This document shows, one piece after another, positions 1-64,000 of a stretch of 64,000 nucleotides of DNA. Origin of the DNA: Pseudoxanthomonas composti (GTDB taxonomy: Bacteria > Pseudomonadota > Gammaproteobacteria > Xanthomonadales > Xanthomonadaceae); assembly GCF_004122095.1 (NCBI RefSeq), contig NZ_SAWZ01000013.1:1-64000 (forward strand). The letters run 5' to 3'. The position numbers and the translations under genes were made by a program. The notes beneath the pieces were generated by a model, which had not been told where the DNA came from, ran no database searches, and saw only the letters and a program-made list of their open reading frames with translations. Positions within the stretch are counted from its first letter, which is position 1, and each line of letters opens with the position of its first letter.

Positions 1-66
1 CGCAAGCGGCACGGAAAACAAAATAGAAATAAAAACTAGGAGCACTCGATTTGCGATGCCTACCAT
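1..66 (-). CDS. N-terminus of a secreted protein, cut by the left edge
   Basis: Reading leftward from an ATG at 66 there are 22 codons without a stop before the window ends. They encode MVGIANRVLLVF and then a hydrophobic stretch ending in PLA, which has the shape of a Sec signal peptide (one early Arg, a hydrophobic core, an Ala at the end). A purine-rich Shine-Dalgarno-like GGGAAGG lies 7 bases upstream. The gene follows hlyD by 143 bp on the same strand, so it could be the next gene of the type I secretion operon, for example the outer membrane channel or an accessory protein. Too little is present to identify the family. Confidence 0.55.
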   Translation of the reverse strand, partial: MVGIANRVLLVFISILFSVPLA

Positions 67-209
67 ATTCGGACCTTCCCTTGAGCTATCCCCGCACCGG
101 GCACCCGCGCTACAGATGCAATATGAAAAAAGCGGATTAACTACATAAAATAATTCTACGCTGAATCAACATCCCTGAGATGCAATAGGATCAAATCTCC
201 GCGATTTTC

Positions 210-1631
210 CTAGCGCTCCCTCATCGCCTCGGCAGCGCCTCTCCTGAACGGACTTAGCAAATAGTCAACAATCCGACGCTCGCCCGTCATCACCTCTGCC
301 GTCAGGCTCATGCCGGCGGTCAACTTGACATCGACGCCATCGATGTTGAGATTCGAGCGATCCAGGCGAATACGTGCGGGAAATACCAGTCCTAGGTTTT
401 CGTCCTGCGCGGCGTCGCGCGAGATGCTGACAACCTTTCCGGTGATGTAGCCGTAGCGGGTGTAGGGGAAGCTGTCGACCTTGACGGTGACATCCTGGCC
501 GGCCCTGATGAAGCCAATGTCCTTGTTCAGAACCGTTGCTTCTACTTCCAGGGCTTCCTGATCCGGAACGATGGCCAGCAGCTCCTGGCCGGGCGCAACC
601 ACACCTCCAGCCGTATGGATGGCAAGCTGCTGGACCGTGCCGTCAACCGGCGCGCGGAGCGTCATCAGGCGATCACGAAGTCCTGCCTTCTCAAGCTCCG
701 GGACGGCCTGTGCGATCCGGGCCTGGGCTTCGCGCAGCCCATCCAGCGTCTGCTGGCGGAAATCGGCGACCAGGATGCGCAGTTCTTCTTCGGAAGCACT
801 CAACGACGAGCGAATCTCTTGCAGTCGATTGCGCTGGGTTGCCAAGTCGCTTTCCGCGGCGATGCGCTCCTGCTCCCTCATCAGGTAGTCGTGACGGCCG
901 ACATACTTTCCTTCGAGCAGGCTCGCATAGTCATCAGCTCGAACCTTTGAGATCCGGGCTGATTCAGCCAGGGGTGCGATCGCGTCTGCCGTCGTCCGAA
1001 GCTCGGCCTTGCGCTGCGCGATGGCTGCTTCCAATCCGTGCCGCTTCGCCAGAAGCGCATCGAACTGACTAGTTGCCAGGGCCTGCTCGGCCTCCAAGCG
1101 CTCCGGTGTGATCCCTGGCAGTTCGACAACTTTCGGCGAAATGCCGACATCCAACGCCTTGGCCAGGGCCGACAGACGCGCAGCAGCCAAGCGCGCGGTG
1201 ATCAAGGCGTCATCGGATTGCGCCAGCTCGGCTCCCGCAGCGGTGCGGTCCAGCTCGATCAGGGCCTGCCCCGCCCTCACCTCTTGACCGTCCCTCACCA
1301 GGATGCGCCGAACGACGGCCGCTTCCGCCGGCTGCACTACCTTGGTTCGGGAGTCGACCACCGTCTTCCCCGGAGCCACGGCGACGATATCGATCTTGCC
1401 AAGACATGCCCAAATCAAAGCAACGGAAAAGAGTGCGACGATGATGCGCATCGTCCAGCGTGCCGTCGGCGACACAGGCGTTTCGATCAGCTCCAGGTGC
1501 GCGGGCAGGAAGGCCAACTCGTCCGCCTCCCGCTTGGGCGGATCCATTTCCTGGCGCCTGGACCAGGCCGCGGACAACACCTTGCCGTAGCGCAAGGCGA
1601 AATCTTTCAAACCTTCCACGACGTGCTTCAT
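210..1631 (-). CDS. hlyD: HlyD-family type I secretion membrane fusion protein
   Basis: Periplasmic adaptor linking the inner membrane ABC exporter to an outer membrane TolC-type channel. The 473-residue product has a cytoplasmic N-terminal tail of about 60 residues, one transmembrane segment (about 62-82), and a first half-lipoyl segment ([21 protein letters not shown]). A long alpha-helical hairpin covers about 130-320. The second half-lipoyl segment contains [10 protein letters not shown], followed by a beta-barrel region with the family-typical [11 protein letters not shown] near the end. The length fits the family. Its ATG overlaps the stop of the upstream exporter gene by 4 bp (ATGA), so the two are translationally coupled. 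The substrate is not evident in this window. Confidence 0.93.
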
Positions 1632-3799
1632 ACGGTCCCCATCTGCAACTTGTGCAAACGCGCGTAGTGGCCGTCCGGGCGATCGACAAGCTCATTGTGC
1701 GACCCCATTTCCACGATCTGGCCCTTCTCCACTACCACGATGCGGTTGGCGCGGCGAACCGTGGAGAGGCGATGCGCAATGATGATGACCGTCCTTCCCT
1801 TGCAGATCGCGTGCATGTTGCTCATGACTGCATGCTCGGACTCGTAATCGAGCGCACTGGTTGCTTCATCCAGGATCAGGATGCGCGGGTCGGTGATCAG
1901 GGCCCGGGCGATCGCCACGCGCTGGCGCTGACCACCCGACAGGCCCGCCCCATGCTCTCCCACCATGGTGTCGTAGCCCTCGGGAAGCTCCATGATGAAG
2001 TCATGAGCGCCCGCGAGCTTTGCCGCATGGATGACACGCTCCAAACGCATGCCGGGGTCGCTCAACGCGATGTTCTCCCGCACGCTTCTGTTGAACAGAA
2101 AGTTCTCCTGCAACACCACGCCAAGCTGGCGACGAAGCCAGGCTGGATCAGCCAGGGACAAGTCATGTCCGTCGACCAGCACCCGCCCTCGCTCAGGCGT
2201 GTAGAGCCGCTGGACGAGCTTGGTGAGCGTGCTTTTGCCTGAGCCTGAGCGCCCCACGACGCCGATGACTTCGCCCGCGGCGATCTCCAGATCGATCCCA
2301 TGCAGGATCTCGGGCGTATCCGGCGTATAGCGGAAATGGACTCGCTCAAAGCGCACGGTGCCCTTGATTGGCGGCAGCGCCAAGCGAGAGCCGGGAACTT
2401 CGGTGCGGGTATTGAGGATGTCCCCTAGACGCTCGACCGAGATACCAACCTGCTGGAAGTCCTGCCAGAGCTGCGCCAGGCGGATGATCGGTGCCGATAC
2501 CTGCCCGGAGAGCATGTTGAACGCGATCAACTGTCCAAGGGAAAGCTTTCCTTCGATCACCAGCTTCGCACCAAAGAACAGAATCGCCACACCGACAAGC
2601 TTCTGGACCAGTTGGACGCTTTGCTGCCCCAGGGTCGCCACCCGTGTAACCGCGAAACCGGAAGATACGTAGCCGGCCAACTGGTTGTCCCAGGTGCGCG
2701 TGGCGCGGGTATCGACCGCGGAGGCCTTGACGGTACCGATGCCGCTCACGGCCTCGACCAGGAAGGACTGGTTCTCGGCGCCCCGGGCGAACTTCTCATT
2801 GAGTCGCTTCCGCAGAACTGGCGTGACCAGCGCGGAAATCGCCGCATAGATCGGAAGCGACAGCAGCACGATGAGCGTGAGCCAGTCGCTGTACCAGAAC
2901 ATCACGGCGAGGAAGACGACCGTGAAGAGCAGGTCCAGCACCGAGGTCAGCGCCTGGCCTGTCAGAAATCCCCGGATGTTCTCAAGCTCGCGAACGCGCG
3001 CGATGGTCTCACCGACACGCCTGGACTCAAAGTAGGATAAGGGCAGCGCCATGATGTGACGGAAGAGCCGTGCCCCAAGCTCGACATCGATCTTGCTGCT
3101 CGTATGCGAGAACACATAGGTGCGAAGGCCGCTGAGCACGACATCGAAGAGCGCGATCGCAACCAGCCCGATGGCGATTACATTGAGGGTGGTCAGGCTT
3201 TGGTGCACAAGCACCTTGTCCATCACGACCTGGAAGAACAAGGGGGTGACAAGCGCCAGGAGCTGGATGAAGAGCGAAACGACAAAGACCTCACCCAACA
3301 GCTTGCGGTACTTGATGATCGCAGGCACGAACCAGCTGAAATCGAACTTGGCCAGCTGCCCTAGCACCGATGCCCGCGAAGTCACCTGCAAAAGTCGTCC
3401 AGCGAAGCGTTCTTCGAGTTCGGACAATGCCAATGACCTGGCGCGGCGCTCTTCCAGATCATGGATCAGCGCTTTTTCACCCTGGATCTTGGCAATCAGG
3501 AAGGGCTTGCCGTCCTTGCCCCAGGCCAACGCTGGTAGCACTGCCATCCCAAGTCGCCTTGGCGATGGTGTGACGATCTTGGCTTTGAGCCCAAGCCTTC
3601 GCGCAGCGAGAACCAATGCGGTTTCGTCGAAATCCTCTCCGCTGCGGCCAAATTCGTGCGCAAGCTGCGCCGCGTCGACAGCAAGGCCATGGAACTGGGC
3701 CAACAGAACTAGCCCGCTCAATGCCAGACCCGGACGCTCTCCGAGCCCACTATCCCTATCGCTGCTCACCAGTGCGAGAGCAGCTGTCCCCTGTGGCAT
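1628..3799 (-). CDS. hlyB: Type I secretion ABC transporter (HlyB-like, C39-like domain)
   Basis: Inner membrane permease-ATPase of a type I secretion system, 723 residues. Residues about 10-130 resemble a C39 peptidase domain, but where the catalytic Cys should be the sequence reads [11 protein letters not shown]. It is therefore a C39-like docking domain, as in HlyB, and not a leader peptidase. A six-helix membrane domain follows (about 150-440). The nucleotide-binding domain has Walker [10 protein letters not shown], signature LSGGQRQR, Walker [13 protein letters not shown] and the switch His in IIAHRLS. I chose ATG 3799 because AGCAGGGA lies about 6 bases upstream; an in-frame TTG lies at 3823. 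hlyD overlaps its 3' end. Confidence 0.93.
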
Positions 3800-3830
3800 A
3801 ACGTCCCTGCTATGCAGTAGCAATTACGCG

Positions 3831-3861
3831 ATAGTTTCACGCAGAATTAACTTGATGTCAA
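3831..3861 (-). promoter_or_regulatory. Candidate sigma-70 promoter for hlyBD
   Basis: On the minus strand a perfect TTGACA lies at 3861-3856 and an imperfect -10 (AAACTA/AACTAT) at about 3837-3831. The spacing of 18-19 bp is slightly long. Transcription would begin about 25 bases before the hlyB ATG, and the surrounding DNA is AT-richer than the rest of the window, which fits a promoter. The -10 match is weak. Confidence 0.3.
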
Positions 3862-4373
3862 TCACAAAATCTCAAACTTCTACGTCCTTCCTCACGCCCC
3901 CACGCAAGGCTACCCGCTTCAAAGGAGCGAGTTGTCACTGCTACCAGTTGTTGGCACCAGTTATTGGATGAAATCGAGGTGCGTTTGCTATCTACACGAA
4001 CTAAGCGTCAACCGTGTATTCATGGCAGCGAAGCGACCGGTGTTGCCGATCTCCGTTTCTTTTTTTAGCCGTTGTTCAAAGCGTTGCTGGTGTGAAGCCC
4101 GGAGTCTTCACTCAATCTGTCCGCGGCTGCCAACGCTCGGCCCCGAGAATCGGACAATCGTTGCTCAGTTGAGAGCTGCGAGTTCAAGAGGTCCGAGCGC
4201 TTGGAGGATCTAAGTGGTCACCATGTGGCACGCTGCAGCCGCGTTACCTCGGACAGGCATGAACAACGGTAGCCGCATCACTACGTGTTGATTGACCACT
4301 GAGAGCCTTGCCAAAGCTCCCGTTAAACCGGGTGTCTATGGATAAGCGTCAGGCCTTTTGTAATCGCCCAGCA
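3862..4373. other. Intergenic region without a convincing gene
   Basis: About 510 bp between the hlyB promoter region and the stop of the secreted protein gene at 4374. The left half is AT-richer than the window average. Short open frames exist on both strands, but none has a ribosome binding site or a recognisable protein composition. A loose inverted pair GTGGTCA / TGACCAC (about 4214 and 4291) is too short to interpret. Confidence 0.5.
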
Positions 4374-4769
4374 TCAGTTATCAACTGTCCCCGCGCCCAC
4401 GACGGGCGGAGGGTCCTGAGCACCTGTGCCTGCAGGCGGCCTATTCGAACACGCATCCGAGCGCTGCGGTGCCGTTCCGCCTCCGTCGATGGAGTCGCAT
4501 CGACCCTGCGTCCGTTTCCCACCCTGAGCCTTGCTTTTGGCGTCATCAGTAGCGGCGTCCCGCGTGGCGTCCGATTTGGCGCCCTCTTCCGCTCGCTCCC
4601 TTGGGCTCACGTTGGCATCGTGGGCTCGGAACGGGTCCGGCCCGATGGAAGTCGGTGAATTCTGCGAGGTTGGGGCCTGCGTGTTCTGCGCCGGCGGCGC
4701 TTGCTGCGCCTGGACCTGGGTTGCGATCGCCAAGCCAATCAGTGCACCCAGGGGGATCAAACGTGTCAT
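4374..4769 (-). CDS. Small secreted, probably disordered protein
   Basis: A 131-residue protein with a clear signal peptide (MTRLIPLGALIGLAIATQVQA, residues 1-21, Ala-X-Ala-like end). The mature chain is rich in Gln, Ala, Pro, Thr and Gly, with acidic and basic patches and two Cys. No domain is recognisable and the low-complexity composition suggests disorder. The frame stays open further upstream, but ATG 4769 is preceded by AGGAGA about 8 bases away and gives the signal peptide, so I take it as the start. It is divergent from the CDF transporter gene. Export to the periplasm is inferred and the role is unknown. Confidence 0.62.
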   Translation of the reverse strand: MTRLIPLGALIGLAIATQVQAQQAPPAQNTQAPTSQNSPTSIGPDPFRAHDANVSPRERAEEGAKSDATRDAATDDAKSKAQGGKRTQGRCDSIDGGGTAPQRSDACSNRPPAGTGAQDPPPVVGAGTVDN

Positions 4770-5058
4770 GACAGTCTCCTGTGTGGTTGCAGCCCGCCGT
4801 CCAGCTCCAGGACGAGCGCGGACGTGAGGCGATGGGCCGACAGTCAAGCGCGTGGTGCGGAAGGTCGGCGTGCACGGCTTCGTGGGCGATCGTGTCGGGG
4901 ACGTAACGCCGGGCCCCGCAACGGTGGGGACATCGCTGGCATCTTTCGCTTGCATCTCGGCGCTCCGGCCCGTGCCCGCTCCCTCGAGAATCCACGCGCC
5001 AGAGACGGGGCATGGCCCACCATCCGTCCCTCCCCCCATGCTTCGAGTGCCCGAATCG

Positions 5059-6024
5059 ATGTCCAAGCCAAGCGGCTCGCGCCTGGTTGTCTATGCCGCG
5101 CTGGCGGGGAACCTGGCTATCGCGGTGGCCAAGTTCGTCGCGGCCTGGATCTCCGGAAGCTCGGCGATGCTGAGCGAGGGCGTGCACTCGCTGGTGGACA
5201 CCATCAACGAGTTGCTGCTGCTCTACGGCATGCACCGGGCGGAAAAGCGGCCGGATCTCACCCACCCTTTCGGATATGGCCGCGAGCTGTACTTCTGGAG
5301 CTTCATCGTGGCCCTGCTGGTGTTCGCCGCCGGTGCTGGCGTGTCAGCCTATGAAGGCATCCAGCATCTGCGCCACCCTGCGCCGGCCACCGATCATCTG
5401 GTGAGCTACTCGGTGCTGGGCGTGTCCATCCTCTTTGAAGGGACGTCCTGGTGGATCGCCTTGCGCGAGTTTCGCGCGAGCAAGGGCGCCCTGGGCTATT
5501 TCGAGGCCTTCAGGCGCAGCAAGGACCCGACCACCTTCACCGTGCTGCTGGAGGATAGCGCCGCCCTGCTCGGGCTCGGCTTCGCCCTGGCAGGGTTGCT
5601 GCTGGCGCAGCTGCTGGAGATGCCGATGCTCGATGGCGTGGCCTCGCTCTGCATCGCCGCGGTGTTGGCCCTCACCGCGTTCCTGCTGGCGCGTGAGACC
5701 AAGGGCCTGCTGATCGGCGAGCCCGCGCACCCGCGCATCGCCGAGCGGATCCTGGCGCTGGCCAATGCCGACCCCGACCTGGGCAAGGCCAATGGCGTGA
5801 CCACCATGCAGATGGGTCCGCGCCAGGTGGTGGCGATGCTGAGCGCCGAGTTTGAGGACGCGCTGACCACCCCGCAGATCGAGGCCTGCATCACCCGGAT
5901 CGAGGCGGCCGCCAAGCGCGAGTATCCCGAATTGACCGCGTTGTTCATCAAGCCGCAGGAGGCGAAGGTGTTCCACTCCAGGCGTGCGGCATTGAAGCCT
6001 TCGAGCGAGGCCAGCGGGCCATAG
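5059..6024 (+). CDS. Cation diffusion facilitator, ZnT9/SLC30A9-like
   Basis: Inner membrane metal/proton antiporter of the CDF family, 321 residues, with about six transmembrane segments and a C-terminal cytoplasmic domain from about 210. TM2 carries the metal-site motif HSLVD (HxxxD). TM5 carries LLEDSAALLG in place of the usual (H/D)xxxD, which is typical of the SLC30A9-like branch. The substrate is probably Zn(II) or another divalent cation, which the sequence cannot settle. ATG 5059 starts just before the hydrophobic part; ATG 5038 in the same frame is an alternative seven residues earlier, and neither has a strong Shine-Dalgarno. A REP hairpin follows 24 bp after the stop. Confidence 0.9.
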   Translation: MSKPSGSRLVVYAALAGNLAIAVAKFVAAWISGSSAMLSEGVHSLVDTINELLLLYGMHRAEKRPDLTHPFGYGRELYFWSFIVALLVFAAGAGVSAYEGIQHLRHPAPATDHLVSYSVLGVSILFEGTSWWIALREFRASKGALGYFEAFRRSKDPTTFTVLLEDSAALLGLGFALAGLLLAQLLEMPMLDGVASLCIAAVLALTAFLLARETKGLLIGEPAHPRIAERILALANADPDLGKANGVTTMQMGPRQVVAMLSAEFEDALTTPQIEACITRIEAAAKREYPELTALFIKPQEAKVFHSRRAALKPSSEASGP

Positions 6025-6048
6025 CGACTCGAAATCACCGCAAGCTCT

Positions 6049-6120
6049 CTGTGGGAGCGGCTTCCGCCGCGAAGAGGCTCTACCGGGAAAGCCTCTTCGC
6101 GGCTGAAGCCGCTCCCACAG
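6049..6120. repeat. REP-like hairpin element, copy 1
   Basis: A near-perfect inverted repeat of about 30 bp per arm. The left arm begins CTGTGGGAGCGGCTTC and the right arm ends GAAGCCGCTCCCACAG, around a short centre (TCTACCGGGAA). This is the widespread GTGGGAGCGGCTTCAGCCGCG family of Xanthomonadaceae and Pseudomonas. It lies 24 bp past the CDF stop, where the hairpin could also act as a transcript 3' end. Confidence 0.88.
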
Positions 6121-6251
6121 GGCCATCTTCACTTGGCTCAACTGTGGCGCGGACCCGCTATTCGAGCCCCCCCCTCAAGCGCGCGCTAATGTCCTGCGGG
6201 GATTGGCCAATCCGGCTACGAGCATCGCAGCAGATTGGAGCAACCTAGCTT

Positions 6252-6605
6252 TTAACTTTCCGGAGTCATTCGCGGATTGCCGCTTCCCTGGTCGACCGGG
6301 TCGGGATCGGCCACGCCTTTGCGCGAGACGGCCAGGCCGATCCTGGCCATGCTCCACGGCGGCAGCCCCAGGTGGACAAGCATCGAGTCGGCGGCGATCT
6401 CCATCGCGTCGAGTTGCGGGATCGACAGCGGCCGGCACAGCTCGGTGAAGAACTCCTCGAAGCGCACCCACCATTCGTAGTCGCTTCCGGACTGATCGAC
6501 ATTGTCTTCCAGGTACTCGCGTACCAGATCCATCGCCTGCCGGACTTCTCCATCAGTGACCCCACGGCGGAACAGGCGGTCCTCGATCGAGGGCTCGTAC
6601 GGCAT
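6252..6605 (-). CDS. Conserved hypothetical protein, paralogue of the gene at 39020-39328
   Basis: A 117-residue soluble, acidic protein without signal peptide or membrane segment. It shares a clear pattern with the product of 39020-39328: R(L)FRRGVTDGEV against RVLTRGVSDPQV near residue 10, then a helix, YEWWVRFEEF against LAWWSEFERF, and AMEIAADSMLVHLG against AVEIATDTMLVHSG followed by W(S)xAR. So this is a small family duplicated within the genome. I cannot name a domain. ATG 6605 was chosen because it aligns with the start of the paralogue; the frame is open further upstream but shows no similarity there. Confidence 0.75.
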   Translation of the reverse strand: MPYEPSIEDRLFRRGVTDGEVRQAMDLVREYLEDNVDQSGSDYEWWVRFEEFFTELCRPLSIPQLDAMEIAADSMLVHLGLPPWSMARIGLAVSRKGVADPDPVDQGSGNPRMTPES

Positions 6606-6810
6606 AAATCCAACTCTTCGGCGAACGCGGCAGCACCTTAGGCGCTGGTGCGTGTACCGCGCGTGCAGCTGCATCGTGCGTTGCGGCAAGATCGACATGG
6701 GCCTACCGCGTCTGCGCGCTGCAGTGCACGCTGGTTCTAGATCCTCATGAGCCCTGCTGGTTCCGCAACGCAGCAGCTGCGGCATCGAAGTCCACGACCT
6801 TGCAAACGAA

Positions 6811-6839
6811 CACGCGCCGCACATCACGTGCGGCGCGTG
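6811..6839 (-). terminator. Hairpin downstream of katE
   Basis: A perfect 12-bp GC-rich stem (CACGCGCCGCAC / GTGCGGCGCGTG) with a 5-base loop, 63 bp after the catalase stop. On the minus strand it is followed by TTCGTTTGC, only moderately T-rich, so termination is likely but not certain. Confidence 0.5.
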
Positions 6840-6902
6840 GCGACAATCTGATTGCGCGGGCCCGGTGCCTGTCACGGCATCGGGCCCGGCATCACCAGCG
6901 GC

Positions 6903-8993
6903 TCAGGCGAGCAGGCGCAGCTTCGGCTCACGCGCCCACTGGCGGGTCTTGGCCGCTTCGACGAAGGCCTTGGCCTCGCTGGCGGCGACGATGCCCGCGT
7001 CCTTGCCGACATTGCCGGCCTTGAGCAGCGGCTGGGCGCCGGCATCGCTGGCGATGGCCTTCAGATGCGCCCAGGCGTTGCTGACGAAATCGATTGCCGC
7101 CGACTCCTTGGCCAGGGCCTTGCCGGCATCGGCCGACAGCACCACGGCGACCGCGTCGAACACGAACGACGGCGTGCCGGCCAGCTGCCCGTCGGCGGTG
7201 AGGCGCTTGCCGTCGGAGAGCTTCACGCCCAGCTTGGGCGCCACCAGCTTGCAGGTCGCGCCCGCGCCTTCGACTGCCTTGCGCAGGGCCTTGACGGTGG
7301 CCGCATCGGATCCGTCATGCACCAGGATGCCCACCGCCCGTCCCTGCAGGGTCGGCTTCATCTTGCCGATGATCTGCAGGGCCGGCGACGCCGGCATGTC
7401 CTGCGCGGCCACGGCTGCGGCGGGGGCCGGCGGCAGGGCTTCCATCCCCAACCCGTCGGCCACGCGCTGGGCCAGTTCGGCGTCCACATGGCGCAGCTGC
7501 CCCACCACCGCCTCGCGCACATGCGCCGTTTCCACCTTGGACAACTCGAACACCAGCGCGGTGGCGATATGCGCCTGCTCAGGCGCAGTCTGGCTGCGGT
7601 AGAACAGGCGCGCCTGGGAGTAATGATCGGCGAAGGTTTCCGCGCGCACGCGGCCCTTGATGCCGTCATCGGCCGTGGCGTGGCTGCGGAAGCCGGCGGG
7701 GGTTTCGCGAGGGCTATCGCCCTGCAGCGAGGACGGCTCGTAGGCCACGCGCCCCTTGGGCACGTTCATCTGCATGTGGCCATCGCGCTGGTTGTTGTGG
7801 AAGGGGCACTTGGGTGCGTTGATCGGGATCTGGTGGAAGTTCGGCGAGCCCAGGCGCGAGAGCTGCGTGTCCAGGTACGAGAACAGCCGGCCCTGCAGTA
7901 GCGGGTCGTTGGAGAAGTCGATGCCCGGCGGCACGTTGGCGGGGCAATAGGCGACCTGCTCGGTCTCGGCGAAGAAGTTGTCCGGCCAGCGGTCCAGCAC
8001 CATCTTGCCGATGATCTGCAGCGGCACCAGCTCCTCGGGGATCAGCTTGGTCGCATCGAGGTGGTCGAAGGGGAAGCGTTCGGCTTCCTGCTCGGTGAAC
8101 AGCTGCACGCCCAGCTCCCACTCCGGGAACTGCCCGGCGGTGATCGCCTCGAACAGGTCGCGACGCTGGAAATCCGGATCGGCGCCGGCGATCTTCACCG
8201 CCTCGTCCCACAGCGTGGACTGCAGGCCCAGCTTGGGCCGCCAGTGGAACTTCACGAAGGTGCTCTTGCCGTCCTGGTCCAGCAGGCGGAAGGTGTGCAC
8301 GCCGAAGCCTTCGATCATGCGCAGCGAGCGCGGAATGGTGCGATCGCTCATCGCCCACATGATCATGTGCATCGACTCGGGGGTCAGCGAGATGAAGTCC
8401 CAGAACGTGTCGTGCGCGCTGGCAGCCTGCGGAAAGCCACGGTCCGGCTCCATCTTCACCGAGTGGATCAGGTCCGGGAATTTGATGGCATCCTGGATGA
8501 AGAACACCGGGATGTTGTTGCCCACCAGATCCCAGTTGCCCTCCTTGGTGTAGAACTTGACCGCGAAACCGCGCACGTCGCGCGGCGTGTCGATGGAACC
8601 GGCACCACCGGCGACGGTGGAGAAGCGCGTGAACACCGGGGTCTTCTCGCCAACCTCGGTCAGGATGCGGGCCGTGGTGTACTTGGACAGCGACTTGGTC
8701 AACTGGAAGTAGCCGTGGGCACCGCTGCCACGGGCGTGGACGATGCGCTCTGGAATGCGCTCGTGATCGAAGTGCGTGATCTTTTCGCGCAGCACGAAGT
8801 CTTCGAGCAGCACCGGACCTCGCGGGCTGGACTTGAGCGAATTCTGGTTGTCGCTGACTGGGATGCCCTGGTTGGTGGTCAGCGGCGGATGCGCGCCACC
8901 TGCCTGCTGGTGCAGTTCATCGCCCCGGCCGCGCTGATCGGACCCGCCCGCGGCGGTGGGGGGGACGGGGTTGGAGCGCTTGCTGGCTGCCAT
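6903..8993 (-). CDS. katE: Large-subunit catalase HPII
   Basis: Cytoplasmic haem catalase that disproportionates hydrogen peroxide, 696 residues, of the large-subunit clade that includes E. coli KatE (753 residues). The catalytic His is in [14 protein letters not shown] near residue 80 and the distal Asn in VGNNIPVFF. The proximal haem Tyr is in [13 protein letters not shown] near residue 380. The last 150 or so residues form the flavodoxin/GATase-like domain typical of this clade. An in-frame TTG exists at 9038, but ATG 8993 (MAASKRSN) fits homologues better. It is a monocistronic gene with a hairpin downstream. Catalases of this clade commonly belong to stationary-phase or general stress regulons. 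Confidence 0.95.
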
Positions 8994-9242
8994 GGCTGTC
9001 GTGCCTGAGTCGCGAAAGGGAACCCGGATACTCGGCAATGGCGTGTCAACGCGCTGTGCCGAGGCGCGAGAGGTCGGCTCGCAATCGCAGTGATGTCATG
9101 GGGCACGCTCGCGCCCACTCGCAGGGGCTGCATTGGGTGACGCATGCGAGGGGAGCGTGCGACAGACGGGGTAGGCCTGCCCCCTGCCGCCGGGCGGATC
9201 GCCTGCCCGACGCGTCCAGGTCGTCTGCGTGGCCTGCCTTGC

Positions 9243-9746
9243 TCAGTCAGCCTTGCGGGTCCGGGCTGCCTTCTTCGCGGCCGCCTTGCGTGCCGTAGGC
9301 CCCTTGGTACGTGCAGCCTTCTTGGCGGCGGCGGAGCGATCCGCAGGGGTTCGCTTGGCGGCAGACTTCTTGGCCTGCGTGGACAGAGCTTTCTTGCTGA
9401 CCGCCTTCTTCGCTGCACGCTTGGTCGTGGAGCCGTTCAATGCCTTTTTAGTGGCCTTGGAACGGACGGAAGAGGTCTTCTTGGCCGTACGCATGCCGGC
9501 CTTCAAGTCCTGCGATGCCTTCTTCTTGACGGTCTTGCTTGCGCGTTTGGACGGTTTGGCATCCACCCCGTCGCGCCGCGCCTTGGACAATCCAATGGCG
9601 ATGGCCTGCTTGGTGCTCTTGACGCCATGCGTGCCCTCGCGAACGTGTTCGATTTCCTCGCGCACGTACTCCCCCGCCTGCGTGCTGGCGGACTTGCCTT
9701 GCTTCTTGGCGCGCTTGGCCGCCTGCCGTGTCTTTGCCTCGGGCAT
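9243..9746 (-). CDS. DUF6496 protein with histone H1-like lysine-rich tail
   Basis: A 167-residue, extremely basic protein. The N-terminal part (about 25-60) contains EIEHVREGTHGVKSTKQAIA and IGLSKARRDG, the pattern I associate with DUF6496. From about residue 70 to the end it is almost entirely Ala, Lys, Arg, Ser and Thr in AKKA-type repeats, resembling eukaryotic H1 tails and the bacterial histone-like proteins AlgP and HctB. DNA or RNA binding is therefore inferred. The start has CGGAGAA 6 bases upstream. It lies between katE and a DJ-1-like gene on the same strand, but the gaps of 90-250 bp argue against a tight operon. Confidence 0.8.
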   Translation of the reverse strand: MPEAKTRQAAKRAKKQGKSASTQAGEYVREEIEHVREGTHGVKSTKQAIAIGLSKARRDGVDAKPSKRASKTVKKKASQDLKAGMRTAKKTSSVRSKATKKALNGSTTKRAAKKAVSKKALSTQAKKSAAKRTPADRSAAAKKAARTKGPTARKAAAKKAARTRKAD

Positions 9747-9795
9747 GTCGTTCTCCGGTGGTATCGCAGTGCTGCTGCCTCTGGATCCGTTAGCA

Positions 9796-9825
9796 GCCCG
9801 CCAGCAACCTTCGATGCTGGCGGGC
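9796..9825 (-). terminator. Hairpin after the DJ-1/PfpI gene
   Basis: An 11-bp perfect stem (GCCCGCCAGCA / TGCTGGCGGGC) with an 8-base loop, starting 12 bp beyond the stop of the minus-strand gene at 9837. No long T-tract follows. It separates that gene from the DUF6496 gene. Confidence 0.55.
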
Positions 9826-9836
9826 CTGGATGATGC

Positions 9837-10379
9837 TCAGTTGGCTGCGACTGCCTTGGCAATCGCATCTGTGAAGGCAGGAATGTCATCGGGGTTGCGA
9901 CTGGTGATGATGTTGCCGTCCACCACGACTTCGTTGTCTTCCCAGTGTCCGCCCGCGTTGGCCAGATCGGTCTTGAGCGATGCCCAGGAGGTCACCTTGC
10001 GGCCCTTGGCCAGGCCGGTCTCCACCAGCAACCAGGGGCCATGGCAGATCGCGGCCACCGGTTTGTTGTCGGTGGCGAAGGACTTGATCAGGTCCAGCGC
10101 CTTGGACTCACGCCGCAGGTTGTCCGGGTTGATCACGCCGCCCGGCAGCACCAGCGCGTCGTACTCACTGGAACGGGCCTGCCCCAGCGGCTTGTCGACC
10201 TGCACCGCGTTGCCCCAATCCTTCTTGTCCCAGCCGCGGATGCTGTCGCTGCCGTCGGGTGAGATCACGTGGACGGTAGCGCCCTGTTCTTCCAGCCGAC
10301 GTTTAGGTTCTTCCAGCTCCGACTGTTCGAAGCCGTCGGTGGCCAGGATGGCGATGGTCTTGCCTTTGAGATCGTGCAT
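9837..10379 (-). CDS. DJ-1/PfpI-family protein (type 1 glutamine amidotransferase-like)
   Basis: A 180-residue single-domain protein with the flavodoxin-like fold of the DJ-1/PfpI superfamily. The nucleophile-elbow Cys is Cys112 in AAICHGPWLL, and the acid before it is in ATDGFEQSELEEP (Glu18 or a neighbour). The organisation matches the YhbO/PfpI branch, whose members have been described as deglycases or stress chaperones; which activity applies is not visible here. The start is well supported by GGAGGAAA 6-7 bases upstream of ATG 10379. It is divergent from the DUF4142 lipoprotein gene and close to catalase, which fits an oxidative or carbonyl stress role. Confidence 0.9.
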   Translation of the reverse strand: MHDLKGKTIAILATDGFEQSELEEPKRRLEEQGATVHVISPDGSDSIRGWDKKDWGNAVQVDKPLGQARSSEYDALVLPGGVINPDNLRRESKALDLIKSFATDNKPVAAICHGPWLLVETGLAKGRKVTSWASLKTDLANAGGHWEDNEVVVDGNIITSRNPDDIPAFTDAIAKAVAAN

Positions 10380-10608
10380 GTCGTTTCCTCCGTCAAATGG
10401 TGAGAACGATGCTGTTGGCCTGCGCGTTCCGGCAGCATGAAAACCTGGCGCCCGCTTACTGACCTGCCCTCAACACATCGCGCCTGCGCCGACGCCGAGG
10501 AGTGCCGCGCTGGCAACGGCCATGCGCGCGGCGCGGTTGCCCCGCACTCACGGCGCTTTGGCACCTGCGCACAGACACTGGTGGCCCCCTACTTTCTTCG
10601 GAGTCTCC

Positions 10609-11190
10609 ATGCGCAGGTTCTCGACCCTCACCAGCCTGGCCCTGCTGCTGTCCCTGGGGGCGTGCAGCAAGCCCGGCGATGAAGCCTCGCGCACGGCGCC
10701 GGCTCCCTCGCCCGAACCGACCACGGCCAGCATTCCCGGCCAGACCGGCGAGCCCACGCGCGACCCGGCGCAGATCGCGGGGGTGGTGGCTGCCTTTGCC
10801 GAGACCGAGATCGCGATCAGCCAGATCATCATCGACCGCAACATCGAGGGGCCACTGCGCGACTTCGCGGTCCAGCTGCAGCAGACGCATCGGCAGATCG
10901 AGGAACGCGCCAAGGCGATGAATGCGAGCAAGGACGGTCAGCGCGTTGCCCTGCAGCAAGCCAAGGCCAAGACCGAGGTCAAGTCGCTGAGCGAGGAGCA
11001 GGACGACCAAGCGCTGATGAACGCCTACATCGCCGCGGTGGTGCGTGACCACGGCGATGCGCTCAAGCAGCTCGACGCCGAGTTGATCCCTGCTGCCAAC
11101 GGCGAGCTGAAAGCCTTCCTGGAAGACGTGCGCAAGCAGATCGCGGCCCAGCACGAAGAAGCGCAGGCCCTGGCCTCGGCACGCTATTGA
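10609..11190 (+). CDS. DUF4142-type lipoprotein
   Basis: A 193-residue envelope lipoprotein. The N-terminus is a lipoprotein signal peptide with lipobox SLGACSK (Cys about residue 18; Ser at +2, compatible with outer membrane sorting). A Pro/Thr-rich linker (about 25-50) leads to a four-helix DUF4142-like domain (about 55-190), the ferritin-like helical fold common in Gram-negative periplasmic proteins. The frame begins further upstream, but ATG 10609 is preceded by TCGGAGTC at good spacing and gives the signal peptide. Function unknown; homologues are often reported as stress-induced. Confidence 0.82.
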   Translation: MRRFSTLTSLALLLSLGACSKPGDEASRTAPAPSPEPTTASIPGQTGEPTRDPAQIAGVVAAFAETEIAISQIIIDRNIEGPLRDFAVQLQQTHRQIEERAKAMNASKDGQRVALQQAKAKTEVKSLSEEQDDQALMNAYIAAVVRDHGDALKQLDAELIPAANGELKAFLEDVRKQIAAQHEEAQALASARY

Positions 11191-11300
11191 GCCGGTCGCC
11201 TCAAGAAGCAGTCCAATTGCTCAGGCGCCGCCGTCGCGCGTGAGCGCTACGCGCCACACGGCCTGACGAGACCGTCGGCGCCGCATAGCCGGGATCGCGC

Positions 11301-14300
11301 TCAGCCGTCCCAGGTCAACCCGCGCGGGGCGCTGGAGAATCCAGCGCCCCGTAACGCATCGGTCACAGGTCCGCGGTCGACGGCCGATTCGTCGATCCGC
11401 TCCAGGGTGAAGCGCAAGGCGTTGCCGCGCCGCAGCGCTTGCACCAGCGCTTGCGCGGCCCGTGACAGCCTGGCTTCGGCGCCTGCTGCGCCAGGCGACA
11501 GGAAGTTCAACAGCCCCCGTCCGCCCTGGCCGAGATAGAACACCAGCGCGCCGCTGTCGACCACCACGAAGGCCCCCGCACGCCGCGTCGGGCGCGTGCC
11601 GAAGGGGTGGTCTGGCCATGGCAGCACCGCGCCGAAGGGGTTGGCCGGGTCGACGGCGGACAAGGCGATGGCCTGCGCGCTGCCGGCCCGCGCTCGACCC
11701 GCCAACGCACGCAGGCGATCGACCGTGGTCCGCTCGGCGAACTGCGCCCCACCCAGCCCCTCCACGAAACGACCGCGCAGTACGCGGCCGGCGTCTTCCA
11801 TGCCGCGCAGGACCTGCTGCAGCGCCGGGAAGCCACCGACGATGCCTTCGCTCATGGCCGCGCCGCGGGTGACGATGGCATGCCGCTCCAGCAGGGCCTC
11901 GGTCATCGCAACGGCGCGCTCGGTGTCGCCCAGGGGCTCACGCTGCAGCAGCGACCACCGGCCGTCCAGGGTGGGTGCGGCGAAGCTCGCCACGCCCAAG
12001 GTGGCGACGACGGCAGCGTCGGGCTCCCACAACGGCACGCGCCGCCGCGCCGCGCGATGGCGCGCACGACCGACCCGCCGCGCCCGCTGCGGGTGGGCAC
12101 CATTGAAGGCACGCAGTGGCGCCCAGGAGTCCGTAGTCACCACGCCCTTCCAGAGCAGATCCCACAGCGCGGCGTGGAAGCGTTCCACATCGAAGGCCTC
12201 CCCGGCGCCCAGCCTGGCCTGCACATGCAGCGCCAGCTGCCGCGCGAAGTAGCCCGCGCCTCCTTCCAGCGCCTGGACGATGGCCTGCTCCAGCGGCGAT
12301 GCGGTCAGCTGCGACAGGTCCAGCGCCGGCAGCGATTCGGCGGCCAGCTCGCGCAGATGCAGCGACACCAGGCCGTCGTCCTCGCCCAGGCGGCCGTGGC
12401 CGCACCATTGCACGGCGCCGCTGCCGATCAACGCGTCGAGCACGTTCGGCGCATAGGCGCGCACCCGCGCCGGCAGGATCTGCTGCTCCCAGGCCGACAC
12501 CGGCAGCGGCACGCCGGCCAGCTGCTCCACCACGTGCAGCACGCCCTCCGGGCCTTCCAGGCGTTGCCCGGGCGCCAGGTCGTGGCGCTCCAGCAGCAGG
12601 CGCACCAGGGCGGCCTGCGGCACCGGCCGCGCCGCCTCGCGCGCGGCCTGCAGCGAGCGCACGCGCAGGCGCTGGAAGACCTCCTGCGCCAGCCATGCCC
12701 TGGTGGCGTCCGCATGCCCGGACCTTGCGGCATCCTCCACTTCCGGCTCGGCCAGGCGGGCGAAATTGCCGCGCAGCAGGCGTCCCTGCTCGGCCAGCGC
12801 GACCAGTGCCGCCTCCGCCACCGCAACGCCCAGGCCCAGCGCCTGGGCCAGTTGCCGGGTGGTGAACGGGCCGTGCACCCGCGCGTAGCGCCAGACCAGC
12901 TCGCCGAGCGGGTCCGGCGTGGGCTGCAGGAACACCGCCGGCACCTGTGCCGGCACGCGCACCCCCAGGGCATCGCGCAGACGGCCGGCGTCCTCGATGG
13001 CGGCCCAGTGCGGCGTGCCACCCAGGACGATCTGGATGGCGCGCCCCTGCTCGCGCAGCGCCGCAAGCGCGCTCCCGGCCTCGCCCTGCTTCATCCGCCT
13101 GGCCACCGCCTCACTGGTCAACGGCCCCAGCTGCCGCAACAGATCGGCCACGCCTTCCACGCCCACGACCTGGCGCTCGGCCGACAGGCATTGCAGATCG
13201 GCGGCGATGCGCGCGACCACGGCCGGATCCAGCAGCTCGGCGGCGTCGACCTGGCCGAGCAGCTCGCCCAACAGGCCACTGTCCAGGGTCAGCATGGAGG
13301 CGCGGCGCTCGGCGGCAGGCGCATCGCCGGCATACAGGAACTCGGCCACGTAGCCGAACAGCAGGTTGGCCGCGAACGGTGAAGGCGTCTGCGTCTGCAC
13401 CTCCACCAGCCGCACCTCCTCGCGGGCGATGCGCTGCATCAGCCGCTCCAGCGCGTCCAGGTCGTAGACGTCCTGCAGGCATTCGCGCGCGGTCTCAACC
13501 AGGATGGGGAACTCGGGGTATTGCTGGGCGATGGCCAGCAGCTGCCCGGCGCGCAACCGCTGCTGCCACAGCGGCGAGCGTTTGCCCGGCTGCCGGCGCG
13601 GCAGCAGCAGCGCGCGCGAGGCGCACTCGCGAAAGCGCGCGGCGAACAGGGCCGAGCCGCCGACGCAGCGGCTGACCTGCTCGCGCAGCTGCTTGGGGTC
13701 GAACACGAACAGTTCGGCGCCCGGAATGCGACCGGTGGTCTCGGGCAGACGCACCACGATGCCGTCGTCGCTGGCCACCACCGCCGGATCCACCTGCCAC
13801 TGCTCGCGCAGCCGGTCGGCCAGGGCCAGCGCCCAGGGATCGTGCACGGCACGCCCATACGGCGAGTGCAGCATGATGCGCCAGTCGCCGGTTTCGTCGC
13901 GGCTGCGCTCGGCCACCAGGGTCTGCGCGCCGGGCACCAGGCCCGTGGCCTGGCGCTGCTCGCGCACCAGCGCCAGCAGGTTGGCGCTGCCCCTGGCGTC
14001 CAGCCCGCACGCGGCCAGGCGGGACTGCAAGGCGGGCGTCATGCCCGCTTCGTCGCCTTCGATCTCCGCGGCCAGCGTTTCCAGGAACTGCCCGACCGCC
14101 TGGCCCAGCTCAGCCGGCCGGCCCAGGCCTTCGCCGCGCCAGAACGGCAGGCGCGCCGAGCGCCCCGGCGCCGGGGTGACCACGACCTGGTCGTGGGTGA
14201 TCTGGTCGATGCGCCAGGAGGTCGCCCCCAGGGTGATGACATCGTTGACGCGCGACTCGTGCACCATCTCTTCGTCCAGCTCGCCCACCCGGCGCGAGCC

Positions 14301-16004
14301 GGCGCGCTCCTCGCCCTCGGGCAGGACCACGCGGTAGCTTCCGCGGTCGGGAATGGTGCCGCCGCTGGTCACCGCCAGCTGCCGGGCACCAGGACGCGCG
14401 CTGAGCTGATTGGTCTGGCGGTTCCACACCAGGCGCGGCCGGAAACCGGCGAAGTCGTCGGAGGAATAGCGCCCGGCCAGCATGTCCAGGGTGGCCTCGA
14501 ACGCGCGACGCGGCAGGTCCCGGTACGGCGCGGCGCGGCGGACGCGGGCGAACCAAGCCTCCACGTCCAGCGGCTCCATCGCCACCGCCGCGACGGTGTG
14601 CTGGGCCAGCACGTCCAGCGGATTGACCGGCGGGGACAAGGCCTCGATCCGCCCGGCCAGCATGCACTCCACCGCCACCGTGGTGTCGATGAGATCGCGC
14701 CGGGTGCGTGGGTACAGGCGCCCGGAGGACAGCCCGCCCACCTGGTGGCCGGCGCGGCCCACGCGCTGCAGCGCGCTGGCCACCGATGGCGGTGCGGCGA
14801 CCTGGATGACCAGGTCCACCTGCCCCATGTCGATGCCCAGCTCCAGGCTGGAGGTGGCCACCACGCAGCGCAGCTGCCCGTCCTTGAGCGCCTGCTCGAT
14901 CTCGGCGCGCTGCTCCTTGGAAACCGAGCCATGGTGGGAACGGGCGATGTGCTCGGGCGCCACCGTCACCCGCTTGGACGTCGCGCCGGAGAACGAATCG
15001 AATGGCTGAGCCTCCACTTGTGCCGTGGGCAGGCCCGCAGCCTGGGCCACGCGTTCGGCATGCAGCTCGTTCAAGCGGGCGGTGAGCTTTTCGGCCACCC
15101 CGCGCGAGTTGGCGAAGACGATGGTGGAGCGGCGGCGCAGCACCTCATCGAGGATGCTGGCCTCCACGTGCGGCCAGATCGACCCGGCCCTGGTGCCGCG
15201 CGCCTGGCCCCCGGCATCGTGCGCGGGGATGTCGGACATGTCCTCCACCGGCACCACGATCTGCAGGTCCAGGCGCCGCCGCGATGGCGGGCTCACCACC
15301 CTGACCGGTCGGTCGCCGCCCAGGAAGCGTGCGACCACCTCGGGCGGACGCACGGTCGCCGACAGACCGATGCGCTGGGCCGGCCGCTGCAGCCCGGCCT
15401 CCAGCCGCTCCAGCGTCAACGCCAGGTGCGTGCCGCGCTTGCTGCCGGCCACGGCATGAATCTCATCGATGATGATGGTGTCCACCTCGCGCAGGGTGTC
15501 CCTGGCCTTGGAGGTCAGCATCAGGAACAGCGACTCGGGCGTGGTGATCAGGATGTCCGGCGGTCGCCGCGCCAGCCGCGCGCGTTCGGATGGGGTGGTG
15601 TCGCCGCTGCGGATAGCCACCGACGGCTCGCTGATCGGATCGCCACGGTGGCGACGCTGGGCGGCCACGCCTTGCAGTGGCCGCTCCAGGTTGCGACGGA
15701 TATCGGCTGCCAGCGCCTTGATCGGCGAGATGTAGAGCACCCGGGTGCCGGCAGCCGGTGCCACGCCTTTGCCCGCGGGCCGGGGCGTAGGCGCCTCGAA
15801 CAGACGGTCGATGGCATACAGGAAGGCCGCCAAAGTCTTGCCCGAGCCGGTAGGCGCGATGACTAGCGTGTGCTCGCCGCTGCTGATCGCCTCCCAGGCC
15901 TGCAGCTGCACGGGCGTGGCATGTTCGAAGGAAGCGGCGAACCAGGCCCGGGTCGCCGGGCTGAAAGCGGACAGGGCCGCCAATGTGGGAGATGGATCAG
16001 TCAT
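11301..16004 (-). CDS. lhr: ATP-dependent helicase Lhr (long form)
   Basis: Superfamily 2 DNA/RNA helicase of the Lhr family, 1567 residues, similar in length to E. coli Lhr (about 1540). RecA domain 1 has Walker A PTGSGKT near residue 55, DEIH in motif II and SATVRPP in motif III. Domain 2 has SSLELGIDMG and QRVGRAGHQ (motifs V and VI). The Lhr core with its winged helix extends to about 870. The remaining C-terminal 700 residues match the long extension of bacterial Lhr. ATG 16004 is preferred to the in-frame TTG at 16010. It is a stand-alone gene, divergent from the DUF748 gene across a heptamer-repeat element. Proposed family role: DNA repair, biased 3'-5' translocation. Confidence 0.93.
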   Translation of the reverse strand: MTDPSPTLAALSAFSPATRAWFAASFEHATPVQLQAWEAISSGEHTLVIAPTGSGKTLAAFLYAIDRLFEAPTPRPAGKGVAPAAGTRVLYISPIKALAADIRRNLERPLQGVAAQRRHRGDPISEPSVAIRSGDTTPSERARLARRPPDILITTPESLFLMLTSKARDTLREVDTIIIDEIHAVAGSKRGTHLALTLERLEAGLQRPAQRIGLSATVRPPEVVARFLGGDRPVRVVSPPSRRRLDLQIVVPVEDMSDIPAHDAGGQARGTRAGSIWPHVEASILDEVLRRRSTIVFANSRGVAEKLTARLNELHAERVAQAAGLPTAQVEAQPFDSFSGATSKRVTVAPEHIARSHHGSVSKEQRAEIEQALKDGQLRCVVATSSLELGIDMGQVDLVIQVAAPPSVASALQRVGRAGHQVGGLSSGRLYPRTRRDLIDTTVAVECMLAGRIEALSPPVNPLDVLAQHTVAAVAMEPLDVEAWFARVRRAAPYRDLPRRAFEATLDMLAGRYSSDDFAGFRPRLVWNRQTNQLSARPGARQLAVTSGGTIPDRGSYRVVLPEGEERAGSRRVGELDEEMVHESRVNDVITLGATSWRIDQITHDQVVVTPAPGRSARLPFWRGEGLGRPAELGQAVGQFLETLAAEIEGDEAGMTPALQSRLAACGLDARGSANLLALVREQRQATGLVPGAQTLVAERSRDETGDWRIMLHSPYGRAVHDPWALALADRLREQWQVDPAVVASDDGIVVRLPETTGRIPGAELFVFDPKQLREQVSRCVGGSALFAARFRECASRALLLPRRQPGKRSPLWQQRLRAGQLLAIAQQYPEFPILVETARECLQDVYDLDALERLMQRIAREEVRLVEVQTQTPSPFAANLLFGYVAEFLYAGDAPAAERRASMLTLDSGLLGELLGQVDAAELLDPAVVARIAADLQCLSAERQVVGVEGVADLLRQLGPLTSEAVARRMKQGEAGSALAALREQGRAIQIVLGGTPHWAAIEDAGRLRDALGVRVPAQVPAVFLQPTPDPLGELVWRYARVHGPFTTRQLAQALGLGVAVAEAALVALAEQGRLLRGNFARLAEPEVEDAARSGHADATRAWLAQEVFQRLRVRSLQAAREAARPVPQAALVRLLLERHDLAPGQRLEGPEGVLHVVEQLAGVPLPVSAWEQQILPARVRAYAPNVLDALIGSGAVQWCGHGRLGEDDGLVSLHLRELAAESLPALDLSQLTASPLEQAIVQALEGGAGYFARQLALHVQARLGAGEAFDVERFHAALWDLLWKGVVTTDSWAPLRAFNGAHPQRARRVGRARHRAARRRVPLWEPDAAVVATLGVASFAAPTLDGRWSLLQREPLGDTERAVAMTEALLERHAIVTRGAAMSEGIVGGFPALQQVLRGMEDAGRVLRGRFVEGLGGAQFAERTTVDRLRALAGRARAGSAQAIALSAVDPANPFGAVLPWPDHPFGTRPTRRAGAFVVVDSGALVFYLGQGGRGLLNFLSPGAAGAEARLSRAAQALVQALRRGNALRFTLERIDESAVDRGPVTDALRGAGFSSAPRGLTWDG

Positions 16005-16110
16005 TGACAAGCCGTGGCGGTGCGAGCGTGCGCGGCACCGGCTGCGTCAATCGACGAATCTGCAGCGGAACGGGGGAACGGGCGCACCGCGCGAAGATAG
16101 CGCATGTGGG

Positions 16111-16329
16111 GGGATTGGGGATTGGGGATTGGGGATTGGGGATTCGGGATTCGGGATTCGGGATTCGGGATTCGGGATTCGGGATTCGGGATTCGGGATT
16201 CGGGATTGAAGATTTTCGCGCGCCCTTCTTGGCAAGGCGTGACCCACGCAAAAGCCACACACGTCGGCAATCCCCCAGCAAATCCCCAATCCCCAATCCC
16301 CAATCCCCAATCCCGAATCCCCAATCCCC
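16111..16329. repeat. Inverted pair of heptamer (GGGATTS) arrays
   Basis: The left arm (16111-16208) is 14 uninterrupted 7-bp units: four GGGATTG, nine GGGATTC, one GGGATTG. The right arm (16281-16329) is seven units of the complement (AATCCCC or AATCCCG), preceded by two degenerate units. The arms could form a long imperfect hairpin around a 72-bp centre. The GGG(G)ATT runs also have G-quadruplex potential, on the plus strand in the left arm and on the minus strand in the right arm. It occupies most of the gap between lhr and the DUF748 gene. Long frames across it encode only repetitive IPNPES-type peptides and are not genes. Confidence 0.95.
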
Positions 16330-16393
16330 ACCACCGCACACGCTTGACACCGCCGCGCCTACCATGCCCACCTCGCGACAACAGGCATCCCGC

Positions 16394-17470
16394 ATGAAAC
16401 GGCGTTACCGCATCCCCGCCTGGCTGGCCTTGGCGGCCGTGCTGCTGATCGGCGCGCGGCTGGCGCTTCCGTCCATCGTCCTGCAACAGATCAATGCGCG
16501 CATTGCGCACATGGGCGACTACCGCGGGCATGTGCGCGATGTCGATATCGCGCTGTGGCGGGGCGCCTACGTCCTGCACGACCTGGAGATCACCAAGACC
16601 AGCGGCAAGATCACCGTGCCGTTCTTCCTGGCGCAGCGGACCGATATCGCCCTGTCCTGGCGCCACCTGTTCCGCGGCCGGGTCGTGGGTGAGCTTGAGT
16701 TCCAGTCGCCGGTGATCAACTTCGTCGACGGACGCGACCAGAGCGACTCCCAGGCCGGACAGGGCGTGGATTGGCGCGAGCAGCTGGACCGCATCGTGCT
16801 GTTCCAGGTCAACACCCTGGACATCCATGACGGCGTGGTGCGCTTCCACAACCTCATCCGCCAGCCGAAGGTCAGCGTGGCGGTCCAAGCCATCCAGGCG
16901 CATGTGACCAACCTGGGCAATGTGCTGCCGCCCAAGGATCCGCGGCGCATCGCCCACCTGGATGCCACCGGACGGGTGCTCGGCACCGCGCCGCTGGAGG
17001 TCAAGGCCGACTTCGACCCGTTCGACAAGGCGGGGGATTTCGACGTGCACCTGCGCGCGACCGGCATTGAACTCACCCGCTTGAACACGCTGGCACGCGC
17101 TTACGCCAAGGTCGATTTCGAATCCGGTCACGGCGACTTCGTGCTGGAGCTGCAGGCGCGCGACGGCGTACTGGACGGCTACGCCACGCCGTTGTTCAAG
17201 GACATGCAGATCTTCAGCTGGAAGGGCGATGTCCAGGACTCCAGCAAGAATCCGCTGCGCATCGTCTGGGAGGCCACCACCGAGGTGGTGACCAAGGTCT
17301 TCAAGAATCAGCCGGAGGACCAGTTCGCCACGCGGGTGCCCATCCAGGGCCGGCTGGGCGACCGTGAACTGGGCACGCTGCCGGCGATCCTGGGCATTCT
17401 CAGGAACGCCTTCGTCAAGGCCTACAGCGCGGACTTCGAACGTCTCAAGCCGCGCCCGTCGCGCGAGTGA
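16394..17470 (+). CDS. DUF748/AsmA-like envelope protein
   Basis: A 358-residue protein with an N-terminal membrane anchor (about 9-28) followed by a beta-rich periplasmic region. The pattern is that of DUF748/AsmA-family proteins: the helix ending IVLQQINARIAHMGDYRG, then repeated strand motifs such as VVGELEFQSPVINFVDGRD and VNTLDIHDGVVRFHN. The length is much shorter than full AsmA or YdbH proteins. Start: ATG 16394 (MKRRYR) puts positive charges directly before the anchor; ATG 16364 in frame adds ten residues. Its stop codon directly abuts that of the convergent regulator gene (17470/17471). A role in envelope lipid or lipoprotein handling is only inferred. Confidence 0.8.
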   Translation: MKRRYRIPAWLALAAVLLIGARLALPSIVLQQINARIAHMGDYRGHVRDVDIALWRGAYVLHDLEITKTSGKITVPFFLAQRTDIALSWRHLFRGRVVGELEFQSPVINFVDGRDQSDSQAGQGVDWREQLDRIVLFQVNTLDIHDGVVRFHNLIRQPKVSVAVQAIQAHVTNLGNVLPPKDPRRIAHLDATGRVLGTAPLEVKADFDPFDKAGDFDVHLRATGIELTRLNTLARAYAKVDFESGHGDFVLELQARDGVLDGYATPLFKDMQIFSWKGDVQDSSKNPLRIVWEATTEVVTKVFKNQPEDQFATRVPIQGRLGDRELGTLPAILGILRNAFVKAYSADFERLKPRPSRE

Positions 17471-18790
17471 TCAGCTGTGCGCGGCGTCGTCGGGGCGCCG
17501 CCTGACCCAGTTGTGGATGGTCCGGGTGCTGACGCCCAGGACGCGCGAGGCCGCGGTCTTGTCGCCGTTGCAGTGCTTGAGCGTGGCCTCGAGCATGATC
17601 TGCTCGACTTCGCGCATACGCGTGCCGACGGGAATGACCACCGCGTCCTGCGCGTGCGCCAGCGCCTTGGAGGTCGACTCGCTTGCCGGCGCGATGGCTT
17701 CCATCGCCACGGTGGGCTTCTGCGCGCCGCGCGTCACGCGCAGCTGCACCTCGCCCTCTTCGCGCGAGGAATACGCCTGGGCCACGGCGTTGGCGAGCTC
17801 GCGCACATTGCCCGGCCAGGGATAGCTGCGCACGTGGTCGGCAATGCGGGCCAGCGCCCTGTCCTGGCCGCTGCGTGCGTTGTGCTGTTCCAGAAAATGC
17901 CGTGCCAGCAGGTCCAGGTCATGTCCGCGCTCGCGCAGCGGCGGCAGGTGGATGCCGTGCTCGTACAGGCGGTAGAACAGTCCCGGGTAGATGACCCCGG
18001 CTGCCGCCTCCATCGGCTCGCCAGTGGCCGCGACGATGCGGGTGAACGCGTCGGGATCGGTCGTATCGCTTTGCAGGCCCCTGATAAAGCTGGCGAATTC
18101 GCGCTGCAGGCCGGATGCGAGCAGATCGATGTCCTGCAGCAACAGCGTGCCGGCGCGACTGCGCTCGTAGGCCTCGACCAGCGCCTGCAGACCGAAGTCG
18201 CTGTTGTGCTGCGCCTGCCAGCAATTGACGAGCACGAGCTCACCCTTGGCTCCGCTGGCGGCGTGCAAGGCACGCGCCACCGTGGCCTTGCCGGTGCCGG
18301 CTTCGCCGAACAGCATGACGTGGACCGCCGAGCCGGCGGCGCGGCGGATGTCCGCGCGCAGTCGTGTCATCGGCGGACTGGTGCCGACCAGCCCCATGCT
18401 GTCCGGCACCCTCGCCTGCTGGTCCGAGTAACTGCTGGCCACGCTTCTGAGCAGTTCAAGCAGCTTGCTCGCGGGCAGGGGCTTGAGCCAGTAATCGCTG
18501 GCGTGGCTGGACACGGCGCGCGCGATCTCGCTGGCATCGGCGCTGCCGCTGACCATGACCACCTTGCCGCGATGCCGCGGGGTGAGCGTATCCAGCACTT
18601 CGTAGCCCGAGCCATCGGGCAGACGCACGTCCAGCAGCATCAGGTCCGGGCTGTGATCGCGCAGCCAGCGCTTGGCTTCGCCGACGCTGTGCATGCCGCG
18701 CGCCTGGAATCCATACTCGGAGGCGATCTCCGCGGCCAGGCTGCAGAAGTTGGTGTCGTCGTCCACGATCGCAAAAGAGGGGTTTGCCAT
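17471..18790 (-). CDS. NtrC-like response regulator lacking the GAFTGA loop
   Basis: A 439-residue regulator with three domains. A receiver (1-120) has the acidic pocket IVDDD, phosphoacceptor in LMLLDVRLPDG, VSGSA and Lys in LKPL. An AAA+ domain (about 133-350) has Walker A GEAGTGK and arginine-rich PPLRERGHDL. A C-terminal Fis-type helix-turn-helix (about 395-430) reads NGDKTAASRVLGVSTRTIHNW. Where bacterial enhancer-binding proteins carry GAFTGA, the sequence runs VNCWQAQHNSDFGLQALVEA. Sigma-54 contact is therefore unlikely, and a mode of regulation like that of GAFTGA-less family members is inferred. No partner kinase is adjacent; the divergent neighbour is cheB. Confidence 0.88.
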   Translation of the reverse strand: MANPSFAIVDDDTNFCSLAAEIASEYGFQARGMHSVGEAKRWLRDHSPDLMLLDVRLPDGSGYEVLDTLTPRHRGKVVMVSGSADASEIARAVSSHASDYWLKPLPASKLLELLRSVASSYSDQQARVPDSMGLVGTSPPMTRLRADIRRAAGSAVHVMLFGEAGTGKATVARALHAASGAKGELVLVNCWQAQHNSDFGLQALVEAYERSRAGTLLLQDIDLLASGLQREFASFIRGLQSDTTDPDAFTRIVAATGEPMEAAAGVIYPGLFYRLYEHGIHLPPLRERGHDLDLLARHFLEQHNARSGQDRALARIADHVRSYPWPGNVRELANAVAQAYSSREEGEVQLRVTRGAQKPTVAMEAIAPASESTSKALAHAQDAVVIPVGTRMREVEQIMLEATLKHCNGDKTAASRVLGVSTRTIHNWVRRRPDDAAHS

Positions 18791-18903
18791 AGATCACCAT
18801 TTCCATATCACGATGTGTGAATCCCCCACTGCCTAGTGTGCCTTTCACGCGCGTTCATGCATCGTGATCGGCGAACGCTGCGCACACGCGCCGGAGATCT
18901 TGG

Positions 18904-19932
18904 ATGGATGAGGAAGTACAGACACGCGGCGTGCTGGTCATCGGCGGATCGGCCGGCGCGGTGCCGCCACTGCGCATGCTGCTGGACGGGCTGGGACCGG
19001 ACCTGAAACAGCCGGTGATCGTGCTGCTGCACATGCCGGCAAACGGAATGGGCATTCTGTCCACGGTCACCGCGGCCTCGCCGCATCTGCCGGTCAGTGC
19101 GGCCATCGAGGGCATCGCGCCGGAGCCTGGGCATGTCTACGTGGCCACGCCCGACCGTCACCTGTTGCTGGTCGATGGACGGTTTCGCCTGGGCAATGGC
19201 CCGCGCGAGAATCTTGCGCGCCCGGCGATCGACCCGCTGTTCCGCTCCGTCGCGGTCAGCTACGGCCCGCGCGCGGTGGCCGTGCTGCTGTCGGGCATGC
19301 TGGACGACGGTGTCTCCGGCCTGGACGCGATCAAGCGCTGCGGCGGCGTGGCCGTGGCCCAGGATCCGGCCGACGCCCTGGCGCCGGGCATGCCGGCAGC
19401 GGCCGTGGCCAAGATCGCCTCGCTGGATCTGGTCGCACGCGCCGAGGCGATGCCGGCCCTGCTGCAGGACCTGCTGGACGAGCCCGCCGGGTGGCCGGTA
19501 CAGGTACCGGAGGACATCATGCTGGAAGTCAGCATCGCCGCTGGCGACATCGGCAACACCAAGCAGCTCGGCCCCTGCGTGCGTCCCTCCAGCATGACCT
19601 GTCCGGCCTGCGGCGGGGTCATGTCGGAAATGACCGGGCAGATCCCGCTGCGCTATCGCTGTCAGGTCGGCCACGCCATGACCGCCGAGTACATGGCCAG
19701 CAAGCAGGAAGACGCCGTGGATGAGGCCATCCGCGTCGCGCTCCGGGTGATCGAGGAGCGCGCCCAGCTGGTGAGCAGGATGGCCGAGGAGAACCGCGTG
19801 GCCGGACGGGTGGCATTGACCGAGTCCTATGAGCAACGCGCCGAGGAATACCGCCGCTACGCCGAAACCTTGCGCGTGGCGGTGCTGAGTTCGCTCAAGG
19901 CCCCCGAGGAACGCCAACCGGAACCCGGCTGA
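18904..19932 (+). CDS. cheB: Stand-alone CheB-type methylesterase with C-terminal Cys motif
   Basis: A 342-residue cytoplasmic protein whose first 190 residues form a CheB methylesterase domain without a receiver. The catalytic Ser is in VIGGSAGAV (residue 16), the His in LLHMPAN (about 43) and the Asp in LLSGMLDDGV (about 138). The typical GHVYVATPDRHLLL is also present. The C-terminal part has CPACGG and YRCQVGH, a possible zinc site (three Cys and one His), followed by a helical tail. Without a receiver the esterase cannot be switched by CheA-type phosphorylation in the usual way. The next gene (60 bp away, same strand) is a pseudo-CheB/CheR protein, so the pair probably works together as an alternative methylation module. 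Confidence 0.88.
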   Translation: MDEEVQTRGVLVIGGSAGAVPPLRMLLDGLGPDLKQPVIVLLHMPANGMGILSTVTAASPHLPVSAAIEGIAPEPGHVYVATPDRHLLLVDGRFRLGNGPRENLARPAIDPLFRSVAVSYGPRAVAVLLSGMLDDGVSGLDAIKRCGGVAVAQDPADALAPGMPAAAVAKIASLDLVARAEAMPALLQDLLDEPAGWPVQVPEDIMLEVSIAAGDIGNTKQLGPCVRPSSMTCPACGGVMSEMTGQIPLRYRCQVGHAMTAEYMASKQEDAVDEAIRVALRVIEERAQLVSRMAEENRVAGRVALTESYEQRAEEYRRYAETLRVAVLSSLKAPEERQPEPG

Positions 19933-19992
19933 GCATGGCCGCGTGCCGGGCTTATCGGCGATCATGCGCGTTCGCATCCGAAGACCCACGCC

Positions 19993-22902
19993 ATGACCTC
20001 TCCGATCCTGCCCGAACACCCGCCCGAAGGCGCCGACATGGGGCTGCTGCTGGTGGTGATCGCCTCGGGCAAGGACCTGCAACAGCGGGTGCGCGATCTG
20101 TCTTCCATCCCTGCCGATCCGCGCATGTGCGTGGTGCTGGTGGTGCACGACCACGCCGAGGGCGACGACAGCGCGCGGCTGACGGCCCTGGATCAATCCG
20201 GGCACCACGCGCAGATCCCGCGCGATGGCGCGCGGATCGTTCCGGGCACGTGGTTCCTGGCGCCCTCGCAGATGGTGGTCTCGCTGGAGCAGGACCGCTT
20301 CCGCCTGCGCCTGGACCAGCGCACGCCGGGCGAACGCGGGGTGATCGATACCTTGCTGGTCTCCGCCGCCCAGGCCTGGGGACGCTTTGCCGCCTGCCTG
20401 ATGCTGGGCGAGATCGGCGACGGCGACGGCGCGCTGGGCGTGACCACGATCAAGGACTTCGGCGGCCTGACCCTGGCCACGGCCGACCCGGCGCAGGTCG
20501 CCAGCGACCCCTCCCCGGCCGAATCGGCGGCCCTGGTCGATGAGCTGCTGCCCGCCGCGGCCGTCGGTGCCAGGCTCACGGCCTATCTGCGTCACCTGTT
20601 CGGCAATGACGCCATTGCACCGGAGAGCGCGGTCGAACTGCAGAGCCTCAACCAGATCGCCACCATCCTGCGCTCGGCCACTGGCCACGACTTCCACGGA
20701 TACAAGCGCGCCACCTTCCTGCGCCGGGTGCAGCGGCGCATGCAGGTGGTGCAGGCCTCGCAGCTGGAGGCATATCTGGAGATCCTGCGCAGCCGGCCGG
20801 AAGAGGCGCAGCGGCTGTTCAACGACCTGCTGATCGGCGTGACCCAGTTTTTCCGCGACCAGAAGGAGTTCGATTTCCTGCAAAAGGTCATCGTGCCGCG
20901 CATGTTCGAGGGCAAGACCGCCCAGGACCAGATCCGCGTCTGGGTGCTGGGCTGCTCTACCGGCGAGGAGGCCTATTCCATCGGCATCCTGCTGCGGGAA
21001 TTCGCCGAAACGCTGGATGCGCCGCCGCACCTGCAGATCTTCGCCAGCGACATCGACGGGCGCGCGCTGGCCATGGCGCGGGTCGGCCGCTATCCGCTGG
21101 GCATCGCTGCGGACATCGCCCCGGAGCGGCTGGCGCGCTGGTTCGTCAAGGAAGCCGATACCTACCGGGTGGTGCGCGAGCTGCGCGAGATGTGCATCTT
21201 TTCCCAGCACAGCATCGTCAAGGACCCGCCCTTCTCCAAGCTGGACCTGGTGTCCTGCCGCAACCTGCTGATCTACCTGGATGCGGACCTGCAGTCGCGG
21301 GTGGTGCCGTTGTTCCATTTCGCGCTCAAGCCGCGCGGCTACCTGTTCCTGGGCAATTCCGAGAACGTCTCGCGGCATGCGCGCCTGTTTTCGCCGGTGG
21401 AACGCAGCTATCGGGTGTTCCATAAGATCGCCTTCGAGGGAAAGATCCATTCGGACTTCCCGCTGGCGGCCGCGCTCCAGGCGCCCCCGGCCACCCAGCC
21501 GGCGCTGCGTCCTGCCGTGCCCAGCCATGGCCTGGTCCGGCTGGGCGAGCGGATCGCCGAGCGGCACGCACCGGCCTATGCCGTCATCGACGAGCAGTTC
21601 GATGTGCTGCACTTCTCCTCCCAGGTCGGGCGCTTCATCCACCCCAACAGCGGGACGCCCAGCCTGAACCTGCTCAACCTGGCCCATCGCGACCTCAGGC
21701 TCGACCTGCGCAGCGCCCTGGACAAGGCCAGCCTGGAGCAGCGGCCGGTGCGGCTGAGCGCGGCCATGGCCCATGGGGAGGTCAGGACGGGGGTGGAGAT
21801 CATCGTCGAGCCCACGGCCGATCCCCAGCAAAGCTCCCGGGGATACGTGGTGCTCTTCAAGGAGCTCGCCACCGCGCCGACCGCGCCGATGCCCGCCGAC
21901 GAGGCCCTGGCCACGCGCGATGAGCACGTGCGCGCCCTGGAGCACGAACTGCGCGTGACCCGCGAGCGCCTGCAGGCCATGATCGAGGAACTGGAAAGCA
22001 CCAACGAGGAACTCAAATCCTCCAACGAGGAATACCAGTCCCTCAACGAGGAGCTGCAGAGCGCCAACGAGGAGCTTGAGACTTCCAAGGAGGAGCTGCA
22101 GTCGGTCAACGAGGAAGTCACCACGGTCAACGGCGAGCTGGGGCATCGCGTGCAGGAGCTGGCGCAGGCCAACAGCGACCTGAAGAATCTGTTCGAGAGC
22201 ACGCAGATCGCCACCGTGTTCCTGGACAACGAGCTTCGCGTCACCAACTTCACGCCCGCGGTGACCGACATCCTGCCGCTGGTGGAAGGCGACCTGCATC
22301 GCCCGATCGCGCACCTCAAGTGCCGCCTCGCCTACGACGAGCTGCAGGACGATGTGCGCCGCGTCATCCGCACCCTGGCCTCGGTGGAACGCGAAGTGGA
22401 GGACCCGGCCACGGCCGAGCGCTACATCGTGCGCGTGCTGCCCTACCGCAGCGTGGACAACTTCATCGGCGGCGCGGTGGTGACCTTCACCGACATCACC
22501 CAGGTCGTGCAGGCCCAGCGCGCGCTGCGCGACAGCGAGACCCGGCTGCGGACGCTGGTGGAAGGCATCCCGCAGCTGGTCTGGCGCTCGCTGGACCAGG
22601 GCAGCTGGACCTGGTCCAGCCCGCAATGGGCGGCCTGGACCGGTCAGCAACCCAGCGAAAGCGCGGGCCTGGGGTGGCTGGCGGCGATCCACCCCGAAGA
22701 CCGCGCGGCCACGCACGCGGCCTGGACCGCGGCCAACGAACTGGGCGTGCTCGAGGTGGAGCACCGCATCGGCAACCGGCAACGGCAGGCCTATCGCTGG
22801 TTCCACACGCGCGGACTGCCGGTACGCGATGAGCGCGGCAACGTCAGCGAGTGGCTGGGTACGTCCACCGATATCGACGAGCTGCGCCGGCCACGCCCGT
22901 AG
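19993..22902 (+). CDS. Degenerate CheB / CheR methyltransferase / PAS signalling protein
   Basis: A 969-residue protein. Residues about 15-173 align with a CheB esterase (ARIVPGTWFLAPSQMVVSL; GDGDGALGVTTIKDFGGLTL), but the nucleophile loop reads VVIASGKDL and the His loop VVHDHAEG, so the catalytic Ser and His pattern is lost. CheR follows (about 210-480), with VWVLGCSTGEEAYS for SAM binding, SDIDGRAL and LVSCRNLLIYLD. Then comes a PAS-like region and a Glu/Asn-rich coiled coil (about 655-725, repeats like NEEL-SSNEE). Two more PAS domains cover about 733-838 and 850-966. There is no kinase or GGDEF output. This resembles known CheB-CheR-PAS proteins with the esterase inactivated, next to an intact CheB. 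Confidence 0.88.
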   Translation: MTSPILPEHPPEGADMGLLLVVIASGKDLQQRVRDLSSIPADPRMCVVLVVHDHAEGDDSARLTALDQSGHHAQIPRDGARIVPGTWFLAPSQMVVSLEQDRFRLRLDQRTPGERGVIDTLLVSAAQAWGRFAACLMLGEIGDGDGALGVTTIKDFGGLTLATADPAQVASDPSPAESAALVDELLPAAAVGARLTAYLRHLFGNDAIAPESAVELQSLNQIATILRSATGHDFHGYKRATFLRRVQRRMQVVQASQLEAYLEILRSRPEEAQRLFNDLLIGVTQFFRDQKEFDFLQKVIVPRMFEGKTAQDQIRVWVLGCSTGEEAYSIGILLREFAETLDAPPHLQIFASDIDGRALAMARVGRYPLGIAADIAPERLARWFVKEADTYRVVRELREMCIFSQHSIVKDPPFSKLDLVSCRNLLIYLDADLQSRVVPLFHFALKPRGYLFLGNSENVSRHARLFSPVERSYRVFHKIAFEGKIHSDFPLAAALQAPPATQPALRPAVPSHGLVRLGERIAERHAPAYAVIDEQFDVLHFSSQVGRFIHPNSGTPSLNLLNLAHRDLRLDLRSALDKASLEQRPVRLSAAMAHGEVRTGVEIIVEPTADPQQSSRGYVVLFKELATAPTAPMPADEALATRDEHVRALEHELRVTRERLQAMIEELESTNEELKSSNEEYQSLNEELQSANEELETSKEELQSVNEEVTTVNGELGHRVQELAQANSDLKNLFESTQIATVFLDNELRVTNFTPAVTDILPLVEGDLHRPIAHLKCRLAYDELQDDVRRVIRTLASVEREVEDPATAERYIVRVLPYRSVDNFIGGAVVTFTDITQVVQAQRALRDSETRLRTLVEGIPQLVWRSLDQGSWTWSSPQWAAWTGQQPSESAGLGWLAAIHPEDRAATHAAWTAANELGVLEVEHRIGNRQRQAYRWFHTRGLPVRDERGNVSEWLGTSTDIDELRRPRP

Positions 22903-22918
22903 GCGCGGCCTGGCCCGG

Positions 22919-23467
22919 TCATGGGGGGAAGGACAGCGCCACACGCTTGTCCACCGGCAGCCAGTCCAGCCGCAAATGCTTCCAGGCCTCCACCCCGTCC
23001 AGCTCCAGCCACTGCCTGGGCGTCATTTCGGACAGGTGCAGGGGAAGCGGCGATCCGGTGCCCAGCTGCGGCCGGGAAATGAGCAGGCACCACGGCTGCA
23101 TGCGGTCGGCGACACGGGTGACCATGCGAATGCCCGCCAGGTACAGCACCGGCCGCCCGACCACGTGCCAGTACAGCGGCCGCATCGTGGACGGGTCGCG
23201 CGATTGCAGGGCCATGCAGGGCAGCAGGCAACGCTGGGTTTCCCACAGCGCGCGCTGCACACCGCCCAGGGCGCCAGCATCCACGGTGAGTTCCGGGCGC
23301 TTGCCGGGAGGCAGGGACGGATCGCCCAGCAGCGCCGATTCCACTGAGAGCGCAGCCCCGTTCTGCACCAAGGTGATCGCCTGGCGTTGCGGGGGAACGT
23401 CGTCGTCGTATTCGGCACCGGACGCCTGGCCGGCGCGTGGCCCAGGCTGCAGGACGCGCTCAAGCAT
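22919..23467 (-). CDS. SRAP/YedK-like protein without the catalytic N-terminal Cys
   Basis: A 182-residue protein (ATG 23467; an in-frame TTG at 23590 would add 41 residues). The second half follows the order of SOS-response-associated peptidase (SRAP/HMCES/YedK) landmarks: RCLLPCMALQSR where SRAP has RCLVPADGFYEW, then GRPVLYLAGI for the LAGLW strand, then PLHLSEMTPRQWLEL for the HDRMP...W segment. The invariant MCGR start that forms the thiazolidine with abasic DNA is absent from both possible starts, and the active-site HDRMP His lies in a rewritten context. DNA binding without crosslinking, or a different role, is possible. It is convergent with the CheR gene (16 bp between stops). Confidence 0.55.
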   Translation of the reverse strand: MLERVLQPGPRAGQASGAEYDDDVPPQRQAITLVQNGAALSVESALLGDPSLPPGKRPELTVDAGALGGVQRALWETQRCLLPCMALQSRDPSTMRPLYWHVVGRPVLYLAGIRMVTRVADRMQPWCLLISRPQLGTGSPLPLHLSEMTPRQWLELDGVEAWKHLRLDWLPVDKRVALSFPP

Positions 23468-23995
23468 TGGCCTGCCCCATGCGTCCGCGATGGCTACGAT
23501 CCGGTCGACAGCAGGCGCCTTGTGCGGGACGCGTCGGACGGGCTGGCTGCATGCGCGAGCGGGGCTCGGCTGAGCGTCCGCGCTGGCCAATCACTTCACG
23601 CGAGCGGCCACACCTGCGCAGCCGCTGTCCGAGCGCCGCCATCGTCCGCCGCGCACGGCCTGCCAACGCACTCCCGTCTCCTCTGCCTCGCAACCGCTGC
23701 GCGGCGAGCACGGCATCGATCCGGGCCATCTGTTCTTCAAGCCGGTGACAGGGCTCCGGCGCTGGGTCGATCACAACTTGCAAGCCCGATCATCTCCTTG
23801 GGGGACCTAGGCATAGCCCGCGCGAATCAAGGCGGCAACGCGCGCACAGCGCTCCTGTGGGCGCCGTTTCGATTTGTAGACAGGCGTCGCAGTTCCACCG
23901 GCCAGGTAGGCATACCCACGCATTTCCTGCGGGCATATCAAACCCAAATTGCCGCATTCGATGCGATGATTCACGTTTCAACGAGGGCCTGCGCG
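23468..23995. other. Gap between the divergent SRAP-like and Fic-like genes
   Basis: About 530 bp. The SRAP-like frame stays open to a TTG at 23590. A second open minus-strand frame (TTG 23783 down to 23460) encodes an Arg/Ala-rich peptide with no ribosome binding site, and I do not call it a gene. The stretch 23790-23990 is less GC-rich and probably holds the Fic promoter, but no clear -35/-10 pair is visible. Confidence 0.4.
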
Positions 23996-25063
23996 ATGCA
24001 CGCGCGAACGCAGATCTGGGAACTTATGGGCTGGCCGCACCTGCGCTACGACGCGGCGGCCCTGCACGAAATCTGCGCCGAAACCGAGTACGCGCTGGGC
24101 ATCGTGAGCGGCCGCACCGCCGAACTGCCGGCCGGCACCTACGCGCAGCTCAAGCAGGCGGCCGAAGCCGAGGAAATTGTTCGCACGGCCTGGCTCAGCG
24201 GTCAGTCGATCGAACGCGCCGCGGCCCTGAGCGCCGTGGCGGATGCCGATGGCGCCGGTGGCGCCGCCGACGAACGGGCGATCGGGCTTGCCCAGGTGCT
24301 GCGCGAATGCGCGGGCGTCGGACTGCTGAGCCTGACACGCCTGCGGGCCTGGCACGCGGACTTGTTTCCGTCCGGATTCGACGGTGGCAGGCAGATCCGG
24401 CCTGGGCGTTGGCGCAGCGGCGTCGCCTCGGCGGGGCCGGCGATGTCCTGGCCAGGCCCGCCCGCCGAGCGCCTCGTCGGTGAGCTGGAAATCTTTCTGA
24501 AGTGGCTCGAGCTGGATCAATCCGACCACTACCTGGTCAAGGCCGCGCTGGCCCACATCTGGTTCCTGGCCTTGAGCCCTTTCCAGTGCGGCAATGCGCG
24601 CCTGGCGCGGATGGTCTCCAGGCGTGTCCTGGTAGGCCGCCGCGCGGCGCCGCTCGCGCTGTGCAGCCTGTCGGCGCAGTTCGCGCGCGACCGCGCAGGC
24701 TATGTGGAAGCGGTGGAGATCGCGCGCACCGGCGACCTGGACCTGACCCACTGGGTGGGCTGGTTCTGCCATCAGGTGCAGCGCGCGGCGATGCATGCGG
24801 AGGTCAACGTCGCCCGCGAGACCTCGGCCTCGCGCTTCTGGCAGCAATGCGCGGGGTTATCGCTCAACCCGAGGCAGCTGCGCGCGCTCGATCATCTGCA
24901 GCGCCACCCGGATGAGGCACTGCAGAGCAAGCGGTGGGGCCAGCTGCTGGGCGTGTCCAGCGACACCGCCTTGCGCGACCTGACCGAGCTGGCCGCGCAC
25001 GGCTTGCTGCGCAGGCAGGGACGCGCGCGCGCGGTGCGATTCGTGCTGGCGCAGACCCCATAG
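23996..25063 (+). CDS. Fic-like protein with DUF4172 domain and altered Fic motif
   Basis: A 355-residue protein. The N-terminus (IWELMGWPHLRYDAAAL, TEYALGIVSG) matches the DUF4172 domain that precedes many Fic domains. The Fic-core helix is recognisable in LALSPFQCGNARLARMV near residue 200, where active AMP-transferases have HPFxDGNGRxxR. Here the catalytic His is Ser, the acidic residue is Cys and the second Gly is Ala. AMPylation by the standard mechanism is therefore unlikely. The C-terminus (about 285-350) is a winged-helix with LLGVSSDTALRDLTELAAHG, suggesting DNA binding. ATG 23996 fits the DUF4172 start; ATG 23966 is an alternative. Confidence 0.78.
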   Translation: MHARTQIWELMGWPHLRYDAAALHEICAETEYALGIVSGRTAELPAGTYAQLKQAAEAEEIVRTAWLSGQSIERAAALSAVADADGAGGAADERAIGLAQVLRECAGVGLLSLTRLRAWHADLFPSGFDGGRQIRPGRWRSGVASAGPAMSWPGPPAERLVGELEIFLKWLELDQSDHYLVKAALAHIWFLALSPFQCGNARLARMVSRRVLVGRRAAPLALCSLSAQFARDRAGYVEAVEIARTGDLDLTHWVGWFCHQVQRAAMHAEVNVARETSASRFWQQCAGLSLNPRQLRALDHLQRHPDEALQSKRWGQLLGVSSDTALRDLTELAAHGLLRRQGRARAVRFVLAQTP

Positions 25064-25229
25064 CGTTCACGCTGCCGGCGCAGCTGCGGTGCAGCGCATC
25101 GCAGCCGACCCGTGGGCGATGCCCGTGCACGAATTGCAGTCCGATGGGCGCGCGCTGCCGCGGTCTCACGATCGCTTGATCTTCGCGTGCCTAGGGTCGA
25201 TGCATCCGAAACGCCGAAGGATGATTCGC

Positions 25230-26105
25230 ATGACCCTCCCCGACTTCCCCCGCCCCCCGTTCAAGCCGCAGCCGCAGTCCTTCCCGGGCAAGACCGCGAA
25301 GATGGACCCACGGCCGGATCATGGCGAGGACGGCGCCACACGCTATGTCGGTCATGCGCAGCTCAAGGGCAAGAAGGCCCTGGTCACCGGCGGCGACAGC
25401 GGCATCGGCGCGGCGGTGGTGATCGCCTATGCGCGCGAAGGGGCCGATGTGGCCCTGACCTATCTGCCGGACGAACAGGCCGACGCCGAAGGCATCGCCG
25501 AGGTCGCGCGACAGGCGGGCGTCACGATCGCCCTGCTCCCCTGCGACATCAGCGACCAAGCCCAGGCCGAGGGACTGATCCGCGACACGGTCGAGGCGCT
25601 CGGAGGGCTGGATATCCTGGTCAACAATGCCGGTTACCAGGCGTTCTACGAGAAGTTCGAGGACGTGACCCTGGAGGAGTGGGACAAGACCTTTTCCACC
25701 AATGTGCGTGCCACCTTCAATCTTTCGCGGCTGGCGGTGCCGTACATGCCACGTGGTGGCGCCATCATCAACACCGCCTCGATCAACTCGCTCAAGCCCA
25801 ACAACAACCTGTTCCCCTATGCCGCCACCAAAGGCGCGATCGCCAATCTCACCGTTGGCCTGGCCGGTGCGCTGGCCGAGCGCGGGATCCGCGTGAACGC
25901 GGTGCTTCCCGGGCCGATCTGGACGCCCTTCATCCCCGCCGGCATGTCGGCCGAGGACCAGGAAAGCTTCGGCAGCCAGACGCCCTTCGGTCGTCCCGGG
26001 CAACCGGTGGAGCTGGCCTCCACTTATGTGCTGCTCGCCGCGGACACCAGCAGCTACACCTCTGGGGCGCTGGTCACCATCTCCGGCGGAAACGCGGTCT
26101 TGTGA
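25230..26105 (+). CDS. SDR-family oxidoreductase (YghA-like), paralogue 1
   Basis: NAD(P)-dependent short-chain dehydrogenase, 291 residues, of the group with a roughly 45-residue N-terminal extension (KPQPQSFPGKTAKMDPRPDHGE). Cofactor motif TGGDSGIG is near residue 53, followed by NNAG, catalytic Ser in NTASINS and YAATK for Tyr and Lys. PG-PIWTPF and the C-terminal SGALVTISGG are family-typical. GAAGG lies 9 bases before ATG 25230; ATG 25221, immediately after that GAAGG, is less likely. It shares its layout and many motifs with the SDRs at 33649 and 48883. Substrate unknown. A short GTG-started frame overlaps its stop. Confidence 0.92.
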   Translation: MTLPDFPRPPFKPQPQSFPGKTAKMDPRPDHGEDGATRYVGHAQLKGKKALVTGGDSGIGAAVVIAYAREGADVALTYLPDEQADAEGIAEVARQAGVTIALLPCDISDQAQAEGLIRDTVEALGGLDILVNNAGYQAFYEKFEDVTLEEWDKTFSTNVRATFNLSRLAVPYMPRGGAIINTASINSLKPNNNLFPYAATKGAIANLTVGLAGALAERGIRVNAVLPGPIWTPFIPAGMSAEDQESFGSQTPFGRPGQPVELASTYVLLAADTSSYTSGALVTISGGNAVL

Positions 26106-26407
26106 AGCAGGGGGCGGCCCGACGGGCGCGCTGGCGGCGGCTCTTCGAAGACGCCGTCGTGCCCTGGCGGGTCAGCCACGCACTGGGGCCATTGAAGGCG
26201 CTGTCCTTCCGCACCCAGGTCAAGCCGGTCCTGAAGGCGGCCTGCAAGAGCCATGTCAAAAGCGAGGGATCCCACAAGCGCAGGGGACGCCGGTTCAAGC
26301 GCTATCTGTCCAGGATCGCCTGCGACCTGCCCGACGCGCTCTGCCTGCGCATTGCCCAGGACTGCTGGTCGGACCTGGACCAGCGCGGGTCGCGTTCAGC
26401 GCTGTAG
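26102..26407 (+). CDS. Small basic protein overlapping the SDR stop
   Basis: A 101-residue frame starting with GTG whose second base begins the SDR stop codon (GTGA overlap). The product is basic, with four Cys and a charged segment (SEGSHKRRGRRFKRYLSR), and has no signal peptide or membrane segment. The overlap geometry and sustained coding-like third-position GC favour a real gene translated by coupling. No family is recognisable, and the frame also runs on upstream inside the SDR, which weakens the case. Confidence 0.42.
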   Translation: MKQGAARRARWRRLFEDAVVPWRVSHALGPLKALSFRTQVKPVLKAACKSHVKSEGSHKRRGRRFKRYLSRIACDLPDALCLRIAQDCWSDLDQRGSRSAL

Positions 26408-26542
26408 GCCGTTCCACTTCAAACGAAGCCACTTCTCTGCGGTGAGGAGCTGGATATGCTGGCTTCGTTCCCAGCTTGGGTTTCCCTCGACTGTGCCGCG
26501 CTGGCGCGTGGACTCCCATGCGACTGCCGAGCCACCGCGGAT

Positions 26543-26600
26543 GTGCGGGAGCCGATTCATCGGCGAAGAGGCTTTCACGGTAAAGCTTCTTCGCGGCTGA
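26543..26600. repeat. REP-like element, degenerate copy 2
   Basis: Begins GTGCGGGAGCCGATTCATCG and ends AAGCTTCTTCGCGGCTGA, with the central GAAGAGGCTTTC also seen in the intact copies. The arms match imperfectly because the outer part has diverged. Confidence 0.6.
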
Positions 26601-26680
26601 TGGCCTTAAGCCACCTAGCGCCGCTCCACATGTGGCGAGCGTCATCGACAAGGTGGCCGTCTACGCGCGACCGCGCATTT

Positions 26681-26735
26681 GTGGGAGCCGATTTATCGGT
26701 GAAGGGGCTTTCGCGGGAAGGCTTCTTCGCGTCTG
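26681..26735. repeat. REP-like element, degenerate copy 3
   Basis: Begins GTGGGAGCCGATTTATCG, with centre GGGGCTTTCGCGGGAAGGC and end TTCTTCGCGTCTGA. Same orientation as copy 2 and 80 bp from it. Both share the GAGCCGATT-ATCG variant of the left arm, so they may form a sub-family. Confidence 0.6.
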
Positions 26736-26943
26736 AACTCACAGGAATTAGCGTGGCGTGAAGGCATGCGTTACCGATAGCGTGAATTCGCGGTCGAGCG
26801 TGAAGGCCGGCACCCGGATGGAACAGCGCCGCACTGCGCCCAGCGTTGAGCCACGCCACGGTCGATGGGGATGGCAGTCTCGGATAAACTGCCAGTGCCT
26901 GCCTTGGTGCGACTGGCGCAGGTGCGTTGGACGCCAGCTCCTG

Positions 26944-29235
26944 ATGACTTGTGGGGCTTTCGCACCTTTGACCGCCCACGCGCCTTCCGGGATTCCTTTG
27001 AACGCCAAGCGCCACGAAGAACACGCTGTCGATCTCAGCAACTGTGCCCAGGAACCGATCCATCGGCCTGGTGCGATCCAGCCCTACGGTGCGGTCCTGG
27101 TGGTGGACGCCGAAAGCCTGCAGGTGCTGGAAGCGGCCGTCACCCGCCAGGAGATGCGCGAAGAGTTTGGCCCGTTGGTCGGCGCGCATGTCGGCGCGAT
27201 CTTCGACGGCTTCTTCGAACCGCGCTGCGGCGAGCTGCAAAAGCTCAAGGAAGGCCAGTCCCTGCTGATCGGCTCGTATCCCTTCGGCCGCGCTGGCGCC
27301 CATTACGTGCTGGCGCACCGCACGCCGGGGCTGGTGCTGATCGACATGGAAGAGCGGGTGCCGGGCGACGCCGGCACGCTCGAAGAGCTCTACCCCAGCA
27401 TCCAGGCCTGCATCGCGCAGATCGAACAGACCAGCGACACCATCGAGGCCTGCGCCATCGCCTCGGCCTACGTGCGCCAGCTGGCCGGGTTCGACCGCAC
27501 GCTGATCTATCAGTTCGACAGCCGCTGGAACGGCGCGGTGGTGGCCGAGCATCGCAACGAGCGCCTGCCGTCCTATCTGGGGCTGCGGTTCCCCGAGTCG
27601 GACATCCCAGCCCAGGCGCGCGAGCTGTATCGGCGCAACCGGGTGCGCCTGATCGCCGACAGCGACTACACCCCGGTGCCGTTCGAACGCGCCCCTGCCC
27701 GGCGCCAGCTCGAACCCACCGACCTGAGCCAGTCCATGTTGCGCAGCGTCTCGCCCATGCATCTTCAGTACATGAAGAACATGGACACCGGCGCCTCGAT
27801 GTCGATCTCGATCATCAGCGAAGGGCAGCTGTGGGGGCTGATCTCTTGCCATAACCTGGAGCCGATGCGGGTGCCGGTGCATGTGCGTACCGCCTGCGAA
27901 TTCATCGGGCAGATCCTGTCCCTGCAGATCGCGCTGAAGGAGCGCGCGGTCTCGGTGGAGAAGCGCATCGCCCGGCGCGCGGTGCAGGTGCGGTTGCTGG
28001 GTCACATGGCCGGCACCGAGGATTTCATCAGCGCACTGGGCCGCGAGGAGGAAAGCCTGCTGGGGCTGACCTCGGCCACCGGTGCGGCCATCGTCCACAA
28101 CGGCCAGTGCATCCGGCTCGGCGCCTGCCCCTCGACCCGGCAGATCGAGGAGATCGTGCAGTGGCTGGGCAGCAGGACCCCGCAGGAAGAGATCTTCAGC
28201 TCGCATGCCCTGGGTGCCGAATGGGCGCCGGCGCTGGCCTTCGCCGACGTCGCCAGCGGGCTGCTGGCCATTTCCATCTCGCAGCTGCACGACAGCTTCG
28301 TCCTGTGGTTCAGGGGTGAGGTCGTGCAGACCGTCAACTGGGGCGGCGACCCGCGCAAGGGCAGCCACGGGCAGTCGCCATCGCCGCGCATGTCCTTCGA
28401 GAGCTGGAAGGAAACGCTGCGCCACCAGTCGCTGGAATGGGACGAGCTGGACCGCGACGCGGCCCTGGAGCTGCGCGCGGCCATCGTCGACATCGTGCTG
28501 CGCAAGGCCGAAGAGCTGGCCGCGCTCAACGAACAGCTTGTCCGCAGCAACAAGGAGCTGGAGGCCTTCTCCTACTCGGTCAGCCACGACCTGCGCGCGC
28601 CTTTCCGGCACATCGTCGGCTACTCGGACCTGCTGGAGACCTCCCTGGGCGACCGCCTTACCGACGAGGAGCGCCGCTACCTCAGCACCATCGTCGAATC
28701 GGCCACCTCGGCCGGCACCCTGGTCGATGACCTGCTGAGTTTTTCGCAGATGGGGCGCTCGGTCATCACCCCGACGCCGATCGACAGTGGCGAGCTGGTG
28801 CGCGAGACCATCCGCAAGCTGGCGATGGAGGCGGCCGGCCGCAATATCGAGTGGGAGATCGGTCCGCTGGATCCGGTCCAGGCCGACCCCGGCATGCTGG
28901 GCCTGGTCTGGCAGAACCTGATCGCCAACGCGATCAAGTTCACCCGCGACCGCGACCCGGCGCGGATCGCGATCCGCTCGGTGCGGGTGGACGAGGAGAT
29001 CCGCTTCACCGTGCAGGACAACGGCTGCGGCTTCGACATGCGCTACGTGGACAAGCTGTTCGGCGTGTTCCAGCGGCTCCACCACAGCGATGAATTCGAA
29101 GGCACCGGCATCGGCCTTGCCAACGTGGCGCGCATCGTCTCGCGCCACGGCGGCCGGGTCTGGGCGGAAAGCCAGATCGGCCATGGCGCCAGCTTCACCT
29201 TTGCCCTCCCCCTGTCTAACGGAGCCTCCTCATGA
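26944..29235 (+). CDS. bphP: Bacteriophytochrome histidine kinase
   Basis: Red/far-red light sensor kinase, 763 residues. A PAS domain (about 30-140) carries the biliverdin-linking Cys34 in DLSNCAQEPIHRPGAIQPYG. The GAF domain (about 163-330) has LRFPESDIPAQARELY, a variant of the usual PASDIP, and ISCHN for the chromophore His. A PHY domain follows (about 340-515), then HisKA with His548 in SYSVSHDLRAPFRHI. The HATPase (about 640-758) has QNLIANAIKF and GTGIGLA. The start is uncertain: ATG 26944 gives a length close to DrBphP, and TTG 26998 would put the Cys at residue 16. No haem oxygenase gene lies nearby. The ATGA overlap with the next gene indicates a coupled signalling operon. Confidence 0.93.
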   Translation: MTCGAFAPLTAHAPSGIPLNAKRHEEHAVDLSNCAQEPIHRPGAIQPYGAVLVVDAESLQVLEAAVTRQEMREEFGPLVGAHVGAIFDGFFEPRCGELQKLKEGQSLLIGSYPFGRAGAHYVLAHRTPGLVLIDMEERVPGDAGTLEELYPSIQACIAQIEQTSDTIEACAIASAYVRQLAGFDRTLIYQFDSRWNGAVVAEHRNERLPSYLGLRFPESDIPAQARELYRRNRVRLIADSDYTPVPFERAPARRQLEPTDLSQSMLRSVSPMHLQYMKNMDTGASMSISIISEGQLWGLISCHNLEPMRVPVHVRTACEFIGQILSLQIALKERAVSVEKRIARRAVQVRLLGHMAGTEDFISALGREEESLLGLTSATGAAIVHNGQCIRLGACPSTRQIEEIVQWLGSRTPQEEIFSSHALGAEWAPALAFADVASGLLAISISQLHDSFVLWFRGEVVQTVNWGGDPRKGSHGQSPSPRMSFESWKETLRHQSLEWDELDRDAALELRAAIVDIVLRKAEELAALNEQLVRSNKELEAFSYSVSHDLRAPFRHIVGYSDLLETSLGDRLTDEERRYLSTIVESATSAGTLVDDLLSFSQMGRSVITPTPIDSGELVRETIRKLAMEAAGRNIEWEIGPLDPVQADPGMLGLVWQNLIANAIKFTRDRDPARIAIRSVRVDEEIRFTVQDNGCGFDMRYVDKLFGVFQRLHHSDEFEGTGIGLANVARIVSRHGGRVWAESQIGHGASFTFALPLSNGASS

Positions 29236-29705
29236 GAGATCTCAGACCCATCCTGCTCGTCGAGGACAATCCCAAGGATGCCGAGCTGACCCTCACCGCG
29301 CTGTCGCGCTGCCAGCTGCTGAACAAGATCGTCCACGTGCGCGACGGCGCGCTGGCGCTGGACTACCTGCGCTGCGAAGGCAGCTTCGCGCAGACCCACC
29401 ACGGCGACCCGGCGGTGGTGCTGCTGGATCTGAAGCTGCCCAAGGTCAATGGCCTGGAGGTGCTGGAAGCGGTGCGCGCCGATGCCGACCTGCGCAGCAT
29501 CCCCATCGTGATGCTGACCTCCTCCAAGGAGGAGCAGGACCTGGTCAAGAGCTACAAGCTGGGCGTCAATGCCTTCGTGGTCAAGCCGGTGGACTTCAAG
29601 GAGTTCTTCGCCGCCATCCAGGGGCTGGGCATGTTCTGGGGCATCACCAACCAGCCGCCGCCACCGACCGGCCATCGCTACAAGGGCGCAGCGGCGAGTG
29701 AGTGA
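29232..29705 (+). CDS. Phytochrome-associated single-domain response regulator (Rcp1 type)
   Basis: A 157-residue receiver-only protein of the Rcp1/BphR type. Acidic pocket VEDNPKD, phosphoacceptor Asp in VVLLDLKLPKVNG (near residue 65), MLTSS and Lys in VVKPVDF. The C-terminal extension (GLGMFWGITNQPPPP) is the dimerisation tail typical of phytochrome response regulators. It starts inside the bphP stop (ATGA) and its own stop is overlapped by the following kinase, so all three should be made in fixed proportion. Expected to take phosphate from the phytochrome kinase. Confidence 0.93.
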   Translation: MRDLRPILLVEDNPKDAELTLTALSRCQLLNKIVHVRDGALALDYLRCEGSFAQTHHGDPAVVLLDLKLPKVNGLEVLEAVRADADLRSIPIVMLTSSKEEQDLVKSYKLGVNAFVVKPVDFKEFFAAIQGLGMFWGITNQPPPPTGHRYKGAAASE

Positions 29706-32115
29706 GGTCTTGCAAGCGCCGACCATCAGGATCCTGATGCTGGAAGATAGCGCGCTGGATGCGGAGCTGATCAGCGTGCATCTGGCCAACGCCGGCCTGC
29801 AGTTCGTCAAGGAACGGGTGTGGACGCGCCAGGACTACGAGCGCCTGCTGGCGGCCGGGAACTTCGATGTGATCCTGGCCGACCACGTGCTTCCGGCCTT
29901 CGATGGCGATACCGCCCTGGAGCTGGCGGCGGTGGCCGCGCCGGATGTGCCCTTCATTTTCGTCTCCGGCACCCTGAGCGAGGAAGCGGCGGTGCGCGCG
30001 CTGAAGAAGGGCGCGGTGGATTACGTGGTCAAACAGCGGCTGCAACGGCTGCCCGACGCGGTCGAGCGCGCCTTCCTCGAAGCGGACAAGCGCCGCCAGC
30101 TGGCGCAGGCGCAGGCCGGCCTGGCGCGGCAGCGGGCGCAGCTGGAGCTGATCACCGATTCGCTCCCCGCGCTGATCGCGCACCTGGATCCGCAACACCG
30201 CTTCCTGTTCTCCAACCAGCGCATTGCGCCCTGGCTGGGCGTGAGCAGCGCGCAGGCCCTGCACCAGCCGGCCAGCGCGGTGTTCGGCGATGCGATCTTC
30301 GCGGCGATCCAGCCGCAGCTGGCCAGGGCCGCCGCCGGCGAGCGCGTGAGTTTCCAGGCGCATTTGGACCGGCGGGAACCGGACAGCGTGGCCCAGGTGG
30401 ACTGCGTGCCCGAGTTCTCCGAAGCCGGCCAGCTGACCGGCTATTACCTGCTGGCCATCGATGTCACCTCGCTCAAGCGCGCCCAGACCCAGCTGGAGCA
30501 GAGCAATCAACACCTCGAAAGCGAGGTCTCACGGCGTACCCAGGACCTGCGCAGAAGCCAGGAGACGCTGGCGGCCATCTTCGAATCGGCCTACCAGCTG
30601 CAGCAGATCATCAGCCCGCAGGGCACCATCCTGGATGCCAACGTCGCTTCGCTGGCGGCGATCCTGGCGCCCAAGCAGGAGGTCATCGGCCTGCCCTACG
30701 CCAACTCGCCCTGGTTCTCCGGCACCGACGGCGCCAGCGAACTCATCGAGCGCGCGCTGGAGCGCGGCAGCCGCCGCGAGCACACCCGCTACGAGCTTGA
30801 ACTCAACCTGCCCACTGGCCGCAGGAGCTTCGACTTCTCCCTGCGGCCGCTGCTGGACCCGAACGGGGCGGTCAGCGCGCTGGTGGCCGAGGCGCTGGAG
30901 ACCACCGAGCGCCGCCAGGCCGAGCACGCGCTGCGGCAGGCGCAGAAGATCGAGGCGGTGGGCCAGCTGACCGGCGGGGTGGCCCACGACTTCAACAACA
31001 TCCTGACCATCATCACCGGCAACATCGACCAGGCCCGGCTGATGCTGGACAACCCCAAGTTCCAGCATCGCGTGCCGCGGGCGCTGGACAGCGCGCAGAA
31101 GGCGGTGCTGTCGGCCGCCAACCTGACCCAGCGCCTGCTGGCTTTCTCGCGCCGGCAGCCGCTGAAGAGCCGCACCCTGAGCGTCAACCGCCACCTGAGC
31201 GAATGGGAAGACATGCTGCGGCGCGCGCTCGGTGAGCTGGTGCGGCTGGAAGTGGTGCAGCAGGAAGACCTGTGGCTGATCGAGGTCGACCCCAGCCAGC
31301 TGGAGGCCAGCATCCTCAACCTGCTGGTCAACGCCCGCGACGCCATGCCCCAGGGCGGCACGCTGGAACTGGAGACCAGCAATGGCCTGGTCGATGCGCA
31401 GGACGCGGCCGCCTATGACGGCCTGGAGCCGGGGGAGTACGTGCTGCTACGGGTCACCGATTCGGGCACCGGCATTCCCGAGCACGTGGTCGGCCGCATC
31501 TTCGAACCCTTCTTCACCACCAAGGAAGTCGGGCGTGGCACCGGCCTGGGCCTGTCGATGGTCTATGGGTTCGTCAAGCAGTCCAAGGGCCACGTGGTGG
31601 TGCGCTCGTCCCCGGGCAAGGGCACGACCTTCACCCTGATGTTCCCGCGCGCGGCCGGCAACGTGACCGACGAGGAGCCGGCCGGCAACATGGCCCTGGA
31701 CGAGGCCAGCTGCGAAGGCACGATCCTGGTGGCCGAGGACAACGACGACGTTCGCGCCTACGTGGTGGAAACCCTGCGCTATGCCGGCTATCGGGTGCTG
31801 GAGGCGCAGGACGGCGCCACCGCCCTGAGCCTGCTGTCCAGGCCGGACCGGTCCATCGACCTGCTGTTCTCCGACATCGTCATGCCGGGCATGAGCGGCT
31901 GGGAACTGGCCCGCCAGGCGCGGGCGATCGACCCGGACCTGCGCCTGCTCTTCGCCTCGGGTTACCCGCGCGACATCGACATGGACCAGTACAAGGCCAG
32001 CGCCACGACCATCGTCGCCAAGCCCTTCACCCGGGCCAAGCTGCTTGGCGCGATTGCGCACGCCCTGGCCGCGCGCTCGCCGGCGCGGCCGGCGGTGCCG
32101 GTGGCCGAGCCCTAG
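29698..32115 (+). CDS. Hybrid histidine kinase REC-PAS-PAS-HisKA-HATPase-REC
   Basis: An 805-residue cytoplasmic signalling protein. An N-terminal receiver (about 8-125) has MLEDSALD, Asp in VILADHVLPAFDG and VSGT. Two PAS-like domains (about 150-265, 290-400) are followed by HisKA with GGVAHDFNNIL (about 420). The HATPase (about 530-645) has LLVNARDAMP, DSGTGIP and GTGLGLSM, and a C-terminal receiver (about 678-790) has AEDNDD and LLFSDIVMPG. No membrane segment. GTG 29698 overlaps the preceding stop by 8 bp (GTGAGTGA), coupling it to the phytochrome genes. The N-terminal receiver probably takes signal from the phytochrome or feeds back on it. Confidence 0.92.
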   Translation: MSEVLQAPTIRILMLEDSALDAELISVHLANAGLQFVKERVWTRQDYERLLAAGNFDVILADHVLPAFDGDTALELAAVAAPDVPFIFVSGTLSEEAAVRALKKGAVDYVVKQRLQRLPDAVERAFLEADKRRQLAQAQAGLARQRAQLELITDSLPALIAHLDPQHRFLFSNQRIAPWLGVSSAQALHQPASAVFGDAIFAAIQPQLARAAAGERVSFQAHLDRREPDSVAQVDCVPEFSEAGQLTGYYLLAIDVTSLKRAQTQLEQSNQHLESEVSRRTQDLRRSQETLAAIFESAYQLQQIISPQGTILDANVASLAAILAPKQEVIGLPYANSPWFSGTDGASELIERALERGSRREHTRYELELNLPTGRRSFDFSLRPLLDPNGAVSALVAEALETTERRQAEHALRQAQKIEAVGQLTGGVAHDFNNILTIITGNIDQARLMLDNPKFQHRVPRALDSAQKAVLSAANLTQRLLAFSRRQPLKSRTLSVNRHLSEWEDMLRRALGELVRLEVVQQEDLWLIEVDPSQLEASILNLLVNARDAMPQGGTLELETSNGLVDAQDAAAYDGLEPGEYVLLRVTDSGTGIPEHVVGRIFEPFFTTKEVGRGTGLGLSMVYGFVKQSKGHVVVRSSPGKGTTFTLMFPRAAGNVTDEEPAGNMALDEASCEGTILVAEDNDDVRAYVVETLRYAGYRVLEAQDGATALSLLSRPDRSIDLLFSDIVMPGMSGWELARQARAIDPDLRLLFASGYPRDIDMDQYKASATTIVAKPFTRAKLLGAIAHALAARSPARPAVPVAEP

Positions 32116-32190
32116 GGTCTTCACCCTTTCCTGCCGGTCTCATCTGCACGCTGGGCCATCGGTCCTGCCAGGACCTGCGGAGGTGAAGGG

Positions 32191-32580
32191 ATGCACACGG
32201 TGCCACGCGTGCTGGTGGTGGAGGACCACGCGCTTGTTGCGGAGACCATCCGCATGACGCTGGAGCAGAACGGATTCGAGGTCGCGGTGGAAGGCGATGG
32301 CCTCAATGGACTGGCGCGGGCGGTGCAGAGCCCCTTCGACCTGCTCATCGTCGATGTCGACCTGCCGCTGCTGGATGGCGTGCAGCTGTGCAACAGGATC
32401 CGGGATGCACGGGACCACACCCTGCCCGTCATCATGCTGACCGGGCGCGCACACCCGGCCGACAGGGCCGCGGGCCTGGAGGCTGGCGCGGACATCTACA
32501 TGACCAAGCCCTTCGAGGGCGGCGATCTGATCGGCAATGTCAGGCGCCTGCTGGCCATGGACGCTACCACCGCGCCGTAG
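32191..32580 (+). CDS. Single-domain response regulator
   Basis: A 129-residue receiver-only protein: VVEDHALV, phosphoacceptor in LLIVDVDLPLLDG (near residue 54), MLTGRA and Lys in YMTKPFEG. There is no output domain, so it acts as a phosphorelay shuttle or through protein contacts. It lies 75 bp after the hybrid kinase on the same strand and is plausibly the last member of the phytochrome operon. GGAGGTGAAGGG, a strong ribosome binding site, lies about 5-13 bases before ATG 32191. Confidence 0.9.
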   Translation: MHTVPRVLVVEDHALVAETIRMTLEQNGFEVAVEGDGLNGLARAVQSPFDLLIVDVDLPLLDGVQLCNRIRDARDHTLPVIMLTGRAHPADRAAGLEAGADIYMTKPFEGGDLIGNVRRLLAMDATTAP

Positions 32581-32675
32581 TCAGGCGCCGACGACGCGAA
32601 AGTTCCCTCGCGCCGCGGAATCACCACATGCTCACGCCCCTGGCGCCACACTCTGCCCGCTAACAGGGGGTAAGT

Positions 32676-33164
32676 GTGAAGTTTCTTTTCGCGAGCGCCG
32701 CGTCGCTCGCCGTGTTGACCGTGTCCTGCACCAGCCTGATGCCGGTGGCGCAGTCCAAGCTGGGTTACGGCAAGCATCTGGCCTCGCGCAATCCGGTGGT
32801 CTCTGCGTTCTCCGGACCGGTCCTGGACCCAGGTGTGCAAAGCGCGCTGCGCGACCTGCAGGCGTCGGCCTTGCTCAATTGCATCGGTGCCGATGCGACT
32901 GCCCCGGGCCCAGCCGAGGGACGCGCGCGCGTGGATTTGACCGACGCCTCCCGCTATGAAGCACTGTATGCGCAGCTGCATGCGCAGCCGGATCTCCAGC
33001 GGGCGCTTGCGCTGATGCAGGCTGCAGAGATGGCATGCGGCAACGGCGCTGCGCAGCGCATCGCGCATCTGCAACGCGCGGCCTTCGCGCTGGACCGACA
33101 GATCGATGTCGCACGAGGTGAGCCATCCAGCCTCCCCCACGATGACGGCGTGGTGGTCCGCTAG
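32676..33164 (+). CDS. Small exported protein, possible lipoprotein
   Basis: 162 residues starting with GTG 32676, preceded by CAGGGGG about 6 bases away. The N-terminus (MKFLFASAASLAVLTVSC) is a signal peptide. Cys18 could be lipidated, although TVSC is a weak lipobox, with Thr at -3. The mature part is helical, with two further Cys (LLNCIGA, AEMACGNG) about 50 residues apart that might form a disulfide. No recognised domain. Small envelope proteins flank it. Confidence 0.68.
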   Translation: MKFLFASAASLAVLTVSCTSLMPVAQSKLGYGKHLASRNPVVSAFSGPVLDPGVQSALRDLQASALLNCIGADATAPGPAEGRARVDLTDASRYEALYAQLHAQPDLQRALALMQAAEMACGNGAAQRIAHLQRAAFALDRQIDVARGEPSSLPHDDGVVVR

Positions 33165-33292
33165 CGCAACCTCGCGACGAGGGCAGCGCTCGCCAATGCG
33201 TTGCCTGCGCCAGCCGACCGCCATCCCGATGTACACGGCTATCACCCGCCACCGGCAACACTGACGCTCCCCCTCCTGTTGGAAGACGCGTT

Positions 33293-33409
33293 ATGGACGG
33301 TTTCATGCCGTGGGTCGTTGGGCTTTTCATCCTGCTGATCGTGGTGGTCTTCGCGCTGGTGACCAAGGCCAAGAAAAACAGGAACCGGCCTGGCGCGGAC
33401 AAGCCCTAG
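33293..33409 (+). CDS. 38-residue single-pass membrane protein
   Basis: Very short frame with ATG 33293, preceded by TTGGAAGACGCGTT (GGAAG, spacing about 8). The product begins MDGFMPWVVG, then a hydrophobic segment LFILLIVVVFALVT (about 11-24), then a strongly basic tail (KAKKNRNR). This is the layout of a small inner membrane protein with the C-terminus in the cytoplasm. It sits alone between the exported protein gene and the second SDR. Conservation is untested. Confidence 0.55.
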   Translation: MDGFMPWVVGLFILLIVVVFALVTKAKKNRNRPGADKP

Positions 33410-33648
33410 GGCTTTTGCGTTGCCGGGCGCCCTGCGTCAACGTCGCCGTGCGCCCGCACGTGTGCACGTCCGCGGCGAGCATGCGGTCGTGAAGATTTCC
33501 GCAGGTCGCAAGGTTGCCGATGCACAGCGCGTCCTTGCCCGGCCGCTGAGCGTCACCCACATGTGAGCATCCACGCGGCCGCGCTTCACCGGCACGGCAA
33601 CACGTCACTAGCATCATCACGGTTCCCTTAGCGGCCAATGGCGACCCC

Positions 33649-34548
33649 ATGTCCTCAGCGAACCAATACACGATGCGCAATCCCCTCACCCAGTTTCCGC
33701 AGCCGGAGTTTCCGGGCCAGACCCAGGAACCGCCCGGCACGGTGCATGCACTGGAGCCTGCGGCCGATCATGGCGAGAAGACCTACGTAGGTTTCGGGCG
33801 ATTGGCAGGCCGCAAGGCGCTGGTTACGGGCGCCGACTCCGGCATTGGGCGCGCCACCGCCATCGCCTTCGCCCGTGAAGGTGCCGATGTTGCCCTGAAC
33901 TACCTGCCGGAAGAAGAAGCCGATGCGGCCGAGGTGGTGCAGCTGATCGAGGCGGAGGGTCGCAAGGCGATCAAGCTGCCCGGCGACCTGCAGGACGAGG
34001 CGTTCTGCCAACGCCTGGTGGCCGACGCGGTCCAGGGCCTGGGCGGGCTGGATATCCTGGCCAACATCGCCGGCAAGCAGACCGCGGTGGAGGACATTGC
34101 CGACATCACCACCGAACAGCTGGATGCGACGTATCGCACCAACGTCTACTCGTTGTTCTGGATCTGCAAGGCGGCCATCCCGCACCTGCCGGCGGGTGCG
34201 GCGATCATCAACACCGGGTCGATCCAGTCCTACCAGCCCTCTCCCAACCTGCTGGACTACGCCTCGACCAAGGCGGCCATCGTGAACTTCACCAAGTCCC
34301 TGGCACAGCAGCTTGCCAGCAAGGGCATCCGCGTCAACGCGGTGGCGCCGGGCCCGGTCTGGACGCCCCTGCAGCCCAGCGGCGGTCAGCCGCCGGAAGA
34401 CATTCCCTCCTTCGGCTCGGAGACCCCGCTCAAGCGCGCTGGCCAGCCGGTGGAGATGGCGCCGCTCTACGTCATCCTCGCAAGCCAGGAAAGCAGTTAC
34501 GTGACGGGCGAAGTCTTCGGTGCGACCGGCGGCTTGCTGTTGTCCTGA
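33649..34548 (+). CDS. SDR-family oxidoreductase (YghA-like), paralogue 2
   Basis: A 299-residue SDR of the same subgroup as 25230-26105: an N-terminal extension ending [20 protein letters not shown], cofactor motif TGADSGIG, then NIAG in place of NNAG. Catalytic Ser is in NTGSIQSY and Tyr/Lys in YASTK. The end reads [14 protein letters not shown] 33673 in frame is an alternative start eight residues in. The gene is monocistronic, with a strong intrinsic terminator 20 bp after its stop. Substrate not predictable. Confidence 0.92.
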
Positions 34549-34568
34549 TCGGATCGTTGGCTGTTTGA

Positions 34569-34611
34569 CGCCAGGGGAAATCTTCTGCTTCCCCTGGCGC
34601 GCTTTTTCTTT
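34569..34611 (+). terminator. Rho-independent terminator of SDR paralogue 2
   Basis: An 11-bp perfect stem (CGCCAGGGGAA / TTCCCCTGGCG) with a 9-base loop, followed by CGCTTTTTCTTT. The best intrinsic terminator in the window, 20 bp past the SDR stop. Confidence 0.87.
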
Positions 34612-34696
34612 CAGAGGATGCTTGCTGTGGCGCAAAGTCCGGTTGTGTCCTCGGGGTCGCCGCCGATGGGCAACCGAGGCGAGACCGCCGACTGGA

Positions 34697-34921
34697 TCAG
34701 CCCGCTGCGCCCGGATTCTCCGGCATGATGCCGTGGCGCTCCAGTAACTCGCCCACTTCGCGATTGATCCGCGCCACCTGTTCGGGCGGTGCAGTCCCCA
34801 CGATCCGTCCTGCTTCTGCCATGACTCGCGTGGCGAACGATGGGTCGCCCGCTGCGCCATTGGCCAGCATGCGCTCGAGTGCGTCGAGCATGTGATGCAA
34901 GCTCCTGGTGTCTGAACTCAT
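34697..34921 (-). CDS. Small helical hypothetical protein
   Basis: 74 residues, MSSDTRSLHHMLDALERML and then helical, with INREVGELLERHGIMPEN near the end. No signal peptide or domain. ATG 34921 is preceded by GAGGAG at good spacing, which defines the start although the frame is open further. It is convergent with SDR paralogue 2. Confidence 0.65.
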   Translation of the reverse strand: MSSDTRSLHHMLDALERMLANGAAGDPSFATRVMAEAGRIVGTAPPEQVARINREVGELLERHGIMPENPGAAG

Positions 34922-35461
34922 ATGAGGCTCCTCGGCTCTGTGGGGTGTGCTGACCCGACGACCTTCGGTCAGGCCATGGCCGTCGATGCGCGCGCGAAGA
35001 AGGGTGTTCCCGTCCTGACGCATTCGGATGCGGCCGTCAGTGCCAATAGTGAGCTGCCTTACGTAGCGCGGAGTGATTGCGGGCGCAGCTGGCATTGCGG
35101 GCGACTTTGTTGCATGCAGAGCGCGGAAGCTAGTGGCCTCCTCGCCTGGAGATTCAAAGCCAGACCCATCAGCGAGCGGGTTTATGGCAAACGCCCCTTC
35201 GCGGCTGAAGCCGCTCCCACAAAGGGGGTGGGCATCTCGCAGGGGCGTGAAGGTTTGGAAGGCTGACTGCACCCAGACGCAGGCGGGTGTAGCGATACGC
35301 CATTTTGAAGCTCCCTCAGGTCGCAGCACCGGCGTGGCGTGTCACTGCATTTTTTGCGTGCCCGACACTTGTGTCCATGCGACGAACAAACGCGCGCCAT
35401 GCAAGCGCAATCGTGAATCCAATCACAATCGATTGACGGTGCCATTCATAGCTTCAGTGCA
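34922..35461. other. Intergenic region before the PIG-L/GT2 cassette
   Basis: 540 bp between divergent genes. It contains a half REP-like element at 35192-35220. The last 120 bp before 35462 are AT-richer (GTGAATCCAATCACAATCGA) and presumably contain the cassette promoter. A TTGACG at about 35434 lacks a properly spaced -10. No gene is supported. Confidence 0.5.
35192..35220. repeat. REP-like half element, copy 4
   Basis: Contains only the right arm of the family: CGCCCCTTCGCGGCTGAA followed by GCCGCTCCCAC. The left arm is missing or too diverged to recognise. Confidence 0.65.
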
Positions 35462-36448
35462 ATGAATGCACACCCTTCTTTCGCGTCTGGTGAGATCACG
35501 ACGGACGCGTCACCCCTCATGCACGGCGTGCAGCGATGGTTGACCGCGTATCCCACCTTGCCGCTGCCAGGCGGAGGCGACACCCTCGCGCGTTGGCGTG
35601 TGCTGGCGCAGATCGCATCGCAGGATCTGGCAACGGTCAAGCTGCTGGAAGCGCACTACGATGCGCTGGCCATTCTCGCGGAGGCCCGGCTCGGCAGCGA
35701 ACATGCCGAAGGCACGCTCTGGGGCGTCTGGGCCGCCGAAGGCCCTGCCAGCACGCTGCAACTGACGCAGCCTTCGGCGCATCTGCGTGGACGCAAGCCC
35801 TGGTGCAGTGGCGCGCGACGGGTCACGCGCGCCCTGGTCACCGTGAAGGACGAGGCCGGGTGCCAACTGGTGGCCGTCGATCTCTCGCCGGATACCACGA
35901 AGGTCGATACCTCGCACTGGCACGGCCCCGGCATGGCCGCGATCGAAACCGGGACGGTCGACTTCCTGGACGCGCCGGCGCGCTTCATCGGCGGGCGTGA
36001 TTTCTATCTGGATCGCCCCGGCTTCTGGCACGGTGGTGCCGGCATCGCCGCCTGCTGGTATGGCGCGGCGACCGCGGTGGCGGAGAAGCTCAGGCGCAGC
36101 GGCCATCGCGGCAACCCGTTCGCGGCCGCGCACCTGGGCGCGATGGATGGATCGCTGGTGGCCTTGCGTGCCCTGCTGCACGCGCTGGCCGCCCGTATCG
36201 ATGCCGCACCCCAGGAACCGCATCGAAACGAGGTCATCCGCGTTCGCACGGTCGCCGACCGCGTGTGCCGGGATGTGCTGGAGCGCAGTGCGCTGGCCAT
36301 GGGCCCGGGGCCGCTCTGCACCGATGCCGAGCATGCACAGCGCTGTGCCGATCTTGCGGTGTTCATCCGCCAGAGCCATGCCGAACGCGACGAGCAATGG
36401 CTGGGCGAGTCCTCCATCGCGCTGGGAGACAGCCCTTGGCACCTGTAG
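35462..36448 (+). CDS. Acyl-CoA dehydrogenase-like protein
   Basis: A 328-residue protein with the overall order of acyl-CoA dehydrogenases but shorter than the usual 380. A helical N-terminal part is followed by a middle beta region (LRGRKPWCSGARRVTRALVTV, the FAD-domain strand motif with WCSGA for the usual WITNG). The C-terminal helical bundle contains AAHLGAMDGSLVALRALLHA and ends RQSHAERDEQWLGES, where the RDxxxxxLGE motif is seen in many members. The catalytic Glu is not obvious. First gene of a four-gene cassette; the next gene begins inside its 3' end or 8 bp after it. Confidence 0.8.
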   Translation: MNAHPSFASGEITTDASPLMHGVQRWLTAYPTLPLPGGGDTLARWRVLAQIASQDLATVKLLEAHYDALAILAEARLGSEHAEGTLWGVWAAEGPASTLQLTQPSAHLRGRKPWCSGARRVTRALVTVKDEAGCQLVAVDLSPDTTKVDTSHWHGPGMAAIETGTVDFLDAPARFIGGRDFYLDRPGFWHGGAGIAACWYGAATAVAEKLRRSGHRGNPFAAAHLGAMDGSLVALRALLHALAARIDAAPQEPHRNEVIRVRTVADRVCRDVLERSALAMGPGPLCTDAEHAQRCADLAVFIRQSHAERDEQWLGESSIALGDSPWHL

Positions 36449-37203
36449 ACGAGGCTGTGATCAGCGGGTGCGGCCGCAGCGAACAGGAGTGGTCGCGATC
36501 GGCACCGCTGCAGACGCTGGCGCAGACCTCTGTGGAGGGACTGCTGGCCGATGCCCAGCGCCTGGTGGTGGTCTCGCCGCACCCCGATGATGAAGTCCTG
36601 GGCTGCGGTGGACTGATCGCAAGCCTGATGCAGCAGCGCGCAGGCGCCACACCGCTGCTCATCCTGTCCGCCTCCGATGGCGAGGCGGCCTACGCCGATG
36701 ACCCAAGCTGGCCGCCGGACAGGCTTGCAGCGGCCCGCCGCCAGGAGTTGATCGATGCGCTCGCCGCGCTTGGCGCCGCCTCGGCCCGGGTCGTCAGCCT
36801 TGCGCTGGGCGATGGCGCATTGAGCGCCCGCCGCGAGGCCTTGCAGGCAGCGCTTGCGCAGCAGCTGCGTGCGAGCGACCTGGTGCTGGTGACCTATGCC
36901 GGAGACGGCCATCCGGATCACCAGGCCTGCGCGCAGGCCGCCGCCGCGGCGGCAGCGCTGTGCGGGGCGCGGTTGGTGCAGTACCCGATCTGGGCCTGGC
37001 ATTGGTCCGACCCTGACAGCGCGCCGTTCCTGCGTGGGGCGCTCAAGCTGGCGCTTTCGGAGACGGCACGCGAGCGCAAGCGGCATGCGATCGCCCAGTT
37101 CCGCACGCAGACCGGGCACAGCGATCCGGCGCCACGCGCCCCCATCCTTCCGCCGTGGGCGCTGGCGCGCTTCCACCGGCCATTCGAGGTGTTCCTGCCA
37201 TGA
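36436..37203 (+). CDS. PIG-L (LmbE)-family deacetylase
   Basis: Zn-dependent N-acetylglucosamine-type deacetylase, 255 residues. Zinc motif SPHPDDEVLGCGG is near residue 45 and the third ligand in GDGHPDHQACAQA near residue 155. These are the landmarks of the MshB/BshB/PIG-L family, which removes acetyl from GlcNAc conjugates. The start is uncertain: TTG 36436 has GGGAG 7 bases upstream and overlaps the previous gene, while GTG 36457 begins 8 bp after it. Its stop overlaps the next ATG (ATGA). Together with the methyltransferase and glycosyltransferase it suggests modification of an amino-sugar glycan. Confidence 0.9.
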   Translation: MAPVDEAVISGCGRSEQEWSRSAPLQTLAQTSVEGLLADAQRLVVVSPHPDDEVLGCGGLIASLMQQRAGATPLLILSASDGEAAYADDPSWPPDRLAAARRQELIDALAALGAASARVVSLALGDGALSARREALQAALAQQLRASDLVLVTYAGDGHPDHQACAQAAAAAAALCGARLVQYPIWAWHWSDPDSAPFLRGALKLALSETARERKRHAIAQFRTQTGHSDPAPRAPILPPWALARFHRPFEVFLP

Positions 37204-37799
37204 CCTCCGCAAATGCCGAGTACTTCGACGGCCTGTACCGCGATCAAGACCCCTTCGGCTATCGCTCCAGGTGGTACGAGACCCGCAAGCGCGACATCCT
37301 GCTGGCCACCCTGCCCCGCGCGCGTTTTGCCCGGGGATGGGAGCTGGGGTGTTCGAACGGAGAAACCACCCGGGGACTGGCCGCGCGCTGCGAGGCGCTG
37401 CTGGCCACGGATGTGTCCAGCCAGGCGGTGGCCCTGGCGCGGCAGCGGGTCGGCGAGCGCAGCAATGTCCAGATCGTCCAGGCGCAGCACCCGCAGCAAT
37501 GGCCCAGCGGCAGCTTCGACCTGATCGTGTTGAGCGAGGTCGGTTACTACCTCGCGCTGCCCGACCTGACGGAGATGATCGAACGCATCCAGGATGCGCT
37601 GGTGCCCGATGGCCTGTTCGTCGCCTGTCACTGGCGGCACCCGTTCGCCGAGGCGCACCAGGACGGCAACCAGGTGCACGCGCAGATCGCCGCACAGCTG
37701 TCGCTGCCGCTGGCCTACCGTTACAAGGACAGCGACTTCCTGCTGGAAGCCTGGACCACGCACCCGCAGTCGGTGGCACAGCAGGAGGGCCTGCGGTGA
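37200..37799 (+). CDS. NodS-like SAM-dependent methyltransferase
   Basis: A 199-residue class I methyltransferase. SAM motif I is GWELGCSNGETT near residue 46 and motif II/acidic loop ATDVSSQA; motif IV is FDLIVLSEVGYYL. The opening EYFDGLYRDQDPFGYRSRWYETRKRD matches the NodS/nodulation methyltransferase group, whose founding member N-methylates the deacetylated sugar of chito-oligosaccharides. ATGA overlaps with both neighbours place it between deacetylase and glycosyltransferase, which supports a sequential deacetylation and N-methylation. That substrate is inferred by analogy. Confidence 0.88.
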   Translation: MTSANAEYFDGLYRDQDPFGYRSRWYETRKRDILLATLPRARFARGWELGCSNGETTRGLAARCEALLATDVSSQAVALARQRVGERSNVQIVQAQHPQQWPSGSFDLIVLSEVGYYLALPDLTEMIERIQDALVPDGLFVACHWRHPFAEAHQDGNQVHAQIAAQLSLPLAYRYKDSDFLLEAWTTHPQSVAQQEGLR

Positions 37800-38497
37800 T
37801 CGGCGTGCTGGTTCCGGCGCGCAACGAGGCCCAGTGCATCGGACGCTGCATCGAAGCCGTCCTCCACGCCAGCCTGCACCCTGCCCTGCAGGGTGAGCAG
37901 GTCAGCGTGCTGGTGGCCGCCGACGGCTGCACCGATGCCACCGCCAGCATCGCGCGACAGGCCGGGGCGCAGGTGGTGGAGGTGGCCCCGCCCGGTGGCG
38001 TTGGCCTTGCCAGGGGCACGGCCGCGGAGATCCTGATCGCGCGAGGCGCACGCTGGCTGGCCATGACCGATGCGGACTCGGTAGTGCCGGCGGACTGGCT
38101 GGCCGTCCAGCTCGCAAGCCGCTGCGAGGTGTTCTGCGGGATGGTCCAGGTCGAGGACTGGGAAGGCTATGGAGACATCGTCGCATCGCGGTTTTCCGCG
38201 CTGCACCCGCAGCAGGCGGGCCATGACCATGTCCACGGCGCCAACCTCGGTCTTTCCAGCGCGGCCTATCGTCGTTGCGGTGGATTCCTGCCGCTGTTGA
38301 CCGGCGAAGATCGCCAACTGGTGGAGCGTTGCCACCAGCTTGGCCTGCGCATTGCCAGGTCGTCGGCCGGCATCGTGGAGACCAGCGCGCGCCGCCAGGC
38401 CAGGGCGCCTGCCGGGTTCTCGGATTACCTGAAGGCACTGGAGCAGCGGCTGGTGACGGAGCTGCACGCGCCCTCCAGCATTGCGCCCGCTCTCTAG
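37796..38497 (+). CDS. GT2-family glycosyltransferase
   Basis: A 233-residue GT-A glycosyltransferase without membrane segments. It has IGVLVPARNEA at the start, VAADGCTDAT for nucleotide-sugar binding, and the metal-binding MTDADSVVPADWL near residue 88. The acceptor-side motif is GEDRQLVERCHQLG (ED near residue 168, for the expected catalytic acid). GTG 37796 overlaps the methyltransferase stop (GTGA). It is small for GT2 and lacks the membrane tail of NodC-like synthases, so it likely transfers a single sugar. Last gene of the cassette. Confidence 0.9.
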   Translation: MIGVLVPARNEAQCIGRCIEAVLHASLHPALQGEQVSVLVAADGCTDATASIARQAGAQVVEVAPPGGVGLARGTAAEILIARGARWLAMTDADSVVPADWLAVQLASRCEVFCGMVQVEDWEGYGDIVASRFSALHPQQAGHDHVHGANLGLSSAAYRRCGGFLPLLTGEDRQLVERCHQLGLRIARSSAGIVETSARRQARAPAGFSDYLKALEQRLVTELHAPSSIAPAL

Positions 38498-38615
38498 CGC
38501 GGGCGCCATCTCGCCGGGTGACCGCGGTCGCTTGTTGCATGCATGCCATCGCAGCGCTCACGCCCGTTTACGAGGCGGGCGGCACCTTGAACACACCATC
38601 ATCGGAGGACATACC

Positions 38616-38819
38616 ATGAAGGAGACACGCAGCAAGGACGACCTGCCGCTGAACCCGAGCGGAGATGTCAGCGACCAGGACAAGGCGTTCACGCCCGACC
38701 AGCAGCGCGCGGACAAGGCCTGGCACAAGCATCGGGACATGCCGGACACCGATCCTGACAAGAACAAGGCCACGCCCGCCGACTACGAGAAGCCTGCGCC
38801 GGGCAGTCCGGAGAAGTGA
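38616..38819 (+). CDS. Small hydrophilic disordered protein
   Basis: 67 residues, almost a quarter Asp/Glu and with many Lys, Pro and Asn (DMPDTDPDKNKATPADYEKP). No hydrophobic segment, so probably intrinsically disordered. ATCGGAGGAC gives a clear ribosome binding site before ATG 38616. Function unknown; small charged proteins of this kind also occur at 50077 and 56084. Confidence 0.65.
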   Translation: MKETRSKDDLPLNPSGDVSDQDKAFTPDQQRADKAWHKHRDMPDTDPDKNKATPADYEKPAPGSPEK

Positions 38820-38919
38820 TCGAAGAGGTGCGCCTGGCTGATGACTTGTCAGGGAAAGTTTTGGGGTCATCCAAGTGTGCGGTGCGCACACGCAGCCGAT
38901 GCCAGTGCGCGTGGCGCTT

Positions 38920-38986
38920 TGGGAGCGGCTTTAGCCACGAAGAGGCTTTCCGGGTAAGGCCTCTTCGCGGCTAAAGCCGCTCCCAC
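38920..38986. repeat. REP-like hairpin element, copy 5
   Basis: Intact inverted repeat: GGGAGCGGCTTTAGCCACGA on the left, a CTTTCCGGGTAAGGC centre, then GCGGCTAAAGCCGCTCCCAC on the right. The compensating TTTAGCC/GGCTAAA changes relative to copy 1 show that the stem is what is conserved. It lies 34 bp past the stop of the 39020-39328 gene; copy 1 likewise follows that gene's paralogue. Confidence 0.88.
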
Positions 38987-39019
38987 AACAAGGCTATCGG
39001 TGTTCGCTGCGCAGCACGA

Positions 39020-39328
39020 TCAAGCGCCCTGCTCCCCCTGTCGCCGCGCCACCTCCAGCCACGCGCGCGCCAGTGACCAGGACTGGACGCCCGAATGCAC
39101 CAGCATGGTGTCGGTGGCGATCTCCACGGCGACCCGCTGGTGTTCGCCCAGCCCCGCCAATGCGCCCTCGAGGAAGCGCTCGAACTCGCTCCACCACGCC
39201 AGATCGCCGTTGGTATCGAAGAGATGGCGATCGAGGTAGGCGCGGACCTTGTCGATGACGTCCTGGACCTGCGGGTCGCTCACACCGCGCGTGAGAACCC
39301 TGCGCTCGGCGAACTTCGGTTTCATCAT
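39020..39328 (-). CDS. Conserved hypothetical protein, paralogue of the gene at 6252-6605
   Basis: A 102-residue soluble protein (ATG 39328; an in-frame GTG two codons earlier is possible). The shared blocks with the 6252-6605 product are RGVSDPQVQDVIDKVRAYLD, AWWSEFERFLEG and VEIATDTMLVHSGVQSW. Spacing between blocks is conserved, so this is a true paralogue. No signal peptide or domain name. It lies downstream of the stressosome operon on the same strand, but the 72-bp gap does not show that it belongs to it. Confidence 0.75.
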   Translation of the reverse strand: MMKPKFAERRVLTRGVSDPQVQDVIDKVRAYLDRHLFDTNGDLAWWSEFERFLEGALAGLGEHQRVAVEIATDTMLVHSGVQSWSLARAWLEVARRQGEQGA

Positions 39329-39400
39329 TGCCACATTGCTTTGATTGCGCGGCAGGTTAGTCCATTGGCTGTTGAGGGGCCGTGCAACGCGCCGCCCCGG

Positions 39401-41359
39401 TCAGCGCGCTTCGGCAAAACTTGCCTGCGCGGTCTTCAATAGCGCGTCCACCTTGCCCAGCAGTTCGAGCATGGAGAAGGGCTTGGGCAGCAACGCGGTG
39501 CGATCATCCAGGGTGAAGGGCTGGTCGAAGGAATCGGCCGCGTAGCCGGTGATGAACAGCACTGGCATCTCCGGCTTGGCCACGCGCACCTTGTCGGCCA
39601 GTTCGCGGCCGCTGATTCTCGGCAGGCCAACGTCGGTCACCAGCAAGTCGAATGGCTCCGGACCGTCCAGCAGCGCCAGGGCGAGCTCGGCATCGGCCAC
39701 CGCACTGACCACGTAGCCAGCCGCCACCAGCATGTCCTGGGTGACCTCACGCAACAGCACGTTGTCGTCCACCAGCAGGATGCGTTGCTGGTCGCCATCG
39801 GGCAGGCTGTCGGGAAGATCCTGGCGGACCGCCTGCCTGGCCTCCTGTCCCAGCGGCAGCATCAACTCCACCTGGGTACCACGGCCGAGCTGGCTGGTGA
39901 TGCCGATGGTCCCGCCGGACTGCCTGGCAAAGCCATAGGCCATGGACAGGCCCAGGCCTGTTCCCTGCCCGGTGGGTTTGGTGGTGAAGAACGGTTCGAA
40001 CGCCTTTTCGATCACAGACTCGGACATGCCCGCGCCGGTATCGGTCACGACCAGGCGCGCGTACGCGCCATCGGCCAGCTCGCGGTCCCCATACAACTCC
40101 ACCACGCCGGAGTCGATCAGGATGTGCCCGCCCTCGGGCATGGCGTCGCGGGCGTTCAACACCAGGTTCAGCACCACGTTCTCGAACTGGTTGACGTCGG
40201 CGCGGGCGATTGCGGGCGAGATACCGGTTTTCAGCGTCAGCTCGACCTTCTCGCCGATGGTGCGGCGGAGCATCTCCTCAAGCGACAGCACGTGCTCGTG
40301 CACGTTGAAGTCCGTCGGTGCCAGCGCCTGCCTGCGCCCGAAGGCAAGCAGGCGCTGGGTCAACGCCGCCGCGCCCAGCGAGGCGCGGCGCACGATGTCG
40401 ATGAACCGCTCCATCCGGTCCAGGCGCCCGGACTTGAGCGAGGCCTCGATGATGTCGATGCCGGCCACGATGCTGGTCAGCTGGTTGTTGAAGTCGTGGG
40501 CAATGCCACCGGTGAGCTGGCCCAGCGCATCCATCTTCTGCGCCTGCACCAGCTGGCTTTCGCTCTGCCGGCGCTGGGCGATCTCCTGCTCGAGCTGGCC
40601 GGTGGCCAGGTCCAGCTTCTTCTTCTGCAGACGCTCGCGGTCGCGCTGCTCGGTGATGTCCTGCATGAACAGGATCGACTGCCCGGCCTGCGTATGCGGC
40701 GTCAGCCGCCACTCCACTTCCCGCCCGGTCGCCGTCACCAGCACGCCTGCCCAGCGACGATTGGCGCCAATCGCATCCTGCATCGCTTGCACGGCCGCGT
40801 CCTGCCCGTGCAAGAGGTACTCCGAAAGCCGCAGGTCGCGCGTGCCGGCCAACGAGAAGGCGCGGCCGAACGCGGGATTGGCTTCCACCACCCGCAGCTG
40901 CGCGTCCAGCACCGCGATCGGCGCGGCCAGGTTGCTGAAGATCTCGCGCATGCGCGATTCGCTCTTCACCAGCGCCTCTTCCGCGCTTCGGGCGCGCAGC
41001 AGCGTGCGCAGCGTGGCGATCAGCACCCCCGGATCGACCGGATGGACCAGGTAGGCATCGGCGCCGGCTTCCAGGCCGGTGACCATGTCGCCGACCTGCA
41101 TGGAGGCGGCCGAGACATGCACCACCGGAAGCCGGCGGTGCAGCGGATCATCGCGCAGCTTGCGCACCAGCTCGAAGCCGCTGTAGTCCGGCAGGTTGAC
41201 GTCCAGCACGACCACGTCGAAATCGCCGTCGTGGATCAGCGCCAGGCCCTGGGAGGCGGTTTCCGCTTCCTGCACCTGGTAGGCGTAGTGCTCTAGCACC
41301 CGGCGCACCGAATAGCGGGTCGCCGCATTGTCGTCGACCACCAGGATCCGCTCAGCCAT
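39401..41359 (-). CDS. Hybrid histidine kinase REC-PAS-HisKA-HATPase-REC, stressosome operon
   Basis: 652 residues, cytoplasmic. An N-terminal receiver (about 4-118) has VVDDNAATR, Asp in VVVLDVNLPDYSG, and HVSA with YLVHPVD, so His replaces the usual conserved Lys. A PAS domain (about 140-250) is followed by HisKA with GGIAHDFNNQL (about 285). The HATPase (about 385-500) has LVLNARDAMP, DTGAGM and GTGLGLSM. A C-terminal receiver (about 525-640) has VDDNVLL, Asp in LLVTDVGLPRISG and LLPKPF. It overlaps the upstream kinase gene by 8 bp (ATGGCTGA). Last gene of the rsb operon and a likely output stage, with no DNA-binding domain of its own. Confidence 0.92.
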   Translation of the reverse strand: MAERILVVDDNAATRYSVRRVLEHYAYQVQEAETASQGLALIHDGDFDVVVLDVNLPDYSGFELVRKLRDDPLHRRLPVVHVSAASMQVGDMVTGLEAGADAYLVHPVDPGVLIATLRTLLRARSAEEALVKSESRMREIFSNLAAPIAVLDAQLRVVEANPAFGRAFSLAGTRDLRLSEYLLHGQDAAVQAMQDAIGANRRWAGVLVTATGREVEWRLTPHTQAGQSILFMQDITEQRDRERLQKKKLDLATGQLEQEIAQRRQSESQLVQAQKMDALGQLTGGIAHDFNNQLTSIVAGIDIIEASLKSGRLDRMERFIDIVRRASLGAAALTQRLLAFGRRQALAPTDFNVHEHVLSLEEMLRRTIGEKVELTLKTGISPAIARADVNQFENVVLNLVLNARDAMPEGGHILIDSGVVELYGDRELADGAYARLVVTDTGAGMSESVIEKAFEPFFTTKPTGQGTGLGLSMAYGFARQSGGTIGITSQLGRGTQVELMLPLGQEARQAVRQDLPDSLPDGDQQRILLVDDNVLLREVTQDMLVAAGYVVSAVADAELALALLDGPEPFDLLVTDVGLPRISGRELADKVRVAKPEMPVLFITGYAADSFDQPFTLDDRTALLPKPFSMLELLGKVDALLKTAQASFAEAR

Positions 41360-42236
41360 GTGCCTGCTCCTGCGCCAGGCGCGTCGGCAGCACCACATGG
41401 AACGCCGAACCCTCGCCGGGCACGCTGTGCATGCCCACGTGCCCGCCCAGCAGGATGGCGAAACGCTTGCACAGCGACAGCCCCAGCCCGGTGCCGCGCA
41501 GGCGCTTCTGCAGCGGCGAGTCGACCTGCACGAAATCCTCGAACAGGGTGGCGTGCAGCGCTTCGGGAATGCCGATGCCGGTGTCGGTCACGGTGAAGCG
41601 GATCCACTCCCCGGCCGCGTCCTCCTGCCGCGCAGAGACCCGCACCTCGCCCGAGGTGGTGAACTTCAGGGCGTTGGAGATGTAGTTGCGCAGGATCTGC
41701 GCCAGCTTCTTGTCGTCGGTGTACAGCATGGGCAGCTGCGGCGGGTCCTCGAACACCAGGGCCACGGTGCCGCCCTCGGAGATCGGCCGGAACATGCCGC
41801 GCAGCGCGGAGATCAGGTCCATCAGGTCGAACCAGGCCGGCGAGATGGTGATCTTGCCCGCCTCGATCTTGGCCAGGTCCAGCAGGTCGTCGACCATCTC
41901 GGTCAACTCCTGGGCGGCGCTGCTGACGAAGCGCACCTGGCGGCGCTGCTCGGCGGTCAGCGGTCCGTCCATCTCGTCCTCCAGCAGGCGCGTCATGGAG
42001 CGGATCGACCCCAGCGGCGTGCGGAACTCATGGCTCATGTAGGACAGGAAGCGGCTCTTCAGGTCCGAGACCTGGCGCAGCTGCTCGGCCTGGTCGTCCA
42101 GCTCGGCATACAGCGCCAGCACGCCCTGGTTGGTCTCTTCCAGCTCGGCACGCAAGGCCAGCAGCTGCTCGCGCAGCTGGGCGTTGTCCTGCTCGGTCGT
42201 CGGTGGCGGCGGTGTCTGGGGGGAATCGGTCTTCAT
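41352..42236 (-). CDS. Soluble sensor histidine kinase, stressosome operon
   Basis: A 294-residue kinase. A coiled coil (about 17-65) leads to HisKA with the phospho-His in FLSYMSHEFRTPLGS (near residue 73). The HATPase (about 175-288) has RNYISNALKF, DTGIGIP and GTGLGLSL. There is no sensory domain beyond the coiled coil, so input must come from partners. It begins in the stop of the phosphatase gene (ATGA) and overlaps the hybrid kinase. A natural reading is that RsbT released from the stressosome, or the ATPase/phosphatase, controls this kinase. That connection is inferred. Confidence 0.9.
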   Translation of the reverse strand: MKTDSPQTPPPPTTEQDNAQLREQLLALRAELEETNQGVLALYAELDDQAEQLRQVSDLKSRFLSYMSHEFRTPLGSIRSMTRLLEDEMDGPLTAEQRRQVRFVSSAAQELTEMVDDLLDLAKIEAGKITISPAWFDLMDLISALRGMFRPISEGGTVALVFEDPPQLPMLYTDDKKLAQILRNYISNALKFTTSGEVRVSARQEDAAGEWIRFTVTDTGIGIPEALHATLFEDFVQVDSPLQKRLRGTGLGLSLCKRFAILLGGHVGMHSVPGEGSAFHVVLPTRLAQEQAHG

Positions 42237-43243
42237 GTGAACTCGGACAAACGCAGGAGCACGACCGTGGTGTCGTCCCGACCACGATCGAAATCGCGAC
42301 ACAGTACCGCAGCGATGAGCGCGGGGTGGCGCAGGGCCAGGCCCGGGTACTGCTGCAGGTCCCAGCGGCCCTGCAGGCCGTCGGAGTGCAGCACCAGCAG
42401 CGCGCTGCCGGCCTGGGGGAAGTCGAAGGTCTGCGCCTTGCGGAACTGCAGCCCCACGATGCCCGGCAGCGAGGCCAGTCCGCGACTGCCCGCAGGGGTC
42501 AACAGGCGACCTGCGATATTGCCCACCCCGCCGTAGCGCAACTGGCCGCTGGCCGTGTCCAGGCAGGCTACGGCCACCGCGCCGCCGCGGGTCCCACCCA
42601 GGGCGGCGTTCAAAGCGGTCAGCACCAGGGAAGGGTCACGCGCTTGGGTGGCGAGGAAGGCTTGGGCAGTCGCATCGGCGACCCGGGCCGCCTCGGGGCC
42701 ATGGCCCAGGCCGTCGACCAGACAGACCTGCATGTGCCCGGGGCCCGTGCGGAGCGACCAGCCATCTCCGCTGAACGTCCCGCCATCCATCGATCGACGG
42801 CGTGCCCCCACGGCCAGGTCGCTGGCGCCCTGCCTGAGCACGCGCGCCAGCACGATGGCGCCCTTGGCATCGGACCAGGATTCGAGCAGGTTGGACTGCC
42901 GCTTGACCGCACCCAGGCCGATGCCGGAGGTGCCGCCGGTGGAGTAGCCGTCCTGCAGGCAGGCCGCCAGGTCCAGGCCCGGCCCTTGGTCGAGCGCACA
43001 CAGCTCCACGCCAAGACCGCCCTGCGCATCCGGGACGGCCTGCACGTGGATCCAGCCACCGCGGCCATGCTTGACCACGTTGGTGGCCAGTTCCGTGGCC
43101 ACCAGCGCGGCGCGTCCTGCATCGTGCTCGTCCAAGCCGATCTGGGTCGCCAGCGCCTGCGCATGGCGCCGGACCTGGCCGACCTGGGTGGCCTCCTCGA
43201 CCCTGATGTCCGTGCCGATCGGCCCGGAGTGCGTCAGTTCCAT
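42233..43243 (-). CDS. Fusion of RsbT/RsbW-like ATPase and SpoIIE phosphatase (RsbX position)
   Basis: 336 residues. Residues about 10-135 form an anti-sigma-factor-type HATPase (ALVATELATNVVKHGRGG as N-box; LDQGPGLDL as G1; GGTSGIGLGAVKR as G2). Residues about 150-335 form a SpoIIE/PP2C phosphatase with VCLVDGLGHGPEA for metal binding, LVLHSDGL and RGRDDTTVVLLRL at the end. In the Bacillus stressosome RsbX is the phosphatase alone; here it is fused to the ATPase, as in proteobacterial versions. Expected role: dephosphorylate RsbR and RsbS to reset the complex. It overlaps rsbT by 10 bp. Confidence 0.9.
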   Translation of the reverse strand: MELTHSGPIGTDIRVEEATQVGQVRRHAQALATQIGLDEHDAGRAALVATELATNVVKHGRGGWIHVQAVPDAQGGLGVELCALDQGPGLDLAACLQDGYSTGGTSGIGLGAVKRQSNLLESWSDAKGAIVLARVLRQGASDLAVGARRRSMDGGTFSGDGWSLRTGPGHMQVCLVDGLGHGPEAARVADATAQAFLATQARDPSLVLTALNAALGGTRGGAVAVACLDTASGQLRYGGVGNIAGRLLTPAGSRGLASLPGIVGLQFRKAQTFDFPQAGSALLVLHSDGLQGRWDLQQYPGLALRHPALIAAVLCRDFDRGRDDTTVVLLRLSEFT

Positions 43244-43635
43244 TTGGAGATCGTGACCTCGGTACCCTTGCCCAGTTCGCTGCGGATTTCGAACCGATCG
43301 ACAAGCCGCTTGGCACCGGTCAGGCCAAGGCCCATGCCCGAGCCGGAGGTCCAGCCGTCGGTCAGCGCCAGCGCCATGTCCGGGATGCCGGGCCCTTGGT
43401 CGACGAACCGCAGCTGCACGCCCTTGCGCATGCCCTCCTGCTGCAGGCTCCAGTTCATCACCCCGCCGCCGCCATAGATGACGGTGTTGCGCGCCAGCTC
43501 GCTGACGGCGGTGACCAGCTTGGTCTGGTCCACCAGCCGCAGCCCGGCCTGTACCGCCAGGCGCCGGACCAGCTGGCGCGCCAGCACCACGTCCTGTTCG
43601 GTGCGTACGGCCGCTTCCCCGCTTTCCGGGCTCAT
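43234..43635 (-). CDS. rsbT: Stressosome switch kinase RsbT
   Basis: A 133-residue single-domain GHKL kinase. N-box VSELARNTVIYGGGG, G1 FVDQGPGIPD and G2 TSGSGMGLGLTGAKRL match RsbT closely. The family role is to phosphorylate the STAS domains of RsbR and RsbS, then leave the complex and activate a downstream partner (RsbU in Bacillus). No rsbU lies in this operon; the partner is probably one of the downstream kinases or an RsbT-binding protein elsewhere. Length is normal. The ATG overlaps the rsbS stop (ATGA). Confidence 0.93.
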   Translation of the reverse strand: MSPESGEAAVRTEQDVVLARQLVRRLAVQAGLRLVDQTKLVTAVSELARNTVIYGGGGVMNWSLQQEGMRKGVQLRFVDQGPGIPDMALALTDGWTSGSGMGLGLTGAKRLVDRFEIRSELGKGTEVTISKWN

Positions 43636-43994
43636 CGCGCGTCCACGCTGTCCTGGAGCAGCTTCATGCCGCGCTCCACGTCCAGCGCTGTACGCACCCC
43701 GGGCAGGGTCAGGCCCAGCTCGACCAGGGTGATGGCCACGGCCGGCTGCATGCCGACCAGCACCGTGGTGGCGTCCATGATGCTGGCCACGCCGGCGATC
43801 ATGCTAATCATCCTGCCGATGAAGGAATCGACCATGTCCAGCGCGGAGATGTCGATGAGCACGCCGCGGGCCGAATGCCGGCTGATCCGCTCGGACAGGT
43901 CGTCCAGCAGCGTGGCCGCCAGCTGATCGTGCATGTCCACCTGGATGGTCACCAGCAGCAGCGGTCCCATCTTGAGAATCGGGATGCGGTCCAC
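43632..43994 (-). CDS. rsbS: Stressosome scaffold STAS protein RsbS
   Basis: A 120-residue single STAS domain. The phosphorylation loop reads IDISALDMVDSFIGRMI, with Ser57 in the position of Bacillus RsbS Ser59. The rest (PILKMGPLLLVTIQVDM at the start) is also characteristic. It starts with GTG, 3 bases after the rsbR stop, and ends in an ATGA overlap with rsbT. Forms the mixed RsbR/RsbS icosahedral core in the family. Confidence 0.94.
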   Translation of the reverse strand: MDRIPILKMGPLLLVTIQVDMHDQLAATLLDDLSERISRHSARGVLIDISALDMVDSFIGRMISMIAGVASIMDATTVLVGMQPAVAITLVELGLTLPGVRTALDVERGMKLLQDSVDAR

Positions 43995-43997
43995 GGC

Positions 43998-44855
43998 TCA
44001 GTCCTTGCCGCGCACCGACAGTCCCTGGCGCTTGAGCGCCAGGGCCAGCGCGTCGGCCAGCGAGGCCTTGGTGACCACGCCCTGCAGGTCCAGGCCCAGG
44101 TGCACGATGGTTTGGGCGATCTGCGGCCTGACCCCGCTGACGATGGCGTCGGCGCCCATCAGGCGGATCGCGGTGATGGTCTTGAGCAGGTGCTGTGCCA
44201 CCAAGGTGTCCACCGTGGGCACGCCGGTGATGTCGATGATGGCGATTTCAGAGCCGGTCTCCACGATGCGCTGCAGCAGCGACTCCATCACCACCTGGGT
44301 GCGCTGGGAGTCCAGCGTGCCGATCATCGGCAGCGCCAGCACGCCGTCCCACAGCTTGACCACCGGGGTGGACAGCTCCAGCAGCTCTTCCTGCTGCCGG
44401 GCGATGATGTCCTCGCGCGATTTCTGGAACACGCGCACGGTGTACAGCCCCAGCGTGTCCAGCAGCTCGGTCACCGCCCAGGTCTGCTCACCCAGGGCCT
44501 GGGCATCGTCGGCGTACAGCCGCTGCAGCACCTGGAACAGCGGCTTTTTCAGCGAGAAGATGAAACTGGCGGTGTGCTGGGAATCGAAGCCCTGCAGCGC
44601 CCGGCTGCGCGAGAGCTCTTCCAGAAAGCGCCGGGTATCGGCCCACTGCGGCTGGCTCAGGTCGACGCGTTCGGCGCCGTCGGCGGCCATGCCCAGCAGC
44701 GCCAGGAACTCCTTGGTCTGCCGCTGCAGCTGCAGCGGCTCGATGCGCTGGTCGTGCCCGGCCCCTGAGTCCGAAAGGTTCTCCGACCAGGCGGCCAGAA
44801 TGGTTGATTCATGGTCGCTCAACGCGGAAAGGGTACGCGGGCTCAGTGCAGTCAT
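43998..44855 (-). CDS. rsbR: Stressosome sensor RsbR
   Basis: 285 residues. The N-terminal sensory half (about 1-150) is helical and globin-like in pattern (TASFIFSLKKPLFQVL), with no clear haem His. The C-terminal STAS domain (about 160-280) opens with LELSTPVVKLWDGVLALPM. The two phosphosites align with Bacillus RsbRA by position and by their 34-residue spacing: Ser183 (LDSQR) for Thr171 and Thr217 (VPTVDTLVA) for Thr205. ATG 44855 is chosen over an in-frame GTG at 44879. First gene of the six-gene operon; an AT-rich stretch at 44905-44925 probably holds the promoter. Confidence 0.93.
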   Translation of the reverse strand: MTALSPRTLSALSDHESTILAAWSENLSDSGAGHDQRIEPLQLQRQTKEFLALLGMAADGAERVDLSQPQWADTRRFLEELSRSRALQGFDSQHTASFIFSLKKPLFQVLQRLYADDAQALGEQTWAVTELLDTLGLYTVRVFQKSREDIIARQQEELLELSTPVVKLWDGVLALPMIGTLDSQRTQVVMESLLQRIVETGSEIAIIDITGVPTVDTLVAQHLLKTITAIRLMGADAIVSGVRPQIAQTIVHLGLDLQGVVTKASLADALALALKRQGLSVRGKD

Positions 44856-44984
44856 CGGCGGTCCGTAAGCGTGCGTCACCGCGCACGTGGATTGTAGGTC
44901 GCGTACTTAACAAAATTTCACGGTGATGCTGGCGTGAAGGGTGGGCGGAGGCGTGCTTTTTTTGCAGTTTTGCCTAGGGGTGCA

Positions 44985-45076
44985 GGAACGAGTGGAGAGA
45001 AACGAGGAACGAGTGAAAGGCGCAAGCGCGCTGGCTGCTGGCTTTCACTCGTTCCTCTTTCCTCGTTCCTCGTTTC
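44985..45076. repeat. Heptamer-phased inverted repeat (GAACGAG type)
   Basis: The left arm consists of 7-bp units in one phase from 44986: GAACGAG, TGGAGAG, AAACGAG, GAACGAG, then TGAAAG. After a centre of about 20 bp, the right arm has CTTTCA and then CTCGTTC, CTCTTTC, CTCGTTC, CTCGTTT from 45048, again in 7-bp phase. The arms are complementary in part and can slide because of the repeat. It lies between the divergent sides of rsbR and the 45085 gene's 3' end. Confidence 0.88.
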
Positions 45077-45084
45077 TGCCCCAG

Positions 45085-45321
45085 TCAATTCCGCGTCAGA
45101 AACGCATCAATCGCCCCCAACTGCGCGCCGCGGATCGCGCCCAGCTCCACCAGCAGCTCGCCCACCCGGTAGCGCAGCTCGGAGGCGTCCAGCGGGTGCA
45201 GGTGCTGGCTCTCGCGCAGGCAGTTGGAGATCAGGCAATGACGGAAGCCGGGGGTCCAGCCGCCTTCTGCTTCCCAACCGATGCGGATCCGTGCCCTGGC
45301 CCGGTCGATCTCATCGAACAT
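45085..45321 (-). CDS. Small hypothetical protein, second gene of a pair
   Basis: 78 residues beginning MFDEIDRARARIRIGWEAEG, with RHCLISNCLRESQHLHPLDA in the middle and a helical end. No signal peptide. Its ATG overlaps the preceding stop by one base (TGATG), so the pair is translationally coupled. I do not recognise the family. Confidence 0.72.
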   Translation of the reverse strand: MFDEIDRARARIRIGWEAEGGWTPGFRHCLISNCLRESQHLHPLDASELRYRVGELLVELGAIRGAQLGAIDAFLTRN

Positions 45322-45785
45322 CAGGCGTGCGCCTCGAGCGGGGCCTGCGCGACCGCCATGCTTGAGGCCTGCAGGTCCGCCAGCAGCGTGCACACGGGGG
45401 GGCAGGCCTGGGCCGACTTGCGCATGCGCCGGTTCACCAGGCGCATCAGCGCGCAGTCGCTGTATTCGATCGAGAACAGGTCGCCGCGCACGCACCACAC
45501 CTCGCAGCGCAGCTGCCTGCGGTCGGCGGTGAAACGCACCTCGGCCACGCGCAGTTCCGGCGCCTCGTTGCGGAAGCGCCGGTCCTGCTCGTTGCCGTCG
45601 AGCTGGCAGAACTCGATCTCGCAGCCATCCGGCATGCGCTGCACGAAGCCGATCGCCGCCACCTGCCTGTCCCACCGGTCCAGGACATCCCCCTCCAGTT
45701 GCTGGCGCACGCTGGCCAGGACGGCGAGATCGATCGGCTGGAGGCGACGCTGGCGATCGAGTAATCGCCGTAAGGAGGAGAGCAC
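45321..45785 (-). CDS. Hypothetical protein, first gene of a pair
   Basis: 154 residues starting with GTG 45785. A basic N-terminal helix (LRRLLDRQRRL) is followed by a mixed alpha/beta body with LRCEVWCVRGDLFSIEYSD, the strand pattern of small cytoplasmic alpha/beta domains, and a Cys-containing helical C-terminus. No named domain is assignable. The downstream gene is coupled to it by a one-base overlap, so the two products may act together. Confidence 0.72.
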   Translation of the reverse strand: MLSSLRRLLDRQRRLQPIDLAVLASVRQQLEGDVLDRWDRQVAAIGFVQRMPDGCEIEFCQLDGNEQDRRFRNEAPELRVAEVRFTADRRQLRCEVWCVRGDLFSIEYSDCALMRLVNRRMRKSAQACPPVCTLLADLQASSMAVAQAPLEAHA

Positions 45786-45938
45786 TGCGCAGGGCCTGTC
45801 GTTGGATTAACGAGATTCTTTCACTTCGGCCGGCCCGGACCCGTGAAACGCGACCGGCCCCCGGCCTCACCCAGGCTTATCGATCACGGCCTTGCGCACC
45901 TCCGTCTACCGGCGCCGATGCAGGGCCGCTGCTCGCGC

Positions 45939-46814
45939 TCAGGCCTGGCCCGAGCCCACCCGCGCCATCAGGCCGGGCACCTGCCCGGCGATCTCGCGCG
46001 CCAGGAAGCCGAGGTCGCCCACCGTCGAACTCAACGCCCGCCCGGCTTCGGCATGCAGCCAGACCGCCCACAGGCAGGCCTGCAGCGCAGAGGCGCCACG
46101 TGCGGCCAGGCCCGCAACCAGCCCGGAGAGCACATCACCAGACCCGGAGGTCCCCAGCCCAGGCACGCCGCCCCGGTGCAGCCAGGCCTGGCCGTGCGGG
46201 TCGACGATGAAGGTGTCGGCGCCCTTGGCCACCACCACGCAGCCCAGGTGCTGGGCCAGGCGGCTGGCATGCGTCAGGGGCGCTTGCTCGACCTCCTCCC
46301 GGCTGACACCGCGCAGCTGCGCCAGCTCACCGGCATGCGGGGTCAGGACATAGGGATGGCCGGGGCGAGCGGGCGCCAGGCGCTCGTCCAACGCACCGGC
46401 ATCCAGCACGAGGACGGCGTCGGACGCGGCGAAGGCCTGGATCGACTCGACCAGGAACGCCGAGGCCTGCATGCCCGGCCCCACCAGCACGGCCTGCGCA
46501 TCGGCCACGCAGGTGCCAAGCATGGTCCCGGGGGCCATGACCTCGCCGTCTGGCCCTTCCGGCAAGGCGATGACCATCGCCTCGGGCAGCGCCACGCCGA
46601 GGGCGGCGGCCACGCTGGCCACGGTGGCGACCTGCAACTTGCCGGCACCCGCGCGCATGGCCGCCTCGCCCGCCAGCAAGGCAGCCCCCGGCACCGCAGC
46701 CGAGCCGCCCAGCACCAGCACGCGCCCGCGCGATTCCTTGTCGTCCCCGGGTGCGGGGAGCGGTTGCCCGGCCAGGAGCGCCGGGTCGAGCAGGCTGAAG
46801 GCGTCCTCGGCCAT
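45939..46814 (-). CDS. nnrD: ADP-dependent NAD(P)H-hydrate dehydratase, stand-alone
   Basis: 291-residue metabolite-repair enzyme that dehydrates NAD(P)HX using ADP (ATP in some homologues). Ribokinase-like fold: GRVLVLGGSAAVPGAALLAG near the start, VLTPHAGELAQL, VVAKGAD and the nucleotide-site GLGTSGSGDVLSGLVAG near residue 225. The epimerase half (NnrE) found fused in E. coli-type proteins is absent. ATG 46814 begins 1 bp after the upstream stop; ATG 46838 in frame would overlap that gene. Cotranscribed with the histidine phosphatase. Confidence 0.92.
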   Translation of the reverse strand: MAEDAFSLLDPALLAGQPLPAPGDDKESRGRVLVLGGSAAVPGAALLAGEAAMRAGAGKLQVATVASVAAALGVALPEAMVIALPEGPDGEVMAPGTMLGTCVADAQAVLVGPGMQASAFLVESIQAFAASDAVLVLDAGALDERLAPARPGHPYVLTPHAGELAQLRGVSREEVEQAPLTHASRLAQHLGCVVVAKGADTFIVDPHGQAWLHRGGVPGLGTSGSGDVLSGLVAGLAARGASALQACLWAVWLHAEAGRALSSTVGDLGFLAREIAGQVPGLMARVGSGQA

Positions 46815-46815
46815 C

Positions 46816-47601
46816 TCAGCGGGCGCCTGTGGGGGCATCGGGTGCGTCGGTCACCGCCTGCTCGGCCAGCTCGGGCGAGACGAAGTTGGTGCGCACCAGC
46901 TCCAGCGCCCTGCCCTGGCCGTCGGCGGCGTACTCGGTCACGCCGCAGTTGGGCACATCGCCCTTGCGGTCGATCGCCAGGATCTGCGCCTCGTCCATGC
47001 CTTCCAGCAGGTAGCGCATGCAGTTGACGATCACCTGATGGCCCACGACCAGCACGTTGGCGCCGACATGGTTGCGCTGCAGGTCGGCGATCACCCCGCG
47101 CAAGCGCAGGATCACATCGCACCAGCTTTCCCCGCCCGGCGGCCGGAAGTAGAACTTGCCCACCAGGGTGCGCTGCTCGGACAACTCCGGAAACGTCTCG
47201 CGGATGCCCGCCGAGGTGTAGCGGTCGAGGACGCCGAACTCCTTCTCGCGCAGGCGCTCATCGGCGACCAGCTGCACCTGGCCCTGAAGCGCATCGAGCA
47301 CCTGCTGGGCGGTCTGCCTGGCGCGCACGTAGGGCGAGCTGAGCACCACCTGCGGACGCAGGTGCGGCGGCTGACCGCTGAGCCAACGGCCCAGCGCCTG
47401 GGCCTGTCGCAGGCCTAGCTCGGACAGCGGCACGTCGGCGTCGCGATGCTCCAGCTCGATCAGGCTCACGCCTTCTTCTTCTGCCTTGTCGCGGGCGATG
47501 TTGCCCGCGCTCTGGCCATGCCGCACGATCCAGATCCGCGCCGGCCACTGCGTGGACACGCCCTCCATCGCCTTGTTGCGCTCCACGCCGTCGGCGCTCA
47601 T
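46816..47601 (-). CDS. Histidine phosphatase-superfamily protein
   Basis: A 261-residue phosphoglycerate-mutase-like phosphatase. The RHG motif with catalytic His is WIVRHGQSAGN near residue 27 and the second His in VVGHQVIVNC near residue 190. LSSPYVRARQTA supplies the arginine region and LREKEFGVLDRYT the acidic loop. Somewhat longer than typical SixA/PhoE members. A good Shine-Dalgarno (GGAGG, 6 bases before ATG 47601) sets the start. Substrate unknown. It directly precedes nnrD with a 1-bp gap, suggesting a shared operon. Confidence 0.9.
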   Translation of the reverse strand: MSADGVERNKAMEGVSTQWPARIWIVRHGQSAGNIARDKAEEEGVSLIELEHRDADVPLSELGLRQAQALGRWLSGQPPHLRPQVVLSSPYVRARQTAQQVLDALQGQVQLVADERLREKEFGVLDRYTSAGIRETFPELSEQRTLVGKFYFRPPGGESWCDVILRLRGVIADLQRNHVGANVLVVGHQVIVNCMRYLLEGMDEAQILAIDRKGDVPNCGVTEYAADGQGRALELVRTNFVSPELAEQAVTDAPDAPTGAR

Positions 47602-47761
47602 GCAAAGACCTCCGCGCCGATGCGGGTGCGCATTGCGCGTGCATGGCGCGGCTGTCGGGTCGGCATTGCAAGTGGCATGCGGTTTCACCTCGGGTTGAGC
47701 GGTCCGGCGGTTGTAGTGAGCACCACGTCTGACCTGCGTGAATCGATGGCGCGGCCGTGGC

Positions 47762-48553
47762 TCAGCGCTGGATCTTCATCCACACCGGTGCGTGGTCGCT
47801 GGCGCCCGGCTCCAGCCGCACCCAGCGGTCCACGCCCACCTCCACCAGCCGCGTCGCCAGGGCGGGATTGAGCAGCAGGTGATCGATCCGCAGCCCGCGG
47901 TCGCGCTCGGCGTGCTGGCGGAAGTAATCCCAGAAGGTGAAGACCTGCTCGGAGCCGAAGACCGAACGCAGTGCATCGGTCCATCCCTGCTCCAGCAGGC
48001 GCGCGTAGGAGGCCCTGACCTCCGGCTGGTTCAGCGCGTCCTTCTTCCACGCCGCGGGGTCGTAGACATCCAGATCGCTCGGGATGACGTTGAAATCGCC
48101 GATCAGCGCGGCCGGATGCGGCAGGTCGACCAGCGTGCGCGCATGCCGGTGCAGGCGCGCCATCCACTTGAGCTTGTCGTCGAACTTCGGCCCCGGCTGC
48201 GGATTGCCGTTGGGCAGGTACAGCCCGCCGATGACGATGCCGTGCGCGGCCGCCTCGATGTAGCGGCTCTGGCGGTCGCTGGCATCGCCGGGCAATACAC
48301 GCCTACTTTCCACCGGCACGGCATCGCGGGCCAGCAAGGCCACGCCGTTCCAGGCGCGCTGGCCCTTCCAAATCGCCCCATAGCCCTGGCGCTCGATCGC
48401 CTCGCGCGGGAAGGCCGCGTCCTCGCACTTGAGCTCCTGCAACGCGACCACGTCCGGCTTGAGATAGTCCAGCCAGGCCAGCAGGTTGGACAGGCGCGCG
48501 TTGATGCCATTGACGTTGAACGTGGCGATGGTCAGCGTGCGCCGGCGGGTCAT
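47762..48553 (-). CDS. xthA: Exodeoxyribonuclease III
   Basis: 263-residue AP endonuclease / 3'-5' exonuclease of base excision repair. Landmarks in order: TFNVNGINAR (Asn and metal site), LQELKCED (metal-binding Glu), LYLPNGNP, GDFNVIPSDLDVYDP (catalytic Asp/Asn), RIDHLLL and C-terminal GASDHAPVW with the catalytic His. Length is normal. Its ATG overlaps the stop of the small membrane protein gene by one base (TGATG). Confidence 0.96.
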   Translation of the reverse strand: MTRRRTLTIATFNVNGINARLSNLLAWLDYLKPDVVALQELKCEDAAFPREAIERQGYGAIWKGQRAWNGVALLARDAVPVESRRVLPGDASDRQSRYIEAAAHGIVIGGLYLPNGNPQPGPKFDDKLKWMARLHRHARTLVDLPHPAALIGDFNVIPSDLDVYDPAAWKKDALNQPEVRASYARLLEQGWTDALRSVFGSEQVFTFWDYFRQHAERDRGLRIDHLLLNPALATRLVEVGVDRWVRLEPGASDHAPVWMKIQR

Positions 48554-48861
48554 CAGCGCGGTGTCCCCAATCCGGCCTGCTCGCGCGCCGACACCGCCAC
48601 CGAGGCGCGGCGCTGCTTGATCGACGACAGCACCTGGCCCACCACCGCCGTCAGCAGGATCAGCGAGTTGGTCACCACGAACACCACGCTGCCCATCAGC
48701 GCGCTGTAGATGATGAACAGCACCGAGGCCGACATCTGGCCCAGGAACAGCCAGCCGGACACCGCCTGGCTATCGGCGCTCTTCCACTGCTTCCAGATCT
48801 GGCGCGACAGGGTGGAGATCAGGATCAGCGTGGCGAGCCAGCCCAGGAGATCAGCGTTCAA
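48553..48861 (-). CDS. Small PQ-loop/SemiSWEET-like membrane protein
   Basis: A 102-residue protein with three predicted transmembrane helices: LLGWLATLILISTLSRQIW, then SGWLFLGQMSASVLFIIY, then VFVVTNSLILLTAVVG. This is the three-helix size and SRQIWKQWKS loop pattern of PQ-loop/SemiSWEET-like proteins, though a full PQ motif is not present (Arg-Gln instead). It starts with TTG 48861, supported by GGGAGG 7 bases upstream. One-base overlap with xthA. Transport function is only suggested. Confidence 0.72.
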   Translation of the reverse strand: MNADLLGWLATLILISTLSRQIWKQWKSADSQAVSGWLFLGQMSASVLFIIYSALMGSVVFVVTNSLILLTAVVGQVLSSIKQRRASVAVSAREQAGLGTPR

Positions 48862-48882
48862 GGCGAGCCTCCCATCCAGTGC

Positions 48883-49884
48883 TCAAACGTCACCGGACCC
48901 GCCGGTGCTGCTGAAGACGTTCCCCGTCGTGTAACTGTTGCCCTGCTCGGCCAGGTTCACGTACAGGCCGGCGATCTCCGCAGGTTGCCCCGGCCGCCCC
49001 ATCGGCGAGTCGGCGCCGAACTGCGGCAGCTTGCCCGGCAGCTGGCCGCCCGCGGCCTGCAGCGGCGTCCAGTAAGGCCCCGGGGCGACGGCGTTGACCC
49101 GGATCCCCTTCTCGGCCAGCTGCTTGGCCAGGCTCTTGGTGAAGGTGACGATGAAGCCCTTGGTGCCCGCGTAGTCCAGCAGTTCGCCCGGGCCGTTGGA
49201 TGCGGTCACCGAGGCGGTGTTGATGATGGCCGACCCGGCCGGCATGCCCGGTACCGCCGCCTTGGTCAGCCAGAACAGCGCATAGATGTTCGTGCGGATG
49301 GTCCAGTCGAAATCATCGCTACTGATGTCCACGATGGAGCGGTGCGGCTTCTGCCGCGCGGCGTTGTTGACCAGCAGATCCAGTCCACCGAGCTGCTCGC
49401 GCGCTTTGGCGGCCAGCTCAGTGCAGAAGGATTCCTGGCGCAGGTCGCCGGGAATGGCCACGGCCTTGCGCCCGGCCTTCCGGATCAGCGCAACGACCTC
49501 GCGCGCATCTTCCTCTTCCTGCGGCAGGTAATTGATCGCCACGTCCGCGCCCTCGCGCGCGAAGGCGATCGCTACCGCCCGGCCGATGCCCGAGTCGCCA
49601 CCGGTGATCAAAGCCTTGCGACCCTGCAACCTGCCCGAGCCGCGGTAGGAGGTCTCGCCGTGATCGGGCCGCGGCTGCATCCGCGAGGCCAGCGCCGGCC
49701 ATGGCTGCTGCTGGTCCGGGAACGGCGGCTTGGGGTACTCGGCGGTCACTGCCGCAGTGGCGCCTTGCGCAGCGCCAGCCTGCGAAGGCAACACGCCGGC
49801 CGTCGCGCCTACCGCCAGGCCTGCACCCATGGTGGTGATGGCATGGCGACGCGCCAGGGAAGCGGGAGGAGGATCACTGCGCAT
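48883..49884 (-). CDS. SDR-family oxidoreductase with Tat-like leader, paralogue 3
   Basis: 333 residues. The C-terminal 290 match the other two SDRs (RPDHGETSYRGSGRLQGR, TGGDSGIGRA, NNAA for NNAG, NTASVTAS, YAGTK, TTGNVFSSTGG). Unlike them it starts with a 40-residue leader: SLARRHAITT, then a hydrophobic MGAGLAVGATAGVLP and AGA before the mature start. This is a plausible twin-arginine signal, although RRHAIT departs from the RRxFLK consensus. A periplasmic NAD(P)-dependent SDR would need to be exported folded with cofactor. ATG 49884 was chosen because it gives this leader. Confidence 0.88.
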   Translation of the reverse strand: MRSDPPPASLARRHAITTMGAGLAVGATAGVLPSQAGAAQGATAAVTAEYPKPPFPDQQQPWPALASRMQPRPDHGETSYRGSGRLQGRKALITGGDSGIGRAVAIAFAREGADVAINYLPQEEEDAREVVALIRKAGRKAVAIPGDLRQESFCTELAAKAREQLGGLDLLVNNAARQKPHRSIVDISSDDFDWTIRTNIYALFWLTKAAVPGMPAGSAIINTASVTASNGPGELLDYAGTKGFIVTFTKSLAKQLAEKGIRVNAVAPGPYWTPLQAAGGQLPGKLPQFGADSPMGRPGQPAEIAGLYVNLAEQGNSYTTGNVFSSTGGSGDV

Positions 49885-50076
49885 GGGGAATCGACTCCAT
49901 TGAGGGCGCCCCTGGATAACCAGCCGCCGGAGACAAGCGTGTGAAGCGCACACGCGCGCCTGCACAAAATGCACACAGGGCAAGGCGTCATCGTGCGACA
50001 CGAACCTAGACTGATGTATGCCGTTGCTGCGTGCGGGACGCAGCCAGTCCCGCCGCCAACTTACAGGAGCAATGCA

Positions 50077-50349
50077 ATGAACAAGCCCGACGAATTGGAA
50101 AAGCACGACGCCCGTCAGTCCGCCTATCGCGGCCAGGGCAAGGACGCGCAGGAGGACGGACACGGCCGCCACGATCCGAGCGCGGCAGATGAAAGGGATG
50201 CAGCGCCGGACGCCGCGCGCGAAGGCGATGCGCCCGCTGGCCAAGACCCCTCTCGCGACGATGCCTCCACCCAGCCCAACTTCGGCCAATCCGGAAGCTA
50301 CGGCCAGGCCGGCGATATCGCCGAGCACACCGCCAGGCGCGACGACTGA
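50077..50349 (+). CDS. Small hydrophilic disordered protein
   Basis: 90 residues, rich in Asp, Ala, Gln, Gly and Arg (DARQSAYRGQGKDAQEDGHG; later GQSGSYGQAGDIAEH), with no hydrophobic segment or Cys. ACAGGAGC gives a good ribosome binding site before ATG 50077; an ATG five bases earlier is out of frame. It lies 61 bp before the aldehyde oxidoreductase operon on the same strand. Function unknown, likely disordered. Confidence 0.68.
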   Translation: MNKPDELEKHDARQSAYRGQGKDAQEDGHGRHDPSAADERDAAPDAAREGDAPAGQDPSRDDASTQPNFGQSGSYGQAGDIAEHTARRDD

Positions 50350-50410
50350 CCTTGCACGTCGCCTGGGCGCAGCCCGCGTCCACACCTCCCGCCATCGCCA
50401 CGAGGCCATC

Positions 50411-50953
50411 ATGTCCACGCCACCGCCTGCCACCGCCTACCCCGGCATCGCCATCACCCTGACCCTCAATGGCGTGCGCCGGGAACTGATTGTCGAGCCC
50501 TGGGTGACGCTGCTGGACCTGCTGCGTGAGCGGGTGGACCTGACCGGCGCCAAGAAAGGCTGCGACCACGGCCAATGCGGTGCGTGCACGGTGCTGATCG
50601 ACGGCGTGCGCATCAACAGCTGCCTGACCCTGGCGGTCATGCAGGACGGGCGCAGCATCACCACGATCGAAGGGCTGGCCAACGCGGAGGGCCTGCACCC
50701 AGTGCAGCAGGCCTTCATCGACCATGACGCCCTGCAGTGCGGCTACTGCACGCCCGGACAGATCTGTTCGGCGGTCGGGCTGTTGGCCGAAGGCCACGCC
50801 CACGACCGCGACCAGGTCCGCGAGCTGATGAGTGGCAACATCTGCCGGTGCGGCGCCTATCCGCAGATCGCCTCGGCCGTGGGGAGCTGCATCGATCAGG
50901 CCGGACAGGCAGCCGAGGACGCCAGCGCGCGTCCGGGCACGGTGCCGGCATGA
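50411..50953 (+). CDS. paoA: Aldehyde oxidoreductase, 2Fe-2S subunit (PaoA type)
   Basis: 180-residue iron-sulfur subunit of a xanthine-oxidase-family molybdoenzyme. The plant-type ferredoxin cluster binds at GCDHGQCGACTVLIDG and the later Cys in NSCL. The second cluster uses QCGYCTPGQ and GNICRCGAYPQI. E. coli PaoA carries a Tat leader of about 50 residues; here the protein begins about 15 residues before the ferredoxin domain (MSTPPPATAYPGIAITL) and has none, so a cytoplasmic complex is inferred. The ATGA overlap with paoB shows an operon. Confidence 0.92.
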   Translation: MSTPPPATAYPGIAITLTLNGVRRELIVEPWVTLLDLLRERVDLTGAKKGCDHGQCGACTVLIDGVRINSCLTLAVMQDGRSITTIEGLANAEGLHPVQQAFIDHDALQCGYCTPGQICSAVGLLAEGHAHDRDQVRELMSGNICRCGAYPQIASAVGSCIDQAGQAAEDASARPGTVPA

Positions 50954-51984
50954 ACCCTTTCCACTACGTCCGCGCCGGGGCGACCCAGGAGGCGGTGGCG
51001 CAGCTGGCGCGCCCTGGCGAGCATCCGGCCAGGTTGATCGCCGGCGGCACCAACCTGCTGGACCTGATGAAGATCGGGGCGATGTCGGCCGAGCTGCTGA
51101 TCGACATCAACGCCGCGGTGCCGGACGCGCTGCGCGATGCCGGCGCAGATGGGATGGTGCTGGGCGCGGCCGCGCGCAATGCGGTCACCGCCTACGACCC
51201 GGGGGTGAAGCGGCGTTACCCGCTGCTCAGCGCCGCGATCCTGGCCGGGGCTTCGCCGCAGATCCGCAATGCGGCCAGCAACGCCGGCAACCTGCTGCAG
51301 CGCACGCGCTGCTATTACTTCTACGACCCGGCCACCGCATGCAACAAACGCGACCCAGGCAGCGGCTGCGCGGCCCGCACCGGGGTCAACCGGCAGCACG
51401 CCATCCTCGGCTTCAGCCCCAGCTGCATCGCCACGCACCCGTCCGACATGTGCGTGGCCCTGGCGGCCCTGGAGGCGCGGGTCCAGGTCACCGGCCCGGC
51501 CGGAGACCGCGAAATCCCCTTCGCAGAGTTCCACCGCCTGCCCGGCGACCGCCCGGAGCTGGACACCACCCTTGGACCGGACGAGGTCATCACCGCGATC
51601 GCCTTGCCGGCGATGGACCAGTTCGCGGGCCACAGCGCCTACCTCAAGGTGCGCGACCGCCTCAGCTATGCCTTCGCGCTGGTGTCGGTGGCGGCCGCGC
51701 TGGCGCTGAACGAGGACGGCACGATCGCCCAGGCGCGCCTGGCCGTGGGTGGCGTGGCCCATCGCCCCTGGCGGGTGCCCGCCGCGGAGGAGGCCATGGT
51801 CGGGCAGCTGCCGGTGGAGGACACCTTCGCCGCCGCGGCCGAGAGCCTGTTGCAGGGCGCCCGCGGCAGCGGCTTCAACGATTTCAAGATTCCGCTCGCC
51901 CGTCGCAGCGTCGTGCGCGCCCTGCAGATGGCCCACGAAGGCACCTACGACAACACCGGTGCGCCACGAGGACAACACCCATGA
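50950..51984 (+). CDS. paoB: Aldehyde oxidoreductase, FAD subunit with extra Cys loop (PaoB type)
   Basis: 344-residue FAD-binding subunit. RLIAGGTNLLDLMK and NAASNAGNLLQRTRC are FAD contacts. It is followed by a Cys-rich insert (CYYFYDPATACNKRDPGSGC and later SPSC, SDMC) like the one that holds a 4Fe-4S cluster in E. coli PaoB. The C-terminal CO dehydrogenase flavoprotein domain ends about residue 335. It overlaps both neighbours by ATGA. Passes electrons from the Mo site through FeS centres to FAD. Confidence 0.92.
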   Translation: MNPFHYVRAGATQEAVAQLARPGEHPARLIAGGTNLLDLMKIGAMSAELLIDINAAVPDALRDAGADGMVLGAAARNAVTAYDPGVKRRYPLLSAAILAGASPQIRNAASNAGNLLQRTRCYYFYDPATACNKRDPGSGCAARTGVNRQHAILGFSPSCIATHPSDMCVALAALEARVQVTGPAGDREIPFAEFHRLPGDRPELDTTLGPDEVITAIALPAMDQFAGHSAYLKVRDRLSYAFALVSVAAALALNEDGTIAQARLAVGGVAHRPWRVPAAEEAMVGQLPVEDTFAAAAESLLQGARGSGFNDFKIPLARRSVVRALQMAHEGTYDNTGAPRGQHP

Positions 51985-54227
51985 CCCACCCCGACACTCA
52001 ACCGGTGCGCCTGGGCCAGGACCTGCCGCGCGTGGATGCGCTGGCCAAGGTCACCGGACAGGCGCGCTATGCCGCCGAGCACCCGGCCGCCGACCTGCTC
52101 TACGGCGTGGTGGTCAACAGCGCCATCGCGCGCGGCACCATCACCGCCATCGACGACAGCCGCGCCCGCGCGGTGCCAGGCGTGGTGGACGTCATCACCC
52201 ACCAGAATCGCCCGAAGATGCGCAGCGCGCGCCTGTTCTACAAGGACATGGTGGCCCCCGGCGGAAGGCCGTACCGCCCACTCCACGATGCCCAGGTGCA
52301 CTACAGCGGACAGCCAGTGGCGCTGGTGCTGGCCGAAAGCTTCGAGGCCGCCCGCTACGCCGCGCGCCTGGTCCAGGTGCAGTACGCCAGCACGCCGCAT
52401 CGCACCGACCTGCTGGCCGACCTCGGGCGCGCGAAGAAGCCGCTGACCTTCAAGGCGGGCTTCTCGCCCCCGCCCTCGGACAAGGGCAAGCCCGAGCAGG
52501 TCTTCGAGGCAGCCGAGTTCCGGGTGGACTGCGAATCGCACAGCGGCGTGGAGCACCACAACCCGATGGAGCTGTTCGCCAGCACCGTGCTATGGGGCGA
52601 AGACGGCCACCTCACCATCTACGACAAGACCCAGGGCTCGCAGAACAGCCGCTGGTACGTCTCGCGCGTGTTCGGGCTGTCCAAGGACCGGGTGACCGTG
52701 CGCAATCCCTATGTGGGCGGGGCCTTCGGCTCGGGATTGCGGCCGCAGTACCAGCTGCCATTGGCAGTGATGGGCGCGCTCAAGCACCAGCGCTCGGTGC
52801 GCGTGGTGATGACCCGGCAACAGATGTTCACCTTCGGGCACCGTCCCGAAACCTGGCAGCGGGTCAAGCTTTCGGCGAGCGCCGACGGGGCGCTGACCTC
52901 GATCTGGCACGAGGCAGTGGCCGAGACCTCGCGCATGGAGGACTACGTGGAGGTGGTGGTCAACTGGAGCGGCCAGCTCTACCAGTGTCCCAACGTGCAC
53001 CTGGGCTATCGCCTGGTCGAGCTGGACCACGCCACGCCGATGGACATGCGCGCCCCCGGCGCCGCGCACGGCGTGCATGCGCTGGAAGTGGCCCTGGACG
53101 AGCTGTCCTACGTGCTGGGCATGGACCCGCTGCAGCTGCGCCTGAAGAACTACGCCAGCAGCAACCCCGAAGACGGCAAGCCGTACTCGACCAAGACATT
53201 GAAACGTTGCTACGAGGTGGCTGCCGCGCGCTTCGGCTGGGATCGGCGTCCGCCGCAGCCCAGGCAGATGCGCGAGGGGCGCGAGCTCATCGGCTGGGGC
53301 ATGGCCACCGGCACCTGGGACGCGATGCAGATGTTCGCCAGGGCCGAGGCGGTGCTTGGGCGCGACGGACGCCTGCGCGTGCGCAGCGCGGCCTCGGACA
53401 TCGGCACCGGCACCTACACCGTCATGGCGATGATCGCCGCCGAGCGCATGGGGCTGCCGCTGGAGCTGGTGGACTTCCAGCTTGGCGATTCCAACTATCC
53501 GGTGGCCCCGATCGAAGGCGGTTCCTCGCACGTGGCCACGGTGGGCTCGGCGGTGGACGGGGCCTGCGAGAAGCTGCAGAAGCGTCTGCTGCACCTGGCC
53601 CGCAGGCAGCCAGGCAGCGGCTTTTCCAAGGCGAGGATGGCCGATGTGCTGTTCCAGGACGGCGCGCTGGTGCTGAAGTCCGAGCCTTCGGTGCGGCTGC
53701 CGTATGCGGAGCTGCTGCAGGCACTTCCGGAAGGCGAGCTCAGCACCCGCTACCTGCTGGTGCCCAACACGCTGCGCCAGCGCAAATATGTGCGCGCCAC
53801 CCATGGCGCGGTGTTCTGCGAGGTCAGGGTCGACGAAACTCTGGGGATCGTGCGCGTCACCCGCGTGGTCAGCGCCATCGACGCCGGCCGTATCCTCAAC
53901 CCGCGCACGGCACGCGGCCAGGTCATCGGCGGCATCGTCTGGGGGATCAGCCAGGCCCTGCACGAGGAAACCTTCTGCGACCACACCATCGGTCGCTTCA
54001 TCAACCACGACCTGGCCGAATACCACGTGGCCGCCAACGCCGACATCCACGAGATCCAGGTCGACTTCGTCGAAGCCCACGATGACATCGTCAGCCGCAT
54101 CGGCGCCAAGGGCGTGGGCGAGATCGGCCTGGTGGGGGTGGCAGCCGCCATCAGCAATGCCATCTATCACGCCACCGGCAAGCGCCTGCGCGATACCCCG
54201 ATGACACCGGACAAGGTGATGGCCTAG
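51981..54227 (+). CDS. paoC: Aldehyde oxidoreductase, molybdopterin subunit (PaoC type)
   Basis: 748-residue molybdenum-cofactor subunit that oxidises aldehydes to acids. N-terminal a/b hammerhead domain (RVDALAKVTGQARYAAEHP), Mo-binding NPYVGGAFGSG near residue 245, MRAPGAAHG near 355 and EGGSSHVATVGSA near 510. The catalytic base Glu lies in GAKGVGEIGLVG near residue 715. It is the last gene of the operon. No PaoD/XdhC-like cofactor-insertion chaperone follows; the next gene is on the other strand, so that factor must be elsewhere. Confidence 0.94.
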   Translation: MTHPDTQPVRLGQDLPRVDALAKVTGQARYAAEHPAADLLYGVVVNSAIARGTITAIDDSRARAVPGVVDVITHQNRPKMRSARLFYKDMVAPGGRPYRPLHDAQVHYSGQPVALVLAESFEAARYAARLVQVQYASTPHRTDLLADLGRAKKPLTFKAGFSPPPSDKGKPEQVFEAAEFRVDCESHSGVEHHNPMELFASTVLWGEDGHLTIYDKTQGSQNSRWYVSRVFGLSKDRVTVRNPYVGGAFGSGLRPQYQLPLAVMGALKHQRSVRVVMTRQQMFTFGHRPETWQRVKLSASADGALTSIWHEAVAETSRMEDYVEVVVNWSGQLYQCPNVHLGYRLVELDHATPMDMRAPGAAHGVHALEVALDELSYVLGMDPLQLRLKNYASSNPEDGKPYSTKTLKRCYEVAAARFGWDRRPPQPRQMREGRELIGWGMATGTWDAMQMFARAEAVLGRDGRLRVRSAASDIGTGTYTVMAMIAAERMGLPLELVDFQLGDSNYPVAPIEGGSSHVATVGSAVDGACEKLQKRLLHLARRQPGSGFSKARMADVLFQDGALVLKSEPSVRLPYAELLQALPEGELSTRYLLVPNTLRQRKYVRATHGAVFCEVRVDETLGIVRVTRVVSAIDAGRILNPRTARGQVIGGIVWGISQALHEETFCDHTIGRFINHDLAEYHVAANADIHEIQVDFVEAHDDIVSRIGAKGVGEIGLVGVAAAISNAIYHATGKRLRDTPMTPDKVMA

Positions 54228-54243
54228 CGGCCGGGCCGCCCAT

Positions 54244-54265
54244 GGCGCGGCAGGGATGCCGCGCC
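54244..54265 (+). terminator. Hairpin after paoC
   Basis: A 9-bp perfect stem (GGCGCGGCA / TGCCGCGCC) with a 4-base loop, 16 bp past the paoC stop. No T-tract follows, so it may act as a transcript stabiliser or a weak terminator. Confidence 0.45.
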
Positions 54266-54384
54266 GCTCAACGGTGCGCGGTGCGTGCATTGCGGCGCCA
54301 AAGCGCGGGTGCTCGCATGGCTGCGCCGATCGGTTGGCGCTCAAAACCGGCCTGACACGCGCCATGGCACCAGCGCCGCAGGGC

Positions 54385-54732
54385 TCAGCCGTTGACCGAG
54401 GCTTCCAGGGCCGCCTTCAGCTCGGACAGGTGGAAGGGTTTCTGCACGATCTGCCGCGTCCGGTACTGCGCCGGCACGCCAGCCTGGCCATAGCCGGTCA
54501 CGAACAGGAACGGCATCCCCTGGGTTTCCAGTGCCTGGGCGATCGGCTCGGAGGATTGGCCGGAGAGATTCATGTCCAGCATCGCCACATCGAATTGCTG
54601 GGTGCTCAGCGCCGCCAGCCCGGCCTCCAGGCTGGCCATGGTGCCCACGACCTGGTAGCCCAGGATCTCCAGGCATTCCTCCAGCATCATCGCCACCAGG
54701 AACTCATCCTCCACGATCAGCACACGGGTCAT
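54385..54732 (-). CDS. Single-domain response regulator paired with the HWE kinase
   Basis: A 115-residue receiver: LIVEDEFLVA, phosphoacceptor in VAMLDMNLSGQSS (near residue 53), FVTGYG and Lys in IVQKPFHL. This FLVAMMLEE and MNLSG pattern is characteristic of receivers that go with HWE/HisKA_2 kinases. ATG 54732 begins 2 bp after the kinase stop; a GTG at 54738 would overlap it (GTGA). No output domain. Confidence 0.9.
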   Translation of the reverse strand: MTRVLIVEDEFLVAMMLEECLEILGYQVVGTMASLEAGLAALSTQQFDVAMLDMNLSGQSSEPIAQALETQGMPFLFVTGYGQAGVPAQYRTRQIVQKPFHLSELKAALEASVNG

Positions 54733-54734
54733 GG

Positions 54735-55748
54735 TCACGCGGCCATCTGCGAGTCTTCGATGGGGATGCGCGCGCGGTAGCGCACTCCTTCGGGCTGGAA
54801 ATCCAGCGCCGTGGCGCCGCCCAGGTCGTGGCTGAGCCCCTGCTCGAGCAGGCGTGCGCCGAAGCCCTTGACGATGTCTTGACTGGGCGAAGGACCATCA
54901 CGCTCCTGCCACTCCAGCTGCAGCGCCCTGCCCGCCTCGTCGATATCGCTGGGCTGCCAGGCGATCCGCACCTTGCCTTCGGGCACCGACAGCGCGCCGT
55001 ACTTGACGGCATTGGTGCACAGCTCATGCAGCGCCATCGACAGCGCCACGGCCTTGTGCGGTGGCAGGCGGTGGCTGACGCCGCTGATCTGGAAACGCCC
55101 CTCCGCTGTGGCATAGGGCGCAACCGCGGCAGAGACCAGCTCGACCAGGTCGGCGCTGTGCCAGCCTTCGCGGGTGAGCACGTTGTGGGTGATGGACAAG
55201 GCCATGATGCGCGCGTCGATCTTCTCCTGCGCCTCGCGCATGCCGCTGGAACTGCGCATGGACTGACGGATCAGCGTCTGGATCATCACCAGTGAGTTCT
55301 TCACGCGATGATTGAGCTCGTTGACCATGAGCTGCATGCGCTGTTCCTGCTGCGTCCGCTCGGTCACATCGCGCGTGCTGCCGGCGATCGCCTCGACCTC
55401 GCCATCGACCCCGATGACCGGGGTGAAGATGTAGTCGTAGATACGCACGCCCTTCTCGGCATGTGGAAACGGCACGTCGCCGCGGATGGGCTGGCGCGTG
55501 GCGATGACCCGCTCGATCTCCTCATCGTGCATCGCCGCGTGCCACGGCTCGTAGCCGATCTCCAGGCAGGTCTTGCCCTGTGCCTGCTCCCAGGTCATGC
55601 CCCACATGTCCAGCAGCGCACGGTTGGCATAGATGAAGCGATGCTGCAGGTCGAAGACGTACAGCAGGTCCGGGGTTGTCCCGAGCAAGGCTTCGTAGGC
55701 GCGCCAAGTCGCGTCAGGACTGGCCAGGGCAGGAAACTCGGAAGACAT
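54735..55748 (-). CDS. PAS-HWE family histidine kinase
   Basis: A 337-residue soluble kinase. One PAS domain (about 15-130) with [20 protein letters not shown] and a PAC end at [12 protein letters not shown]. The HWE-type dimerisation box is [15 protein letters not shown] (phospho-His near residue 144). The ATPase N-box is [16 protein letters not shown], and LEWQERDGP supplies the W-x-E that names the family. No membrane segment, no chromophore Cys motif (not LOV: the NCRFLQ loop is absent). Operon partner is the receiver at 54385. Confidence 0.92.
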
Positions 55749-56083
55749 GGGGATCGCGTGGGGAGTGCGCGGCAACGCTAACACCGACGACGGTGAAAGG
55801 GAGGTCAAGCCGCGCTCAGGCCTGGTACAGCGCACCCATAAAGACAACGCGGCCGGCGACGGACTTTTGTGGGCCGTTCGGTCGGCCCATGTCAGGCCAT
55901 CGACAGCCGGGCCCAGGGCGCTCGGTCCGCCTCGTGCCGATGCCTGGGCGCCAGCGCGGGCTTCACCGATCGCGTGAATTTGTTGCCTGCCAGCATGCAG
56001 GCCCAGGTCGCGTCCGCGACGTGTCCTGCACAACCGTCCACGGAAGCTCCGAGCCGACATCAGCATCGATCTGGAGACCGGAC
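55749..56083. other. Intergenic gap without a gene
   Basis: 335 bp between the HWE kinase start and a small plus-strand gene. It contains a 7-bp hairpin TGGGCCG / CGGCCCA at 55870-55889 of unknown meaning. Nothing else is recognisable. Confidence 0.45.
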
Positions 56084-56281
56084 ATGCCCAACGACTTCGC
56101 GGTGGATGCCAAGGCGCCCGAGCGCGCCAGGCTGGAAGCGGACCTCGCGCGCTTCCTCGCCAACAAGGGCAAGGTGGAGGTCCTCGGCAACACTCCCTTC
56201 CGCAAACCCGAGTTGCTCAGCGTCAAGGACGCCGCGCTGGCCTCGGCCAGCCGCCACTTCTCGAGGAAGGGCGCGACCTGA
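56084..56281 (+). CDS. Small hydrophilic hypothetical protein
   Basis: 65 residues, [20 protein letters not shown] then [20 protein letters not shown] and a basic end ([10 protein letters not shown]). A Shine-Dalgarno (TGGAGACCG) lies about 8 bases before ATG 56084. It resembles small soluble proteins with a short strand-helix pattern. No known family is recognised. Confidence 0.6.
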
Positions 56282-56502
56282 GCGTGGGGACCTTCTCGGC
56301 ACGCGCGTGAGCCATTGAGCCCATGCGCCGCTTGGCCCCAGGCACCGGCGCTGCTTCCCGCTCTGTCGCCACGCCTGCGCGAGAGACACATGCACCCACC
56401 GCGCGTGGACATCGCCCGGATGATGCGACCCGAGCGTGTGGCCTCGGAACGCCGGGTCCGGCGATAGGCTTGCACGCGATACAAACGACGACGCACGGCC
56501 CA

Positions 56503-57483
56503 TCACTGGCGAGCAATTTTTGCGCGCAGCCCCGACACGGTCACGGTGACCTGGTCCACCCGCCAGCTCACCTCGCGGCACGCCGACACGACGCGCTCGA
56601 CCTGCTCGAGGGTCAGGCAATCATCCGCCGTGGAAACGAACACCACGCCGGATAGCCGGTTTCCCTCCTCATGGAAACGCAGCTGCGCCTCGGCGACGAA
56701 ATCCAGCGCCAGGACCGCACGATGGAGCTGCGCGACCAGCGGGTCGTCCGAGGATCCATCGACCACCTGCGGATAGGCGTCGTGCATGTCGCGCACCGCC
56801 GAGCGCAGGTTGGTCACCCCATCCTTGAGAATGCTGCAGGCGATGAACAGCGCCGCGGCCGAGTCGGCCCACCACAGGCCGAAGCCGATGCCGACGATGC
56901 CCAGCACGCCGGCCAGCGCAGTCATCCAGTCGGCCTTGTTGGTATCGGCGTCCGCGTGCAGGGTCTTCAGCGCGATCCTGGGCGCGATCTTCAGCTTCAT
57001 CCGCCCCAGCACGACCGGGGGGATCACCGAGATCAACAGCCCGCCGATCATCAGCCAGCCCTGCCACACCGCCCGGTCGCCGATGGCCACGGTGGTGATC
57101 ACCGGATGGCTGGCGGTGATGAGGGTATGGACCGCGTCGATGACCACGGCCAGTCCCACCCCGGTCAACGCCACGGCGGCAATGAAGAAGGTGATGTCGA
57201 AGGCGCGCGTGTGACCGTTGAGATACTCCTGGTCCACCGGCCTGCGCTGGAAGCGCGCGGCGACCAGGAACGCGGCGGGCGCAAGCAGGCTCAGCACGTC
57301 TTCCACCAGCGCGGTCTGCATCGCCTTGGACCCGCCCATCACCACGTACATCATGATCGAGGTGGCAGCGATCAGGATCAGCGTGGCCCACTCCAGGCGG
57401 CAGGCCTTGCGCAGCAGTTCGCGCTGCTCAGCAGGCAGCTCGCGCGTCCTGCGCGGACGAATCCACGGGTAGACGCTGCTCAT
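56503..57483 (-). CDS. Divergent cation diffusion facilitator-like protein
   Basis: 326 residues with about six membrane segments and a CDF-type soluble C-terminus (from about 235; RFHEEGNRLSGVVFVSTADD). The metal site is unusual. Aligning SKAMQTALVEDVLS with the standard S-AMLAEG-H-SL-D of TM2 puts Glu in place of His and Ser in place of Asp. In TM5, TNKADWMTALAG keeps the Asp but has Thr for His. Transport of the usual Zn/Fe set is therefore doubtful. It begins in the stop of a lipoprotein gene (ATGA), a pairing unlike that of the conventional CDF at 5059. Confidence 0.82.
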   Translation of the reverse strand: MSSVYPWIRPRRTRELPAEQRELLRKACRLEWATLILIAATSIMMYVVMGGSKAMQTALVEDVLSLLAPAAFLVAARFQRRPVDQEYLNGHTRAFDITFFIAAVALTGVGLAVVIDAVHTLITASHPVITTVAIGDRAVWQGWLMIGGLLISVIPPVVLGRMKLKIAPRIALKTLHADADTNKADWMTALAGVLGIVGIGFGLWWADSAAALFIACSILKDGVTNLRSAVRDMHDAYPQVVDGSSDDPLVAQLHRAVLALDFVAEAQLRFHEEGNRLSGVVFVSTADDCLTLEQVERVVSACREVSWRVDQVTVTVSGLRAKIARQ

Positions 57484-57995
57484 TGCAGTTGTCCGCGGCG
57501 CTGCCGGTCCAGCAGGAACTGGTCGACCTGCAGCTGCCAGGCGTTCTCGCCGGGCGGCAGGGCCAGCTGCCTGCGCTGCAATCCAAGCTCGCTGCGCATC
57601 AGATACTCGCGCGACCAGCTCACCTCCGGCTGCCAGGGCGAATCCTGGTGGTGTCCACCGACGACCGCGGCAAGCTGGAACTGCTGCAGCTGGGTCATCA
57701 GCGCGTCGTGCGCGCCATAGACCCACTCCAACTTCGCGCCCTGCTCCCCGGCCAACTGCTCGACCAGTGCGACCTCGGCCCCGGAGGGCGCGCCCCGCGC
57801 CTGCACCAGCGGCGGGTCATGACTGATGCCCACGCGCATGGGCCCCCGCTGGACGCGGTCCAGCGTGTGCTCGGCATCGCGCGGATAACCGCCATCGCAG
57901 GCGGTGATGCACAAGGCCAGGCCCAGGCTTGTCAGCAGGCAGCGGGCACGCCCGCGCACGTACCGCAGCGATGCCTCGAAAAGCGCGTTGTCCAT
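57480..57995 (-). CDS. Lipoprotein with truncated solute-binding (SBP_bac_3-like) domain
   Basis: 171 residues. A signal segment (LLTSLGLALCITACDGG) has a lipobox ending ITAC and Asp at +2, the residue that retains lipoproteins at the inner membrane in E. coli. The mature part begins GPMRVGISHDPPLV and continues EVALVEQLAGEQGAKLEWV, the opening of a family 3 solute-binding fold. It is only about 140 residues, roughly half to two-thirds of the normal domain. ATG 57995 precedes an Arg-rich n-region. Coupled to the CDF-like gene by ATGA, so it probably presents or senses a ligand for that transporter. Confidence 0.75.
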   Translation of the reverse strand: MDNALFEASLRYVRGRARCLLTSLGLALCITACDGGYPRDAEHTLDRVQRGPMRVGISHDPPLVQARGAPSGAEVALVEQLAGEQGAKLEWVYGAHDALMTQLQQFQLAAVVGGHHQDSPWQPEVSWSREYLMRSELGLQRRQLALPPGENAWQLQVDQFLLDRQRRGQLQ

Positions 57996-58280
57996 GAGGT
58001 TGCGGTTCGTCCTGGCAAGCCTGACCGGTTCGATCCGCCGCAGGTGTAGCCTGCCGAATGTCATCACCGCGACAAGAACGCAGGCCCATGCCGGCGCGCT
58101 GTCGTCACCTGGCCAGTCGCGCAGCCTCACGTCGAGGCGTCAAGTCCCGAGGCACGCCGGCGGGTCGGCGTGCTGGTCCGACCCGCAACGCATAGCGGCC
58201 TGAACCGGCCTTGGCCTTGCCGTCGCAGGCTCCACGCCAGGCGCCTGTGGTCACCGCAATCGCATCGCCCGCGCGTAACC

Positions 58281-58679
58281 CTAATGCACGCTGACGCTGG
58301 GATCGAACTGCGGATTGGTCACGCCGCCCAACGCGACCCAGCGGGCATTGACGGCTTCCAGCGTGCGATGCGAGCCGATGCCACCGGCCTGGGTCCGGGT
58401 GACGTCCTCGGCGCGGCTGGCGGCCAGCGCCAGGGTCTGCGTCATCAGCTCGCGCGCGTCCTTGGCCACCAGCTCGAACATGTTCTCGCCCGTGGCATCC
58501 ATGTGGACGACCAGAAAGCCGCGTCGGTCGGCGCTCCAACGGTCCACGACGGACCAGTCCAGGGACGCGCTGCTGGTGCGCACATAGCGCAGGAAGCTGT
58601 CGGTGGCGCGGTGGGGCGCGAAGACCAGCAGCGTGCCGCATTCGCTGACATCGCGGCGATGTTTCTTTCGATTACGCAT
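58281..58679 (-). CDS. Hypothetical soluble protein
   Basis: 132 residues. A basic start (MRNRKKHRRD) is followed by an alpha/beta body with WSADRRGFLVVHMDATGENM in the centre and a C-terminal segment ARWVALGGVTNPQFDPS. No signal peptide, membrane segment or known motif. ATG 58679 is preferred to an upstream TTG at 58718. Monocistronic on the minus strand. Confidence 0.65.
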   Translation of the reverse strand: MRNRKKHRRDVSECGTLLVFAPHRATDSFLRYVRTSSASLDWSVVDRWSADRRGFLVVHMDATGENMFELVAKDARELMTQTLALAASRAEDVTRTQAGGIGSHRTLEAVNARWVALGGVTNPQFDPSVSVH

Positions 58680-58986
58680 GGGGAAAACCGGGGGATTTGC
58701 GGGTTGCGATTTTCCCAACAGGCCGTCTCAGCCTATGAGACGGATGCGCTGTGCCCAGGCAACTGAACAGGCAAGCCCGCGTCATCGATTGTGTTTCGTC
58801 GCACAGCCGGGAGCGTTCGCCGCGCCGGAGTGGCGGGCACTCTCCAGATCGAACTCGAGCCGTCATGGACTGGCTGCAAAATTTGCGCGCGCACGCTGTG
58901 CCGGCCAGGGCCATGCCGCGTTCTCGAACGGTCATGTCCATGTGCGCTGCTGTAGTGTTCGAGGCACACCCGGAACGACCTGAAAG

Positions 58987-59457
58987 ATGCCAAGACGACT
59001 CGAAGTGCGGAACTCCGCCATCCATGGACGTGGCGTGTTCGCCCTCCAGCCGATCGCCGCGCAGCGCTACATCGCCCGCTATGGCGGCGTGCTGCGCACC
59101 CATGAGGAGGCCGAGCTGACGGACCTGCACGGAATCGACTCGGGCCACACCTTTCTCTTCAGCCTCAATGATCGGTATCTGCTGGACGCCACCCGTTCCC
59201 GCTGTTCGGCCAAGTGGTTCAACCACAGCTGCAAGCCCAACTGCGAAAGCGTGCTGATCGAGCACCGAGGTCGAAACCGCCGCCTGGACCGGATCGCGTT
59301 CAGGACCATCGCCGATATCCAGGTTGGCGACGAACTCACACTGGACTATGGGATCCAGCTGCCGCAAAAGCCGACCGCCCGCCTGAAGGCCATCTGGCGC
59401 TGCCTGTGCGGCCACAGCACCTGCAAGGGCACGATGCTGTCGTGCCCGGACAAGTGA
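58987..59457 (+). CDS. SET-domain protein methyltransferase with post-SET cysteines
   Basis: 156-residue SAM-dependent protein-lysine methyltransferase homologue. SET landmarks in order: SAIHGRGVFALQPI (SET-N), YLLDATRSRCSAKWFNHSCKPNCE with the NHSCxPNC pseudoknot motif near residue 78, then VGDELTLDYG with the catalytic Tyr. The last 30 residues (WRCLCGHSTCKGTML) form a CxCxxxxC post-SET motif that, with the Cys of NHSCxPNC, could hold zinc. This is the compact eukaryote-like form found in some bacteria. The substrate is unknown; the lysine-rich protein at 9243 is one candidate by composition only. Confidence 0.9.
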   Translation: MPRRLEVRNSAIHGRGVFALQPIAAQRYIARYGGVLRTHEEAELTDLHGIDSGHTFLFSLNDRYLLDATRSRCSAKWFNHSCKPNCESVLIEHRGRNRRLDRIAFRTIADIQVGDELTLDYGIQLPQKPTARLKAIWRCLCGHSTCKGTMLSCPDK

Positions 59458-59551
59458 GAGGCTAGGCGAACACCTTCTTCGCCACGATCGAGCTACGCGC
59501 GCCTTGCCGCGAAGGAGTAGTCTCGCTGGATCTGCATCCTTAAAGCCGCTT

Positions 59552-59635
59552 CTTTGCAACTGCATCTTTGCAACTGCATCTTTCCATCTGCATCTTTGCA
59601 ACTGCATCTTTCCATCTGCATCTTTGCAACTGCAT
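59552..59635. repeat. 14-bp tandem repeat, six units
   Basis: Six exact-length units of CTTTGCAACTGCAT (units 1, 2, 4 and 6) and CTTTCCATCTGCAT (units 3 and 5), directly abutting REP copy 6 at the right with a single T between. The 14-bp unit is twice seven. A TCTGCATCC remnant lies just to the left (59531). No start codon context or coding sense. Confidence 0.93.
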
Positions 59636-59636
59636 T

Positions 59637-59704
59637 GTGGGAGCGGCTTCAGCCGCGAAGAAGCTTTCCCAGGAAGGCCCCTTCGCGGCTGAAGCCGCTC
59701 CCAC
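59637..59704. repeat. REP-like hairpin element, copy 6
   Basis: Intact inverted repeat: GTGGGAGCGGCTTCAGCCGC on the left, an AGCTTTCCCAGGAAGGCCC centre, and GCGGCTGAAGCCGCTCCCAC on the right. Perfect 20-bp outer stem. It lies one base after the 14-bp tandem array and 84 bp past the minus-strand gene stop at 59788. Confidence 0.9.
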
Positions 59705-59787
59705 ACTGTGTCCTTCAACACATCCCAAACTTGAGTTCGTCGCAGGGCATTACCGCCTACCCCACCGCATCAGTGCGACCGGTTGAA

Positions 59788-60129
59788 TCACTGGCGTAAT
59801 CGCGCGCCGCCCTGCTCCGCTTCCTGCGCAAGCGCGGCGAACCATTCCGAATAACACGTATTGCGCGCCAGCTTGCGCGTCAGGTCGGGCGCACCGTCAT
59901 CCCACCACACCGGTCCACGCTCACCCAGTGCCACCTTCGCCGCGTCCACGCGGGCCCGCGCCTGTGCTTCCATCGCGCGATCGCCCTGCGCCAGGGCCGT
60001 CTTCACGGCCCTGCGCGCGTCCATCAGCGCGTTGACGTGACGCTGCCTGACCTCATCGGCGAGCGCAGGGTTGCTCGCCCGCCACAGGCGCCCGCGCACC
60101 ACCAGATAGCGCCCGTCGGGCGTCATCAT
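59788..60129 (-). CDS. Conserved-looking hypothetical protein next to wrbA
   Basis: 113 residues starting at the first ATG of an ATGATG pair. MTPDGRYLVVRGRLWRASNP is a beta-hairpin-like start, followed by a long Ala-rich helix (about 25-75) and GPVWWDDGAPDLTRKLARNT near residue 80. No signal peptide. It begins 29 bp after the wrbA stop on the same strand, so cotranscription is likely. Family not recognised. Confidence 0.7.
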   Translation of the reverse strand: MMTPDGRYLVVRGRLWRASNPALADEVRQRHVNALMDARRAVKTALAQGDRAMEAQARARVDAAKVALGERGPVWWDDGAPDLTRKLARNTCYSEWFAALAQEAEQGGARLRQ

Positions 60130-60158
60130 ATGCGGCAGGCAGGATCGATCACCATGGA

Positions 60159-60758
60159 TCAGCCAAAGACCTTGAGCGCCAGCCGGGCCACGCATTCGCC
60201 CTGGTGGCGGGCGCCGCCGAGATCGATCTCCGAAGGCTGCCGCGCGCCGTCGCTTCCGGCGATCGTGCTGGCGCCGTAGGGTGTCCCACCCGCTACCTCG
60301 TCGATCTCGGTCAGCGGCTTGTAGCTGTAGGGAAGACCGACGATGACCAGGCCCAGGTGCAGAAGATTGGTGATCAACGACAAGGCCGTGGTTTCCTGGC
60401 CGCCGTGCTGGCTGGCGGTGGAAGTAAAGGCCGCGCCGATCTTTCCGTTCAACGCGCCTCGCTGCCAAAGCCCGCCGGTCTGGTCGAGGAAGCTCGCCAT
60501 CTGCGCGCTGAGCCGGCCATAGCGCGTGCCCGTTCCCAGCGCGATGGCGTCGTAGCCTTCCAGCTCATCCACGGTCGCGATGGGCGCATCCTGGTCGAGC
60601 TTGAAGTTCGACTTGCGAGCCACCTCCTCCGGCACCGTCTCGGGCACCCGCTTGACCACCGCCTCGGCGCCTGCCGCGCGCACGCCTTCGGCGAACGCCT
60701 TGGCCATGGCTTCCACGTGCCCGTAGGACGAGTAGTAGAGCACCAGTACCTTCGCCAT
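60159..60758 (-). CDS. wrbA: NAD(P)H:quinone oxidoreductase WrbA
   Basis: 199-residue FMN-dependent flavodoxin-like quinone reductase that performs two-electron reduction of quinones. FMN phosphate loop [16 protein letters not shown] is at the start, [20 protein letters not shown] near residue 78, the [13 protein letters not shown] loop near 112 and the C-terminal [13 protein letters not shown]. Length is standard. GAGGAAAG lies 6 bases before ATG 60758. A typical oxidative-stress gene. Confidence 0.95.
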
Positions 60759-60909
60759 CTGTCTTTCCTCATCGGGGATTTCGGCCACGCTAAGACACCG
60801 GATCTGACGTCGATGTGAGGCCAGCGGCGCGGGCGCAACGACAAGGCGTGACATTGAGATTGCGTGCCACGCGCTAGGGTGCGGGCCTTCCGACCGCAGG
60901 AGCGCACGC

Positions 60910-61155
60910 ATGTCTTCCACGCAGCATCGCAGCGAAACGCACAATGGCCACCGCATCGAGGCCACCGCGACCCAGGACGGGCACGATGGCCAGTGGCGTT
61001 CCCAGCTCAGCGTGCGGACCGCCGCCGGCACGCAGCTCCCTTACGGCAAGGACGACGCGACCACCTACGACACGGCCGAGCAGGCCTTGTCCGCGGCGGT
61101 GGTCATTGGCCGCGGACTGGCGGATGAACGCCCCGACCTGCCCGAGGACGCTTGA
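60910..61155 (+). CDS. Small hypothetical protein
   Basis: 81 residues beginning [20 protein letters not shown], followed by a beta-rich segment with [20 protein letters not shown] and a helix ([18 protein letters not shown]). The pattern suggests a small strand-strand-helix domain. CAGGAGCGCACGC supplies a ribosome binding site for ATG 60910. It is divergent from wrbA. Confidence 0.65.
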
Positions 61156-61243
61156 GGCAGGCGGCCACCTGCATGGCGGATGGACCAGGCTGGCGCACGG
61201 GGCCGCAGGCTGAGATGCCGGCGCTTGGTCGCCGCGCCCTCGG

Positions 61244-61522
61244 TCAGCGCCGGTCGATTGGATGCTCTCCTTCCGACCAGGGTTGCTCGATCTGCACCCG
61301 CCTGCGCCAGTGACCGTGCTCATCCGGCTCGTAGACCCGTTTGACCGCCTCCCAGGCGGTTCGTTCGGCCTCGCGCGCCAGTTCGGTCTCGCCGGCGTGC
61401 TCATCATCGCGGCGGGCCCTCGCGCAGACCGCGTTGTGGGCCCGCAGGTAGCAGTCCTGGGCATCCTCGGGCAGGCCCGCGCGGACATGGTCGGGGAGCT
61501 CGTCGATGCTTGCGTAGGTCAT
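61244..61522 (-). CDS. chaB: ChaB-family protein
   Basis: 92 residues. The N-terminus [21 protein letters not shown] and YLRAHNAV is the ChaB signature, and the C-terminal part contains [20 protein letters not shown], typical of the longer family members. Originally named a cation transport regulator, but the biochemical role is unsettled. TGGAGGCACCAC lies just before ATG 61522. No chaA transporter is adjacent. Confidence 0.88.
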
Positions 61523-61729
61523 GTGGTGCCTCCAGGGCGTGTCTTGCGCACCAAGCCATGCTGCGCGGACCTCGTTCCAGCAGGGTGATGCGCCAGCACC
61601 TTGTTGCGCACGACGCGCCCCGACCCGGCATACGGGTTCGACGCGACCTGGGCTGAGAACGCGACGCGCCGGGCTTTCTCGCCTTTCGGCTGTCTGCAAG
61701 ATCTGCAGGCAGTGTCGAAGCGGACAGGC

Positions 61730-64000
<2,271 letters not shown>

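Follow-up and report, generated by a model that had tools for sequence, protein, structure and literature searches.

Gene organization and conservation of the operon

The window, i.e., the whole 64,000-nucleotide stretch of Pseudoxanthomonas composti DNA analyzed here (contig NZ_SAWZ01000013.1, positions 1–64,000), contains on its minus strand six open frames that run in the same direction and have no internal stops (39401–44855). Their order is rsbR, rsbS, rsbT, a gene for an ATPase-SpoIIE fusion (designated as X), HK, and HY (Table 1), and the junctions along the operon from rsbR to HY are +3, −4, −10, −4, and −8 bp. The recomputed frames agree exactly with the first-pass annotation, which had described this one-directional six-gene layout with the same junctions.

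Table 1. Genes of the operon and the input helix of HK in the window
Feature	Description	Position	Strand	Basis
rsbR	Stressosome sensor/scaffold	43998..44855	-	Pfam RsbRD_N + STAS
rsbS	Stressosome scaffold, GTG start	43632..43994	-	Pfam STAS
rsbT	Switch kinase	43234..43635	-	Pfam HATPase_c / HATPase_c_2; N-box, G1 box intact
X	RsbX-like feedback phosphatase (SpoIIE/PP2C) headed by a fused RsbW/RsbT-like ATPase domain	42233..43243	-	Pfam HATPase_c_2 + SpoIIE
HK	Soluble histidine kinase without sensor domain	41352..42236	-	Pfam HisKA + HATPase_c; AlphaFold2
HY	REC-PAS-HisKA-HATPase-REC hybrid kinase	39401..41359	-	Pfam two Response_reg, PAS, HisKA, HATPase_c
HK input helix	Residues 28-54 (LRAELEETNQGVLALYAELDDQAEQLR), proposed RsbT contact	42075..42155	-	Conservation; confined to stressosome loci

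It had also been proposed that the stressosome signal is passed to the two kinases, a coupling that would be accidental if homologous rsbRSTX loci usually lacked them, and a search for the six-gene order had been suggested. The complete order was found in 43 of the 45 named HK orthologue loci, including those of Variovorax and Stella, and in 39 of the 41 family loci chosen by RsbR; the four incomplete loci (two per set) are all interrupted by contig ends. X lies between rsbT and HK in every complete locus. Because the order is retained to this extent within the class, the association with kinases is not accidental. The part of the proposal that gained support, through synteny and the RsbT-like/HK fusions described below, is the coupling to the first kinase, HK, which these comparisons support well. 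Since the operon is inherited mostly as a block, co-occurrence by itself is no proof of contact.

Stressosome core

The locus encodes, by sequence, the members expected of a stressosome, namely RsbR, RsbS, RsbT, and an RsbX-type PP2C phosphatase. RsbR matches RsbRD_N (75.9 bits) and STAS (48.6 bits) and aligns with solved RsbR proteins, 7o0i among them; its acceptor-equivalent residues Ser183 and Thr217 are kept in 82/82 distinct sequences. RsbS also has solved relatives, and the acceptor-equivalent Ser57 is found in 81/81 sequences. We take Ser57 to be the acceptor, which fits the Ser/Ala difference between chains of the solved relatives. The relatives of RsbT in the PDB are the SpoIIAB-type anti-sigma F factors, and its ATP site is intact in all 91 sequences compared (Glu/Asn of the N-box and Asp of G1). 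Likewise, the key residues of the ATPase domain and the PP2C Asp residues of X are present in 80/80 sequences.

The two kinases

The two-component parts, i.e., the HisKA His, the HATPase boxes, and the receiver Asp, are likewise intact. The phospho-acceptor of HK, His69 (codon 42030–42032), occurs in 82/82 sequences. In the AlphaFold2 model, the N-terminal input of HK is a single continuous helix (residues 14–86) that runs into the HisKA domain, consistent with the earlier description of this input as a coiled coil only. The HisKA match of HY scores 21.1 bits, below the curated 26.9, and its phospho-acceptor His is present. The key residues of HY are Asp53 of the first receiver (REC1), His106 of REC1 at the position of the conserved Lys, His288 of HisKA, and Asp576 of REC2. 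The first-pass annotation had pointed out the His-for-Lys replacement, and we confirmed it in 71/71 distinct HY sequences; it is thus a trait of the lineage, neither decay nor a quirk of one genome. The 2 kb downstream of the HY gene in the window gave no blastn match to any other locus compared.

Conservation and distribution of the input helix

The core of the input helix, TNQGVLALYAELD, is on average more conserved than the catalytic domains of HK and is the best-conserved stretch of the protein apart from the H-box. Mean column entropy among 76 distinct sequences was 0.20 bits for residues 33–47, 0.49 for HisKA, and 0.76 for HATPase. Asn36, Gly38, Tyr43, and Glu45 are invariant in the helix, and the motif reads TNxGVxALxxEL.

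When a single 45-residue sequence was used as the query against 398 Pseudomonadota genomes, the helix was found in 17, and these are exactly the genomes whose RsbS is ≥63% identical. Tested against all 28 RsbS-positive genomes, this association has a hypergeometric probability of 7e-23 with relatedness ignored. All 16 matches outside the window lie directly after rsbRSTX. At the strict threshold, the helix was absent from the 11 of the 28 RsbS-positive genomes whose RsbS is ≤48% identical, and the more distant stressosome loci have, at least in part, other outputs. A control coil from HY matched 12 of 200 genomes, just two of these being RsbS-positive. In Actinomycetota, 8/8 helix matches follow rsbRSTX, and the bearers are SpoIIE phosphatases (seven) and a histidine kinase (one).

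A profile of 12 rows matched 19 of the 398 genomes at E ≤ 0.01, 18 of them strongly and one (G467) at 0.003; a search of the G467 genome for RsbS gave no match. The profile search is partly circular because 11 of the 12 rows came from rsbRSTX loci, while the single-sequence search is clean in this respect. A PAS-PAS-GGDEF-EAL protein encoded after rsbRSTX (L186) starts with a similar helix. With a profile free of L186, it was matched at E = 0.1 over 17,052 ORFs, no better than the stray match of G467 (0.13), and it is thus a lead only.

RsbT-like domains fused to the helix

In 8 of the 16 non-window Pseudomonadota loci and in Stella, the helix follows an RsbT-like domain within one fused protein, making nine fused loci (L070 and L105–L112). 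In L107 and L112, the domain and the helix are carried by an HY-type kinase instead. The existence of natural fusions of RsbT-like domains with HK suggests RsbT as the partner of HK. ATP-site residues are lost in 3 of 11 fused domains (L070, L105, and L188), and hence such domains may serve for docking rather than as copies of the switch. In the model of the fused Stella protein, pLDDT is about 42–69 across the RsbT-like part. An alignment of RsbT with HK (A2) was set aside, as the RsbT rows, judging from its invariant columns, fell on the ATPase domain of HK itself.

The HK tree was rooted on the L108–L111 clade, since the outgroups tried sat on branches too long for rooting (2 to 10 changes per column), and is compatible with either loss of the head in the bare clade or its gain in the fused clade. 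The decayed heads of L070 and L105 favor the former. In the SpoIIE outputs of Actinomycetota, the N-terminal half weakly resembles a decayed RsbT domain: HHalign gave 95% (E 3e-8) with eight rows and 59% (E 9e-5) without L223 and L224.

Proposed mechanism and alternatives

We consider it probable that the locus encodes a stressosome with HK as its direct output and that RsbT would act through the conserved N-terminal helix. RsbR and RsbS would form the sensory core that retains RsbT; upon stress, RsbT would phosphorylate the STAS proteins and be freed. Free RsbT may then bind dimeric HK at its N-terminal helix, locking an otherwise unstable coiled coil. As this coil continues straight into the His-bearing helices, we propose that its locking would switch the kinase. 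Judging from gene adjacency alone, HK would most likely transfer its phosphate to REC1 of HY, and the kinase and second receiver of HY itself may relay it to a partner outside the operon, while X would strip phosphate from RsbR and RsbS and so reset the core. The activation of RsbU by RsbT, in which flexible linkers become a coiled coil, provides a precedent in the available text of PMC12143880. The helix would act as the coupler within a portable cassette, being preceded by an RsbT-like domain in relatives and found on other kinases and SpoIIE phosphatases.

Of the other readings, transient phosphorylation of HK (or X) by RsbT, with the helix merely a strong dimer-forming signaling helix, is unlikely but deserves consideration. 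For Vibrio vulnificus, the accessible portions of PMC9237108 propose transient phosphorylation of D1 by RsbT and report that an RsbT–D1 interaction was not detected, the latter counting against direct contact between RsbT and HK. The retention of every ATP-site residue of RsbT and the commonness of S-helices as linkers (PMC1592074, as far as its available text describes them) are in keeping with phosphorylation. However, a plain linker would hardly hold four invariant residues or be expected only at stressosome loci, as the behavior of the HY control coil illustrates, and the fused heads devoid of an ATP site cannot be kinases.

These degenerate heads fit docking better than catalysis, and an RsbT-like domain in such a fusion should occupy the same STAS sites as RsbT itself; HK might accordingly be recruited to the core, by its helix or by such a head on STAS, and its activity would track occupancy of the core rather than release of RsbT. 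We regard this as improbable, since HK of the lineage of the window has no RsbT-like head in Pfam searches and would have to bind STAS domains by the bare helix. It is very improbable that X, through its ATPase half, is the partner of HK instead of RsbT: its invariable position between rsbT and HK and its intact ATPase site would suit such a role, but the helix-fused domains group with stand-alone RsbT and not with the heads of X (K group 90/69; the deep split is weak, 53/81).

Direct action of RsbT on the helix would have a wider bearing. The chances seem to us evenly balanced that the TNxGVxALxxEL helix is dedicated to coupling stressosomes to their outputs, as an alternative to RsbU_N, and is conserved in at least two phyla and on HisKA kinases, hybrid kinases, GAF-SpoIIE phosphatases, and perhaps a GGDEF-EAL enzyme. 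It would often form a cassette with an RsbT paralogue whose head decays or, as in Xanthomonadaceae, would have been lost, so that free RsbT would operate the helix that remains. Most proteins downstream of Gram-negative stressosomes lack RsbU_N, according to the available text of PMC9237108, and the helix, if the proposal is true, would supply the missing RsbT target in stressosomes without RsbU. If the helix is the contact, a single motif would flag stressosome-controlled kinases and phosphatases in two phyla, and the question of how RsbT hands on the signal in Gram-negative stressosomes would reduce to defined residues.

Comparison with known systems

Stressosome modules followed by two-component genes have already been published (PMC9237108, in the portion available), in agreement with what the first-pass annotation had stated for some proteobacterial stressosomes, and the operon type is therefore not new. 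No title or abstract on an RsbT–histidine kinase fusion or a TNxGVxALxxEL helix was found in the open-access literature searched, and the proposed coupler helix, unlike the operon type, appears new. The operon resembles the RSTX/D1–D2 locus of V. vulnificus, in which rsbRSTX is closely followed by kinase/receiver genes and SigB is absent (partial texts of PMC9237108 and PMC10014275). As far as those texts describe that system, its RsbR sensor is a haem globin and the output of D2 is related to c-di-GMP, whereas the window has RsbRD_N and an ATPase head on X; coupling of RsbT through a helix is not among the features described in them.

RsbR, RsbS, and RsbT, together with equivalent acceptor residues, and the feedback phosphatase are shared with the Bacillus RsbRST–RsbU–SigB pathway. 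In contrast to that pathway, the output gene in the window encodes a histidine kinase, and the genome gave no match to RsbU_N (PF08673) at E ≤ 0.001, with Bacillus subtilis as a positive control; X, unlike Bacillus RsbX, carries a fused ATPase domain. A histidine kinase as the output is also seen in the RsbU_N histidine kinases of proteobacterial stressosome operons (partial texts of PMC9237108 and PMC12143880), of which L187 provides an example. HK of the window differs from these in having a short helix in the place of RsbU_N, with an RsbT-like domain preceding the helix in relatives.

The S-helix, described in the accessible part of PMC1592074 as a very widespread parallel coiled-coil switch of ~40 residues with an ERT signature that precedes HK, PP2C, or GGDEF domains, is similar in that a coiled coil leads into a histidine kinase or another effector domain (AlphaFold2 for HK; Pfam for the other bearers). 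Compared by signature letters with that description, the window reads EETNQG rather than the ERT of the central heptad, and, in contrast to the ubiquity of the S-helix, the TNxGVxALxxEL helix is tied to rsbRSTX within the samples searched.

Operon structure and conservation

The packing of the six minus-strand genes proposed in the first-pass annotation, rsbR-rsbS-rsbT-X-HK-HY (X, an ATPase-SpoIIE fusion; HK, a sensor-less histidine kinase; HY, a REC-PAS-HisKA-HATPase-REC hybrid kinase), was confirmed on contig C5 of the 4.33-Mb, 24-contig genome, with a 3-bp gap followed by overlaps of 4, 10, 4 and 8 bp, and the domain scan agreed with its assignments for all six proteins. Among distinct homologues, leaving out sequences below set identity or length limits and alignments with stops, RsbR Ser183 and Thr217 (82/82), RsbS Ser57 (81/81), the RsbT N-box and G1 (91/91), the ATPase and PP2C residues of X (80/80), HK His69 (82/82), and HY REC1 Asp53, REC1 His106 and HisKA His288 (71/71) are invariant; the HY REC2 Asp is present in 70/71 (one gap) and the REC2 Lys in 67/71 (four gaps). 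RsbR Ser183 and Thr217 and RsbS Ser57 align with the known phosphoacceptor sites of solved stressosome proteins.

Searching named genomes with HK yielded 49 loci, four of which are unrelated kinases (25–33% identity over the best segment) without rsbRST. All six genes occur in order at 43 of the 45 orthologue loci, which include Xanthomonas, Stenotrophomonas, Pseudoxanthomonas, Variovorax and Stella; HY is cut by the contig end at one of the 43, and the remaining two loci are truncated where their contigs begin. In the window's family, 42/297 genomes have a strong RsbR (E ≤ 2.5e-16). The suggested check of gene order, applied to the 41 of these other than the window (a set overlapping the HK-chosen one), gave 39 complete loci; the contig ends after HK in L179 and after rsbT in L193. 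At L148 and L162, the best-matching segment for HY or HK does not span the whole protein.

The operon is patchy, with RsbS in 2/38 genomes of the genus, and a flanking gene occurs in 2/13 genus genomes (window counted in both); since both are rare, the region looks variable within the genus. The window also carries a REP-like palindrome, GGGAGCGGCTTTAGCCGCGA, with 7 matches at ≤ 3 mismatches against 0.01 expected; three of its places are facing pairs, and one is found just 3' of the operon. The ORF after HY had no match in a Pfam scan and was not found beside the other operons compared (HK-search loci).

Features of the window and of compared loci
Feature	Location	Remarks
REP-like palindrome	window 6053-6116, 35199-35218, 38921-38984, 59639-59702
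ORF, 104 aa	window 39020-39334	operon's strand, after HY
Flanking gene	window 45939-46838
Actinobacterial HK	L223 7402-8787	helix in two tandem copies behind a partial RsbT-like head
PAS-PAS-GGDEF-EAL protein	L186 7267-9426	3' of rsbRSTX
Second stand-alone rsbT-like gene	L184 6158-6631	before RsbX
Second stand-alone rsbT-like gene	L185 6195-6608	before RsbX

The N-terminal helix of HK and its distribution

HK is the best conserved output protein, mostly at 73–81% identity against about 52% for HY in nearer family members, and 66% against 31% in Variovorax. That a helix is its sole input, as first noticed, was borne out by AlphaFold2, which predicts one helix over residues 14–86 (mean pLDDT 78.8). 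In 76 distinct bare HKs (those without an RsbT-like head in the same ORF), mean column entropy is 0.20 bits over the helix core (residues 33–47), compared with 0.49 in HisKA and 0.76 in HATPase. Eight helix residues, Thr35, Asn36, Gly38, Val39, Ala41, Leu42, Tyr43 and Glu45, do not vary, and the adjoining H-box is equally invariant. Invariance where a coiled coil has no need of it points to a putative binding surface. By our own heptad assignment, Thr35 and Asn36 are polar core residues of the helix, which stands directly before the His domain.

Used alone as a query, the window's 45 helix residues matched 17/398 Pseudomonadota genomes. RsbS was found in 28 of the 398; the 17 with RsbS ≥ 63% identical are exactly the helix-positive genomes, and the other 11 (≤ 48%) had no match to this single query. 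The co-occurrence figure, 7e-23 (hypergeometric, against all 28 RsbS genomes), is inflated by relatedness of the genomes. All 16 helix places outside the window lie directly 3' of rsbRSTX. A control with the 45-residue HY coil matched 12/200 genomes, only G000 and G404 being RsbS-positive.

A helix profile built solely from Pseudomonadota (E ≤ 1e-4) matched 8/198 Actinomycetota genomes, one (G688) reached via an HK pattern match and seven drawn. Seven of the bearers are SpoIIE phosphatases, of which six also contain a GAF domain; the eighth is an HK followed by a gene for a REC-SpoIIE protein. As all eight follow rsbR-S-T-X and the bearers differ, the helix keeps to the stressosome and the effector is exchanged in the two phyla sampled. 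The N-terminal helix of the L186 protein weakly resembles that of HK (E = 0.1 against a profile built without L186).

RsbT-like fusions

The helix ORF starts with an RsbT-like domain in 8/16 Pseudomonadota genomes (L105–L112) and in Stella (L070). These fused heads are 35–46% identical to the window's RsbT by BLAST, and all four scanned (L106, L107, L112 and L070) contain Pfam HATPase_c_2. In L107 and L112, head and helix are mounted on an HY-type kinase; in L182, which comes from a more distant stressosome, an RsbT-like domain is joined to a HisKA_2 kinase. A tree was built from 57 domains, leaving out the L188 half domain. In it the fused heads cluster together (90/69) and fall on the stand-alone RsbT side, but their deep separation from the X heads is weakly supported (53/81), and long branches lead to L105 and L182. 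The ATP-site Asn is present in 25/25 stand-alone RsbTs, 20/20 X heads and 8/11 fused heads (absent from L105, L070 and L188). In the HK tree, bare HKs (21 of 28 rows) form a single clade (99/98). We infer that the window's HK derived from a fused form by losing the head and retaining the helix, for which the tree's rooting is no proof. In L184 and L185 the second stand-alone rsbT-like gene precedes an RsbX of 194–197 aa that lacks an ATPase head, a pairing that may represent the window's X before fusion.

Proposed mechanism and comparison with known systems

The first-pass annotation had the RsbT or ATPase-phosphatase signal passed to the kinases. In the simplest account, free RsbT would lock the HK helix and thereby switch HK; in relatives, a tethered RsbT-like copy would sit beside the helix. 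HK probably phosphorylates HY, given their adjacency and coupling by the 8-bp overlap. The final receiver of HY would need a further partner; none was found, and blastn detected no downstream genes in common with other loci.

PMC9237108 already describes RSTX modules after which PP2C, c-di-GMP or HisKA/REC proteins are encoded, so the arrangement of a stressosome with two-component genes is known. It also states that most such downstream proteins lack RsbU_N and that attempted detection of RsbT-D1 binding failed, and mentions XcRsbR of Xanthomonas campestris. The helix and the RsbT-kinase fusions were not found in the open-access literature searched. According to PMC12143880, RsbT binding in Bacillus makes the flexible linkers of RsbU a short coiled coil, by which the phosphatase is dimerised and activated; its authors note similar crossing helices in histidine kinases, and kinases with RsbU_N in proteobacterial stressosome operons. 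Unlike this RsbT-RsbU pair, the window's genome, when searched, contained no RsbU_N protein, and has instead the helix before the His domain of HK.
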